From Schizochytrium sp. TIO01 (Eukaryota; Sar; Bigyra; Thraustochytrida; Thraustochytriidae): a stretch of DNA of 64,000 nucleotides. The translations under genes were made by a program, and so were the position numbers. The stretch lies in contig SMSO01000025.1 of assembly GCA_004764695.1 (NCBI GenBank), forward strand, positions 5,200,362-5,264,361. Reading direction: 5' to 3'. Position 1 is the stretch's first letter. Every line of letters starts with the position of its first letter. Under the pieces are notes generated by a model. That model saw nothing but the letters and a program-made list of their open reading frames with translations. It had not been told where the DNA came from and searched no databases. Shown piece by piece: positions 1 through 64,000 of the stretch.

Positions 1-1515
1 GAAATCCGCGGAAAGAAGTTGGCAGTGCGGGATTTCGATCGATTGACGACTTCTTCTGCTAATGCTTTTTCGAAGGTTTATCTTCAGATTCCGATCGTAG
101 CCTATGCGGGCGCTCCCGAGGCCCGCGAAGGCGGCGGGGAAACCTCGGCGCGCCACCGCCGCCGCCGCCAAAGAGGTTTGTGGCTGCTTCCGGTGATGCC
201 AGAAGTCCCAATGAATGTTTGATTTTTATATACTTTTTTTGTCTAAAAGAAAGGGACTTAATATGAGAAAAAAGTATCAATTTTGGTTTAACTTTTTTAA
301 CTTAAAATGTTTTTAACAATAAGATCATGTGGAAGATAATGTTTGAGCCTTATCACGAATTCTGTACTGCACATACAATCAGATTAATGCATAATATGAG
401 CTGGAAATAAGAATGAAGGAAAGCGAAACCCTTCATACAGTCTGTACAGGACACGGAGTGGGATAACCTCCTGCAAAAAGGCGCTTTAAAAATTGAAGCT
501 ATCTCCTTCGATTACATTCTTTAGAGACTTTAGAGACTTTAGTTCAAGGGGTTATGCTGTTTAACCAACGCATAACACTTGAGATTGTGAGTTTCACCGA
601 AGTTCTGCTGGGCAATCTTGTATTTCGATATATAATGGGTCTGCTGTCGCGGAGAACGCAAAATTAGAGTTTAAAAAGATAATTGTCTTTGACTTTGGCA
701 ATGCAAACCTATTGCATAGGTAACTCTAGATTCCAATAGACGTGATTTTTAGCCTGTAATATATCTTAACCATTAGACAAACTTTGTAGATTTCGTAGCA
801 CCCTAATCGCGCTGTTCCAGTGTAAAGAAGTAACACTTACAGCCGCTGGAGAGATCGGTTCCTCTACATGATTTATGGAGGACCTATGCAAGGAAATATG
901 ATGGCTTGTCTTTTTTTCATCAAACTAAAGAAGCAGCCTGCCTTCATCTCCACCTGGGACGATTGTTAAGTGATTGCTTAGTTGATTAACAGTAAAAAAG
1001 TCGAGGTTAGATGTAGATCCTTAACCGCATTGAGTCTAAGTGGTCTAGCTGAACTTGGGGTTCGCTTAATTTTCACTCGAATCGAGATTGCTTGATGGTG
1101 GGAATAAATTAAGTGGTAACGAGACAGAAATTATGGCAACTAGATATTTGAGCCCATGGCCTGGGCTATTAAAGCAATTTTCTTCGTACACCACCACAAA
1201 GAACAGCCTCTTCGAAGAGATGCTTATGGGGAAATAGAATATTAACAAGTTCATCTTTGCATACCCAATAGATTTTTTTCAAGCAGAATGTTGGATGAAG
1301 ACAATATTGAAATAAGTACTGTTGTTGCTGATAAAGCTACTTGTAGTACTGATTGCTCTTACAATGCCAAAATAGAAGAAAGCATTTACTAAGAATTCTC
1401 AGCCTGACAAATGTCATCGTCACGTCAGCGAATCCTCTGTAACTTGTTTGTGTTTAGAGTTTTAATGAAAACATGGTATTCTTAAAAAAAATAGGAAGAA
1501 AAAGTCAATACTGAA
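1..1515. other. Intergenic region, no gene seen
   Basis: No convincing coding region is visible. Positions 121–175 form a short GC-rich patch with a CCG-type run, after which the sequence becomes AT-rich. A small direct repeat of TTAGAGACT lies near 520–541. The open frame at 19–222 begins with TTG, not ATG, and resembles nothing I recognise. The 3' end of the aminotransferase gene lies just downstream at 1516. Confidence 0.6.
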
Positions 1516-3080
1516 TTACTTAGGGGAGAGAAGTCTGGTTGCAGCTGCGGAGATTTCCTCATCAGTCTTGCAGTAAGCAAGGCGGATCACATTATCAGAG
1601 AGCTCACGGTTACCCTCGGAGTAGAATCCAGAAATGGGAATACCTGTAATACCAAGGTTTTTGGTGAGCCACTCGTTAACGCGGACATCGCGAGCAATGC
1701 CATCCTCAGATTCGAGAGGAACCTGCTCCAAAAGCCCAGAGGTATCAGCAAGCACAAAGTAGCCACCCTGGGGGGTGATGGGCTTCATACCAGCAGCAGC
1801 GAGCGCAGAGCAGAGGGAGTCACGCTTGCCCTGCAAGGTAGTCTTAATGGAATCAAAGTAACCGTTCTCATTGGCAGCAACAAAGGAGCGAGCAGCGGCC
1901 ACCTGAAGGGGAGTAGGGGCACAAAATGCAATAATGCTCTGGGTCTCGTGAAGAGGGGCGATAAGGTGTGCAGGGCCAATGCAGTATCCAACACGCCAGC
2001 CTGTGCAGGAGAAGGTCTTGCCGACCGATGAGAGAGAAATCGTACGGTCGTACATGCCATCAATAAGGGCAAAGCGCTCGTGCGGAAGGCCATCAAAGGT
2101 CATGAACTCGTAGACCTCATCGGAGAGAACAACAAGCTGCGGGTGCTTCTTGACAACCTCTGCAATCTCTTCAAGCTCAGCGCGTGAGAAAACCTTGCCA
2201 GTAGGGTTGTGTGGTGTGTTAAGAACGAGCACCTTGGTGTCTGCAGTGATAGCCTTGTCAAGTTCGTGGACATCAAGCTTGAAGTCAGCGGAGGTTTTTG
2301 CACCAGGGATAGGGCGGAGAGGCACACCCTTGGTTTCCACGCCGAGCAGGTCGGCAGCCTTCTTGTAAGCGTCAAAGTAAGGCTCAATGCAAAGAACGCT
2401 ATCGCCCTCATTGCAAAAGCTCACTAGGATGTTGTAAATACCCTCCTGGGCACCACTGCAAACAGCAATTTCGGTCATCGGGTTAGGGGTGCGTCCCAAA
2501 ATCGGCTCATAGACCTTACTGAGAGTCTCGACAAGTTCAATATTACCAGCAGGTCGTGTGTACTGGTTGTGGTTAGTCGCGATTGCATCTGCAGCACAGT
2601 TCTTCACGAAATCCGGGGTTGGGAAGGACGGGAACTGTGTTCACAAGATATCACCATTGCCATATATTCATCGTAAAGAGCGCAACGCGTCAGCAGGGTC
2701 CATGCAGGTGGATAATTGCACGAAGAAAGCATTCAATCGAGCTCTGTTAGTCGCTAAGTCCTTTCCTTTGAACAAAAGGTCTCTGCTTAAACTTCTTTGA
2801 AAGATATTTCGCTTTTCAAGCCTTCTGAGTCTGCAGGGACCCTTGTAATAGGCATCACTCTTGCATAGCTACCGTTCTACAAAGTATGCTACTGACGTTA
2901 ACTTACACCTTGGCCAAGGTTGACGCTGCCGTGCTCGATGGCCATGGCAGTGGCAGCCGCGAAGACGTTGCCTCCTCCCTGCATGCGGCGCTCAAGGCGA
3001 CGCGCGAGTGTGGTGAGTCCACGTGAAGATTTCATCTTTTCCAAATCGTCACCTGTTGTCTGGGCTTGCGGTTCGCTCAT
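1516..3080 (-). CDS. Kynurenine/glutamine-type aminotransferase (PLP fold type I), two exons
   Basis: Exon 1 is 2907–3080 and exon 2 is 1516–2634, with a 272-bp GTAAGT…ACAG intron; together they encode about 430 residues, the usual length for the family. The junction restores NLGQG–FPSFPTPDF, the start motif of kynurenine aminotransferase/cysteine-S-conjugate beta-lyase enzymes. PLP-site residues are visible: NPTG near 201, the D-x-x-Y motif at D230/Y233, and the Schiff-base lysine K264 in SSVGKTFS followed by GWRVGY. The family transaminates kynurenine, glutamine and related amino acids to 2-oxo acids in cytosol or mitochondria. Substrate cannot be told from sequence. The N-terminus has basic residues but no clear targeting peptide. 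Downstream (2,100–2,400) frames on both strands are shadows of exon 2. The family call is secure; the KAT1/KAT3-like subclass is inferred. Confidence 0.9.
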
Positions 3081-5361
3081 CAGAAAGTCTTCTGCTAAGG
3101 ATTCCGGGCAATCTATGCACGACCTCTTTGTGTGTCGGAATGCGATTCAATCACATTAAAATAAAATCCAATCTCAACAAATCCAATCAAAGCAAACCAA
3201 ATTAGACGCAGCATTTTTATCAAAAATTCAAGCGATCGACCGTGGTAAATAAATAGATATGAGTAGATTCCCGCGCGTTACTCGAGCAAGGTTCTCCATG
3301 GAGACCGAGCAGGTAATATCAGTCAGTGAGCTGATTGTGATCTCCACGTTGTTTATTCATTCAAAGATTGATCGTCAATGCCTCACTGCATTATCTCTTT
3401 CACTCACTCACCCCGGATTCGACGACACTAGGACCTTGATAACAGAAACTATAGTCGGATGACCTGCAGAAGAAGATCGGCGTGGACCTGCAGTTTGCAG
3501 TTTGCTTTCGCTCTTCACTGCAGCTACTTGTGTCGCTCGTTTGCTCGCCTGCTCTATTTGCCTGTCTTCCTGATCCTTCCGAGGGTGTGGTGACGTCGAG
3601 GTCGTGGGTGAAAGTATGCTTCCTGGCTATTTCCTGCGAACAGTTTCACGAATTTGCATTTTTGTGTCGAGTTTAAGGGAACTTCTCGTGCTACTAAGAG
3701 TGCTGTCCATATATAACCCATCAGCATTTGCTAGGAGATAGGACTAAGTGGTCTTACCTGAACCGGGCGCACACCTAGTCTTGCTAATAATAAGGTACTA
3801 GTGGTTTGGCAATAGCACAAGAATTGCTCGAAACCGGCATCTACAATTAATTTGCGAGCCTATGAGCGTGGTGCGGTGCGTGAGAAGCACACAGCTTTCA
3901 TAAACTAACTTGGGTCTGCAGCCAAAGGTTCCTTGACCAAGCAAGTTTCACCTCGGCACTACGACTTTCTGACTCTGATGAAGAAGAATTGTCGCCATGA
4001 AACATGAGCCCAAGTGGTGAGATTTTCACGCACCAACGTCACATTAGGCACCTTCCTGCAACGCGGTGAGCTGAGCTGCCTAGGCGCCAGGTGCTTGTAG
4101 TCATGCTGCACAGACGCAGCTCAATCCTTGGCTAAAGAGAGGATATACCGAAGGTTTACTTGTCTGGTGTAGCATGAGCCAGTGCAGGATCGCAATGTGG
4201 TCTCCCACTTGGTAAGGAGTCCAAGAGTGGAAAGGATATGTATTTGCTCATGCCCTTCCTGCAGCAACCCTTAGGTACTTAGTTTCTAGAGTGAGGGTGC
4301 CTAGCTCACTAAGTAGAATATATGTGGCACGTCACTATTGCATCAAAAAGCTGCGGTGAGATGAACATAAAGGTAGCCTTCGAAATACAAGAGACTTTTG
4401 CCCAAACCCGCTGAGCAGGGGATATGAGCGGTTGGCCAAGGCCGCAGGTGGAACATCTTATGTGCAATGTGGTAAGCAATGAATGCTGCTTCCTCAAGTC
4501 CGTAGTTATTTGCAAAAGCTCTATAGCTAGAGAAAGCATGGAGGGCTTGAACGTCGAAAAGGCAAATCCTTCTTTGCTTTATAGTAGAAATCGAGGTTAG
4601 TCTCATGGTACGATTCCTCGAAAATATCAGACATATGTATATATATATATCTTACAAACTGGCGTTCGTGTAAAAAGCAACAAAACTCGAACCTTATGCA
4701 CATGAGCAGAATAGGCCCTTTTTGTATAGAAATAAAAAGGGAGCTGATCCTTAAAATGTAAATTTAGTTGCCTTTTGATCCAATAACCCTTCCTATGTAC
4801 CCGTCACCCTGATAATCAACACCGTTCTTATTTATTAATGACAACTACGAAGGCAGTTTGATCGTACTTCCTCAATGACACTGCGCCCACAGGGTCTCTT
4901 TGTTTGATGCATATGCACTCAAATGACAATTGACCTAGTAGGTAGGTAGGTGCTTAGGTAGGTATAGCTACAATCACAATGGGCAAATCCTGTTACACAC
5001 CTCCTGGGCGTCTTTGTGGTTGATTGTGCCCAAGACGATCATTAACCCTTGGCCAGTTCGCGACCAACATCAATCCTCAGAAGACTCGCGGCCTGCCGCT
5101 ACTGTCCATCTTCGAACTCGCGCCTAAAATCAGCCAATCTTCGCTCTTATACCGCCTTTCTAAACATAGCTAGCTAGCACCACCTGTCTTGGTCCACCAT
5201 GACCGTTCGCACAATACCTCGTTCTCGGCTATCTCCAATACGCCGCGAGAAGACCAAGTGCACGGAGCTAGTTACTAAGCTCCTCCGCATTCCCATGCCT
5301 CACCGTTGTCAACCCAACCAACGCAGAGTCGGTCCCTCTCGTGCAGCCACAGCAGCGCCAT

Positions 5362-5483
5362 CGTTCATTCGTTCATTCAATCATTTATTCAATTATTCAA
5401 TTATTCAATTATTCATTCAATTATTCATTCAATTATTCATTTATTCATTTATTCATTCATTCATTCATTCATTCATTCATTCA
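5362..5483. repeat. Imperfect (TTCA)n/(TTCAATTA)n microsatellite
   Basis: About 120 bp of alternating TTCATTCA and TTCAATTATTCA units, becoming a pure ATTC tetramer run in the last 40 bp. Confidence 0.95.
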
Positions 5484-5656
5484 AAATCAGAGCCAACTTG
5501 AGCCAACCAACCGTCGGATCCATCTTTCGATGATTGCACATTCACGTTGACGCAATCCCCCTGCGTAGAGCTTCTTCTCCTTCCTGCCTGTGCCGCTCCT
5601 CCTTCGCGGCCTTGGCCTCCCGCCTCCTCTCGCCCTGTCCGTCCTGTCTCCGCAGC

Positions 5657-5735
5657 CTTCGCTTCGCATCGCTTCGCATCGCTTCGCTTCGCTTCGCTTC
5701 GCATCGCTTCGCTTCGCTTCGCATCGCGTCGCTCG
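5657..5735. repeat. (GCTTC/GCATC)n pentanucleotide repeat
   Basis: About 15 pentamers, mixing GCTTC and GCATC, in a CT-rich stretch. A (CT)12 tract follows at 5826–5849. Confidence 0.95.
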
Positions 5736-6441
5736 CTGAGTCCAAGCCCTCTCTCTCTCCAATCGCCCTCCGTGACTCAACGATTCCCATTCCTAAATCC
5801 GCTCATCATCAGCGCAGACTTTTCTTCTCTCTCTCTCTCTCTCTCTCTCCTTTCCTCCCTTCACAACGGGACGCCTAGCACCTCCTACTCCTTTCCTACC
5901 GCTTACTCGGCGACGTCGTTGCCTGCCTCAATGAAGGCGCCATCCGGTCCAGCTACGCCCTCCTAACCCAAACCTTAGGACCGCGGCCTCCCTCGGGCGC
6001 AGTTAGCGTACTAATGCACAGACTTGGGGACTGCTACTCAGGCGTAGCGGACTGGTAGAGTACGGGGGTGTGCGAAGAGGAAGAAAGGCGGCCAAGGATA
6101 CGCTTTGAGGATACGGATTGGGAGGAATTGAGGCCGAACGAAGCGCGAGAAACTCGCGTGCGTGCTTCCGTGCGTTGCATGCCTCGCTCCGCCGGCGAGG
6201 AGCTTCGACAAGCCCTCGATGCCAGCCGGCTTCTGCGGTTCCTTCGTGCGTGTACCTGCGCAGGCAAGCATCTCGTGCGATCGATCAAGGTCCATCAGCG
6301 CTTTCCTCGCGAGCCGACAACTTCGGAGGGTGAGCCGAGCTCGCACTCGTAGCGTTATCCGTAGCAGGCCCTACCGGCCGCCAAGTGGGTAGGTACGGTA
6401 CTACTTACTACGTAGCACTAGTACGTGTGAAACTCATTCAT

Positions 6442-6545
6442 TGAAGAAAGAAGAAAGAAGAAAGAAGAAAGAAAAGAAAGCGAAGTAAAGCGAAGCAGTG
6501 AAGTGAAGTGCAGTGCAGTGAAGTGAAGTGAAGTGAAGTGAAGTT
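6442..6545. repeat. (GAAGAAA)n followed by (GTGAA)n
   Basis: A purine-rich heptamer repeat at 6442–6480 runs into pentamers of GTGAA with a few GTGCA variants at 6499–6545. The switch from one unit to the other is abrupt. Confidence 0.9.
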
Positions 6546-6618
6546 GTGCGAATTCTCATTCGCCTAACTAACACTTCCGTACCTCCCTGTCCCTCCTACG
6601 TAGGTATCCGAAGTGCCG

Positions 6619-6744
<126 letters not shown>

Positions 6745-7343
6745 ATTTCAGCCAACACCGCATACCGTATCCTCTAGCCAGGAGGTGAAATGAGCGGTAT
6801 CTTATGATCCTCACTGCTCTCTTTCTTCCTTCCTTCTTTTCTTTCTTTCTTTCTTTCTTTCATTCCTTCTCCATTCCTCTTCTCCAACGTTAACAAAGCC
6901 ATCATCGTCGCTTCGTCAGAGCTGCTATCACCAACAAATCATTCTCATCGTCAACTAAAGTAAACTACAAAATCTTCTTCCACTGGTACCCACCCGCCTA
7001 GAAGTCCCTACCCGCTCTTAGCCATCCATGCTTCAATGCCAATTGACTAACTAACGCACACAATAGCACTCAGTGCGCAAAAGCGCACAAGTAGGTAGCT
7101 AGGCGGTAGGGCTCTGCTACCGTAAACCCTACCCAGGGAAACGCCAACCCTGAGGTCTGTAATGCGCTGGTTCTGTCGCCTCGTGCTGCTGTGGTGCACT
7201 TCGCGGCTCCCGCGACCGCGAGGAAAAGCTCCGCCGCCGAGGCCTCCGGCGAGGCAGCCCTGGCCGATGCCGGGCCTCGCACGGGCCTCCTTTCCCTCCT
7301 TCGCGGCGTTGGCCTTCTTGGCCTTCTTGGAGTTTCGTGGTTG

Positions 7344-7396
7344 GTTTGTTTGTTTGTTTGTTTGTTTGTTTGTTTGTTTGTTTGTTTGTTTGTTTG
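7344..7396. repeat. (GTTT)13 tetranucleotide array
   Basis: Perfect GTTT repeat of about 53 bp inside the GC-richer part of the block; it generates spurious CLFVCLFV / QTNKQTNK frames. Confidence 0.95.
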
Positions 7397-8148
7397 GCAG
7401 TCTGTGCATACATCGTTTCGCTCTTCTTTGAGAGCACATTTCCTGGCACCGCGGACTCCCAAGGTGCCCCCCTCTCGCCATCTCTTCTTGCCCCCCTCGC
7501 CGAGCCCGCGTTTTGCTGCCGATTATGCAGCAAAACCATGCTGACGCGGCGCCTCACTCCTCCCACCGGACAGCGTGTACGTGCTGAGTGAAGGAAGAAG
7601 AGGATAATACGGGGTCCGGTGCGAGCGCACGACGCCACATTGATGACGGAGATGCTGGCGCAATCTCTTTGACAATGGGGTAATCCGGGGAACAGATGTG
7701 CTATGGTATCCAGTAGGAAGAGGGTAGAGTTGGAAGCTTGTTGTGGGAAGGCACGGGGACAGCGGCTATGGGTGGTTAGGAGTAATTGGTAATGGTGGGT
7801 ACTGTTCGTGGGAATAGGCGGTTCTTACGGGTAATGGGTAGAAGAAGGAGCGGCTCTGAAATTCCAATTGAGAGAGAGAGAACAGAGCTTTGGAGGTCTT
7901 CGGCAAATCCGCAACGAAGAGGCCTTAACGACGTCCTGTGGTTCTTGGAGGCACCGCGACGCACTCAAGATACCGACAAGTCTGCAGACGAAGACTCCCG
8001 TCTCCGCAGATTGATCAACGAGCGTCGATAATCTTTAGCTTCAGCAAGGAAGGACTCCTGGCTGTGTGCAAAGCCAACGAATTCGCGGCTCCCGTTCACA
8101 ACTTGAATTAAGACCTCTTTTCACGTAAACCCTTTTAGAAAAGCCATC

Positions 8149-8745
8149 ATGCTCGGTGCGGCCAAGACTCTCGCCATGCGTGGCAGCAACTTCGCGGCAG
8201 CCAAGACCGTCTTCGCTCGGGGTATGTCCTCGGCAGCTATGGGCCCTGGCACCGGCGTCGCCGCTGCTGCCTTTGCACCCGCTGACGAACTCCGTATGCT
8301 TCAGGCCAACGCTGTGGATGCGCTCTGTGCCATCGGCGAGCGTGCCCTCGAGGCTTCGGGTGGTGTTTCTTACGTCCAGGGACCCCAGGGCAGTGGTCTT
8401 GCGTGCGAGGTTGTACTCGAGCGCGATATCATTGAAGACCTCATGGGATCCTCCCTCGAGGACGTGCTCGACTCTGGCCGTGGCAGACTTCACCTCTCCC
8501 ACTGCTGTTTCTTGCGTCAGACTGGCCCTGACCAGCTCGCTGTGGCAGTCCAGATCAACTCCCGCACCAACACATCTCGCGCCACTCAGGTTCTTACCGC
8601 AGAGCTTGGCCTCATGTCTCTCCTCGCCAAGTACAAGGCCCCTCCCCAGCCTGCTCAGCCCACTACCCCTGTAGAAACATACCACTCACGCGTAATTGTC
8701 AACGAAGCTGACCCGTACGAGTGCCCCCGTTTCCCGGTGCCTTAA
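8149..8745 (+). CDS. Unknown protein with probable mitochondrial presequence (198 aa)
   Basis: I do not recognise the family. The ATG at 8149 sits in a good context (A at -3). The first 30 residues lack acidic residues, carry K6, R11, K19 and R24 among Ala/Ser, and look like an amphipathic mitochondrial targeting peptide ending near the second Met (RGMSSA). The mature part is rich in Ala, Leu and Glu, with no predicted membrane segment and a Pro-rich stretch near residue 165. Codons end strongly in C or G (GCC, CTC, AAG, CGT), unlike most genes in the window but like the SDR 1.1 kb downstream; this usually marks high expression. A 214-residue antisense open frame over the gene is a by-product of this bias. 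Mitochondrial location is inferred from the N-terminus only. Confidence 0.75.
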   Translation: MLGAAKTLAMRGSNFAAAKTVFARGMSSAAMGPGTGVAAAAFAPADELRMLQANAVDALCAIGERALEASGGVSYVQGPQGSGLACEVVLERDIIEDLMGSSLEDVLDSGRGRLHLSHCCFLRQTGPDQLAVAVQINSRTNTSRATQVLTAELGLMSLLAKYKAPPQPAQPTTPVETYHSRVIVNEADPYECPRFPVP

Positions 8746-9847
8746 GTGTCCTGCTGCAAATCAAACCAAACAAACCACACATATACACACAAAACCTCGA
8801 CACCCATCTATACCTCGAAAATCCTGAATCCCCTGTCTAGTACGCTCTCTCACACATACCATAACATGTACCTTTTTACTACTACTACTGATTATGATAA
8901 AATCAAAAACATCATGTGCTAATCCTTTTGTTCATTTCTACCCTGCTCTTTTCACCAGTCTTGGTTTTGGTTTTGATTCCATCATATAAACGGTCGCATC
9001 TTTCAAAGGTATTTACCACCACTTGAAGGCGGTCACGCTACTACAAAAACGAGAGAACCTTAGGAATCTCTAGGTCAGCCATGGCTAGGGCCTAGTGCCT
9101 CGCGATGGTTTGAATTGAACCCCAAAGAAGAAAATCTCGTTGCGGAGTAAATACAATGGAAAGGTCCACCATTGAAAATCTCGATTTTGACAGTCACGAT
9201 GCCGTCCTGATAACTAACCTCAGGGCTTCCTTATTCGTTGGACGTGCGCCCGTAAACGACAACGATGAGCAGGGAACCTTCATGAATTATATCCGCAAAT
9301 TTTGTAGGCTAGCAGGTGACAGTGACGTTCTGTTGGGTTGGTTGTCACTCTCACAACGTCGGCGCTAATAGCGCGCATGAAGATCGTGCATTTGTACTCT
9401 GTACACACCTAATTCCTGTGCTCAATTAGCTTAATCCTGGTACCCGCAGCAGCAGAATTACCTACCCACATTTGAGAAACAAGTACCGGGACAGTCTGCT
9501 AGTTTACATAGCAAAACATAGTGACTCCTAAGGGAGCTTATCTCCGACTGTGGAAGGGAAAACCTCCACCACCGCAGAAAAGTTCCGCTGGGTGGGGAAA
9601 ATATCCGCATTCCAATAGATAGGGAGTATGTATGAGGGCGAGATCGAGACTGAGACAAATAAACGTGATCAATGCGGAGATTTATCTTTTGGACAGATAG
9701 TTCATACGGTATCGAATGAGTTGCCAAGATCCTCAAAGTTGCCTATGACAGCAAACCCGAATCTCAACAACCGCCAACTCGATCATTAAATCAAGCAACG
9801 AGCGAGCACAACTTTGACTTTGCTTTGAAGGCAGGCAGCACAGAACC
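8746..9847. other. Intergenic region
   Basis: Spacer between two co-directional genes. It contains a 70-codon ATG frame at 9156–9368 with no recognisable motif and a GATAAATCTCCGC-like word on the minus strand near 9676–9690, also seen near 20,670. I cannot support a gene here. Confidence 0.5.
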
Positions 9848-10618
9848 ATGGCGCGAACTCTTGACAGCAAGAATGTTTTGATCACTGGCGGATCTAAGAA
9901 CCTTGGCGCAGGCTTCGCGATCGATCTTGCCAAGCACGGAGTCCGTGCCGTTGGAATTCACTATAACTCGGCCAAATCGCTCAAGGACGCCGAGGAGACC
10001 GCCCGTAAGGTGGAAGAGGCCGGCGCCAAGGCCTTCTTGTACCAAGCCGACCTTACCGCCCGTGGCGCGATGGAGGATCTCTTCAAGAGTGCCAAGGAAG
10101 ACATGGGCTCGATTGACATCGCCATCAACTGCGCCGGGGTTTTGTACAAGCGCAAGATCGTGGACACCACCGAGGAAGAGATTGAGAATACGCTCAACGT
10201 GAACACCAAGGGCGGTTTCCTCTTTCTCAAGTACGCTGGCATCTACGTCAGTGACAATGGCAACGTGCTGAGCATCGTGACCTCCCTCATGGGCGGCTTC
10301 CAGCCCCTCTACGGGTCCTACACCGGGTCCAAGGCCGCCATTGAGCACTTCACTCGTGCCGCCGCCAAGGAGTTTGGCGAGCGCGGCATCTCCGTGAACT
10401 GCCTCGGCCCTGGCCCAATCAACAACGAGTTCTTCTATGCGGGCGCCACGCCTCAAGCTGCCGCTTTCCTCAAGAGCAACACCGCTTTGGGCGAGTTCTC
10501 CGCTTCGGGATTGTGCGAGACTGAAGACCTTGTGCCTTGGCCGCGTTTCCTGGCCACCGAAGGATGGTGGATGACCGGTCAGACCATGCTCCTCAATGGC
10601 GGCCTCTTCACCAAGTAA
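9848..10618 (+). CDS. Short-chain dehydrogenase/reductase (classical SDR, 256 aa)
   Basis: Single exon with an ACC-ATGG start. The Rossmann cofactor motif TGGSKNLG is at 13–20, NCAG at 94–97, a catalytic-site Asn probably N119, catalytic Ser146, and YxxxK as Y158–K162 in SYTGSK. PGP at 188–190 and a C-terminal GQTMLLNGG also fit classical SDRs. The family reduces or oxidises a carbonyl/alcohol with NAD(P)(H); the substrate cannot be deduced. The C-terminal substrate loop (190–235) is not diagnostic. No targeting signal is seen, so it is probably cytosolic. Codons are strongly C-ending, like the unknown gene at 8149, suggesting high expression. The whole gene is also open on the antisense strand (278 codons), which I treat as a codon-bias artefact. 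Confidence 0.93.
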   Translation: MARTLDSKNVLITGGSKNLGAGFAIDLAKHGVRAVGIHYNSAKSLKDAEETARKVEEAGAKAFLYQADLTARGAMEDLFKSAKEDMGSIDIAINCAGVLYKRKIVDTTEEEIENTLNVNTKGGFLFLKYAGIYVSDNGNVLSIVTSLMGGFQPLYGSYTGSKAAIEHFTRAAAKEFGERGISVNCLGPGPINNEFFYAGATPQAAAFLKSNTALGEFSASGLCETEDLVPWPRFLATEGWWMTGQTMLLNGGLFTK

Positions 10619-11797
10619 ACTTTCCATCGAAAGCCACGTCTTCTGAAGCCATAAAGTAAGTAAATAAACAAGTAAGTATCTATGCTCAGTGTAAGTCTGG
10701 CGAATCCGCAGTTTCGAGGTAGAAGACGCAGGTACCCGGAGGAAGAACTGCTTTCATTCATGGATAGTCGATCCCCAAGTTTCATCATGAAAGGGAACAC
10801 AGCAGCACAAACCGAGATCAAAACTTGGTGTGATCTCGAGTGTGCTCCGCTTGAACTGAACTTTCTATTCTGTGTCTTCCCATCGAGTTGGTGGCGCGAT
10901 GGCGAAAGTCTGTAAGTCGTGGTGGTGAAAAAGGACGACCTAGCTAGTTGGTACCTCCTACATGGGTGGTGCTAAGCTATCCACTCGGTTGAAAGCTTAG
11001 CCATCCACAGAGCCTTGAAAGGGAAGCGATATAGCCGGCTTTCTGGCAAGCTTCAAACTGAGATGCGCTTGAGCCTTGACCAATGTCAACTCTAAATTAC
11101 GATGCTAAAAGATGCGAAAGTCTTTCGCTTGCTCTTTCCGTGGCTCGGTATTACGCCTTTGCAGGAAGATCTTGGAAGAAGCGTAATCTTGCTGAGCATC
11201 ACCAGTTAAAAGGAAAGTACTTTTTGGCACCGATGTAATGTGGGTTCATGGAAGAATAGTGTGTACCGTTACGCTTTTGGTCACTTTTGCATGGTTGTGT
11301 TTAGGTAATGAAAGTGAAGGAGAAGGAAAAGAACGATTGTGACCAAAAGTGAAAAGATGGTGAATTGATAATACTACTAAAGACACGTCCCTCACTCGTA
11401 GTGGTAGGATATGAGCGAACGGGTGAATGAATAGTTGAGTTAATAACATTGCATGAAAAGCAAGACTGAGATTCTTTGATAGAGCTGGCTGCATGGTTCC
11501 CTCGATGGTGTCGATAAGAGTAACATCATTCTAAAAGGAAGACCTGACGAAATAAACACGATAAGGATCTCATTGATTTTTATAGGTATCGACCCATAAT
11601 AAATCGTGAAGTGCAGCGCAGCAGGGTAGGTAATAAGGGTGCTTAGAAGCAAATTTCAAGCTGAGGTGGAAGAGCATAAACAGGAGTGCGAGCCGGGGAT
11701 AGTCCAAGAAAGCTTTCCAAAGTGGCCATGATCATTACGCGAGAGTTAGTGACGCGTGACCACTATTGAAGAACGGTTCTGTTTGAGTAGGAGATAA
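10619..11797. other. Intergenic region between convergent genes
   Basis: Spacer between the 3' ends of the SDR (+) and the Zn2Cys6 gene (-). No coding region, RNA gene or notable repeat is seen. Confidence 0.5.
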
Positions 11798-13138
11798 TTA
11801 CATGGTCATGTCGACCTCGAGGTCGTCAAGAGAGAACATGTTTTCGTTGCTGGCGAGGTACTCCTCCAGGGGCTTAATGACTTCATTAGAGGTAGGCGGT
11901 TCAATGTCCATAGGCCAGTTGAAGACGTGCTCTTCATCGTGGTCCGGCATGCGAAGCACAGCCTCGTCGCTGGTGAGCGGTGAGGGTTGCTCAGTGGTTT
12001 CGGGTGCCTCATAGGGACGAAAGTTATCCAGCTGCACGCTGTGGCGCAGACGCCGTGGCACAGTGCAGGCGTACACATCAAATTCTGTGATATCCACAAG
12101 CCACTCCTTGCCAAAACGGTCACGCACGTGCACATCAGGAATGCGACCAATGAAATGCCAAAAGTCCTCACGTCCATTCTCATCGTAGACCATGGGAACG
12201 CTAAGCCAATAGCTGAGGCACATGCGGAGCCTCCGGGCACGGTCATCCACGACCGCCATGGTATCGAGCCAGAACTTATAGTACCCAGGCTTGCTGTCAC
12301 AGCGCTGTTGCATCTCCTCGTGCGAGACAAACCAGTTGCACCAGTTGGGTCCTGCAAACATATGGCGCTTGCCCTGCTCAATAAGCACCATGTACGAGCA
12401 CGGTCTTGGTACATCGGTGCGCTTCTGGCGCAGGTACTCTTGCTGGCCTTCGGGCGGTGCAACGCAGTCTGCCTCAAAGTTCTTCACAGCACCAGCATCA
12501 AGGGCCTGGAACTCGGGGTTTCGTGGCAGACCCGGGTTCGCAAGAGTAGCAGGGAAGGGGATTTCCTCGCGAAGACCCAGGGCAATTGCCAAGGTGGTGA
12601 AGGCGTGAAGAAGTGGCAAGGAATTGTCTGCAGCACTCATTTCGCCCATAATCCGAGCGTACGACGCGAGAGCAGGGGGGGCTTGGCGAAGACCATTCTC
12701 GCGAAGAATTGAGCCCAAAGCACTCGCAAAGCGGTACTGCAAGAGACAGTTTGAGTGAGGAAATAGCGCCTCGAGAGCATCTTCCGAGATGCGCAGACGA
12801 CGGCGCTCTTCTTCGTGCTCGGCATCCATCGCGGGGCCGCTGGAACTTGATGAACTACGGCTCGCAGGTTGGGGCATAGGGCTAAAAGTCGAGGATGCCG
12901 ATGTGGATACGGTTGACGAAGATGGTTGCGACGAAGAAGCGGATGTAGAGACATGGGACGAAGAAGATGCTTGGGAAGCAGCAAGCTGAGGCATTGTCAC
13001 AGCAGGAGGACGTCCACGAGGTAGTTGTTCACGACGCACACAAACAAGCCCACGCTTAAGACAACGATCACATGCCTCCTCTTGCTCCTCCGGCATGGCA
13101 CACTTGCGGTGGGCACGATGACAGGCTTCACAGCTCAT
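11798..13138 (-). CDS. Zn(II)2Cys6 binuclear-cluster DNA-binding protein (446 aa)
   Basis: The ATG is 13138–13136. Residues C3, C6, C13, C23, C26 and C33 give C-x2-C-x6-C-x9-C-x2-C-x6-C, a perfect GAL4-type binuclear zinc cluster, with basic residues between the second and third Cys as in fungal DNA-binding domains. PRGRPP at 40–45 resembles an AT-hook. A Ser-rich linker (54–100) follows, then a C-terminal region of about 300 residues rich in aromatic residues with no family I can name; it might be a PAS-like or other ligand domain, but that is a guess. The protein is therefore probably a nuclear transcription regulator. A TATATAAA stretch (13165–13172) lies just 5' of the start. This domain is best known from fungi, so its occurrence here is notable. 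The zinc cluster is secure; the regulatory role is inferred. Confidence 0.88.
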   Translation of the reverse strand: MSCEACHRAHRKCAMPEEQEEACDRCLKRGLVCVRREQLPRGRPPAVTMPQLAASQASSSSHVSTSASSSQPSSSTVSTSASSTFSPMPQPASRSSSSSSGPAMDAEHEEERRRLRISEDALEALFPHSNCLLQYRFASALGSILRENGLRQAPPALASYARIMGEMSAADNSLPLLHAFTTLAIALGLREEIPFPATLANPGLPRNPEFQALDAGAVKNFEADCVAPPEGQQEYLRQKRTDVPRPCSYMVLIEQGKRHMFAGPNWCNWFVSHEEMQQRCDSKPGYYKFWLDTMAVVDDRARRLRMCLSYWLSVPMVYDENGREDFWHFIGRIPDVHVRDRFGKEWLVDITEFDVYACTVPRRLRHSVQLDNFRPYEAPETTEQPSPLTSDEAVLRMPDHDEEHVFNWPMDIEPPTSNEVIKPLEEYLASNENMFSLDDLEVDMTM

Positions 13139-13673
13139 GGTTGCTTTCGATTTTGATTAACGTGTATATAAATTGGTTGCGTTCCGGGTTTGTTTTTGGT
13201 TTTTGGTCGAAATTGGTGCCAACCTTTTCTGAGACGGCTCAGGTTTTGATTAGGGTTTTGCTTATAAGATTTGATCCGCTTAGGCGAAATCAACAAATCC
13301 TCAAGCAAGCTTGATGAGATTTCGCGTCAGATGAGCACAGTCGAGCTCTACTGTGCTTTTCCTGGCTCAGAATGAAGCAAGACGACCAGAGTCACTCAGC
13401 AGCCGAAAGACCGACCACCTCAGCAGTAGCTGCGACGATGATGACGATGTGCGATGCTAGGGAGAGTCGATTCAGACAGATCGTTCGTCGAAGGCTCTGC
13501 CTTCTTAAGGTACTCCTGAAGCTCTCTGTGTGCGAGTTGGCGAGGGCGGGTCTCGGGTCTTTGAGCAGGCGGCGAGGCCCTGTCTTTTCGCGCTCTGCTA
13601 ACAGAGACAAACCGATCTCGCAGTTCGTCTGAAGACAAAAAGTTAGTAAAGATGCAGAAGAGTAGAGTTAATA

Positions 13674-13722
13674 AAACAAACAAACAAACAAACCAACAAA
13701 CAAACAAAACAAAACAAAAACA
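13674..13722. repeat. (AAAC)n microsatellite
   Basis: About 49 bp of ACAAACAA units with one CCAA interruption, drifting into AAAAC units at the 3' end. Confidence 0.9.
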
Positions 13723-15073
13723 GAAAACTTTTTATATTATGCAAAATAAACTTGAAAGGGTTGTGAACGAGTGAAATAGCACGTCTTTCTCAAATATAAT
13801 TCTTTAAAAAAAATAAAGAATTCAATTTTAATTCATTTCATTTCTTTATTTATTATTAATTAAACCAGATACCTCCATTTCTTATAAGGTTTCTGATCTC
13901 CAATTTCGAGTTCATAGCATTGAATTAAAAAGATCCTCTGTACAACCTAGGAGAAGAAGCAGAACAAGCCTCCAAAGAACAGGCCATCCCGAAGAAGACG
14001 CAGCTCACTAGTTCTCTTTCGGTCGCCATACGCCCCCTCCTCAAAAAAGAAGCTCCGTACTTCGTTTCGTTGATTCCCCGCCTCAGCTTTTCATCATTTT
14101 ACTTCCTTTCGAGGTGTTGACCCGAGTCGACGTAAGTAAACTTTAAAAAAAGAAAAGAAAAGAAAAAGTTTATCTTTGATTCCGGTATACGTAAGTAAGT
14201 AAGTAGGAAATAAATAAATAAATAAATAAATTATAAAAGTGAGTAAGTCATTCATTCCGTGAAAGGAAGTAAGGAAGGAAGGATCATTGGAATTGAGGGC
14301 TTCCAAGTACACGCCTGAAGGCGCCTTCTCTCAGGCCTGGGAGTCTGGCATATGGCAATCGCCCTAAACTGCCTCGGCGGGCGTTACGCCTGTTCCCACT
14401 CTGAAACGTGTAGTGTGGTCCAAGCTCGAGAGCAGGACGTGGCAATTTCTATTTGACAATGTGCTCGCGGCGAACTGTATGCATTGCGTGAGGACTGGCC
14501 AAGTGTTGGCTTCTTTCTTCTTTCTTCTGACCTTCTCTGCGATTTCTGTTTCTATCCCTATCACTATATAAGAAAAAAGAAAGAAAGAGTGATGTAATGT
14601 ACTGTAATTGAATTATAAGTAAGATAGAAAGACTCCCTCAGCTTTCGTCTTTCAGTATTCACAATCGCATTTTTCATGGTTCTTTTTACTGTTTTTAATT
14701 AATATATTAGAGTAGACTTTATTAACTTATTTGTTTGTTTGTTTATTCAGTTAAATGGAATAGATATCATAGAGTGCGTATGGATGTTCTAGTCTAACAG
14801 AGGAAGTGCTACGGGCAAGCGTAGGCGCTCCTAGTGCCCCGGCGCACTTTTCTTTTCATTCATCTCTTTTGCTGGGAGTGCGCATTTTGTTTCACAGTTT
14901 CGAGTTGTTTCTTAGCTTGTTTCTCAATTTCAATTTCAAGTTGTGTGTCTCGTGGCTCCTTCTTCCATCGTTCTGTTGTTGACAGAGCAAAGCTGCTCCG
15001 CGTGGCATGAAAACCCGCAGAAGAAGTCTGCGTCTCGTTGAAGGTTTCTGGTTGGTATTCCGATCGATCGGTT

Positions 15074-15165
15074 GCATTGCTTTGCTTTGCTCTGCTTTGC
15101 TTTGCTTTGCTTTGCTCTGCTTTGCTCTGCTTTGCTCTGCTTTGCTCTGCTTTGCTCTGCTTTGG
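15074..15165. repeat. (GCTTT/GCTCT)n compound pentanucleotide repeat
   Basis: Pentamers GCTTT and GCTCT; in the second half they alternate strictly to give a perfect 10-bp unit repeated about five times. Frames over it encode ALLCFALLC- or KQSKAEQS-type repeats and are not genes. Confidence 0.95.
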
Positions 15166-15431
15166 CGAAAGAAAGCTTTGCTTCTGTAAGTTCTATGGCC
15201 AAACTCACTCATATCTTCAACTGAGCCATTCGTAAAGGACGATGATCTTTCGTTCGTGGAAAGATCGACAGAAGTCGTGCGCCGTGCACCTGAAAGCTTG
15301 CGATCGATGGGCTCGCCAGGCCTCAGCAGTTTCCACCGCTTCACTTGCAGGACCAAGACGACGTGGGCTCTGAGCGGCGTTCTGAGGCGAGCTGGAAAAG
15401 AGTTCGGGCTGCCAGAGATGAATTCGTGATT

Positions 15432-15590
15432 CATGAATGAATGAATAAACGAATAAACGAATGAACGAACGAATGAATGAATGAATGAATGAATAATGAA
15501 TAAAAAAATGAATGAATGAAAAAATGAATGAATGAAAAAATGAATGAATGAAAAAATGAATGAATAAGAAAACGAATGAATGAATGAAAA
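15432..15590. repeat. (GAAT)n with higher-order GAATGAATGAAAAAAT units
   Basis: About 160 bp. The start mixes GAATAAAC and GAACGAAC, the centre is pure TGAA, and the end has 16–20-bp units in which an A6 run separates GAATGAATGAA blocks. Confidence 0.93.
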
Positions 15591-15824
15591 CCTTTTGTCA
15601 TAAGCACCATTGCGATCGACAAAGCGAAGAGGCATCAGAGTGGAACTTGGGCCTGAAAACAAGCTGCCTTCAAGAGGCGAAGAAAGCTCATGCTGTCAGC
15701 TGCGACTTCGACCTTGACTTTGACTTCTTCGCTGTAATCATGAATGAATGACTGTAGATTGTGCCACCGAATGTTTCTTTATAAAATACACAAACTGTTG
15801 GAAACATGATCATCTACGAAATAG

Positions 15825-15853
15825 CGAACAAACAAACAAATAAACAAACAAAC
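15825..15853. repeat. (AAAC)n microsatellite
   Basis: Short ACAAACAAATAAACAAAC tract of about 29 bp. Confidence 0.85.
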
Positions 15854-16002
15854 ACGTTCGCAGTTCATCACCTCTGCCGCCATGAAACAAGCTCCAGGCT
15901 TCTGCAGCCCGCGATCCTTAAGAATCAGACGCTCCAAGCCAGCCAGGCGGAGATCTTTGAGCCTTGAATGCTTCGACGTCCTCTGCGACCGTGGCCAACG
16001 AA

Positions 16003-16032
16003 AGAAGACGAAGACGAAGACGAAGACGAGGA
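16003..16032. repeat. (GAAGAC)n hexanucleotide repeat
   Basis: Five copies of GAAGAC, one degenerate, at the 3' edge of the second microsatellite block. Confidence 0.9.
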
Positions 16033-19000
16033 CATAGAAGGCTTTCGCAGCGCCCTTCCCTCCTGCGCCGTGTCCTGTATCATTGGCCAGTTCTCACCAC
16101 TCCCACAATTGCTCTCCTGCGGGACTCGTAGTCGGGCTTCTCCTAGCAAGGTGCCAGTGTACCGGACCTCGCGTATCTGCTTGGGCCTTTCTCCATCAGA
16201 GAGAGGAAACTTTGCGGAGATGAGCTCGAAAGATTGGCTGTAGACAATCGATCGATCGACCATCATCAATCAGTCGATCAGAATCCAAGAAGGGCTTCTT
16301 CATGAAACCTGGCAAGAGCAGCTGCCGTTTATTGGCGGGCAGCTTCTGAAGCAAGTTAGTTGGCTTGAAGAGCATTGCTTCCTTCTAGGTCTTTGGGGAA
16401 AGGAAGGCCAACATTGTTGGCCTTTCGAAGGGTTCTTCCTTTGGCTTGCAAACTCGAAGGAGAGGGAGAAAGGGATAAGGCCGAATTCCTTTCTACTATT
16501 ATTGATGGGTTGCGGGTTTTTGGCGTCGTTGTAGATGCCCGCCTTGACGGATTACACAGTTTAACAAAGCTATGGGCAGGAGATACCTTTGGAGACAGAA
16601 ACTCAAGCAAAAGCGTCGGCTTGGAGACGTAAAACACGCCGTGTTTGGGCATCATAAGGCGGGCCCATTGGCTGTTCTAGCTAGCTTTGGGGGTTTCGTT
16701 CTTTCACGACACGAGAGCTAGCTGACGATGATGATGATTGTGTCACCTTGCACATGAATTACGTGTATGTGTATGTATGTGTCATCGTGAAAGCAAACTT
16801 GCGATAACGGTGGACAGTCTTGCTTCTCGATCCGTACGCAGTGCCTTAGTTGTACGTGTCCACTATCGTTGCTCAAGGTGACGCAGCCTCAGGACCATGC
16901 TGTCGTGGAGCTAACACGCCCGCCCGCCTCGGGGAGGCTTTATGTTCAGGCGATGATTGTTTGGCTCAGAGAGGCCAAAGAAATTGTTGGGGAAAAGGAG
17001 CGTCACAAGGCGAAGGACAGGAGATGAGTTGGCAACTTGAAGGAATGGATTGGCGTGATGAACAGCGAAATGATGCCATGCTAGCCACAGATAGCATCGA
17101 AGAACTTACTTCAACATGAGATTTATTTCAAAGAGTTAGTCTGAATGGATTTCGTATCCAAGACTGATAAATCGCGGGGATCGGCTCCTGGAATTGATCG
17201 AGCTAGACGGCTGCAATCTTTATACAAGGTCAAGGGCTACCTAACACAACGTAGAGATGATTGAGCTCAGTTGACTGACATCTAGGAGGAGCACGAAGCC
17301 AAAGAGCGGGCCTAATTGATGAATGCCAGTAAGCACGTACAAGTGCGGCTACAAACTGACGCAGAATACATGAGAACCAATTGCGGGGTATAAATTCTGA
17401 TTATAGCTTCGCAATGCTGCCTCAAAATAGAACTTAGTACCTGGTGTACCTGAATAAATCTGTGCCGCTCAGTTATGCCCAAAAGCTTTTAAAGCTTGCC
17501 AGGTGGGTGTTTTTACTAATGTATTGTGAGAGTTACTTGGCGATGAGCTCCAACTTTCCGCATTATCTGTTCTTCGCCAGCGATTGTCGTCTGTGTCCCG
17601 CTCATTTAAAGACGAGTCCTATATCCGTAAACGTTCAGTCGATGATGAGCTTTGCAGATTTGCTTTCTGCATTGGTGATCGTGCATACAGCTCTGGCTGG
17701 CAATCTTATAGATTCTGGTCGAGTCAAATATAATGAAGTTTATGTGCAAGTTTGCGAAATGCCTGCAAAGTTACATCTTAATTGGTCGTGAGCAAGATCA
17801 TGATAAAACCACCGACCAAGCTAGGCTCCGTCCTTTGGAGGCTCGAGGCTTGACTTCGAAAGAAAGTCAAGTACGCCAGAGTGGGTCGCACGGATGCGAA
17901 CTCAGCAATGCTGCCAGGAAAATAAGTTTTCGTAAATTCGCTTGAAGACAAGATCCCAAAGACGGAAACTGTGTGGTCGCTTTTGTAAGTGGCTGAAGAT
18001 TGCTTGGCCACGAGGAATCACAATCGTTCGATAATGACGATCCTCTTCTCACTCGCTTCCTATGCGTGCACTTGGAGCCTGGCTGGCTGCAAATGCTTAA
18101 TTTTGATTCCTATTGCCCACCTTCACTAGCTCACTCCTCAGAAGTTAGCCTATCTACTTCTACTCGCTACTACATGATGATGCCGGTGCCGTGGTACATG
18201 TCGAAAAGGAGACTTTTTCAAGTGATCCCTCCTTTAACTAAAGTATTAAAGGGAAGGCCTGGAAGTCGTCTCACTTTTAGTCGCACCTTATGTTTTTGAT
18301 AAAAGTAGGTACCTAAGGAGGTTGTTGCGTAGTGACCAAGGTTCGATAATTTACGCTGGCACAGAGGCCAAGAGCTGCTGCCCTGAACAAGTTTTATAAA
18401 TCTTCTCAGCGAAGTATCCGAGAAGGACTGGGCGAGTCTGGAAAGTCGAATGCTTGTGCAGCAAGTAGATTAATGCATGTGTATGTGTATGTTTATAATT
18501 TTATTTTTTACTTCGAACTGATGAGCTTTTCTTCTCTTTTCTTTTTTCTATTTAATTTAAAAAAAAAAAAGAACTGGAACTTGTAGGCAAACAAGTAAAC
18601 AATAAAAAACAATAAATCTTCAATCTGCTAGGCTCTTGACTATGAGGTAGTATATATAAACAAAAGCCTGGCCATTCAATTTTATAACATTTTATCATGT
18701 GTCATGATGTATGCTTTCATTTTAAAATTACCAAACGAATAAAAGATAAAAGATAAAGAAAAACTAAAAAAGATCTCTTCTTGGCGGCTCAAGCTATGGA
18801 AAGGCTTGTTCAGCTCAAGGAGGCGTCGATCCATTCATATCTGGTTTCGATCTACAAGCGTACGGCGCTCGAAACCAGGTAAATCGGCGCAATAACAAAC
18901 CGATTCCTAAATCTGAAGATGTAAAGGCACATTACAGTGGTTTGGCAGATGGTCAAATGCCGGAGCAGCAGTCGGCTTTCAAGGCCTCGCGAAGTACAAA

Positions 19001-19593
19001 TTCACGAGAGCGCGGCACTCCCAATGTCGTGAATCGTGCTGTAGTGGCAAAACAAATTAATGCTACGAAAGAAACGAATGCACACGCATGATACTTTGCG
19101 TTGTGAAACTCTAAAAGTTTTCATTCAAGTAGAGAGCAAAAGAATAAAAATAGCTAGCTGATAAGCGTGCTGCAATGACCAGAATTTCGCTCTTTCTAAA
19201 CTAACAAAGGCGTAAATATATGAGCTACCCAGGTTAGAGGCTAATCCGTAGATACTAGGAAGAGGTAAAATCGATGCCACAAAAGGAAGAAAAGATGATT
19301 TGATTTAGGTTGGACATTTTATGAAGGTATGCTTGCTGGCCTTGTTTAGAGATTAGACAATGATGTGCAAAAGCATGGTTTAGTGGATAGCAACGGGCAG
19401 GTAAAAACAAATAGATCTACGAAGCGAGAAAAGTCTAGGTGTTTTAGATCTCAGGTTCAAATTGCTGTGAGACTGACCAAAGCAAACAGACCTAGCCACA
19501 ACTTGCAAAACACATGGCATTGAACAGGTCAAGTGTGCATGCGTGAAACACGGGAATGATTAGTCGGCAGGAAAGAAAAATAACGAAGTATAT

Positions 19594-20246
19594 CTAGTAC
19601 TCCTCGCCCTCAGGAGGCTGGTGGTGACGGCTGGCACGCTTCATCTGCTCACGCAAGTAGCAGAGGCAAGTGGCAATGGAGCAGTCGCGATTCCAACCAG
19701 GGATGCGGGACACTGCGCCCGTGGTCTGATCAACACAACTCATGTTAATCTTGGTCACAAAGGTAATCTCTGGAGGGTTGTCAGGGTAAGATTCATCACA
19801 GTAAACCTTGAGAGAAAAGATACGATCACCAAGGCTAGTGTTTTGCGGACCAATGATGCTGGCGTTCCAGCTTGACAGGGTAATGTCCTCAGGGTCGGCG
19901 AGGCCTAACAATAGTTTCATCCATTACATCCAGTTCATTTTCCCAAACGGTCATCACACAGAAAGAAATGTCTTGGTCAGTAATTCTGCTTTTAATTCCT
20001 CAATCAGGCCAAACCAAAAGCTCTGTCATAAAAATCTTCTACACAGCACCTACCATAAGATACGAAGCCTGCGTGAGGGGCAGGGACACCGCCACCCTTC
20101 TCTCCCTGCTCGAGCTCCTCAAGAAGCTTGAAGCTCCGTGGAACTGTTTCAAAAAGGAAATTAGAACACTGATACATTAGAATCTCATTTCTTCAAAATG
20201 ACCTTTGCATTGTATAGAATAACTTACCAATGACAGGAGCAGCCAT
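19594..20246 (-). CDS. UBE2V: Ubiquitin-conjugating enzyme variant (UEV, Mms2/UBE2V type), three exons
   Basis: Exons are 20228–20246 (19 bp), 20054–20143 (90 bp) and 19594–19904 (311 bp), total 420 bp or 139 residues, matching the family (about 140). Introns of 84 and 149 bp have GTAAGTT/ACAG and GTAGGTG/TTAG ends. The spliced N-terminus reads VPRSFKLLEELEQGEKG followed by SYGLADPEDITL, and the core has IIGP, DRIFSLKVYC, YPDNPP and FVTKINM, all typical of UBE2V1/Mms2. The E2 HPN motif and catalytic Cys are absent, as expected for UEVs. The family pairs with Ubc13 to build K63-linked ubiquitin chains in DNA-damage tolerance and signalling. The C-terminus RASRHHQPPEGEEY keeps the family's QPPEG signature. 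The Ubc13 partner is not in this window. Confidence 0.95.
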
Positions 20247-22330
20247 GATTTTAACTTAGTATGTCTTCTACTCGAAAATTTGGATAAAGCTATTTATTAT
20301 CCATTAGCACGAATTTTTTTTGACGATAGCCAGGGTTTCTCCAAGGTTATATCCAAATAATAGGTTGTCGAGAATTGATCAAAGTCATCCGTCCACAGAA
20401 TTGAGAACCGAGGCGCAGTCATTAAGTTTCATGAAGCTATTTAAGTTAGTTTGCCCGCCCATTTGCACATGAACACTAATCTCCGTATCTTATGCATCTT
20501 ATCTCTTAGCAGAATTATCTTCCCCCCCTCCCTCGAAATTATCAGAATAATGTTTTTGATCTAAACAAAGGAATCTCCACTCTCTATATCCTCTGCACCC
20601 CTTGCCAGGATGATTTGCCCCGGCGTCCTCCCAAGAGCTATCAGAATAATGCTCTTCGATCTTAGGGGATAAATCTCCGCTGTTCATATGCCTTTCGTTG
20701 CTCTATATTAAAAACAAAAGAACAACAAAAAAACACGAAAACTAGAGACGGTGACAGGTAACCCAAGGAATAAAATACTCCAAATAAAGTATTGCTTCCA
20801 GCTCAAGCTGTGCAGAGCAGCGGTACCTCCCGAGAGTGCTGTCAGCATCTCCACAGGGCTAGCGACTTTGCAAAGGCTTTCGATTAGGCCACGACATATC
20901 TGACTTCTCACAAACTCTAGCGCCGCAAGCAGGCTGCACACTGCTCAAGATACCCCTGCAGGAGCCACGAAAGGAATGTACATTATCCGATACATATGCA
21001 ACGCACCGCTCTCAAAGCTTCGCCAAAGCGAGTCTGCAGCAAAAGCACCGTCGCGGCGATGGTCTTCTCTTTCTTCGCCTCCTTCATAATAACAGTAATA
21101 ACAGTAATAGTCGTACCTAGCCTTTGATGCGCTAAACACGAGGCAAGAACTTTGGGAATATTTAGAACTCCAAGAACTCCAAGAACTCAAAGTATATCCA
21201 GAATTTTAGGAACAACTAGAACATACGTACGAGGTAGTTAGTTACCTTGCTAGGTTCACCGTCGGATGTGAAAAAGGAGTTGCTGGTAGGTACTTGAAAG
21301 TGCAGCGATTATAATCGTTGCAAAACTGAAGAATGAACGGCAATTTGCACCCAAAGTCTCAGTCAAAGACCTTTAGTTCATACGCCCAAATTGGGCGATA
21401 AAGCTTGACGAATCCTCACAAGAGGCCTGGCAAAGAATGGCAAAGCCTTTGGCGTACTACAAGGCCTAGTTTGGTACGCTAGTCTCGTAGAGAGTAATCC
21501 GTAGATAGGGAAGGACTCTGTGAGAAGATAGAGAGGGGAAAAAAAGGCGCTGCTTAGTGATATGCTCCTAAGCGCCCTCTAGGGGCTCTTAGGTACATAG
21601 TCCTCTCCTGAATAGTCTACAGTGCAAAGGTCCTATAAATGGGGAATTGAGTTTGTTTCACTTACAGAGATAGTTTAGTGCACTTGTGTTGGCCTTTTCG
21701 AGTGGATATTGTTCTGCAGGGTAGACCTTCAAAGGTACTAGGACACTATTACCAGCGCATGATAGAACAAAGAGGAGCGAACGATAGAAGAGAAGAGATA
21801 AGGGAGAAGAAGGGGTGCTCGATCAGTCCACGATCGAAGCTTGCGGCGGCTGCAGGCAGAGCGGTTTCCGGTGCCCTTGGGCTCTGAGAGGGCGTTGGGA
21901 GACTGCCTCCAAGCCCTGCGATTCAGGCGTCTGCGGAGGGTCAACAGTGTTTTTGACCAGCTGTGACATTGGTGCAGGAAAAACCTCACGTTTGGTCATC
22001 CTTTCTTTTCTTTTCCTGCAGCGTTGATACATAGAAAGAGAGAGGAGCTCGTTTGTTCTTCGTCCTCTGTGGTGAAGACGACCTCGCGACTTCATAACAC
22101 TGCCCAGTGTTAAGCTAAATATCTAGAAAGCTCACGAGGCACTAAACGTGAAGTCTTGAGAAATTGGCACTGAGGTTGCGGCTTTCAAGTCTCGTATCCT
22201 CAATATTTTCAGAGTTTCTGGAGTTCTGGCCAAGTTAAGAAATCGAACTCAAGGTTGAAATTAGCATTGCTATCGACAAATAGTGTAAGCTCGTCTCGCA
22301 ACAATTAACGAGGGAAGAATCAACGTAAGA
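20247..22330. other. Divergent intergenic region
   Basis: Lies between the 5' ends of the UEV (-) and an unknown gene (+), so it should contain both promoters. No gene is recognised. It holds an imperfect triplicated segment (20478–20700, listed separately) and a short AGAACTCCA triplet repeat near 21,169–21,190. Confidence 0.5.
20478..20700. repeat. Imperfect tandem repeat, about 95–100 bp unit
   Basis: AATCTCC words start at 20478, 20572 and 20672, each followed within about 10 bp by an ATAT-like word. The last two copies also share TATCAGAATAATG about 35–40 bp earlier, and a GATCT word between. Similarity is partial, so the duplication is old. Confidence 0.55.
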
Positions 22331-23632
22331 ATGGAGTCTGAAACAAGGGAAAATGGAGGTCCGAATGTAGTGCTTGATGAGCACGGAGCGCCAATGCCGC
22401 CTTCAGGTGACCTCGGCGATGCAGGCCTTTTGGGAGGTGGAAATGTGTCTCCCGGAGGTTTAGGGGGGTCAGGAATGGGTCAAATGGGTGGTAGCAATGA
22501 CCCAAACACGCCGAACAAGCGTCGTCTTGAAGATCTTGGCCTGAATGACGAAAATGCAGCGAAGCGCAGGTCCATGGGTGACACAATCAACTCACTTCTG
22601 GGTAATCTGACTATCTTCAATTCGTGCGTAGATCGCATGCACATGCTTTATACGCACTTGCATGGTCTTGCTGATGGTGTGTGTTTGATGGATCCTTATC
22701 TTCCGATGCCCATGCCACCTGATCAGGGTGCCCCCAATGATTTTGAAGCAAGCATGGCACGACGCGTGCAGTTCTTTTTGAATGCCAGCGAGTGTGCTCC
22801 TGCAGGACTTTATGTGATTCAGGATGCGAAACACATTATGGAGAATGGCAACATTGCGGTCAAGTTTAGGATCAGGCGTATTGCCCCGCATAATCCTGAA
22901 TTGCACCACAAGCTCTATGTGATTGATCGAGCACTATTGTGTGCGACCTGCAATGCTGCATTGCACTTTGTTAACGGTGGGTCTTTCTTGGACCGTGAGC
23001 TTTCGCATCTAGCGCTCAGCAAACCTGAAGGTAAACGAAGGCGCTTTGACTCTTGCTCGGTTGAGACTACACTTTGGTGGCGCCAACTCGTCAGCAAGGC
23101 TCAGGCTCTGCCGCGCGGAAAGACAAAGCTGGAGGATCGTGAGGAGTATGCTACCGCACAGACTTTGCTTAAATCTCAGCTAGAAGCGGATGCCTCTCTC
23201 TCCAAGCATATGCAGGGCCCTCTGAAGAAGTTGCGCGAGGCTGCTGGTGTGAAGCGCCCGCTCACTCGTAGTCTTCTTCGCGAGGAGCAAGATCGTGTCA
23301 TCGTGGCGCTTGACTCCTGGCTTGATCCTCTAGACCCGGAAACGTTTGATTTGGATGACACTTTTATGGACAAGCTTTACAGCACTTTTAAGGAGCTTGG
23401 ACCATCGTGGCTTGACGTCATCAAATCCTCAATGGCACTCAACAACGATAGTCGCAATACAGTTAACACCCGAAAAGCCAAAATGCAAAAGGCCCTTGTT
23501 CGTCTTATCACAGTTTTTCAGCAACGCTCTGAGCGCGAGCTTATCCCGTTTACTCGTCTCATGCAAGAATATGCACGCAAAAAACACAAGAAGGAAGGTG
23601 CTACTCTTGATCCTTTTCGCGGTCGTGCATGA
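22331..23632 (+). CDS. Unknown protein, 433 aa, possibly nuclear
   Basis: Single exon with ATG at 22331. I do not recognise any domain. Residues 1–65 are Gly/Pro-rich low complexity. KRR clusters near 63 and 78 and KRRR near 232 look like nuclear localisation signals. The central part (80–220) is predicted globular, with several Cys (LLCATCNAAL) and a PMPMPP stretch; the C-terminal 200 residues are helix-rich and basic, ending in RKKHKKEG. Codon use is ordinary. The frame is long, has a sensible composition and is flanked by AT-rich DNA, so it is very likely a real gene. Neighbours give no functional hint. Confidence 0.8.
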   Translation: MESETRENGGPNVVLDEHGAPMPPSGDLGDAGLLGGGNVSPGGLGGSGMGQMGGSNDPNTPNKRRLEDLGLNDENAAKRRSMGDTINSLLGNLTIFNSCVDRMHMLYTHLHGLADGVCLMDPYLPMPMPPDQGAPNDFEASMARRVQFFLNASECAPAGLYVIQDAKHIMENGNIAVKFRIRRIAPHNPELHHKLYVIDRALLCATCNAALHFVNGGSFLDRELSHLALSKPEGKRRRFDSCSVETTLWWRQLVSKAQALPRGKTKLEDREEYATAQTLLKSQLEADASLSKHMQGPLKKLREAAGVKRPLTRSLLREEQDRVIVALDSWLDPLDPETFDLDDTFMDKLYSTFKELGPSWLDVIKSSMALNNDSRNTVNTRKAKMQKALVRLITVFQQRSERELIPFTRLMQEYARKKHKKEGATLDPFRGRA

Positions 23633-25744
23633 TGCCACGATCTAACTAAGAAGCCCACTCACTCACGATCCAGGCAGCCTGCAAAGGATCCCAATCGGGG
23701 TTATTTCCTTACCTGCTACAGTTGTCATTTTTGTTGTTGTTGCCTGTCATTACTACTGCTACCATCACTCTCAGATTTCTTTGACTACACCGTGATTGTT
23801 TCCCTTGGTGCCAAATTTGCTGTGTTGTTACTATATTTTCATGCCCATATCGTTGCAAACAGCGCCCTTATAGTACATAAAAACAAGGAAAACTACAATG
23901 GGCACAGGGGGTAAGAGGGAACAACATCAGCGATTGAGTTGGCACGTTGTGTGCAACATTCAACTATCGTTTGTTCGCTGATTTCCATCGTTTTAGCAAC
24001 AGTTGTTGAAGACTGCCTGATGAAACATCTCCCCGTCCCATATACGAAAGTTAAGATTAAATTTTTAAAACCATAAATATAAAGGAAAAACTAATTGAGA
24101 CAAGAAAAATAGATCAAATCTTCTCCACAGAGCGACTTGAAGTTCACTCTTGCCAAACACTGTACCTTGGTAGGTACATTTGATATGAAACTTGATCTGT
24201 CGATAAATCTTCAATGCCGATGCTGCTCTTTTTTTCTTTTTTCTTTTTTTAAAGATGATACCATCTTATCATTTTGGTTGGAGTTTGCTCAGCGAGGCTA
24301 AGGGAGTTCTCCGTCCGGTGATTTTCTCTAAGCTTTGCTAAAGCGAAGGCAGACACTGTGAAAGGAAATTAAGTGGTTCCCCTTCTTATCTTCCTAATGG
24401 TCTCACGGGGTTAGACAGTATCTTTTCATGGCTCAGAGAGTTCTCATCATAGGAAACCGCTGCGATCTTTAAAACGTTTCAAGATCCTCTGTACCGCAAT
24501 CTACCTACTGATTCGCTGGAGCGAAGTATCCCCGTGTAGGTAGTCCTATCGACTGTATTTACTGAATAACCACCCTCTGAGTCGATTTCGCTCAATTTTT
24601 AATTGAAAGGAATATAAGAATTGAAAAAATAAATTAAAAAGTCATGCAAACGATTAGTTTTCTCAAGGAAAGCTAATGCTATTCAACCAAGCATTTCAGA
24701 CATGCTCGCCTGTAAAACGCATGTAGCGAGTTGAGCTGTAAGGTATCAGAATTCAAAGTGCGAGTCAAGTTTTCGAGCCTTTTCAAACAATTGTGGGCAA
24801 GCGGATATTCCTCCTAATCAATTGAATACTCTCAGAATGACATGTTCGTAGGCCGTTGAACCTCTAGAGTATCACGAGGAGAGTGAATTTCGAAACCCAT
24901 TCTTTTTATTAGAACGCACACCTTTTGCATGCAATCAACTGGAAGCTAACGTCAACAAATACGATTACCCAAACCATACTTGAGCATTCAACTCTGCGCA
25001 AAACTGATGCAATCCATGTCAACAGAATCTTGAATAATATGCAGCCACTCGTAGAACTTTTAGGGCTCACCTGACCAATCGCACACGATTCGCTTTCCGG
25101 CAGCGAGTGGCAATGCTCTCCCGGGCACAAGTGAGTGAGTGACAAAGTCCCGTGCATTCCAAGCAAGTTTCTTCCTCCTGTAAGGTCCTATCTTGTCACG
25201 CGAGGCCGTGCAGCACGCTCGTGAGTAAAAATCATCAAAGTCAGCCACCCCCGCGCAGCCTAACCTCGAAGACCTCAGCCCCAGATTTGCACGCCACAGG
25301 ATCGAATCATTCGTGACCACCTTGGATCTGCCAGAGGGAGTTGGGTTCTGCAGATCGTGCCGTTCTTTTGCCTCAGCCCAGATACATAGACAAACAAGCA
25401 GGCGCGAGGTGGAACGCCCCCGGGTAAAGAACGACCGGCACAAAATACGAGAGAGGGAACGCAGGGAACGTTCTACCACAAAAAAGGTCGCAAACGAAAG
25501 AAGGATTGACGGAGTCCATTTGGGGTTGACCAGTATCGTATCATGGTCTGGGCCCTGCGAGCAGGCCCTCTGGCTCCAGAAGAGGGCGTTCCGAGGTCGC
25601 CCGGTCCCTCGCGGGGAGGAAGCAGCTGCGCGGAAACGAAGCGGAGCTGGCTCAGCCAGAGGTCTGCGTGCCTGTCTGCCTCTTTTCAGCAGCGCTGTTG
25701 ATTGATCGATCTCCTTTTCAGGTTCATAATCCGTGTTACTCTCA

Positions 25745-25763
25745 TTTCTTTCTTTCTTTCTTT

Positions 25764-25838
<75 letters not shown>

Positions 25839-25879
25839 GTTTGTTTGTTCTGTTTGTTTGTTCTGTTTGTTCTTTGTTT
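25745..25879. repeat. (TTTC)n followed by (TTTG)n/(TTCTG)
   Basis: About 94 bp of TTTC, interrupted once by an extra T, switching to TTTG units with TTC insertions over the next 40 bp. Confidence 0.95.
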
Positions 25880-26446
25880 CGTTGTCTATCTTTTTTTTAA
25901 ATAATTTAAAAGAAGAAAAAGATTGATGTGGAGATGTACGCATTATACGTGTATATGATATATTTATTTTACTTTTATTTTTGCTTTTTTAATTTTTTAT
26001 TTTTTTTTTATTTTAAAAATTAATTACGGCCATTGTTATAGTTTTGTTTAGCAACCTTAGTGTTCTTAAAATCATAGAAGGTCATCAGGCCCAAAGGGAT
26101 GGAGTTTAAAACTGCTTTCGTCGATTGAAACGGCGAGTGCTGCAGTATACCGTAGTGCAGTGCTAGTGATTGGTGGACTCAAAGAGAGGCTGGAGTGCTT
26201 TTAAAGGAAGGAAGGAATCAATGCATCGATCGATCCTTCAATGAACGTGAACGGAGAAGAACGTTGATGATGATGTGAATGAAACGCAGGAAACTCGCAA
26301 CAGCGCAAGGCGAAACGGAGCCCAGAGGGTGCCTGCCAGACATACAGACACCCAGAGCCTGGCTGCCGGGATGCCTGCGCCTCCTCTGCAGCTGCGTCTC
26401 GGCGTCTCTGCGTTCAGGCAGGCACACGGCGGCGATCGATGAGCGC

Positions 26447-26496
26447 ATGCAGTGCAACGCGATGCAGTGCAATGCAATGCAATGCAATGCAATGCG
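26447..26496. repeat. (GCAAT)n pentanucleotide repeat
   Basis: Degenerate TGCAGTGCAACGC start, then five or six perfect GCAAT units. A CTTA tetramer run follows at 26674–26698. Confidence 0.9.
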
Positions 26497-26784
26497 CTTT
26501 CTTTCTTGTCTTTCTGCTGAGAGGGAACTACGAATAACGATGAAGGAAGTTGACAGAGAGTCGAAAGCACCCGAAGAGGAGCCTGAAATCAAAGCGCGTG
26601 TGGCGCAGAGACAGAAGCGACAGAAAGCCACTCGCGTATGCAAACTACTCTGCGGCACAGGTGCCTTGTGCTTTACTTACTTACTTACTTACTTACTGCA
26701 CTCACTGATTGAGGATTTGTTTTTTGACGGTTTATTGGCGATTTATTGACGATTTATTGTGGACGAAGGAATACAATTTCATTG

Positions 26785-26836
26785 CAAAATGCATGCATGC
26801 ATTCATGCATTCATGCAATGCATTGCATGGCATGGC
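26785..26836. repeat. GCAT/ATTCATGC palindromic repeat
   Basis: GCATGCATGCATTCATGC-type units, largely self-complementary, ending in GCATGGCATGG. A TTTG run follows at 26921–26942. Confidence 0.85.
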
Positions 26837-27202
26837 ACCGTGGCGAGCACGCAACTCGCCTTGAAGGGTCACGGGGTCACCGAGGAGCTGGCCAGTTTGG
26901 GGTTCATTGCAGAGGATGGCTTTGTTTGTTTGTTTGTTTGTCTGGCCGAGGAGAACGTCGATCTCGAGAACCGTGGAGCGTTCTCTTTCTTTCTGTGCAA
27001 ATGCAATGAAAGAAAATATGTAATATAATATATGTACATAGACAGAGAGACAGACAGACCAACACAATTGCGCGGCGACCTGTGAGGACGAAGAAGCGGC
27101 AGGCAGCAGAGCGTGGACGCTACGGAGAGAGAGCTGGTCGAAGGCCTCCGCTGCTGACTGCCACGCGAGAGCTGTCGTGGCACAATCGCGAGTGCTCTTT
27201 TC

Positions 27203-27278
27203 TTGATTGATTCATTGATTCATTGATTCATTGATGAGCTTTCTTGCTTTCTTCTTCCTGCGTTCTTTTGTGTTTCTG

Positions 27279-27310
<32 letters not shown>

Positions 27311-27335
27311 TTTCTTTCTTTCTTTCTTCTCTTCT
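27203..27335. repeat. (TTGATTCA)n and (TTTC)n
   Basis: Four ATTGATTC-type units at 27203–27236, then TTTC runs at about 27280–27335 with one TTC break. Confidence 0.88.
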
Positions 27336-28465
27336 CTTCTTTTATTTTAAAGAGGCACATTTAGTATTTCTTCTCTGTATACTAACTATGCTGAGCTATC
27401 GATTTCTTTCTTCGAATTCTCTTTTCTTTCTCAGCGCGGCGGTAGAACTGCCTACGACTTTGGTATACGCAGAACTTTTAGAGAGAAAAGGCATGAAAGA
27501 GGACAGTAGATAGTGAAACAAATAGAGACAGCGAAGAAGAGGTAGTCAATTTCTAAGTTTCGGTTTTCTGTAGTATAGCGTAGGAGTAAACTAGTTAAGC
27601 TCAGGTGTTAAAGAAGAAGTTTGATTGATATGATAGTTATTTGTTTGATTTGTCGAATAATAATTTTAGAATTTAAATCGATTGATCGATTGAGCAATTG
27701 GGCAATCGACTTCGAAGCCAGAGGCGCCGCTGCCGCTCCGTTGGCGCTGGCTGGGGAGCGAGACTCTGCCGGCGATACCCAAGACGGGCTCGCTGTGGAT
27801 AAAACTCTCGATACGCTACTTCTCGAGACCAGATTTCGTTCGATTCGAGTCGCTCCGTCAGTGGAAGACTTTGACGCGCGGCACAAAGGCACAAAGCAGA
27901 GCTTGCCACACAGGCGTGAAGACACAGATCACAGCCTGGGCTGACGCAGGAAAGGCAAGTCGGCCTGCTTGATCGTTGACCCTGCCGGGGATCACTTGTG
28001 GTGCGCAGGAGGTCCGCTCGGAAACCATTTTCGAAGATAAGTGGTAAGGCCTCCTTAGCTTTTTTCTTATTCACTTGCTTTCTCTACTTTGTGACAAAGC
28101 GCGCGCAAAAACGCAAAGACTTTCATTTATTATTGCGTGCATTTGATCGTCGTCCTGCCTGCATCTGCTTGAGCCCGTGCAGTTTGAAGACGATTTCTGA
28201 GGTTTATTGCCAAGAGAGAGTTTCCTTTATTTGACTTTAAAACCCGTTTGGCTTTTTGTGTGCGCCTTTTTTGTGGAAGGATAAAGGCTTGAGTGGAATT
28301 TGTCACTTCGGAGGGCAGAATTGTGGCCCACGAAACTCGCTTTGAAGTCGCGCGTAGATCTCCATTTGTGCAGGGAGTCTGAGCCCAGAGTCGCCGCAAG
28401 AGGGGTTTGCGAAGAGTGCGGCAAAGCTATCAAAAGCGGAAACGACCGGCCTTATTTGCAGCGGA

Positions 28466-29923
28466 ATGGAATTTCGCTTGGTACGCGCTGGAGCGCTTCG
28501 TCACGTACAGCAGCAGCAAAAACAACAAGTTCACCAGCATTATGCGCAGCAATGGATTCGCTCTGCGCACACAAGGCTACCTGGGGCGGCGGTGATGGCT
28601 TCTAAGAGGATTACCCCTGCAGTATCTTCGACTCCCTTGGTATCGCAGCCTATCCGTGAAGAAGAGATGTTGCTAAAGCAAGAGCTGCAGGGTCTATCTT
28701 ACGATATTTCCCAGCAACGCAGGCTTCATAGCAACACTGCCGCAGTATACAATAAAATCTTTAGGCTACGCTACAATAATGTAGTCCATGCTGAGGATGC
28801 TGATAACGAGGACCCGTGGGTATCACGGATACATCGGCGCTTTTCGTCTTCATCTCCCCTACCATTGAATGAGTCTGCAGCGAACGCAACGAATTCGTCC
28901 AATAGTCCACGGCCTGAAGGTCGTGAATCAGAAGGCTCGGGCGCAAGGTTTACCTCTCGAGGTGCTCGTGGTTCTGGACTCCCGGCGGCACTACGACGCC
29001 GAGAGCGAAGCTCACACGACCTAAAGCAACGTCTTCTTGGTGATCGGTACGAAGTCAAGAACCTAATCGGACGAGGAGGGTTTGGTCTCGTGCGACTTGG
29101 CAAGGATCGTAAAAACAGAAACCGATGCGTAGCGCTCAAATGTATTAATAAAACTGCAGACCACAAAGTCCTCCAAACAGAACTTGCTGTTCTGCGGCGG
29201 CTTATGGATATTGAGAAAACCGACGAGCTCGCGCGTAAATTATTTACTGTTCCTGTGGAACTTATTGAACTAGAGGACCAATATGTGGTGGTATTTGAGT
29301 ACTTGGGTGGAGGCGACCTCTTCGACCGTATTGTTCATTTGGGCCATGTTTCTGAGCAAGACCTTAAGCCAGTCATGTTTCAGATTGCAGAAAGCTTGGC
29401 GCATCTGCACCAGAACGGCATCATCCATCGTGATGTGAAACCTGAAAATATTCTTTTCCGTGTTACCTGCCGCCCTGACACTGAGATCGATCAAATTTCC
29501 CTTGGTATTGATCAAATGCTGCCGTGGGATGTCATTGAACCGGTGCTTTGTGACTTTGGTCTAAGTTATATGAAGGGCAAGGAGGATCTCATTGACCCGC
29601 CTGCTGGCACATTTGGCTATGCTTCGCCGCAGGTTCTCAAGATGGAAGAAAATATTGATGCTTCGTGTGATATGTGGTCTTATGGTGTTATGATGTTTGC
29701 GGCGCTCGGTGGCGAGCTTCCGTTTCCTGCTAGTACAGATGGCAGCACTCTCATGGAAGAGCACCTTCGAGAGGCCTACCGCGGTCCGCGTTTCCTTAGC
29801 AACCGCTGGCACACAATTTCTAATGACGCCAAGAGCCTCATCAGCGACCTCTTGCATTACTCGCCGTTCAACAGGCCTACTGCCCACGACGTGCTCAAAC
29901 ACGCTTGGTTTCAAGACATGTAA
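28466..29923 (+). CDS. Serine/threonine protein kinase, CAMK-like (485 aa)
   Basis: Single exon. A kinase domain spans about 195–483: glycine loop GRGGFG (202–207), VALK lysine K225, alpha-C Glu239, HRDVKPEN with D323, DFG at 363–365, and GTFGYASPQ, where SPQ replaces the usual APE. DxWSYGV and a late RPTAHDVLKHAW also fit. LKxEN and the HAW end suggest the CAMK group. The N-terminal 190 residues are disordered, Gln-rich (14–29) then Ser/Arg-rich, with probable phosphorylation sites. Translation may instead begin at Met44 (28595); the first 43 residues are of uncertain reality. The last codons overlap the convergent carrier gene by 13 bp. All catalytic residues are present, so activity is expected; the substrate is unknown. 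Confidence 0.92.
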   Translation: MEFRLVRAGALRHVQQQQKQQVHQHYAQQWIRSAHTRLPGAAVMASKRITPAVSSTPLVSQPIREEEMLLKQELQGLSYDISQQRRLHSNTAAVYNKIFRLRYNNVVHAEDADNEDPWVSRIHRRFSSSSPLPLNESAANATNSSNSPRPEGRESEGSGARFTSRGARGSGLPAALRRRERSSHDLKQRLLGDRYEVKNLIGRGGFGLVRLGKDRKNRNRCVALKCINKTADHKVLQTELAVLRRLMDIEKTDELARKLFTVPVELIELEDQYVVVFEYLGGGDLFDRIVHLGHVSEQDLKPVMFQIAESLAHLHQNGIIHRDVKPENILFRVTCRPDTEIDQISLGIDQMLPWDVIEPVLCDFGLSYMKGKEDLIDPPAGTFGYASPQVLKMEENIDASCDMWSYGVMMFAALGGELPFPASTDGSTLMEEHLREAYRGPRFLSNRWHTISNDAKSLISDLLHYSPFNRPTAHDVLKHAWFQDM

Positions 29924-30900
29924 CCGATGCCCAAGAGGCTCCGGACCGTCTCGTAGAGAGGCATATTCATGGTCCACAACGGTGCCAGCCGCAAAAACAG
30001 CGGCGTAAACCCCTTGTACAGTTCCATCACGCCATGTTGAGTAACAATTTGACGTACACAGTCTCCAATTCCCTTGTAATGAATTCCCAGTGCCGGCGCA
30101 GATTGATACTTGGTCATAACAAAGTCGCATGGCGCCGAAAACACTGATGCCAAAAATGCCGACACAATCGAAGCAGCTACGTGCACAACGGGACCTTCCT
30201 TGATACCCATTTTCTTTGCTTCGGTCTTGGTGTAGTCGTAGCCCAGTTGGGCACCTGCTGAAAGCAATGCACCTCGCACCATCAAGGTTGATGAGCCACG
30301 CATCAGTGATGAAACTCCCTCTTCGCGAGACATCTTGGCCAAAGCTTGCGTTAAAGAGGTGTAAGGGCGGGGGTTCATGTGGGTGGTCACCTGCAGGCGT
30401 ACCTTGGACTGAAAAAGAGGGTTAGCAATGGTAAATCCTACAGCACCAGCTGAGAAACCTGCTAACCACATGTGAAAGGCGTTCTTGTCGTTGTCACCTG
30501 CAAAAAAGTCGCGTAGCGTAGGGTAAAAACCCAGGCGCATACCAGAGCTCACAGCTACTGCGCTGGAGTGCGCAATACACCCTGGAATCCAAAAACCGCG
30601 CACAAACCCCTCGTTTTGGACAATTCTGCGGGCCCATGTGCGCATACCAAGCAGGCGATCTTCAGGCGAAGCCACCTGCCATCTTATCCTCATCGTGTCG
30701 AGAGAATTGAAGACTGCCACACTGAAAGCCGTGCAACTCGAACCTGCCATGATGTTGAGCTTAAGCTCTGCCAGATTGCGTTTAGTTCGTTCATCAGCTG
30801 CAGACAACGCTGCCTGTGGTGTCACATTGGTAGGAATAGCTGCGGCAGCTTCTGCAGCGCCGCCTGCGACAAGGTTTCCTTCTTTTCCTTCTTGCGACAT
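29911..30900 (-). CDS. Mitochondrial carrier (SLC25), OAC1/SLC25A34/35-like (329 aa)
   Basis: Three SLC25 repeats are visible. Their signature motifs are degenerate: SLDTMR (66–71), PLFQSK (161–166) and PCDFVMTK (257–264). The missing basic residue followed by T-K/R in repeat 3, and NPLF…KVRLQ in repeat 2, are features I associate with yeast oxaloacetate carrier OAC1 and animal SLC25A34/35. MRLGFYPTLRD in repeat 1 and the RGxxxxMVRGALLSAGAQLG segment also match that group. Six transmembrane helices are expected in the inner mitochondrial membrane. The first 45 residues are an Ala-rich extension. Transport of oxaloacetate or related dicarboxylates is inferred. The stop codon (TGA, 29911–29913) lies inside the 3' end of the kinase gene on the other strand. 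Confidence 0.9.
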   Translation of the reverse strand: MSQEGKEGNLVAGGAAEAAAAIPTNVTPQAALSAADERTKRNLAELKLNIMAGSSCTAFSVAVFNSLDTMRIRWQVASPEDRLLGMRTWARRIVQNEGFVRGFWIPGCIAHSSAVAVSSGMRLGFYPTLRDFFAGDNDKNAFHMWLAGFSAGAVGFTIANPLFQSKVRLQVTTHMNPRPYTSLTQALAKMSREEGVSSLMRGSSTLMVRGALLSAGAQLGYDYTKTEAKKMGIKEGPVVHVAASIVSAFLASVFSAPCDFVMTKYQSAPALGIHYKGIGDCVRQIVTQHGVMELYKGFTPLFLRLAPLWTMNMPLYETVRSLLGIGYMS

Positions 30901-32872
30901 ATTTCTTGTTAGAATCTCTACACTACTTGTACTTGCTCAACGCCAAGTTGTCAGGCTTATGACTACGTAGGAATACCTTCTTGCAAGCTTTGACTTCAAG
31001 CCTTGCTCTCAGGTTTGCTCCACAAACTTCGCAGCACACCTCTGTTTACAATGATCAATCGCAAGGTGAAGAGTGACGCTGACGAAGTAATAGGGCGCTG
31101 CAGGTCAAATACCACAGCCAACCAACTTTTAAAAACGGAGTCCGGCAAACTTTGCGTGAGCTTGAGGACCGGATCGAGGTCAGACACGGCGCGACTTGAG
31201 CCTGTCTTGCAGTTCTGCCCGTCCAAAGCGACCAGAGACCGACCTGGGTGTGCTGCTTTTATTTATTTTAATTACCAGGGGAATCGCTTAATAACTCGGG
31301 AAACTATATTTAACCTCTTTTCCCTCTTCTTCTTCTTCTTCTTCTTCTTCTTCTTCTTCTTCTTGAAACGTTCTTCCGCTTCTATTTAGAGTCTCTGTGA
31401 GCTGCGTTTCATTGAATAAAAGAACTTGCCATTGCTTTAATTGATTGATTGAGGGCCTCCGAGTTTCCTGTTGATCGGGCTGAAGTCCATCAGATGGGCA
31501 GAGTACTGCGCAAGGTCATGTTTTTTTTGCTCTACAAATGAATTACTTTCAAGTTTACTTCTTTCTTTCTTCTCATCATCGCTCTTTCTTTCTTTCATCT
31601 TAACATCCATCATTAACTTGCTGTAGATTCTCTTGCACAATATCTACGCGTGGATTTGCGGGCACCTTAGAGGCCTCGAACAGTGACGTACATCAGTAAG
31701 AGTTATTGGCAAAGACTGTACCGGTTTGCGAATGGTTTTCGGGCGAAAGGGGCGGATTTGGGCAAAGCGATTTGTTCATTGTTTAATGCCGAATTCGTTC
31801 TGGTTTTACTTGGTTGAAGACGAATTATACATACATAGTCGAAGACGCTTCACCGGCAGCGTGAACATCGAGGGAGTGGGCCGAACGTTGAGGTGCTTCG
31901 AAGCTTGAAAACATAGCTGCGATTTGCGAGTATATAGTAATGAGCGAGTGTGCGTCATTGATTGCAGAGCCTCAACGAGCATTCTGTAAAAATTAAAAAA
32001 GAATCCGCTTTTTAGAGAGGATGCGCGTTTTCAGAAAACAGTCAAAGTCGAAGAAGAAATTGAAAGCGCCAGTTCGAAAATTGCTCAGGCACGGCGCTTC
32101 ATTGTAGGCTGGGCAAGATCTTCTAGTTGTTCTCTGCAAAAATCTCTTCAATTGCAAAAGAGCCTATGTCCTGTATACCAGAAATTGCGTGAACAGTGCT
32201 CAATCATATCAAGGGTAGGCTAACCTATAGAACGATTCTGAGCAGGGAACTTAGACTTGGGATGACAAAGGCATTGCAATCTGCACCTACAATTGCTACT
32301 TGGGGTAGTCGTAGCATAGTATAAAACCTCATCAACATATAATCAAACTCTGTGAGAAGCAGCAATAGAGGAAACCGAGCATTGAGTATTAACAGCTTCA
32401 AAGTTTGTACATACTCAGGTGGCCAATATTTTCCATTCTTCCCTTTGACACAGGAAACATGTATTTAATCTAAAGAAAATCGTTATATATGTTCTATTTT
32501 AATCAAATTATGCACGGTACAGAAAGAAATCCAACTAACATGTTTTTTATCTATGTAAGGAATACAAGTATGGACAAACAGGGAAGGTATATTGAACTCC
32601 AAGGTTTATAACCTATCTCCTTGAAGGCACCTCCCTTCGATGACAGCACCTACCTAGGTACCTAGCCGCATAATATGGATATAAATAAGTACACACCCTT
32701 GAACATATCAAAGGTGTCCGGTGATTCGTTCACGTTTTAGAGATACAGTGGTATAATAACCGCATATTTATCAATTCGTCAAAGGGTCACTTCAAAGCAA
32801 AGGCGGGATGGATATGTTGCGAGACATGTGACCCGCACGTTTTGCTTGACAACTCCAGAGTAGTTGACTACG
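30901..32872. other. Intergenic region between divergent genes
   Basis: Contains 5' regions of the carrier (-) and the FN3–HECT gene (+). A (TTC)13 tract lies at 31325–31364. Frames on both strands are short and featureless; the rest is AT-rich spacer. Confidence 0.5.
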
Positions 32873-35269
32873 ATGTTGCAATGGATCTCTGGAAAGTTCT
32901 CAGATGTCCTACTTCAACCAAAGAGACGCTCCAGCGGGTCGAAGATTGGTCCAGATAACCATGAAGATGCTGCTCTTGTCATCCTTCGCGAGGTAGAAGA
33001 ACAAGGCGCTGATTACGGTGTTGTCTTAGATGGAGGTGACATAGTGAAGCAAAAAATCTCGGTGCACTACGTGGTGAACAACGTCTATTACTCTGCACCA
33101 GTTCGGGTCAGCAAGATCACAAACAAGGCAAAGCATGAGAGCTACATTTGGATTGAACTCGACGAGCGCGCAATAGATGTACAAGCACAGAGTGGAGGCC
33201 TCGTCGCAGATACAGATTGGGAAAAACATAAACGCTCCTTTCCTCCAGGTGTATCAGTAGATAAAGTTGGCAATGTCTATATCGGAGAAAGTGGCGAGAA
33301 AATATCTGGAGATGATGTCTGGGCTAGCTTTGAAGCTCCAAAACGACCTAAGAAGCCCCCAAAAGCACAGATTGAGGGTTCAGATGCACTACTTGTTAAA
33401 TTTGCTTTAGTTATTGGCCTTGTTACGCACTATGAAGTGCAATATATGGTTGTCGATTCCGAAAATCTTGCACTTGACCCGCGGCTCCGAACAGCGCGGT
33501 CGTGGGAGTCCCTAGGCCATGTTTCGGCCAAGATGCGGGAAATTGAAGTTAATAATATTCAGTGTGGGGTCCAGTATGTTTTTCGTGTACGCGCCCATAA
33601 TAGCTTAGGCTGGGGCCCTTTCTCAGTAGCAAGTGAACCTATCAATACGTTGCCAGAAGCCCCTTCGCAACCACAGCCTCCATTTATCCAGCAACCAGCT
33701 GGATTACGCGATGATAAGCTTGTTCTAGAGTGGAGATGCCCAAAGTCTAATGGAAGCGAAATCCTGTCATTCAAAGTTATGGGTGGGGCTGTACAGGAAG
33801 AAGCTGTAAACGAAGTTTTTGATGGGCAGGCTCTATACGTTCGTCTTCTGAACTTAAAGCCATCTACAGCATATCATTACAAAGTGCAAGCTTTCAACCA
33901 AATTGGGAACAGTCCATGGAGTGAATATATGACTATTCGCACGCACCCTGCGAAGAAAGCTGAATCCAAGGAAGGTCATTATATTTCAGACTGGGTTGAA
34001 GTACTCTCGTGGGGATCTGAGGGTGCTTTGTCTTATCTGAATATTGATTCAGGGGCAGAAACAAACGATCGCCCAGCAGCAATTGATGGGCCCATTGACC
34101 CTCTCGTAGAGTTTAAGAAAAAGAGGTTTCGGTTCAATGCTGAGCTTCTGAGGAACATTCCTAAGGGGCCTCGCAATGTATGGCGACTCAACATTGATCG
34201 AGCAAATTCTCTCGTTGACTCTATGCAAAAAGTTAACGCAGTCACAGATCATGAAATGCTTCGCAAGCGCATAAAAGTGGAGTACAACGGGGAGGAAGGA
34301 ATTGATGCTGGCGGTATTGCAAAGGAATGGTTTTTACAATTGTCACATTCGCTATTTGCAGATGAAACAGGTCTTTTTAAACGGAGTGAAAGTGAAGCAG
34401 GAGGTGTCGACATCTGCCTAGCTCCAGCCGGACCGCCAGATGCCGATGGAACCTTGGATGATTGGTTTTTCTTTGCTGGTCGGCTCTTGGGCAAAGCGAT
34501 TCTTGACCGCCAGCTTGTGGATATTAAGTTTAGTCAGACATTGTTCAAGCAGATATTTGGCCTGCATGTTGATATAGATGATCTACGTGAAGTTGATCCA
34601 ACTTTAGTGAAGAGCATGCTTTGGATGTTGGACAATGACATCGACGGGATTATTTTTGAAGAGTTTTGTGTGACTGTTGATCCACCAGCACATGCACCTA
34701 ACCAGGAACAGGTTATTGTGGATTTAATCCCTGGCGGTCGTAACATTGAAGTGACGAATGAAAATAAGGAAGACTATGTTGAAAAACTTCTCAAGTGGCG
34801 TGCAGTAGATTCATGTAAACCATATGTTGATGCAATGAGACGAGGGCTTTTTGAAATTGTGCCCGAAGAGTTGCTTGGTAAAGCCCAATTCGAGTTGGGT
34901 GAACTCGAGATGTTATGGAGTGGAATGCCTGTCATTGATATTCAAGAGATTCGTAATCAATGCATTTTTCAAGGCGGATTTGATGCAAACTCTCCTGCAG
35001 TCCATTGGTTTTGGAGTTTGTTCAAGGAAATTAATTCTGATGACCAGGCTTTGCTGCTTAGATTTATTACAGGCACTTCAAAGGTGCCCTTTGACGGCTT
35101 CTCTCCGCCGTTTAACTTGACGTTGAACAAAGATCTCGAGACTCATGCACTATGCAAAGCCCATGCTTGTTTTAATCAAATTGTGTTGCCTGACTATGCT
35201 ACTGAAGCCATATTGCGCGAAAAGGTCCTTTTTGCCATTCGTAATACCGAAGGATTTTTACTGGGCTAG
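32873..35269 (+). CDS. HECT-type E3 ubiquitin ligase with two fibronectin type III domains (798 aa)
   Basis: The first ATG in frame is 32873; the open frame 9 bp upstream begins with TTG. Residues 1–155 are a globular domain I do not recognise, ending in an acidic–basic hinge (PKRPKKPP). FN3-like repeats lie at about 156–260 (YEVQY…YVFRVRAHNSLGWGPFS) and 263–359 (LVLEW…YKVQAFNQIGNSPWSEY). A complete HECT domain spans 437–798: it includes EGIDAGGIAKEWF, FFAGRLLGKAI, and the catalytic Cys766 (35168–35170) in HACFNQIVLPDY, followed by EKVLFAIRNTEGF. HECT ligases form a thioester with ubiquitin before transfer; the FN3 pair is probably the substrate-binding part. An FN3–HECT combination is not one of the classic HECT architectures (NEDD4, HERC, HUWE1). 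Its 3' end faces the RING gene 630 bp away. Confidence 0.93.
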   Translation: MLQWISGKFSDVLLQPKRRSSGSKIGPDNHEDAALVILREVEEQGADYGVVLDGGDIVKQKISVHYVVNNVYYSAPVRVSKITNKAKHESYIWIELDERAIDVQAQSGGLVADTDWEKHKRSFPPGVSVDKVGNVYIGESGEKISGDDVWASFEAPKRPKKPPKAQIEGSDALLVKFALVIGLVTHYEVQYMVVDSENLALDPRLRTARSWESLGHVSAKMREIEVNNIQCGVQYVFRVRAHNSLGWGPFSVASEPINTLPEAPSQPQPPFIQQPAGLRDDKLVLEWRCPKSNGSEILSFKVMGGAVQEEAVNEVFDGQALYVRLLNLKPSTAYHYKVQAFNQIGNSPWSEYMTIRTHPAKKAESKEGHYISDWVEVLSWGSEGALSYLNIDSGAETNDRPAAIDGPIDPLVEFKKKRFRFNAELLRNIPKGPRNVWRLNIDRANSLVDSMQKVNAVTDHEMLRKRIKVEYNGEEGIDAGGIAKEWFLQLSHSLFADETGLFKRSESEAGGVDICLAPAGPPDADGTLDDWFFFAGRLLGKAILDRQLVDIKFSQTLFKQIFGLHVDIDDLREVDPTLVKSMLWMLDNDIDGIIFEEFCVTVDPPAHAPNQEQVIVDLIPGGRNIEVTNENKEDYVEKLLKWRAVDSCKPYVDAMRRGLFEIVPEELLGKAQFELGELEMLWSGMPVIDIQEIRNQCIFQGGFDANSPAVHWFWSLFKEINSDDQALLLRFITGTSKVPFDGFSPPFNLTLNKDLETHALCKAHACFNQIVLPDYATEAILREKVLFAIRNTEGFLLG

Positions 35270-35896
35270 CCCGGATTTTCCATGGGGTGGTGTGAAAACA
35301 CAGATGAGAAAAACAGATTGAAAACTTTGTAAAAAAGGAATTAAGAAAATAGAATTTTGTAGAATGGTAATTGGATGAATAATTTATGGATAGAAATAAC
35401 GAATGAACTCGTGTGTGCACGTGTGCAGGAAATCTTGGTTCTTTAGGGAAGTAACGAATGAAACTAATCATAAACAATAAAACAGTTATTTGCGTCACTG
35501 TCAAATGCTCACGATGATAATTGTTTTGTTTTGATCTTGTTTCTTAATGTATCTTCTGATTATAGGTCATGATAATCCTAATCATCATACAACAATCTAG
35601 TGATGGGAGCTTGGCACTAGCTTGTAAACACCGACAAATATAAGCTGAGATACAGCCAGCATCGAACTCTGGTGTTGAAAACGAAGAGCTGACGTAAAAA
35701 CCATGTAGGGAGAAAAAATGCGGGGCGACAACTTAACAAAGAGCGAGGTTCTGATTCGTTGGGTTATACACGTGGTGACACGCTTATACACGTGGCGACA
35801 AACTTCGTGTTCAGCCTACAAATACAGCAGGCTCTAGGTAACATTAGAGAGACAGTATCTCCGTATTGCACAGTAATATCTTGGAACTCCAGAAAC
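35270..35896. other. Convergent intergenic region
   Basis: 627-bp spacer between the 3' ends of two E3 ligase genes. AT-rich, with a duplicated ATACACGTGGTGACA-like word near 35,765–35,800 but no gene. Confidence 0.5.
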
Positions 35897-38479
35897 CTAT
35901 GAACTCGAATTAGTTTGCGACCCTGAAGATGACCTGGTCCGGTTGCGGGTTGTGGGACTTTGACCAAGGCTAGAAGTGGGTTGGGCTTGTTGCTGTGGTC
36001 TTGAAGGCTGAGTCACAGGGCTACCAGTGGCCATGCCCCATAGACGATGCATTTGCGTTGAAGCAAAATTTGCAACGTTAGCTGCAGTACTGCGATGTAC
36101 ATTCCCGTTTATGTTAGTACTGTCCTGTGGATGCTGACCATTCTGTGCCTCCACATCCTGAGCTTCCGGTGTTTCACTCATTGGTGTCTGTGTGAATGCA
36201 GCTGGCCAAGGGCTCCCGTGCTCAGCACGGCGGGCTTCCTCTTCCTCGATAGTACGCAATGTGATGATATGGCGTTTGCAAAGAGGACAATCCCCCCGTT
36301 TCATAAGCCATGGCTCAATACAGTCGGCATGAAAAAAATGGTTACATGGGAGTTGTTTGATAGGTTCGTCCTGTTCAAACTCCAAAAGGCAGATTGCACA
36401 GAGTTCACCTTCATCACCCATGAGATCAAAATGCTGAGCAGCTGCAGAATGAGTGTTAATACCAGAACGGTTGCCACGTCCGGACATATTACTCTGACGA
36501 GATCCTTCGCTCATCTTTGATGCCTCACTCAAACGAGAAGCAACACTTAGCAAAGATGGAACACGGTCATGCGTATGTTGGGAACTTATACTCTCTGCTT
36601 CAGAAGTTTGAGATGTTGTACGTGACATTTGATGGCGATTAGCATCACCTTGTTGAGATGTCGTACGCGACATTTGATGGCGATTAGCATCACCTTGTTG
36701 ACTATGTGTATCTCTCTCAACTGCGTTCTCCAATGCAGAGCTCATAGAGTTCTCAGGAACGGGGGTGCTAGGAATCTCTGTGAGCTCCACCGTCCTTGCT
36801 GAGGGCTTCTTTTGGATCTCAGACCCAGGGATATCGACAAAGGTTTCGTTGCCCTCTTCATCAACTTCTCGCCGCACACGTACATAATGTCCGTCCCTAT
36901 CAAAGCGAATCCATGGTAGCGCGTCCACAACCTCCTTCGTTACACCATAGTTTACCTTCGGAGCGGACTGAAAATCGCCTCCCGAGAAACGGCGGCGGCC
37001 CCACCTCGATCGATGGATCACACCAACAGCACAAACCGCTACAATAGCTACAATGATTAGAGAGAATTGCAGTGCAAAGTACGGATTGGCAGTATCAGAG
37101 TCTGTACCCCAACCTTCAAGCTCGTAACCATTCTTGAGATAGTAGGACCCATCGCTTAAGACAGCTGCCATGTTTAGAACCCAGACTTCATTCTGAAAAA
37201 CTCCATTATCATCTGTAAACTGAGCAAGGTTAACCAGCCAAGAGCCGCGTTGCACACCACTCACAGTATCTGACGAACCAGGGTGCCCGGTAGAAAGGCC
37301 GCACCACGCCACAGTTTCTCCACTGGAGGTCTTACAAGAGATGGTCTCATCTTCGAAGTCCACATTCGTGATGGCCACAAATGTGTTACTCTTCAATAGC
37401 GTGCCACTGTTGGAGCGTACAAAACGCAGACCGCCAAAAATAAATATAGTGTTATCGATCGCGCCCATGATGTGGTGTAGCCTGTAGAGGACTTCCCCTT
37501 GTGTGACTTGCCGCAAAGAGGAGGCAAGCAAGTCATCAGAACTAGTTGCCTCGAGAAGGTAGTTCGTCTTGTAGCCGACCAAATCGGCCTGTGCGAGATT
37601 GCGGCTATTTCCAGCGCTGTCTGTATAACGACCCTGGCCAGCGTGCACTAAAAGTCTCTCACCATCATCGACCCAGGTGGCGCCATAGTAGAAACGATTT
37701 GAGCTGCTGTCTACGACTTTTGTCCATGTGCCACGAGGCGTGTTGGAAGGTGCATCAAGATCAAGCGTAAAGCGATAAACATCACTCGCAGGATATGAGG
37801 ATAGATCATCATCTTCAAGAGCCTGCTGACCACTGACGACAATGAAGGAGTTATTCTTAGCTAAGGCTGTAGAACCGAAGCGCCCAAGCAATGGATTGCT
37901 CACTTCGACTTCCGTAGCATTGACATTGACGAAAACCCCAGCCTCGAAATCGAAGAGATCAATAGCCCACACGCTTTCGTCAGACGTTACATAATTGAAC
38001 GGACTCTGAAGGTTATCAATATGCGTGAATGAGCCTCCCCAGAGTAGAAAGCGGCATGACCCTGAACTCGCAACAGGCTGCTCAACACTCACCACATTTG
38101 GTGCATACCTGGGAATGATGTCATCCTGCAACACAAAGGTTGTGAACGACTGAGTGTTAAAATCATAGATCGCATAGTCGTTCACCATCTCACCCTCATT
38201 CTCGTCCCATCCGTACGCCACGAGCATGACATCCAGGGCCTCACAATACGCTGTGCCTGGGAGTTCTCGTGCTGTTAGAGCATCGCCATTCATCTCAAAT
38301 TTTTTCCAGAACGTCTGTGCTGTCGTAGGCCTTATCATGAGTGAGATCAAGGTCGCCACAATCGCGCAAGAGTTTGCAAATGCGCCCCAAATTCCATGGC
38401 CATATCGAGCATTTCGAAGTCTTTTGGGAGCTGTTGCCGAAGACCCCAACGCGGCTACCATGATGCCAATGGCGGCCAT
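35897..38479 (-). CDS. Membrane-anchored Kelch-repeat RING-H2 protein
   Basis: The frame is open back to an ATG at 38719 (940 aa), but its first 80 residues include an Arg run encoded by a TTC microsatellite (38662–38688), so I prefer Met81 at 38479 (860 aa). From there: a signal peptide or anchor (h-region about 30–48, then PTTAQ), a luminal/extracellular domain with Kelch-like blades (LLWGGSFTH, IVVSGQQ, LLVHAGQG, IFIFGGLRF), a transmembrane helix (466–487) followed by RSRWGRRR, a disordered cytosolic linker with a 15-residue tandem duplication, and a RING-H2 domain (694–734: CAIC…CNHFFHADC…CPLC, all eight ligands present). The Ser/Gln-rich tail follows. Animal RNF13/GRAIL-type E3s have a PA domain where this has Kelch repeats. 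It probably ubiquitinates membrane cargo; the substrate is unknown. Confidence 0.88.
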   Translation of the reverse strand: MAAIGIMVAALGSSATAPKRLRNARYGHGIWGAFANSCAIVATLISLMIRPTTAQTFWKKFEMNGDALTARELPGTAYCEALDVMLVAYGWDENEGEMVNDYAIYDFNTQSFTTFVLQDDIIPRYAPNVVSVEQPVASSGSCRFLLWGGSFTHIDNLQSPFNYVTSDESVWAIDLFDFEAGVFVNVNATEVEVSNPLLGRFGSTALAKNNSFIVVSGQQALEDDDLSSYPASDVYRFTLDLDAPSNTPRGTWTKVVDSSSNRFYYGATWVDDGERLLVHAGQGRYTDSAGNSRNLAQADLVGYKTNYLLEATSSDDLLASSLRQVTQGEVLYRLHHIMGAIDNTIFIFGGLRFVRSNSGTLLKSNTFVAITNVDFEDETISCKTSSGETVAWCGLSTGHPGSSDTVSGVQRGSWLVNLAQFTDDNGVFQNEVWVLNMAAVLSDGSYYLKNGYELEGWGTDSDTANPYFALQFSLIIVAIVAVCAVGVIHRSRWGRRRFSGGDFQSAPKVNYGVTKEVVDALPWIRFDRDGHYVRVRREVDEEGNETFVDIPGSEIQKKPSARTVELTEIPSTPVPENSMSSALENAVERDTHSQQGDANRHQMSRTTSQQGDANRHQMSRTTSQTSEAESISSQHTHDRVPSLLSVASRLSEASKMSEGSRQSNMSGRGNRSGINTHSAAAQHFDLMGDEGELCAICLLEFEQDEPIKQLPCNHFFHADCIEPWLMKRGDCPLCKRHIITLRTIEEEEARRAEHGSPWPAAFTQTPMSETPEAQDVEAQNGQHPQDSTNINGNVHRSTAANVANFASTQMHRLWGMATGSPVTQPSRPQQQAQPTSSLGQSPTTRNRTRSSSGSQTNSSS

Positions 38480-38719
38480 CCGCGAGTTCAGTACTTGCGA
38501 GGTCCCGAACGCGGAGCCAATAAGTTTGAGACAAGAGAGAGGCCGCACCTGCGGACTCCCCGGTCTCCTCGAGCGCCGCGTGGGAGCGACGCTACGAGTG
38601 AGCGAGCGAGAGGTCAGTCTCTCTGCAAAGAGGCAATGTTGCCAACTTTCTTTCTCTTGTTTTCTTCTTCTTCTTCTTCTTCTTCTTTCTTTTCTTCCCT
38701 CAAAGTTTTCATCCCCCAT

Positions 38720-41700
38720 GGAAACAATAGTAGTAACATGTAAATCGGAAACTAAAACTTTTCAGCAGGTACTAGGTACTACTATTGCTATACCTAATAA
38801 ACCAAACAAAAAGTCTTGGTTTTCCTTTCTTCCTCCTTTTTATAGGAGTATCTTCTAAGAGTTTCCTTTTCCTTTTTAAAATTGTTATTTTAATATAGAA
38901 AAAAAAAGAAAAAAAGAAAAGAAAAGAAAAAAAAAAAGGGCTTTATAAGTTGTTCTCTCGCAATGGATGCTGTTTGCAGTCTCAATTGTTGATGATGATG
39001 ATCGTGGTTTGCTGATGCAACTGAAGTTCAACTCTGAGGAGATTCATTGAGTTAAGGCCCTTGCATCCCTGCGCTCTAGAAAAAGGTTATCCCGGTGCTT
39101 CATTCGGTGCTAAGAGCTAGGAGATGAGGTCGAGGTCTTCAACTCAAGTTGGTCAGTCTGCTTGTTCTTCACCTTAAGTTTGAGGCTACGTGCGATGAAT
39201 TGCAAACGTGAAGATCAAAGAGCATTCGGGACCCAGTGACAACTTGACATGCAGTAGGAGTGCAATAGCCGCGACAGAGTCCGTCCTCTCATCAACTCAC
39301 TAACTCAAGAGATCGCGGCATTTCTGAAGAGCAGTCGCAGCTTAAAGGAGGCGGGTTCACCACACAAAAGCTGCTACTTCGAGTTCACTGACAATATAGG
39401 CATCATGCATTGGCGATTGCTATCATGGTGGCTTCTTCTTATTAGAACTTGCGCTAGAGGCACAAGGTCTGCTTCGTGGGCTGTTGGCGGGAGTATTCCC
39501 TCTTCTCTTCCCGTTCACACTTGCTTTACGACGGAGTGGCAACCCGGCTTTTTAGAGAAACCTGCGATTTAGTTGGCGATAACCCGAAACATTCTTTCAA
39601 CTTTCAACAATCAATCGCTTCTCATCGCCAGCAGAAATGAAGATAAAGACTGCGAGCAGAGGTTGTACCCACTGGACTGGCACCTTCTGCGATAGTGGCC
39701 GGCCTTCCATATGTAATTAGAACTAACAGTGGACCACCATTGAAAGATGTGCGCCCAAAGACGGCCTCTCCATGAAAAAGAAGCGATTCTGCGATGGTAT
39801 TATTGTTATATTCTACGACACTCTTTTTCCGCTTTGTTTATTTACTTATTCCAATATAAAGTATAATACCACCTATATTTATATGAATTAAAAATAGAAA
39901 ATATAGATTTAATTTATTTAATTTAAAAAAAAAAAAAAAAACTGAAAAAAAACTCTGTCTTTACATCAAAGCACAATCAGCCTACGAAGCAGCGACCAAA
40001 TAGCTTTCAAGGCATCAGGGAAAGACTCGAGCTAAAGGTGCAAGGCGCATTCTCACGCTCGAGTTTAGCCTGCCGTGTTGTATCAACGGCAGTCTTGGAG
40101 GCAACCGGACCTCGCGTGTTCCAGACTCCGAGCATCTCGGGAATATAGGGCATCGCGGAGCCCCCTAAGAGGGCGCAGTTCTTCCAGTGGGAGAGGAGTA
40201 TTGAAGAGGGCGAAAGCACGTGCGAGACGGAAGAAGACTTCGAAGATGAACGAATCACTAACTCGCAGGTAGTTACTGCTAATACTTGCAAGGAAGTGAG
40301 TGCCATAATCATGAAGGTGGATGAATGTATTTCCAGGCGTGCTCACCAGGGACAGCGCTGTCAGCAGCAGCTTAGCCATTGATGGTATCACAACTCCCAA
40401 CGAGGAGTGCACGGCCGTCGAGACACAGGTTATGTGGTCTGGCATCCGTGGCTTCAGAACGAATGAATACCCCGTCTAAAGAAATATAATAAATAACTAA
40501 CTTGAAATAAAAACAAACTTAAAAGTTTAGATTTTTTATAAACTGAAAGTAACAATAAGTATAGGATTAAAAAAAGTGCTCCTCTTTTAAAGTACTTGGC
40601 CAGTAGGCATGATTATTAACTGATACTGGGGCAGTTCACGAAGATGGACCTTGAAAACCAGAGAGCTTGATAACAGAGTGCAGAGCACAAGCAGCACGAC
40701 GAAGGGAGGTTCAAAGATAGATCTGGCAATCAGAGCAATCAATCAGAGCACCATGCCAGCGCTGATTTCAGCTAATTTCGCATACAGGAAGCGAGCATGG
40801 GATTCAGTTGGATGCAGCTTTGCTGAGGAAGGCGAGTCCGGCTACGAACTCTGAAATGTGCTCCAAAACTACGAAAGGGCGGTGCCGCGTCACAGTGGCC
40901 ATGCTACAAGTTGTCTTGTATATGTGTTGTGATGTCTGATCTATGCTGCGATTACGATGGCGGTGAAAGATCCAGGGCGAGGAATCGAGGCGGAATTGAG
41001 ACGCTCTTGAAGTTAGACGAAAGTTGCCCAAGTTGGCAGTGACCCGAGATCTCTATTTCTCGGGCTCGAGAGGCTCTGTAATAGAGCGTTGATGTCGCTT
41101 CGTGCCGCGAACTTTATTATCTAAAAAGTGCTGCCTACCCAGTAGTACTACCTAGGCAAATAGGTACCTGGTCAGTCACTCTAATTCGACTACTTCGTGC
41201 AAGCCTCCAAAATGACGAGACTCGGGAAGGAAGATCAATGTGCTAGAAAAAGCAAACGAATTCTGAAAATTTTCTCTTGCGACTGAAGTTACTTTTTGTG
41301 AGTTTTGGTTGTTGCAGTGAGTGAATTATGACGCAGGTACGTTCCAATCAAGACTTTAATATTGTTTTCATGTGACTGAAGACGCAGAGGTTCGAAACGA
41401 TGCTCATAAGAGCCAAACTGGAGCACCCTGTTGTATTCTCACTCAGGATGACCAAGCGAAGCGCGGGTTTCTGGGAACTATGCTCCTGAGGCCAGGGTGA
41501 TGCAGAAAAAGGAAGAATATAGATCATTTTTTGGTTGATTGAAAGTTAGTATCATGTCTTGTTTTTTTTAATTAATACTCTTTCTTAATTGAAAAATAAG
41601 AATAATAGTGTTAATGAAAATTTATTCGAAAAAATCGATGACAGGCCGCTCTAGCTAGCACTAGGATCTTTCTAAAACTACTCTTGCTGCGGATTTACCG

Positions 41701-44652
41701 TGTAAATAATACAACGTAGAAGCTTGGAGGCCAGCATCAACTTCGTCGCGCATCGAAAGAAATTTAAAGGTGAAGACTGTGTATTGACTCGAAATGCAAA
41801 ATAGTTTGCCACCGGGTATCATCATTAAATTAGCTTAGCCATATTTCACACGCCAGCCTCAAACAAAAATATGGTTTTCAAGAGAGATTTCTCATTTCTC
41901 AAGGCAAATTACTCGCTCGCGGTTTAATCAGGTTAGTTGTGAAAACTGTTGAATAGCAGGTTCTTCGTGGAACAGCGTCGCCATATTCTTTCGCTTCCTG
42001 GCCTGCTGGGATAGTGTCTTCAACATCTGTTACTGATACCAACCTACCAACCTACCTACCTACCTACCTAGAAATTGATTAATGCATTGCAAAGTTGCAT
42101 GTGGTTCTCTTCTAGATGGGGCGCAATCTGAATAGGACAAAACATCAAAGAACTCGTAGTAGAGCTTTGTTTGGACTTTGAAACCCTTCCATGAAGCAGG
42201 TTTCGTAGAACCCTGCTTAACTATCCAACCAGAGCCAGAATATGAGTAGGTGTAAAAGTAAGGCTCTCGGAACAAATCTTTGACTTGAATATTCAGGGGT
42301 ATACAAGAAATAACAAGGGTCAGTCGGAACTTACGAGTCAAAATTATTGCAAAGTTGTAGCCTATTTGGATTTACAAATTGATATCGTTCATAGAACTCA
42401 CAATAAACCAAGGCGTAAAGTCAATTTATATTACGCCCTGATAAGCAGTATTAATCATTCGGAGTTCCATAGTTACCGATCTGTTTCTAACGAACGACTA
42501 AAAAAAAAAAAAAAAAAAGCAAAGAAGGGACCCTGGTACACAGATATGCTTTTATTTTTAAATTTATTTTTTAACCCTCACACTCCCGCACGAGTTGCTT
42601 CTACGCCCATAAAAATCAACTTGGCTACTACTACTATTACTGCCTCGATTCATTTACATACATGAAGGCGAAAGGTGCGAGAAAGCTACTCTCGAAACCT
42701 TCTTGGGCCAAACATCGGTGGACCCGTTAGGTTCTTCAGGTGTGCCCAGCGTAGCCTGGTACATGCAAAGGCATCTAATTCAGCAGAGGCTCCTATGGTA
42801 GACCGTAACTGGATACTATTGAGAGTCATTGAAAATAAAAGAAAAAACTATAAACTAAGTGACCGGTAAAGCGCTTGGCCAAACACATGTATATCGACGG
42901 TAAACTCGAGGAGTAATTGCCATTTAAACTCCATGAAAACATTGATGGCAAGTGGGCAAAAGGATTTAGCAGGGAAGTCTGGCTGCCACCTCCTAATTAC
43001 GCTGTGAGATATCAAAATGGAAATTTTTGAAGACATACTTTAAGGTGAATGCCACCCGCTGAGAGAACACTTTGCGCAGATGCCGTTTTAGTTAGAAGTG
43101 CCCAGTACCCGTGCCGATGCAAGATGAAGCCAGACGAGAGATGCCTTGGATATATCAAGAAAAGAACAAACAGAGCTGCAGCAGAAGCAAAGAAGCCTAG
43201 GACTCGGGGCGTGCACTCCGAAATGGTGCCAGGAAAGACGAGCATAACAGGGCTGCTATTGCGCATTCTTCGTTAAAAGAAAGAAAGAAATTGAGAATGA
43301 CGGTGTTTAATCCATTTTTATTTTTATTAAAAACACTAAATTATAAAAACATTGTCAATTAATTTTTAAAATTTAAACAAAAGTTCTGAGGTAGATCATT
43401 CATAGGACCGCGTGCCATTTGGTGAGAAGTTGTTGGGTCAAAACCCTAGGTGCTGATAACATTGACTGTATGGTTCGAAGTCTGCAATACAACCCCTCGT
43501 ATATGCTAAATCGAAATTGAAGGGGGTCACAAGCACGGAGGCTTGCTTTGGTCTATTACTTATTCAAGAATGATGGAAATCAATAGGTAGGGCCGGCTCC
43601 CTCACTTGTTGTACCTCCACATGTTTTGCTCAAATAGGAATATCAAAGTCAGGGCTAGTGCATTTGACTTCTCGTGGATTTTGGAATTGGAGAAGAAAGG
43701 TAAATATGTATACTCACCTCAGCTTTTGCCAAGATTCAAATGCGTATATAACACAGCAAACTGATATTAGGATAATCAAGAATTTTGTTAAGATTTATAC
43801 TTTTAAACAATCTTGAAATCAGCAAAGACTTATACAGATTACATACTGCAAACTTTATCAAAAATGAGTTAGAGGCGCCGGACTGTATCGTATTTTCCAG
43901 CTATATGCCTCCCTAACCTTTTGGCACAAGTCCTTCTGGGACACTAGCCCCATTTCATTTACTCCGTCTACGCAAAAGTGGGCCCTGTTGAACAGTAAAG
44001 ACCAGGAAAACAAGAAATCCACACTGTCTCCTCACGCTTAAGCTATATTTTTGAAATCTGCGATAGAATATAAACAGGGTATCATAATGAGTGCAACCAA
44101 GTCTCGGATCCCATCTTCCAGTTCTACTATTGAGCTGCGTCCAGAACTCTTTTTTCTTCGATGATTGTTGCATTGTTCACTCTTGCAACCGCCCTTACCT
44201 CGAGGACAACTAGTTTAATAAGATTTGAAGGCAATATAAATTAGAAAGTTAATTTTAGAAACACCAAGTCACAACAATTGCATGTCAAAACGAAGAGTTT
44301 TTTCAGAATCTTAGCGACTCTTAGCAGTCAAACTACGAAACAGTGGGCACAGGAACAATAAGCAATTGATCACAAACGATACTGATTTACAAGGCATGTT
44401 TGAAATTGTATTGTATTTCATGATCGATACAAGGAGCCCCATTCCTGAGTTCCTCTCTGTGGAGAAAAGAAGGTGTGTACCTCTAGCACTGAAAGTTCGC
44501 GAGTACCATGGTACACACCTAACACTACTCAGACGAAACATTGAAGACCAGAGGCTTTTCTCAAATGGAGGTCTGAGAGAGCCACCTAACTGGGCGTGGA
44601 GCTCCATTTGGTGGGTACACGTGCAGTGCATTAAAAGTCTAACCCCCTGAAG
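38720..44652. other. Gene-poor 5.9-kb intergenic region
   Basis: No recognisable gene. A-rich tracts occur at 38,900, 39,930 and 42,500, and a (CTAC)n run at 42039–42071. The frames at 40,007–40,445 (120 codons) overlap one another on one strand and lack motifs. I cannot exclude a multi-exon or RNA gene. Confidence 0.5.
42039..42071. repeat. (CTAC)n microsatellite
   Basis: CCAACCTACCAACC followed by six CTAC units. The complementary TAGG tetramer occurs near 4940–4965. Confidence 0.85.
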
Positions 44653-45936
44653 ATGTCACAAGCAGTTGGTATATTTTGGGGTGCTAAACCACTCGCGGCG
44701 GATGCAGGCGAGCCAAAAGTGCAATCGCAAAAACAAACCAGTGGAGTGGAAGCGAGGCGAGCAAGCTTTAATAAGTTGAGCCCGCCTGAACAAGCCCTCT
44801 TTACAGCATCAGATACACTCGCAGAAGTCTTGGAGAGAGTTGTAAAGAGAATTAAAGCTGAAATTGAGGTTGTCCAGAAACGACCCAAAGCTCCATTCGA
44901 CCCACGATATCATGCAGCGCCGGGAAAGCGCTACTATCCAGAGAGCGTTCACCAAGAGCATCGGGACTATTTTGTTCAAGAGCGGGAACGCGAAGCTCTC
45001 CAAATTCGCCAGAAGCGCTCACAAATCTCAGATTATGATGCGGCACCCCTTGAGATTGGAAAATTTGCAAATCCAAAATTGAAAGAACGACCATGGCTCT
45101 CTGTTTTGAGTAAAAATGAAGAGGAACATGTTCGTATGAAGTTTCAGACACGCATGTACGAAAAGGGAAGACCATTTCGTAAAGCTGCCAATACAAAACT
45201 CCAGTGGGTCTCTAACAGTAAGCGTCAAGCTGATCACCGCCTCAAAAGACTCGAACATCTTCTTTACATAGTGCAAGAGGAACAACAAAAGGATTTGCAA
45301 CGGGATTTGAGGCTATTTGATACATGTGATGCCAGGCAACGCCGCAAGCTGGGTTGGGAAATTGCAAGGGATCGTACGGAAGCTGCAGATATGGTAATGC
45401 GCCTTTTGGATGACTATCGTCTTATCTCAGCTACTGAGATGGGAGACTACCTCTTGGCTGGAAATGAGTTTTTTGAACGTCAGCTACAGGTCCCATTAGA
45501 GCCAATAAGACGTGTATCAACAGCACCCGCCAATATATCTCGTAGGAGCCGATCCCCAAGTAGAAAATCGGCAAAGCCCCATTTCCTTCATAATTCTAAG
45601 GCCTTGGCCTCCAAAGGTGACGAAGTACCAATTAAAGAAGGAAATATCTCAACACTTACATATCCCCGAAGCGCTTCAACGCCGCTATGGTCACAAGCTG
45701 ATGCTCGAGAGGCTCTTCTTCGACGCAAAGCTGAGAGTGAAGCAGCCATGCAAGCTGTTCACTTGCAAAGTCTGTCTGTACGTGCAGCTACTGCACAGAC
45801 TGGCATTACTTCAACTACTTTACTTGAGCAGATTACAGACGCAACATCAGTCTCTGGTTTACGTCCGATGACAACAAGCTCCTCGCGCAGAGGTTCAAGA
45901 ACATCTTCGTGCCGTGCACGCCGCAAGCGTCACTAG
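44653..45936 (+). CDS. Unknown basic protein, 427 aa
   Basis: Single exon, ATG at 44653 with A at -3. I recognise no domain. The centre (100–280) is highly charged and probably helical or coiled-coil (QEREREALQIRQKR, HRLKRLEHLLYIVQEEQQKDLQRDL). The C-terminal 130 residues are Ser/Arg-rich with RRSRSPSRKS near 303 and a terminal RRKRH, likely disordered and possibly nuclear-targeted. A conserved-looking block PGKRYYPESVHQEHRDYF lies near 90–107. Composition and length argue for a real gene. It converges with EFL1, with 226 bp between stops. Confidence 0.78.
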   Translation: MSQAVGIFWGAKPLAADAGEPKVQSQKQTSGVEARRASFNKLSPPEQALFTASDTLAEVLERVVKRIKAEIEVVQKRPKAPFDPRYHAAPGKRYYPESVHQEHRDYFVQEREREALQIRQKRSQISDYDAAPLEIGKFANPKLKERPWLSVLSKNEEEHVRMKFQTRMYEKGRPFRKAANTKLQWVSNSKRQADHRLKRLEHLLYIVQEEQQKDLQRDLRLFDTCDARQRRKLGWEIARDRTEAADMVMRLLDDYRLISATEMGDYLLAGNEFFERQLQVPLEPIRRVSTAPANISRRSRSPSRKSAKPHFLHNSKALASKGDEVPIKEGNISTLTYPRSASTPLWSQADAREALLRRKAESEAAMQAVHLQSLSVRAATAQTGITSTTLLEQITDATSVSGLRPMTTSSSRRGSRTSSCRARRKRH

Positions 45937-46162
45937 AAAACTAGGGATGTTTTTGAATATTATTCTAAGCGTAAACAGTGAGTAGATGTCCTCCATACCA
46001 ATGTTATGAAACAAGAGAATGGGTACTAACGCAAGCAGCCCATACAAAAAAAATAAGAATGTAAAAATATTGTTTTATTTGTCTGTTTGAAAGATTTTGG
46101 TGGTTGTCCACTTTCGATCTGGCTTGCTCTAACGACTGGAAAAAGTTTGCAAGAAGAAACCT

Positions 46163-49100
46163 TTACTTTTTCTTAGCCAAAGTTCGCTGCTTCTCTGCAG
46201 CAACGACAACCTTTTCCGATGTTGAGAGACCCTTTCGTTTACGAATTTCCTGAATGTACTTGTAAGCCCGATTGTGTGCTTGATATGACTCTTCGTATCC
46301 GCGCTCACCAAACTCTTCCAGTTCATCCTCTGTTGTGGCTCTGAAGAAAGGGTTATCAGGGATGATTTGCCAATGGCTGAACAAGAGCTGCGGGGTCGAA
46401 GCAGCGCCCGAAGTTTGCCGACGCAAGTCATCACCTAGGCGGAAGCTCTCTACAATAGGAACAAGAGCTTCGATCGTAAAGATAGATGTACCTTCCCACA
46501 TGTCTTCGCTTACAATCTTGGCGCGCCTCGAAGAAAGCACACCGTACATGCGTCCAAGCTGATCACCTGCTTGCATTTCCACATGACACTGCAACATACA
46601 CTTGAAAAAGCCTTCCACAAGACGAACCTCGCAACCTGTTTCAACACCGTGCTTATGTTGTTCTGCGTGTACCATTACACTGCGTCGAATTGCATCACGA
46701 ACACCTGACATCACTTGACCTTGGATAGCCATATTCTTCTTTAGTGCAGCATGCTCTTCAGCAGTATCATCCTTCAAGGTTACCTGCTCAATGACAACGC
46801 AAGTACCCCACAGAGGCTCTTCACAGACAGGGCCTGCCCGACACGCAAGTTGAAAACCAGCAATCACTCCACCAGCAACCTCTTCAAGGAGTTTGCTAGG
46901 GGCTTCGTCGCCTTCTTCCACTTCCTCCTCTTCGTTTTCTCCATCGCCCTCAGCAATGGCATCCTGAGCTCCAGGCTTGGACAGCAACCGGTGAAGACGA
47001 TGCGAAGACAGAGGTTGGCCTGCTTCAATACCATTTAACAACACATTAGGGCCAACACCACGGGGTCCCAGCGACCAAAGGCGCTGCATATTCCAATCCT
47101 CTCCGGCTTCACCAAACGCCTCTTCAAGCTTTTCATAGATGCGTCGGCGACGTTCTTCCATACGACGCTCGCGTTCGATCTCAGCAGCAGATCTGTTCGT
47201 AGCTTTACGAGATGAGCGGCGCTGGTTGGCCATGGAAGATCGGCGTGAGGTCGAAGACCTTGATGCTGAGGTTTTCAGATTGCCATCATCTTCCACGTCA
47301 TCTTCATCATCGTCATCGTCGCCGTCGTGTTCATTCTCAAAGAGCTCGATAAGGTCGTCGCGCACTTCTTCGAGGACCTTGCGAATAGGTTTTGGCAAAG
47401 GGATCAAACGCAAAGTGGTCACAACCGCATTTCCAGGTGTACAGGCAAGTACACGACCACCAGGCAGCACACGCTTGGCAAAAGGAGTGGGTCGCGATAA
47501 CTTCAACTTGATCTCGTTTGGATCAACACTATCAGCACCGCCATCCTGGTCAGTTTGACCCATAGATTCTCCAGATAGAGCAGCACTGTAAGCTTGCATA
47601 TCAGCTGTATACTTGGCCTCCTCCTCACGCAAATCAAAAGGAGAGAAGCCTTGATTTTCAGGCGAGGGTGGTGAGCTCTCAGCAGCAGTCACTACAGTCT
47701 CACGGAAAATGGCAATAGGCTTTGAAACCTTGAGCTCAATCCGGGCAAAGCGATCCTGTAAATCCTTAACACAACGCTCGAGATGGAGCTCGCCAATACA
47801 ACCCAGAATGTGCTCACCATTTGGTTGAATCCGAACCTCCGCCACGGCATCAGCACGATTTAGCAGCTTCAGACCATGGGTCAGCTTTGGCCATTCGAGA
47901 GGGTTGTTCGGCTCCAGCGACACTCGAAGCACAGGAGCACTTTGGGATGGCATTTTGGTAAGCGAGCAACATTTAACAGAGTCGGTCACCGTGGCTGTCT
48001 TGAGTACGTCTCGGTCCAAACCCGCCAGAGCAAGGATATTACCAGCAGGTACGGCATCTAATGGGACTAGTTCTGTGTTCATCATGAGCAATGGGATAAC
48101 ACCGCTGGGAACTAGGGCATGATGGCGTTCTGGTTGCCCAGGCACATATTTAGGCCCAAGTACATGAACAGGCACACCTGGACGAACAGTTCCGGAGAAA
48201 ACACGGGCAAATGCAAAGAACAGTTCTGATTCCTGAGCCTCACCATCAGCATCAGCATTGTGCTCGAATCCTTCAATGGGTACCTCATCGCCGTCATGCG
48301 AGCCTTGAGTGGCAAGCTGTTTCTTGCGTAGGTTCTCGAGAAGTGCGGCAGTTTGAGGAGTCACTTCACGGCGTTCTACTGCAAAAATCTTGGAAACAAA
48401 CACTACAAGAGGACCATTGGGATCGCAATCTTTGATTGAGGTTTCGGTTTTTGCCAAAGCTTCTGCCATTTCAGCAGACTCTGTGGGAACATGCGGCCAA
48501 AGAATTTCTGCTCGCCGTTGTTGCGCACGGATTGGATCAGGGACGCATCGGACTACCATAGAAAGAACTGCACGAGTAACAGGTAACCAAGTGTGCATTG
48601 TGGTGCGTAGTGCTGCACGACCACCCTTCGCCAAATCTCGTTTATTAATCTTATCAAGAATACCGAGACGGGTAACCATCTTTTCTAGCTTCTTGGGCTT
48701 AGAGTCAATCACCGTTGCGCCATACACTTGCCAGATCGCATCGAGTACAAATGAGGCAAACATGGGAGGGTGCTGCCGGGATGCCTCACCAGTTGTCACA
48801 CTAGCGCTTGTACTCTTGTTTTCAATGATTTTACCTTGCTTTGCACTGTACCAAAAGTTACCCCAAAGCGATCGAAGAACCTTACGACGGTTCGCGATAC
48901 CAAGCGCCTGAGAGACCATGGGCACAAAGTCGATGGTGCGAAATGCCCAGCTATCCGCAGCAGAACAAAACACAACATTGCCCTTTTCAGGAGCAAAAAG
49001 GAAAGCGTTTTCTTCATCTTCGTCATATTCCAGAGCCCAAGCTTGAGTGTCAATTTTTTCATCCCCCAATTCATCTACTCCACGGGCTTCGCCGCCTAGA

Positions 49101-50104
49101 GCAGCTCCTGAAGCCTCGTCCTTTTCGTCCTCACGAGCCATGATGCTAGCATTCATGAAACCCATTTGAATTGCATTGACGCGCTCGACAATTTTGAGCA
49201 GGTGCTCATAGGCCTCAATCGGGTCAAGCTGGCGTTCGATAATTAAACGATCAATCTTGTTCAGGACAAGACAAGGACGGAGGCGCTCTTCCCACGCCTG
49301 GCGTAGGACTGCATGTGTTTGGATTGCCACACCCTCAATAACATCGACCACAACAAGTGCGCCATCACACAGACGCACAGCGGTAGACACATCCGAAGAA
49401 AAGTCTACATGGCCAGGGGAATCAATGAGATTAACCAGGTAGTTCTTGTTGAGACGCTCGTGTTTGTAGAGAAGTGAAATTGCACTAGATTTCATAGTAA
49501 TTCCACGTTCCTGCTCATCTTGACGACTATCCATATAGCGTACAGTACCAGCGAGGCGTTCTGAGATAATTCCGTTGCTACTTACCAAGCAGTCTGACAG
49601 AGTCGTCTATTAACCATCCAGACAAATATCACCAGATAAACATACGAGGTTCCACAGCTCTCTGTCAGCGATCCGCATCAATTAACATTTTTACTTTCGC
49701 TCTGGCTCAATTCCATCAAATATCCTAATTCTCGCATCTCTTGATTAGAAAGATGAGACTAAGGCCACCCGTCACTTACCTTTCCATGGTCCACATGAGC
49801 CAGAATACAGATGTTGCGAACCTGTGTAAGAGCCGAGATTTAAAGGAAACGCATAATATGAGAGCGTCAAGCATTCGCCGGCCTTGTCAGTATTCCTGCT
49901 CCAAGAATCGAATAGAGAGTTTTCCTTCGGCAGTCTCCTTGACCTTCACCAGGACCACTCTTCAGGCCATTGCAAGAGACTCTCCACCTCCAATCGAATG
50001 GACAGCTATGGCCTGTATAATTGGGAGCTTTAACGCCATAATCCTACCTGGGACGCATTGTTCTGGAGTTCCGCGAGCTCGGCGGGCCGTACGCTGGGCG
50101 GCAT
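46163..50104 (-). CDS. EFL1: Elongation factor-like GTPase 1 (60S ribosome assembly), three exons
   Basis: Exons are 50048–50104 (57 bp), 49780–49821 (42 bp) and 46163–49606 (3444 bp), giving about 1180 residues, against about 1120 in human and 1110 in yeast. Introns of 226 bp (GTAGGAT…ACAG) and 173 bp (GTAAGTG…ATAG) are in phase 0. The G1 motif AHVDHGKT (27–34) is split between exons 2 and 3; RGIT, DSPGHVD and NKID follow. EF-G-type domains continue, with LEPNNPLEWPKLTHGL and IGELHLERCV, and a late acidic insert (EHDGDDDDDEDDVEDDG). EFL1 (yeast Ria1) works with SBDS to release Tif6/eIF6 from late cytoplasmic 60S subunits. It shares a divergent 431-bp region with the OTU gene. A GTAAGT just inside exon 3 (TTG-GTA-AGT) could be a cryptic donor but codes for conserved residues. 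Confidence 0.97.
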
Positions 50105-50535
50105 CTTCTGAACCTCAGTCTCGTGGAGCGTATCTGGAGCGAAGCACTCGCCCAAAACCCAACAAGTGAGGGAGACGGCCTAAGTAGCATAAATTCTTTC
50201 CAACAAAATTAATTCGTTTGATTTAATCAACTGAAATCTGTGATATAAGATTCAGCTGAAGGTTTTAGACGAAAAATATTTTGTTCGATTTTACCCAACG
50301 GATTCATCTCTGTCTAACCCCAAGGGTCAGCGAAGAATACGCTTTTGAGCTCAGCAGACCTTGAACCTTGGTGCGGAACTGTACAAAGACCGACTCTGAA
50401 TAGCGTTGGAGTGTCTGGCCCCAGGCCGTTCTCTGGTGCTTTTTTCAAGCAGTTGAGTAGACACCAAGTTTGGAGGTCACGCGGGTCTTGGTTGTTTGGG
50501 CTTCATTTTTTGGGCTAGTTATAGCATATTGCGTC
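50105..50535. promoter_or_regulatory. Divergent intergenic region shared by EFL1 (-) and OTU gene (+)
   Basis: 431 bp between the two ATG codons, so both promoters and 5' UTRs must lie here or overlap the genes. No TATA box or known motif is clear; an AT-rich core is at 50,190–50,290. Confidence 0.5.
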
Positions 50536-52065
50536 ATGGGCAACAGCCAGTCTGAGTCTCGGGTCGCAACGCCAAAGGATGCCTCTCCTGGAGATCGGCG
50601 GAGCATTGCGCTGCTAAGATCATCTTCGGCACTCCTTCAGGAGCTTGTGGAGGAAATTGGCGTTCCGGATGAGACTGCGGTGGAGATCATTCACGAATGC
50701 AACGGTGATGAACTTGGAATTTTGAGGGCTGTCGCAAAGCATATCAATGACAAAGATCCAAACTCCCATCTCAGTGGCCAAGCTCGCTCGAGCAAGCTTG
50801 CAGACAAGTTCAGACGATCTGTCCACGCGAAAGAGATTGAGAGCTTGCGATCCTTAGGGTTTTCTGACGTTAATACACTGCGAGCACTTCGTGAGAATGG
50901 TTATCGTGAGGCTGATGCTATAAAGATGCTGCTTAAGGAGTATCATCGTCAGAGCCTTGCTAACCACCCAACGGCATCATTTCATGAACGTATGTGGTCT
51001 AGGGAGAACTCAAAGGAGTCTAAAGGATCTGGGGCACTTACAATCGGCGACGAGGCGCCACCAACACCGAATTCCACATCAGCTCGGTCGCCACATACTT
51101 CAAGCACAAATATTAGTACTGGCGCTGCAGAAGACCTCAAAACACCTTTCGCAAGCGAATTTCCTGTTGCGAAGGTCACGGAAGCCTGTGAAGTCTCGGG
51201 ATTGAATATTGTGCAGGCCGATCCAATCTTCGTAGAAAGGAAGAACCATGATAAGGCAATGCTACAAGCTTTCCAAGGGCACTCAAGCATAAAGTGGAAT
51301 CCAGCCCTTGTCAGAGCTATGGTTGCGATGAAGCGCAAGGCGGATGATGCTAAGGCATCGGTTCGTAAGCGCGACGGTCCACCGGATTCGACAATAAATG
51401 TTCGCCGAGGCACGAGCCAAACCAACTTACTTAAAGAACGTCTTACTAATTTTGGGATGAGCGAGGTGGTCGTCAGTGGTGATGGCAATTGCCAGTTCCG
51501 GGCGATTAGCAAAGAATTATTTAATACCCAAGATCACCACCTCTGGGTTAGATTCAAGGCCGTGGAGCACATGCGCAACCACCGTGATGAGTTTGAGATC
51601 TTCTTTGGAAGCCCAGAAGAGTTTGAGGCTTACGTCGCAAAAATGTCGTTGCCTCGTGAATGGGGTGACGAACTCACCTTAAAGGCAACTGCAGATGCTC
51701 TTGATATAGTAGTGCATGTTCTTACCTCAACAGAAGGGTTTGGTGGATACTACCTAGAGTACTCTCCGTCAAATAAAGGGTCCCCTCATGGGGTTTTACG
51801 ACATGTGTTTTTGACTTATCTTTCTCCAATGCATTACAATGTGATGACTTTACGCGACGACGAAAGGCGTAAACGACTTTCGGACCGTGCCCGTGATCTC
51901 CTCGCTCGCGCAGACTCCAAGGCTCTTCTCCTACAAGTTCCCTCTATTGATGCTTCTGCAATGCCATCAGATATTGCTTCTATATCATCTTCGTCTTCGT
52001 CCCCATCCTCCTCCTCTTCCTCGAGATCAGTCGGTTCAGATCCTCAAACTCCAGATACTCTCTGA
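50536..52065 (+). CDS. OTU-family deubiquitinase with UBA-like domains, predicted N-myristoylated (509 aa)
   Basis: The first in-frame ATG is 50536; the frame extends 66 bp upstream but only from a TTG. The resulting N-terminus MGNSQSES has Gly2 and Ser6, a good N-myristoylation signal. Two UBA-like helical segments lie at about 33–70 (LLQELVEEIG…CNGDELGILRAV) and 96–136 (HAKEIESLRSLGF…YREADAIKML). A Ser/Pro-rich linker (160–200) follows. The OTU domain (about 300–440) has GDGNCQFRAI with D316 and catalytic C319, and H433 in SPMHYNVM. The C-terminus ends in a Ser run. OTU enzymes cleave ubiquitin chains; UBA-like domains would bind them, and the lipid would hold it at a membrane. Chain preference is unknown. 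All catalytic residues are present. Confidence 0.92.
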   Translation: MGNSQSESRVATPKDASPGDRRSIALLRSSSALLQELVEEIGVPDETAVEIIHECNGDELGILRAVAKHINDKDPNSHLSGQARSSKLADKFRRSVHAKEIESLRSLGFSDVNTLRALRENGYREADAIKMLLKEYHRQSLANHPTASFHERMWSRENSKESKGSGALTIGDEAPPTPNSTSARSPHTSSTNISTGAAEDLKTPFASEFPVAKVTEACEVSGLNIVQADPIFVERKNHDKAMLQAFQGHSSIKWNPALVRAMVAMKRKADDAKASVRKRDGPPDSTINVRRGTSQTNLLKERLTNFGMSEVVVSGDGNCQFRAISKELFNTQDHHLWVRFKAVEHMRNHRDEFEIFFGSPEEFEAYVAKMSLPREWGDELTLKATADALDIVVHVLTSTEGFGGYYLEYSPSNKGSPHGVLRHVFLTYLSPMHYNVMTLRDDERRKRLSDRARDLLARADSKALLLQVPSIDASAMPSDIASISSSSSSPSSSSSSRSVGSDPQTPDTL

Positions 52066-52764
52066 GCCCTACCATTGATCCCATCTGCTTTGTGGAAAAA
52101 AACACTGATATTAAGATTTCCCAATGTAATGTAAAGTATAAGTGGGTTGTGATACACAAAAGAAGCTTAAACGATTGTTTTGATTTAGACTCACTCAGGC
52201 CGAGGATATTACCTGATGCTAGGGTTTGATATTTTTGAAACAGATCATTTGCTCACTTTAAAACTCAACGTAGTTCTGTGGTTAGAGATGCAATTGATGA
52301 TATGATGTTTACACAGACTCGTCTCTTTCTTCATACCTATACCTCACCGAAGTTGAGGGTTGTAGACAGGTGTGACGCATGGTCATTCGTCTATGGCTAA
52401 GTATAACCCCCCATATAGATCACTTTTCCACATGTAAAACCCTTAAGGCAGTTCTTTCCTGTGAACACTAGTTCTGTAAAACATTCTCCATTTGTGTCCT
52501 AACAATTATAGCAGCATGCATCTTATCCTCCAAGCTTCGCAACTTAAGCTGTGTTCTTAAAGATAACTCTGGGAACAGTTCTCTGCCTTTCGTAGGGCGC
52601 TTATCATCGTCTTTCACAAACCTCGCAGACTCTTCGATACTCGTTCATTTCATAATTGATCCCTTTGTTACATTGGGCTAGTCCCATATAGTAGAGTCCT
52701 ACTGATGATCAATTGCTTTGGAAGGCTAGGTAAGAGGAACTCATAGGGCTCTGTAGGCGTGGAG
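52066..52764. other. Intergenic spacer
   Basis: 699-bp AT-rich spacer between two co-directional genes. No gene or repeat recognised. Confidence 0.5.
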
Positions 52765-55413
52765 ATGGTAATGTTCTTGGTCGTTTGGCCCTATTTCTGC
52801 TGTGGACAATTGCAAGAGCGATCATCCTGCATAGGCAAACCCTGGAGCTGGACGCGGCGGTCCGTCTCGGCTAGGCTGCGAGGCTTCGGTAGTGTCGCCG
52901 CTACAGCAGTGACGATGAATGTGGTCTTTGCAGCGCCCCGGGACGCACCGCAGACACCCATTTGGTATCGACGTGAGCTCTCTCTGGTGCGCAAGGTCTG
53001 TGAAAATCATGGTGTGGCGTTTTCCGCGCAAGCAGCAACAAGCAGAAGCGTGTCCTCACTTGTCGCTGGTACTCAAAGCAAAGGCGGAATTGTTCATTTC
53101 ATTGGGAGCGGTATATCTGGTGAAAGACTTGTACTAGAAACCGAGCGCGGCAAGGCACACGAGTTCGACCCTGAAACGCTTCGTGGTGCTGCGAGAGGCT
53201 TGGGCCCACCACCGCTGGTTTTTGTCAGCGCCCAGGGCATGGATTTTGCGCAGGATGCAGCAGCTGCCTTCATCAGGACTGGAATTCCGGTAGTTGTATG
53301 CCTCCGAAACCTGAACTTGGACTTCATAGAGACTTTTTATGAAGTGCTGTTTGCACAAGAGGGGGAAACTCCCAAAGTAAAGGTTATAGAGGTCGTAGCT
53401 GAAACTTGCAAGACGCTTGATGTGCCAATGGAAGTGGCAGAGATTATGGTGGCAGAAAATGGGGATGTACAAGAGGTGGAAATTGACTTGGAGCAAATAT
53501 TTTCGCAGAGAAATCACTTCAGGAGGTCTTCAAGTGTGCAGCCGCTGCCGACGGTGATGAACGCCCCTGGTAGCTTCTACGGACGCAGACAAGCCGTGAA
53601 TGAATTATGTAATGCATTATTAGACGCTCACAAAAACATGTTGCTCATTACAGGTTCACCGGGAACAGGAAAATCGGCACTGGCATCACATGTAGTGCAG
53701 TTTGCACTTGAAAGACGCCTCATGCGAGCTGTTTTCCACGTAGATTGCAAGCCACTTGACAGAAGGATACACCATCGCGCTCCGAGCTATGAGCAAGCTC
53801 GATTGCGCTGGACAATTGACATTGCAAATGCAATTGTTCGTGAGTTTGCTGAAAGGACAGGTCAAATCATGCCGCATAATCTGCTAAATGGGAACTTTAT
53901 TACAAGTGAAAACGATGAACGTCTTCAAATTTTGCGAAATAAGCGCAAAGAAGAGATCCTTTCGCAACTTCGGGCTGCTTTGTTAGACTTATTTTCGCTC
54001 GTTAACACACCAAATCGCGAAACAGTGCTCGTACTAGAGAACTGCGAGTCTGTGAGTGCTTGCAACTCTGTATTTATCGAATTTCTACACGAACTACTCA
54101 AATATCTGGACATTAAAATCGTATGTGTGTCGCGTTTTGCGTCACCCATTCTTGGATCTGGATTGCTTCCAGAGAGCATCACTCATGTTGTTCTCGAGGG
54201 AATGGATACATATGCCGCAACGCGATTGCTACAGCACGAGGCTGCACATCGATCGCTACAGCGAGATATAAGAAATGAAACTCTGGTGAAAACTGTTGAA
54301 CGAATGCAGAATGCACAAGTTTGCACGCCGCGTATGCTGCTTGAAGTGGCCCAACATGGCGTATCAAACTGCACGCGCACATACTTAGAAAATCTCTGTC
54401 TTAATGAGCAGGCAATGGTTTTCCAAAACTTTCGTGATATGTTGCGTATTCTTCTCCGCGATGAAGATGCCGATGCGGGGGTGATGTTTTGGCAAAGCTC
54501 GTGCAATTGGATTGGCACGCGCGCTGTAAACCCAGCTCGTACTACATGGACACGGTTTTCTGAAAAATTACGGGCACACTTTGTTGAAAAGGTTGGAGGA
54601 ACACGGCCTCTTAGTGAAGCATCAGCGGAGACCATTGCTGTTAGTTTAGATCGCATCAGCCCAAAGCTCCCTGATGGTCTTAACAACTTTGTGTCTATGT
54701 CACGCTTTGTAAAAGCGTTTTGGCCTTGGTATATATATGCTTTGCGAACCGTACAATTACATAAGAACCTATGGGCGCTCAGGGTAGGCAGTGCTCGCCT
54801 CCCTGTACTCTGGCTTTGTTCTCGTGAAGAATCTGAAAAGCGCCTGCGTCATGCTCCATCAGGTACTTTCATGCTTCGCTTGAGCGAGACTTACCCAGGT
54901 GCTATTGTGGCATCTCTTGTCGGGGATGTAGGTGGATATGGCGGTGGTTTGGGCAATGGCCACTGCTCTTCCATCTCAAGAAGTCCAAGGGATGGGCAAG
55001 GAGCAGGTCCATTTGTACACCCGAATGCTGGTACTCACGGGACACTTTTACTGCCGCCATATCAGCATGGACGGAAACCTCAGTATTATGTTATACAGTG
55101 CCGTAGTGACGGAACTTGCACCTTGGGAAATAGGAGATTTGCTTCATTGAAGCAAGCCATTTTGCAATTAGAAGCATTCAAGAGTGTATATGCGGGTACC
55201 CGTTCATCACCAGGCTCCGTCGCCATACAACAGCAGACACCAACCTCCCCACACCATTTGCAAACAGCTCGGACCTCTCTGACACCACCTGACCCCAAAA
55301 GCATCAGAAATTCACCGATGCGCCATGACCAAACAGGTACCGGTTGCACCATGACTTCAATGCTGCCCCCTGTTGCCCCTACACCATACCCTGAGCGCCC
55401 TGCACGCCAACAT

Positions 55414-55458
<45 letters not shown>

Positions 55459-55557
55459 CAACAACAAGGCCAGCCTCACCACCACCACCACCACCACCAC
55501 CACCACCATCACAACTACGAAGTAGTTCCTAAAAAATTAATTTTCTACAACACTTAA
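52765..55557 (+). CDS. CHAT-like – STAND NTPase – STAT-type linker–SH2 protein (930 aa)
   Basis: The first ATG is 52765; Met51 (52915), just before the first domain, is an equally plausible start. Residues 62–200 resemble a CHAT (caspase-like) domain: IVHFIGSG, LVFVSAQG, then AAFIRTGIPVVVCLRN and a FYEVLF helix. Both catalytic positions are replaced (HG to SG at 115; Cys to Gln157). A STAND-type NTPase follows: FYGRRQAVNEL, Walker A GSPGTGKS (297–304), Walker B VLVLEN (421–426) and CVSRF. Residues 640–680 (SMSRFVKAFWPWY…HKNLW) resemble the STAT linker, and 680–805 are an SH2 domain: GTFMLRLSE with Arg705 in the phosphotyrosine site, a Gly-rich insert (722–765), YYVIQCRSDG and FASLKQAI. A disordered tail carries Q17 and H12 runs. 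STAND proteins act as NTP-gated oligomerising switches. Phosphotyrosine control is inferred. Confidence 0.85.
55416..55512 (+). repeat. In-frame polyglutamine and polyhistidine codon repeats
   Basis: CAG codons, then CAA codons, encode 17 Gln; after GQP, CAC codons with one CAT encode 12 His. Both lie in the tail of the SH2 protein. Confidence 0.95.
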
Positions 55558-55915
55558 AAGAGTCCAATATAGGTGCGCTTTAAACAAAAAGGATGAAGAA
55601 GCAAATTTGAGTGGATAAGCAAAATTACGTTCTGGCCTGCATAATTGTGAAATTGTGCACAGAGACTTGAGCTGATTTCAAGCGATACAGGCAAACGTGA
55701 GAGGTGATCGATGCAGATCAAGAAATTGAACAAAGAGGAAAGGCAGTCGATACACAGTGTACTTGAAACGCAATGGAGGATCAACATGATCATGTAGCAT
55801 GGGTTGTCTATTATGAAACAACAGTATCAACAAAAGAAGTAGAAAAGGATACAAAAGTGCGCCGCACGATACTATGCAGTAGATGAAATCACGCACGTGA
55901 TCTACCACGATGCTG
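55558..55915. other. Convergent intergenic spacer
   Basis: 358 bp between the 3' ends of the SH2 gene (+) and the TMD0-like gene (-). No feature seen. Confidence 0.5.
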
Positions 55916-56983
55916 CTATCTCCGGACCTTGCGCATGTGGCTGAGGTCAGGGCTCTTGCGGTGCTCATTACGCTCTCCGGAGCCATAGAGAGCATTATTA
56001 AAGGCCGTGAAGAGAGCCTGGTAGCGGCTTGAAGAGGCGCCTGTCATGAGCAAATTACTGGAAAGGCGGCGCTCAAGCTGGCGTGGGTCATCCGAGTCCA
56101 GAGGTGGGATGACCTGGGAGGCCTCTGCAGCACGGAGTCCATCTCTCGCCGTCCTGTCAGAGCGCATGTCTTGTGTGCCACTACTTGTAGCAACGCTTGA
56201 GTCATAGTACCCAGAGTAGCTATCTAGGAGTGGAGTTTCGTCAGAGATGGAGGCTGCTGACGGCGAAAGCGCGGCTGCGCCTTGCGACTCAGCACTCTCA
56301 ATATCACTACTCTCTGAGAAGCTGCGACTAAGTGCAGATGAGTTGAGGTCTATATACTGGTAATCAGGTTGGTCTCGAGGCCGCAAGGAAGCCACTCCAA
56401 GCAGAACACATGTTGCGGCATAGCAGCCCCTAACAATATGGGCGATGCGGCTTTGATGAACCTCTGCATGCATGATAAAGATCACTACACTAATCGAGAA
56501 CTCCACAATCCACCAGAGTCTAAGGCACGTAAAAGATGGCAAGTGTCTTCTATACCCAAGCACAAGCAGTGCCATTGACACCAGCCAGCTCAAGCTCGTC
56601 AGTGCCATCGATGTCTTCACTGCCGGCGACGCCGGGTCGTCATCAATTGTTAGCACAATAGCACATACCAGTGCCACTACCGTGAGAAGCAACTTCACCA
56701 GAAATCTCCATGAAGGCGCCGGTTTCACTTCTGGCTCTCGAAGCACTCTTCGAAGGCGAGGCACCGCGTAGACTAGGAAAATGAATGCAGTTGGCAGCTC
56801 CACAACAGTACTACAGAAGCACATTGTCAGTGCATTTCCATTAGAAGTCGTCGGGCCCCATCCAGTGAGATCATCGCACCACCCATTCATTGTCTGTACA
56901 CCCTGACCATTTTGCGCTAGAGTGTCATTCATAGTCCTAAAAACACTCTCAAAGGTGCTGGAGTTTGCGACGCCGTCACTCAT
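55916..56983 (-). CDS. Orphan five-helix membrane protein resembling ABCC TMD0 (355 aa)
   Basis: The first in-frame ATG is 56983; the frame runs further upstream only without ATG, through a GAGAC repeat. The N-terminus (NGWCDDLTGWGP…LTMCFCSTVVELP) looks like the extracellular start of TMD0 in ABCC/MRP transporters, where W-C…T-x-CF precedes the first helix. Five hydrophobic helices at about 52–75, 92–114, 125–145, 153–171 and 180–200 also match TMD0. The remainder (200–355) is Ser-rich, disordered and probably cytosolic. There is no TMD1/TMD2 or ABC domain after it: the next gene on this side is on the other strand. So it is either a stand-alone TMD0-like protein or a truncated transporter. 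Role unknown; TMD0 modules recruit partners and guide trafficking. Confidence 0.75.
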   Translation of the reverse strand: MSDGVANSSTFESVFRTMNDTLAQNGQGVQTMNGWCDDLTGWGPTTSNGNALTMCFCSTVVELPTAFIFLVYAVPRLRRVLREPEVKPAPSWRFLVKLLLTVVALVCAIVLTIDDDPASPAVKTSMALTSLSWLVSMALLVLGYRRHLPSFTCLRLWWIVEFSISVVIFIMHAEVHQSRIAHIVRGCYAATCVLLGVASLRPRDQPDYQYIDLNSSALSRSFSESSDIESAESQGAAALSPSAASISDETPLLDSYSGYYDSSVATSSGTQDMRSDRTARDGLRAAEASQVIPPLDSDDPRQLERRLSSNLLMTGASSSRYQALFTAFNNALYGSGERNEHRKSPDLSHMRKVRR

Positions 56984-57834
56984 GGTGCTCGTGGCAGCGT
57001 TGCTTGGCGAAAGGACCTCTTGTGACACGCAAAGGCGAGACGAGACGAGACGAGACGAGACGAGACAACGCCAGACCAGCCGACCGCCCCGCTGGCCTGC
57101 TAGCCTGCCGCAAGCAAGGCTCGGGCGGCTGTCTCGCAGAGCGTCAAGCGAGAAGCTCGAATTGTAGCTCTGATGTGGTTTTCTCTCCCCTTTTCCTAAC
57201 AAGAGTTGTTCTTATTCCATTACATTTCTGCCTATATTGTGCTATATGTATTTATTTGAGGGTGACGATGACGACGCTTATAATAAATAAGGTTCTTTCC
57301 CTCATATTGTTCATACTGTTCATATTCTTCACATTTTTCATATATTAGGTCTTGAAACTTTGCCGGGAAAACTGCATATTCAATGGGGTTTCTTGCATTC
57401 TCGATGCAGGAGACCCTGCAGTAATTAAGGTTTCTCGGAATGTAAAACGCCTTGAGAAAACCGTGGTTCTTTTCCAGTCCGCACCTTTTGCTTTTCTCAC
57501 CACTGCCACATCAATGAAAATGACCCTTTCTTTATCGAAGTCCATGCAAAATAGTATTACCCATTCTGTCTTTGCAAACCAGTCCCTTTTACACACACAA
57601 TAAACATTATGGTGATATCCGGATAAGCTACTTAATTTGATCAATTACTATAAACTTTATCTAAATAACTGATTTGCGAAAGTAGAGCATAATGAGAATA
57701 TCTCGCTTTATAAGTAGCTTATAATGACAGAGAGAAATAGTAAGAGAGAGAAGGAAGGAGAAGCGGAGGCAGTTCGAAGGCGCAGCAGAAGCGCAACGTG
57801 AGCTTTGAGCAGCAGTGCCGAAGCAACTGAAACC
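56984..57834. promoter_or_regulatory. Divergent intergenic region
   Basis: 851 bp between the starts of the TMD0-like gene (-) and the LAMTOR3-like gene (+). It must hold both promoters. It contains the GAGAC repeat; an 83-codon TTG frame at 57,352 has no motif. Confidence 0.45.
57036..57066. repeat. (GAGAC)n pentanucleotide repeat in the 5' region of the TMD0-like gene
   Basis: Six GAGAC units about 55 bp upstream of the ATG, probably within the 5' UTR. Confidence 0.85.
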
Positions 57835-58584
57835 ATGGACGCCGTACTGGTGAGTTGAGTCAGATTGGAATTATCCTCTGTGATTGCTTTTGGTTGAAGC
57901 GGCTGCATGGCCAGCCTTGAGGAAACCCATTCATGAGGCCGAGGCGAAAGTATCTATTTATTTGACTGCCTGGTCACCTAGAAGGCGACCTGTTTGCGTA
58001 CACCATAGATGGGTTAATGGAGATTGGAATTATGTACTTGCGATACGAGTTTCCTTGACGCTCCTGGACGAAAAGTTGCTGGCAGAATCGAAGCAGAGAC
58101 TGACGTTTAATGGATTGTTTTCTTTGTGGTTGTTACTTTTGACACATTTCGGCAATTGAACTTGCAAACGACGACGAACCGGTTGCTTGGGTCGTGCTCA
58201 ATGCAGGAACCCGTGTTTGATAAGATTGTGGATGAAATCAATGGTGTCTTAGGTGTGCTCCTGAGTTCCGTGGATGCACTTTGCTTTGCGCAAAGATGGG
58301 TTGATCGCAGCGATGAGGGACAGAGCAACAGCAATACGCAGGCGGCTTCATCTGTAGCCACTGTTGCACCTGTGGTCATTGATCAGGTTAGCAAACTTCA
58401 GCTCGGTTCTATGCAGAGTGTCATTGCCCAGTTCCAAACTAATCAAATTGTGCACATTAACCTTGCTCCGATTGTTCTTACCATTGTAGGCACAAGGGAC
58501 CTCGATGTCGACACGCTAACCTCATCGGAGCTTCACGAGAGGTTGCAGAAGGGATTTCAGCCGCTTCGCGAGGCACTCAAGTGA
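57835..58584 (+). CDS. LAMTOR3: LAMTOR3/MP1-like Ragulator subunit (Roadblock/LC7 fold), two exons
   Basis: Exon 1 is 57835–57849 (ACC-ATGG context, 15 bp), exon 2 is 58207–58584; the 357-bp intron has GTGAGT and TGCAG ends. The product is 130 residues, near the 124 of human LAMTOR3. An alternative start is the ATG at 58201, at the intron end, giving 127 residues. The order FDKIVDEINGVLGVLLSSVDAL, then VIDQVSKLQLGSMQSVIAQFQTN, VHINLAPIVLTIVGT, and a final helix LQKGFQPLREAL follows LAMTOR3 (LYKKLPSVEGLHAIVVSDRDG; ATDQGSKLGL; YQVVQFNRLPLVVSF; ELAPLFEELRQ). In animals it pairs with LAMTOR2 on lysosomes to anchor Rag GTPases and mTORC1 and to scaffold MEK/ERK. The family call rests on this pattern; exon 1 needs transcript proof. 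Confidence 0.82.
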
Positions 58585-59318
58585 GTGGTGCTTTGCTTTC
58601 CCTCGAAAAAGAAGCCCACGCATTCGTGCGCTCTGAGATTGGAACGTTGTGTTTATGCAGGTCATGTCACAAAGACATACTTCTATAAATATCTAAGCTC
58701 AGCAGAAGGTATAATTATGATGCGCATTGGGTAGGTGAGGCACGGAACTACAGAGGGATGCTATATTAGTTTATCAGAACAATAATTAAAAATTGACTTG
58801 TTTAAAAATAAAACTTTCCAGATGGATAATATTTATGTCGCGATATTTCTCAAACGTTGAATTCGATCTTTATGTCTAAATCGATCATTATTGATTGAAA
58901 ACCCCACTCCATAGATTCTCGAAGAACATTATCAACTGCAGAATATCACAGTTGATGTTAATTTTAAACCTTATCTTAAAATAATAATAAAAATTACAAA
59001 AAAAAATTGAGAAATGTGTTTAGTTTAATGGTGATTAGATAATGGGTGCACCTGTTTCGTGCACCAGAGCCGTGTGTGAATTGATACGGAACACTTGGGA
59101 TTTTGTTTTTTAAAGTTCCGTTCCTGACACTTTCCTGGCTGTGCCGAAAGTTACTTCTGGCCACTGCCACGTTGTTTCTTAGAAAATCCTTCAGAGCAAG
59201 GGCAATTATGGATTATCGGGCGTACATAAGTTTTTCATGCACACTGCGTTAGCACTATTTGTTTGAAGATCTCACGTTTAGCAAAAAGCCGAGTAACGTG
59301 TATAGCGACGCAGTGGCT
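58585..59318. other. Convergent intergenic spacer
   Basis: 734 bp of AT-rich DNA between the 3' ends of the LAMTOR3-like (+) and J-like (-) genes. No feature recognised. Confidence 0.5.
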
Positions 59319-60173
59319 TTAGTTGTCGTTGCCTTCGGCCTGTTTGGCCCGTTTAACGGCCGCGTTAGCGGTCGCATCTTTTGGTGATTCCATTTGTTTG
59401 TCAGTGTCACCTTCGTTGGTCTCAAAACGACGCTTAATCTCCTTGAAGATGTCCAGAGGACCGGCCAGAGTGGGTGTGGATCCCGCCATGATTGAAGCTG
59501 CAACAGCTGCTGACGTGGGTTTGGGCATGGGCTTACTTTCAATCTGGCGTAGCTTCTCAGCAAATCTCTCCCGAGCAGCCTGATCCGCCTCCATTGCAGC
59601 GGCTGCTGCAAGAGCTGCTGCCTCTTCATCGTCATCGTCTTCACCATTTTCGTCTTCGTCGTCGCTTTGGTCTTCATTCTCGCTGTCGGAAAGGTACATT
59701 GCTGATCCATTCAGGAAAAAGTACTCCTTATTCTCCTCGGAAAAGAACTGATCGTAAACGTTATTGGGGGTGAGCTCAAAGACACTGGTCTCCATGAACT
59801 TTTCGGACGCAATGAGACCTGGGAATCCGTGCTGGTCATAAATGCGGCGGCGCTCTTCGTCACGGAGAATTTCGTAGGCAAGTCCAACTTTGGCGAATCT
59901 CAGAGGGTTGCTGTCGCGACCCTTACGAGGGTGAAATTTGTATGCGAGTCTATGATATGCCACACGAGCACGGTCAGTGTTAAACGAGGCCGAAGTCACT
60001 TTGAGCGCTTTGTACAAATCAAAAGGCTCCAGGTCCTCAAAGGTCTCGGGCACCTTGGCGTTCTTATCGTCCTCTTCCTCCTCTTCCTCCTCGCCTTCGT
60101 CCTTCATCGAAACCACCTGGGGCTCGGCATCGACCTCCTCCTGTGCCATCGTGATGTCGTTCTCAGAAGCCAT
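59319..60173 (-). CDS. J-domain-like protein with HPR in place of HPD (284 aa)
   Basis: The first ATG is 60173 (gccATGG context); a frame extends 30 bp further upstream only from TTG. An acidic Glu run (about 25–36) precedes a J-like domain at 50–117: FDLYKALKV, YHRLAYKFHPRKG, then FAKVGLAYEILRDEERRRIYDQHG, all normal for DnaJ proteins except that HPD is HPR (81–83). The Asp of HPD is required to stimulate Hsp70 ATPase, so this protein probably cannot act as a standard co-chaperone. Behind it are an acidic, Ala-rich stretch (160–200) and a basic C-terminus with no zinc or Gly/Phe region. Such J-like proteins often have structural roles in complexes. No signal or membrane segment is present. 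Confidence 0.85.
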   Translation of the reverse strand: MASENDITMAQEEVDAEPQVVSMKDEGEEEEEEEDDKNAKVPETFEDLEPFDLYKALKVTSASFNTDRARVAYHRLAYKFHPRKGRDSNPLRFAKVGLAYEILRDEERRRIYDQHGFPGLIASEKFMETSVFELTPNNVYDQFFSEENKEYFFLNGSAMYLSDSENEDQSDDEDENGEDDDDEEAAALAAAAAMEADQAARERFAEKLRQIESKPMPKPTSAAVAASIMAGSTPTLAGPLDIFKEIKRRFETNEGDTDKQMESPKDATANAAVKRAKQAEGNDN

Positions 60174-62071
60174 GGCGCTAACGTTTGCGAGTTTTGATTG
60201 CAAGTTAATCGCGATTTGCTCACGATTGGTCAGCTTGGAGTTTGAGCCATTCGCTCTGCCGAATGGGGGTATTATAGAATTAATAGTATAGCTATGCTAT
60301 AAATCAATCCTGATTTTAGTTTATCCGGGGAGTATAAAAGCACATCAATATTTAAATAGCGTTTTAATGACCATATTAAATGAGAGTAGTAAACAATGCA
60401 CGAATATTGCAGAGACCTGAACCTAACCCCTAAAGGGCTATGAAGGAAGTCTTGGTTGAGGCCTCGAGAGTATTCGGCCTATCTGGTTTTGCCGATAGAA
60501 AGCTACCTGTAATGTTAGAATGAATGCGCATTTTTGCGAGCTGGACAATCAAGCCTTGCGCAAAGACATTGCAATAGCATCGCAAAGTAAGGCTTTGTGG
60601 TGATATATTTAATCTTCTAGGCGCCATTGAGTCCATATCGGGTGGCCGGTGCTAATTGGTGTACCCGCCTGTGCAAGATCGTAACTCGCGATGCACTGAG
60701 TTATTATCAAGGTATTTCAACGCTGGTATGTAATGCCCAAGCTTTAATTAAAATTGATTTTAATTATAATTACAAATAAATAAAAAGGCTCATAGAAATG
60801 ACCTCTGTGAGTGGCTTCAAATGATATAGGGACCAGTACACAGGTACCTACTACCTTTGAGACTCTTCAACTCCAAAGTCAATTGAACCATGCCATATAG
60901 ACGGTCCCATAAGCCAACGTGCCGACTGCGGTATCTTGCTCTGACGAGGCGGTGAGGAGTATGGGCAGAGCATACTGCTACTGGGAATTTGACACGTTGA
61001 TGTGAACGACGCACCAGAGTCAAACAAAAGAAATAAAAATAAGTGACGACAATAAAATCGATGTGTGCAGTCTAAATTCAACTTTTGTGCCAACATCTCA
61101 GAAAATTTGTAGAAAAAGTCATTGCTCCTTTGTCATGCGAAGCCTCCATCAGAAATCAAGAACATCACGAAGAAGCCGCCTGGCTGAGCCTGGGATATCA
61201 TGAAAGCTTTGTCTCAGAGCTTAAAAAAATAAATTTAAAAAAGTGAAAGAAAGAAAAAACGACACATCAGGAACCATTAGCAAAGAACATGGAAGTCCAT
61301 TTTGCATTTGACTTTTCCTGAAAGGACCTGGAGACTGCAAACAGTTTGTTGAAATAATACACGCGAGTCTTTGATAGTTAAGGCGAGGAGTGCATGATTT
61401 TCTTCTTGCTAATTTGAAGTTAGTCAATCTTCACAACAATGCACCTGGCGCCTGGATGCCTGAGTCCGAGGCATCTGCGCAAGTATCAGCAATGTTCGTG
61501 TGCATTTACTGCTATTTACAAACTACGAGTATAATGATGAGTTTATTACTAAATATTTCACGTGGTCTTTAAATAGAATAATATTGCAGTACATTCTATT
61601 TTTAGAAAGCACTTTTTTTTAATGTAAATGTAGTGACGATGATGCTGGCTGCACCAGAATAATGACGGGCACGTGCTCTACACCCAAACCCCTAACTCCT
61701 GCGAAATATACATCGACTTATTGCCTACAACTGCGAAGAAGCGAGCACATAAAAAACTTGTAGATGGTCGTCTGAGGTGGTCGAATTCTGCAGTGAACTG
61801 CGCCTCTCTGGACCTGTTGACACATTGCAGCATCCAAGTTGTTGATTAGCGTCTTGCATCAATATCATTTTAATACTCAGTACTAGCAATTTCATTGACT
61901 TTGACAGCTCTAACTATTTGCAGATCCTGTCCGAGGCTTTGCTGGAATAATACAGTTGAAAGGTCGGTGCTGATGTGGTGGTGAGGACAGAAGAAAATGC
62001 TTAGCGATCATTTTGCAGCCCCTTGTAAGAGAAAACTGTCTTTCTATTCCATAAGGTCCCATGAAGCAGTC
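60174..62071. other. Divergent intergenic region
   Basis: 1.9 kb between the starts of the J-like (-) and fibro-slime (+) genes. No gene is recognised. Short frames near 60,430–61,430 have no motif. Confidence 0.5.
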
Positions 62072-64000
62072 ATGCTTCATGTTTGCCTCATACTCGTAAT
62101 ATTCTGTTGCAAAGGGGTAGTTTCTCAAAGCACCCTTCAATATCGTCTGACAATACGAGACTTTCTACCAAGTCATTGTCTTCGTGCGTCAGAGTATGAA
62201 TCTTGGTGGGAATACTCTTATTATCGTGGTCTTAATGATACTGTGTATGAGGAATTTGAGACCCTTCCAGATGACTTTTATGCCAACAGAACTGGGCTGA
62301 TTGACTTCTCAGATTGGTACGGGCCTTCCTATGTTGGACGCGAAAACGACATTCTCGTTAAACATTATTGTCCTTATTGGACAAAGGGGATGCGCGCAGG
62401 TAACATCAGCGGGCATCCTGATTTCGAGGCAGCTACAAAAAGTCTTGAAGATGGACCATCAAATTGTACTTATGGAGGAGCTTCCCAGACATGTGGCGTT
62501 GCCACATCTGTCATCAAGACATCCATGAAACTAGCAACTTCTGGCTTACCAAAACTTCAATACTGTGATGATGATGATATGGCTCGCTGTGGTAAACGTA
62601 ACAATAAGTACTTGACATCTCGAGGCAAGTTCTTTCATTCATGGTACAATGATGACTCCAAGTATAACAAACGTATAGGTGTCACCATTCCACTAGAGTC
62701 AGACGATGAAGGGACCTTTACTTATGCATCGTCGGAATTCTTTCCCATGCAGTCATACAATAAGCTTGTTTTTGAAGAAACATATCCTGATCCTCAGCGA
62801 GCTCCAATTTGGCCAAGTGCAATTCGTGATTTCCACCAACAGCACTACTGGTTTACTACTGAATTCCATTCGTACTTTGAGTATTCCGGAAACGAAACCT
62901 TTCGCTTTATGGGTGATGACGACTTTTGGGCTTTTATTAATGACAAATTAGCGATTGACCTTGGTGGCTTGCATGGTAATGTTGCTCAATCCATCAAATT
63001 GAGCGACTATAGTGGCCCAGAGTATCTCAATTTAACTGTTGGAGAAGTCTACAGTTTTTCAGTTTTTCATGCAGAGCGTCACTTTAGTGCTTCGAACTTT
63101 AGGATTGATACCACGATTTCGGAGGCATGCAATGTTGCTAAGCCCGGGTCGGCGTCAACAGCGTTTTCTCTTTTGGAATCTACGGAGGCTACCCTTGCTG
63201 TGAGTAATTCTGTTGAAATCTTACCTTCCGGCATAGTGCAGCTTAGCAATAGTTCGTTAGGAGAATACTCTACCTGGCTTTTTACCAAAAATCAGCAAAA
63301 CATTGGTGCAGGGTTTGTTGCAACTTTTACATTTCAAATTCGAAACGAGGCCTCTGTAGAAGGTATCGCTTTTGTAGCTACAAGACGCCCTGAAGGTCTA
63401 GATAACATCCCTGTTGCTACTGGCAGCGGACTTGGATTTCGTTTCCTAACGCACTCTGTTGCTGTTGCGATTGATATGTGTAGCGATCGTAACAGTAGTG
63501 AGGATGCATGCGAGGAGCAAACGGTTCGTATCCAATACCCTGATGATCCAGAGGATACTAATGAAAGTGCCAACGCTTACACCCGTGTATATGATGGGAT
63601 TATGCGCAGTCTTCGCTACAGTGATACGGAAGGCAATCCAGAAGTCCACAAGGTGCGTATTGAATACTTGCAAAGGCCAGATTGGCTCCAGGTTTACATT
63701 GATGACAGTCTCTATTTACGGCAAACAAACTTTGATCTCGAAGATATCATTGGTGGCCGAGATGCATACATTGGCCTTACAAGTGCAACATCCGCAGGGC
63801 GGGAAGGTACTCTTGAAATCTTGGATTTCACTCTTGAGACGGTTGCTGTAGAAGCAACCAAAACCGAAGCAGGGAATATCCTGCCGGATGCAGAAATGCA
63901 AACAATATATGGTGATGGCAAGCACACCGCTGGATTTACCCTCCAAACACGTGATATGTGCGGCAACGACGTGCAGAATGGCGGTGTTTCAGAACTCATG
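62072..64000 (+). CDS. Secreted fibro-slime/lectin-like/filamin-repeat protein, 3' end outside window
   Basis: Partial: 643 codons are open to the last base. The ATG at 62072 begins a signal peptide (MLHVCLILVIFCCKGVVSQS); an in-frame ATG at 61997 would add 25 residues before it. Residues 24–330 form a fibro-slime (PA14-like) domain: LTIRDFLPSH at its start, GHPDFE, paired Cys, and the signature FMGDDDFWAFIND…IDLGGLHG around 279–300. Residues about 360–590 look like an L-type lectin beta-sandwich (EGIAFVATRR, GLGFRFLTHSVAVAID, WLQVYIDD). From about 607 a filamin-type repeat begins (YGDGKHTAGFTLQTRDMCGND). Such proteins occur in extracellular matrix and adhesion roles in Dictyostelium and protists. 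Adhesion or wall assembly is inferred. Many N-x-S/T sites are present. Confidence 0.88.
   Translation, partial: MLHVCLILVIFCCKGVVSQSTLQYRLTIRDFLPSHCLRASEYESWWEYSYYRGLNDTVYEEFETLPDDFYANRTGLIDFSDWYGPSYVGRENDILVKHYCPYWTKGMRAGNISGHPDFEAATKSLEDGPSNCTYGGASQTCGVATSVIKTSMKLATSGLPKLQYCDDDDMARCGKRNNKYLTSRGKFFHSWYNDDSKYNKRIGVTIPLESDDEGTFTYASSEFFPMQSYNKLVFEETYPDPQRAPIWPSAIRDFHQQHYWFTTEFHSYFEYSGNETFRFMGDDDFWAFINDKLAIDLGGLHGNVAQSIKLSDYSGPEYLNLTVGEVYSFSVFHAERHFSASNFRIDTTISEACNVAKPGSASTAFSLLESTEATLAVSNSVEILPSGIVQLSNSSLGEYSTWLFTKNQQNIGAGFVATFTFQIRNEASVEGIAFVATRRPEGLDNIPVATGSGLGFRFLTHSVAVAIDMCSDRNSSEDACEEQTVRIQYPDDPEDTNESANAYTRVYDGIMRSLRYSDTEGNPEVHKVRIEYLQRPDWLQVYIDDSLYLRQTNFDLEDIIGGRDAYIGLTSATSAGREGTLEILDFTLETVAVEATKTEAGNILPDAEMQTIYGDGKHTAGFTLQTRDMCGNDVQNGGVSELM

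Follow-up and report, generated by a model that had tools for sequence, protein, structure and literature searches.

A single reading frame in the window, by which we mean the whole 64,000-nucleotide stretch of Schizochytrium sp. TIO01 DNA analysed here, runs from a CHAT-like domain through a STAND-type P-loop NTPase to a STAT-type linker and SH2 domain, with a tail rich in Gln and His at the end, and we consider it very probable from the sequence that this architecture holds. The frame (52747–55557, + strand) is open for 936 codons and closes with a stop codon at 55555–55557; the longest open frame in 30 simulated windows, generated from the window’s own first-order base transitions (Markov-1), ran to 239 codons. 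The genome that we searched for relatives comprises 64 Mb in 37 contigs (G000), and the window is part of its contig C24. We lean towards reading the encoded protein as an NLR- or apoptosome-like STAND switch whose sensing end would be a STAT-type phosphotyrosine reader and whose output end would be a dead CHAT domain.

The preliminary description of this DNA had located the Walker A motif, the SH2 arginine and the stop codon exactly, and the FWPW motif lies where expected, from 54718, but its start codon probably needs revision. That start, at 52765, is the earliest ATG of the frame, whereas the ATG at 52915 coincides with the beginning of the CHAT-like domain. In the first 50 codons, a stretch of 150 bases only (residues 1–50, 52765–52914, + strand), G+C by codon position is 0.48/0.60/0.64, and position 1 is not the richest, as it is in each of the four parts that follow. 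Because of this difference, and because the CHAT-like domain begins there, we take ATG 52915 to be the probable start codon and the in-frame stretch upstream to be, probably, a noncoding 5' leader. Rfam gave no matches.

The CHAT-like, caspase-fold domain spans 52915–53439 (+ strand) and is recognized by profile comparison. Among the 25 Pfam families listed when the full window protein is searched (the last at E 9.2), CHAT does not appear, the window gene is not among the five matches of a genome-wide Pfam CHAT search, and the N-terminal segment alone reaches E 0.036 and 13.9 bits, below the cut-off of 24. In hhalign, the N-terminus of the window protein aligns to a CHAT profile built without it with a score of 58.2 and a probability of 95.6, against a best score of 23.0 among 200 shuffles; when 96 pieces of window open reading frames were compared with the same profile, the two high scores (55.4 and 42.2) came from pieces that overlap the CHAT-like N-terminus, and the next was 24.0. 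A profile made from the CHAT domains of the window protein and of two genes described below (C34 and C33) picks up 8tl0, a CHAT protein, at E 1.1e-12. We therefore regard the window N-terminus, on sequence grounds, as homologous to CHAT.

Homology of fold is not accompanied by the expected catalytic residues. According to the alignments, Ser115 (53107–53109, + strand) stands at the position of the histidine, in HFIGSG where others read like HFxGHG, and Gln157 (53233–53235, + strand) stands at the position of the cysteine, in VSAQGMD where others read like xACxS; we take these two positions in CHAT to be those of the catalytic residues. Histidine and cysteine are both present in all six CHAT comparators (L025, L026, C34, C33, C32 and C5, the C5 histidine being placed by eye) and are invariant across L025, L026, C34 and C33. 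A separase on contig C3 also has both (by eye), so that the window CHAT lacks a dyad found in all seven domains with which it was compared. Since Ser and Gln replace His and Cys, the window CHAT is probably a pseudo-protease without protease activity. The preliminary description had called this a caspase-like CHAT fold; the homology is borne out by hhalign and its controls, but the loss of both catalytic residues had been missed, and ‘caspase-like’ must for this reason refer to the fold of the window protein rather than to its activity.

The core of the STAND-type P-loop NTPase lies at 53575–54096 (+ strand), where Pfam AAA_16 (E 2.8e-11, 271–444 of P0001) and AAA_22 (28.2 bits) both exceed their cut-offs. 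Walker A reads GSPGTGKS (53653–53676, + strand) and Walker B TVLVLE (54022–54039, + strand), the acidic residue being a Glu at 54037–54039 where the C34 paralogue has Asp. The Ser-Arg of a VSR motif, which we take to be sensor-1-like, follows Walker B at 54130–54135 (+ strand; by eye), and the GxP-like motif reads CTP (by eye). None of the STAND clade models passes its Pfam cut-off (nSTAND1 21.8 bits against 27.1, nSTAND3 20.6 against 27.2, NACHT 15.4 against 26.7); NPHP3_N is also below cut-off, and NB-ARC is not in the window protein’s Pfam list. A profile of the two NTPases (window and C34) matches just three PDB sequences at E ≤ 0.1, namely Hsp104 (0.025), Apaf-1 1z6t (0.038) and another heat-shock ATPase, and PADLOC and NCBIfam models gave generic P-loop-type matches only on the window protein and none on the C34 protein. 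We call the domain STAND-type because of its relatives, the order of the parts and a VSR motif that follows Walker B (by eye), and in this sense the P-loop STAND NTPase that had been proposed for the window stands.

A STAT-type linker, together with a stretch that aligns to the pre-linker region of STAT structures, occupies 54463–54804 (+ strand) and runs directly into the SH2 domain. Pfam STAT_linker stays below cut-off (E 0.065 in the full protein, 0.018 with the segment alone), and the assignment rests on STATs ranking first in three PDB sequence searches. In phmmer, residues 24–177 of the segment 54394–55233 align with Dictyostelium STATa (1uur) and residues 25–172 with STAT5A, both alignments spanning the entire linker into the SH2 domain. 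With the window linker–SH2 segment alone, the top 11 of 30 PDB matches are STATs (best E 0.0055); with a profile built from both this segment and its C34 counterpart, the best 11 of 151 are STATs, led by Dictyostelium STATa at E 1.3e-8 and including STAT5A at 7e-6; the third search, with the C34 segment, is given below. The STAT coiled coil and DNA-binding domain are missing, the CHAT–STAND part occupying their region, and neither STAT_alpha nor STAT_bind is among the 25 Pfam families listed. A genome search for STAT_bind gave no matches, but its control was equally silent, so that absence of this domain from the genome is not established.

The SH2 domain extends over 54805–55179 (+ strand; end placed by eye) and exceeds the Pfam cut-off of 21 both in the full window protein (E 7.7e-6, 26.4 bits) and on the segment (29.8 bits). 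The expected residues of the phosphotyrosine pocket are kept: Arg687 (54823–54825, + strand), the basic residue at what we take to be alphaA2, Arg705 in FMLRLSE (54877–54879, + strand), presumably betaB5, and Ser707 (54883–54885), presumably betaB7. Histidine is common at betaD4 of SH2 domains, a position that in the window SH2 seems, by eye, to hold Tyr. A single-sequence AF2 model of the linker–SH2 pair has its elements in SH2 order but a pLDDT of 38, and Foldseek on this model found nothing at E ≤ 0.001. The C-terminal linker–SH2 of STAT type remains as first described, with SH2 over cut-off, STATs as the top PDB matches and the betaB5 Arg in place; in the HMM comparison suggested at that time, AAA_16, AAA_22 and SH2 lie over their cut-offs and CHAT, STAT_linker and NACHT below.

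The SH2 domain is broken by a Gly-rich insert of 46 codons (54928–55065, + strand; 138 bases, phase 0), possibly a loop, possibly an in-frame intron. It starts with GTAGGT and ends with CAG, and was chosen by eye from 11 listed GT..AG pairs. Its removal raises the SH2 match from 33.0 to 41.7 bits and extends it from positions 7–43 to positions 7–72 of 77; its G+C by codon position (0.63/0.61/0.37) gives no argument against coding. The protein closes with a low-complexity tail (55201–55554, + strand) that has poly-Gln and poly-His and the C-terminal end NYEVVPKKLIFYNT. Within it, a poly-Gln and next a poly-His tract lie at 55417–55518, followed by NYEVVPKKLIFYNT, whose Tyr could be a phosphorylation site.

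A second gene, a 1000-codon frame on contig C34 of the same genome (L014:2004-5006, + strand), encodes a CHAT domain with its dyad kept, a STAND-like NTPase, a STAT-like linker and an SH2 domain. Here CHAT, with 59.0 bits against a cut-off of 24, and SH2, with 23.3 bits against 21, are both over threshold, NPHP3_N, AAA_16 and NB-ARC are all below cut-off in the NTPase, and Pfam STAT_linker gives no match. The C-terminal part alone has STATs as the best 18 of its 87 PDB matches, with STATa at E 4.2e-9 (query 89–185 on 312–408), and its SH2 pocket holds Lys, Arg and Ser (by eye). The linker–SH2 parts of the window and C34 proteins align with a score of 41.5 (best of 200 shuffles, 21.7); in a control with 69 window pieces, one reached 41.6 against the C34 linker–SH2, over the window SH2, and the next 17.7. 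By blastp, the CHAT–STAND parts match at E 5e-7, covering CHAT and the P-loop. Because two very divergent genes of one genome share the module order, it is very unlikely that the layout is a gene-model artefact, and the three-module reading first made from the window (CHAT-like, STAND, STAT-type linker–SH2) recurs in an independent frame.

NLR-like receptors usually consist of a common core with exchanged extra modules, and four CHAT–STAND genes were seen in the genome (window, C34, C33 and C32) that differ in the modules added. The genome-wide CHAT search gave five matches, four of them over cut-off and the C34 gene included. The gene on contig C33 (L017:2816-7669, − strand), a frame of 1617 codons, has CHAT followed by a STAND-like NTPase that is below cut-off. 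Ahead of its CHAT lie EGF-like matches below cut-off and, by eye, numerous short repeats, a membrane span and a probable signal peptide; this gene possibly encodes a membrane receptor form of the CHAT–STAND switch. The gene on contig C32 (L011, − strand), a frame of 5063 codons, has CHAT followed by a STAND-like NTPase with NB-ARC just below cut-off; LRR-like sequence (LRR_1 below cut-off) lies upstream of its CHAT. NB-ARC shows up weakly, under its cut-off, in each of C34, C33 and C32. These three match one another by blastp at E 2e-21 to 9e-34 and the window protein at only 5e-7 to 6e-4 (C33 at 6e-4 over CHAT and P-loop, C32 at 2e-5 over the P-loop region only), which makes the window protein the most divergent of the four. 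A further CHAT gene, on contig C5 (L018:1265-3961, − strand; 898 codons), has the halves of its CHAT separated by a long low-complexity insert, coiled-coil-type matches below cut-off and no NTPase match.

SH2 domains are represented by at least five matches in four genes, a lower bound because six frames were read without introns: one that is SPT6-like (by eye), one that combines tandem SH2 domains with Cbl_N3, the window gene and C34. The tandem-SH2 protein, on contig C31 (L016:3933-5876, − strand), has Cbl_N3 just over cut-off and is also weakly like the STATa linker–SH2 (phmmer E 0.0028). Beyond this genome, a viral collection yielded no relatives among the pattern matches for the CHAT profile (73), the linker–SH2 pair (33) or the whole window protein (6); in bacterial and archaeal genomes, 2 of 215 pattern matches to the CHAT profile are relatives, and a STAND NTPase is not visible by eye in either frame of these two.

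Kinases of the metazoan type seem not to be needed for STAT function. In the genome, six tyrosine-phosphatase matches were found, two of them strong (216 and 131 bits). The kinase motif HRDLAARN has no match in the genome, and a looser kinase pattern has one, HRDLKAAN. Dictyostelium kinases are set apart from metazoan-type ones, as tyrosine-kinase-like if we read the wording correctly, in passages of the Acanthamoeba genome paper (PMC4053784), and because they differ, at least as these passages present them, the missing HRDLAARN leaves tyrosine phosphorylation possible. Gating of the window protein by tyrosine phosphorylation, raised as a possibility in the preliminary description, would fit the pocket residues and the phosphatases that are present, but HRDLAARN was not found.

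If the window protein is such a STAND switch, the NTPase would keep the chain closed in the resting cell. The chain would be freed once the SH2 domain binds phosphotyrosine, whether this sits on a receptor, a partner or, in STAT fashion, a sister molecule; nucleotide exchange would then lead to oligomerisation, by which the CHAT domains would be brought together. The CHAT end would signal by proteolysis in the C34 protein; in the window protein it would signal by acting as a scaffold or regulator. The window protein, with a CHAT that is probably dead, is most likely to be a scaffold, regulator or decoy. c-FLIP(L) works with caspase-8 in a comparable manner, and, guessing from the shared architecture, mixed assemblies in which the C34 protein is the protease carrier are possible. 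The pair of an intact (C34) and a dead (window) CHAT suggests a built-in regulator. More tentatively, and with clearly less confidence than we place in the switch as such, we propose that the two paralogues form one phosphotyrosine-gated apoptosome-like machine, in which C34 would be the active CHAT protease and the window protein a regulator with a dead CHAT, within a wider set of CHAT–STAND receptors with swapped sensors (SH2, LRR-like and an EGF-like membrane form). The window copy diverges most among the four genes and its GxP-like motif reads CTP (by eye), so that the window switch itself may have been weakened or lost.

These same features admit a reading without any switch, which we consider unlikely: the protein would be a STAT-derived adaptor whose linker–SH2 binds phosphotyrosine partners or dimerises as STATs do and whose CHAT–STAND part is a mere folded scaffold without nucleotide switching. 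The lost CHAT dyad, the degenerate GxP-like motif (by eye), the divergence of the window copy and the kept SH2 pocket would all suit an adaptor, but Walker A, the acidic Walker B residue and the sensor-1-like Arg are all retained, and the NTPase is the part best seen by Pfam (AAA_16, E 2.8e-11). The tandem SH2 of SPT6 partly reads other phosphorylated residues, and the window SH2 might likewise read another phosphorylated residue in place of phosphotyrosine or act as an intramolecular lock. Such a role would agree with the zero matches to HRDLAARN and the seeming Tyr at betaD4 (by eye), but it is improbable given the STAT-type pocket residues in both the window and C34 proteins and the tyrosine phosphatases of the genome; moreover, Dictyostelium kinases are distinguished from metazoan-type ones in parts of the Acanthamoeba genome paper (PMC4053784), so that STATs seem able to do without the latter.

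The remaining alternatives concern the gene rather than the mechanism. The loss of both CHAT catalytic residues, the degenerate motifs and the low-complexity tail could mark a decaying paralogue of a C34-like gene, a pseudogene on the way; 936 stop-free codons, a G+C peak at codon position 1 in four of the frame's five parts, and the retained Walker A and SH2 pocket make this, to our minds, a shade less probable again, the more so as caspase-fold regulators without catalysis, such as c-FLIP and Raptor, are known to work. That two neighbouring genes were misread, or that unspliced introns gave a wrong gene model and falsely joined the modules, is very improbable: the 138-base in-frame GT..AG stretch would lend itself to such an error, but this possible intron lies inside the SH2 domain and separates no modules, no stop falls between modules, and the modules follow one another in the same way within one frame of the independent, divergent C34 gene, which lies on a different contig. 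We continue to lean towards the phosphotyrosine-reading STAND switch.

STAND switches with repeat sensors are known, and we know of no plant STAT-type linker–SH2 protein with CHAT or STAND. A literature search, with most subscription journals outside its scope, gave no paper combining ‘SH2 domain’, ‘CHAT domain’ and ‘STAND’, and no CHAT–STAND–STAT linker–SH2 fusion appeared in titles and the starts of abstracts, domain databases being likewise outside scope. With c-FLIP(L) and Raptor the window protein shares, by analogy from general biology, a caspase fold without the dyad; entries for caspase-8:c-FLIPL and for Raptor are among the VIA match rows. With Apaf-1 and NLR-type STAND proteins it shares the order effector–NTPase–sensor and a weak profile match (Apaf-1 1z6t, E 0.038), but unlike them it has no WD40, LRR or TPR in its Pfam list. 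Its CHAT matches the bacterial SAVED–CHAT protein 8tl0 in sequence and fold. In fungi, NLR sensors carry CHAT as an N-terminal module, according to excerpts of PMC12881547, and resemble the window protein in having a caspase-like CHAT at the N-terminus of an NLR-type sensor; as these excerpts describe them, they differ in that the window sensor is an SH2 with a STAT-type linker instead of repeats, and in that the window dyad is lost. Sponge TRADD-N/Death-like proteins have SH2 among several variable C-terminal domains (Kaur et al., 2021, PMC8195603) and so combine, like the window protein, a death-pathway module with a C-terminal SH2, but the text concerned (section 10) names no STAND–SH2 or STAT-type linker fusion for them. 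STAT-type linker–SH2 proteins exist in plants (Gao et al., 2004, as cited in part of PMC12287357), where they are like the window protein, so far as that description goes, in placing a STAT-type linker–SH2 outside animals and amoebae. STATs themselves (Dictyostelium STATa, STAT5/STAT6) have, as the window protein does, a linker followed directly by SH2, FW.W...LW before the SH2 and the pocket residues, but where STATs would have the coiled coil and the greater part of the DNA-binding domain, the window protein has CHAT–STAND. Because the only clear STAT-type linker–SH2 cases seen in this genome sit on two switches, those of the window and of C34, the linker–SH2 may also be a receptor part outside transcription, and a STAT-type phosphotyrosine reader serving as the sensor of a STAND protein would give tyrosine phosphorylation a direct route, within a single chain, to a caspase-like output in death or immunity.
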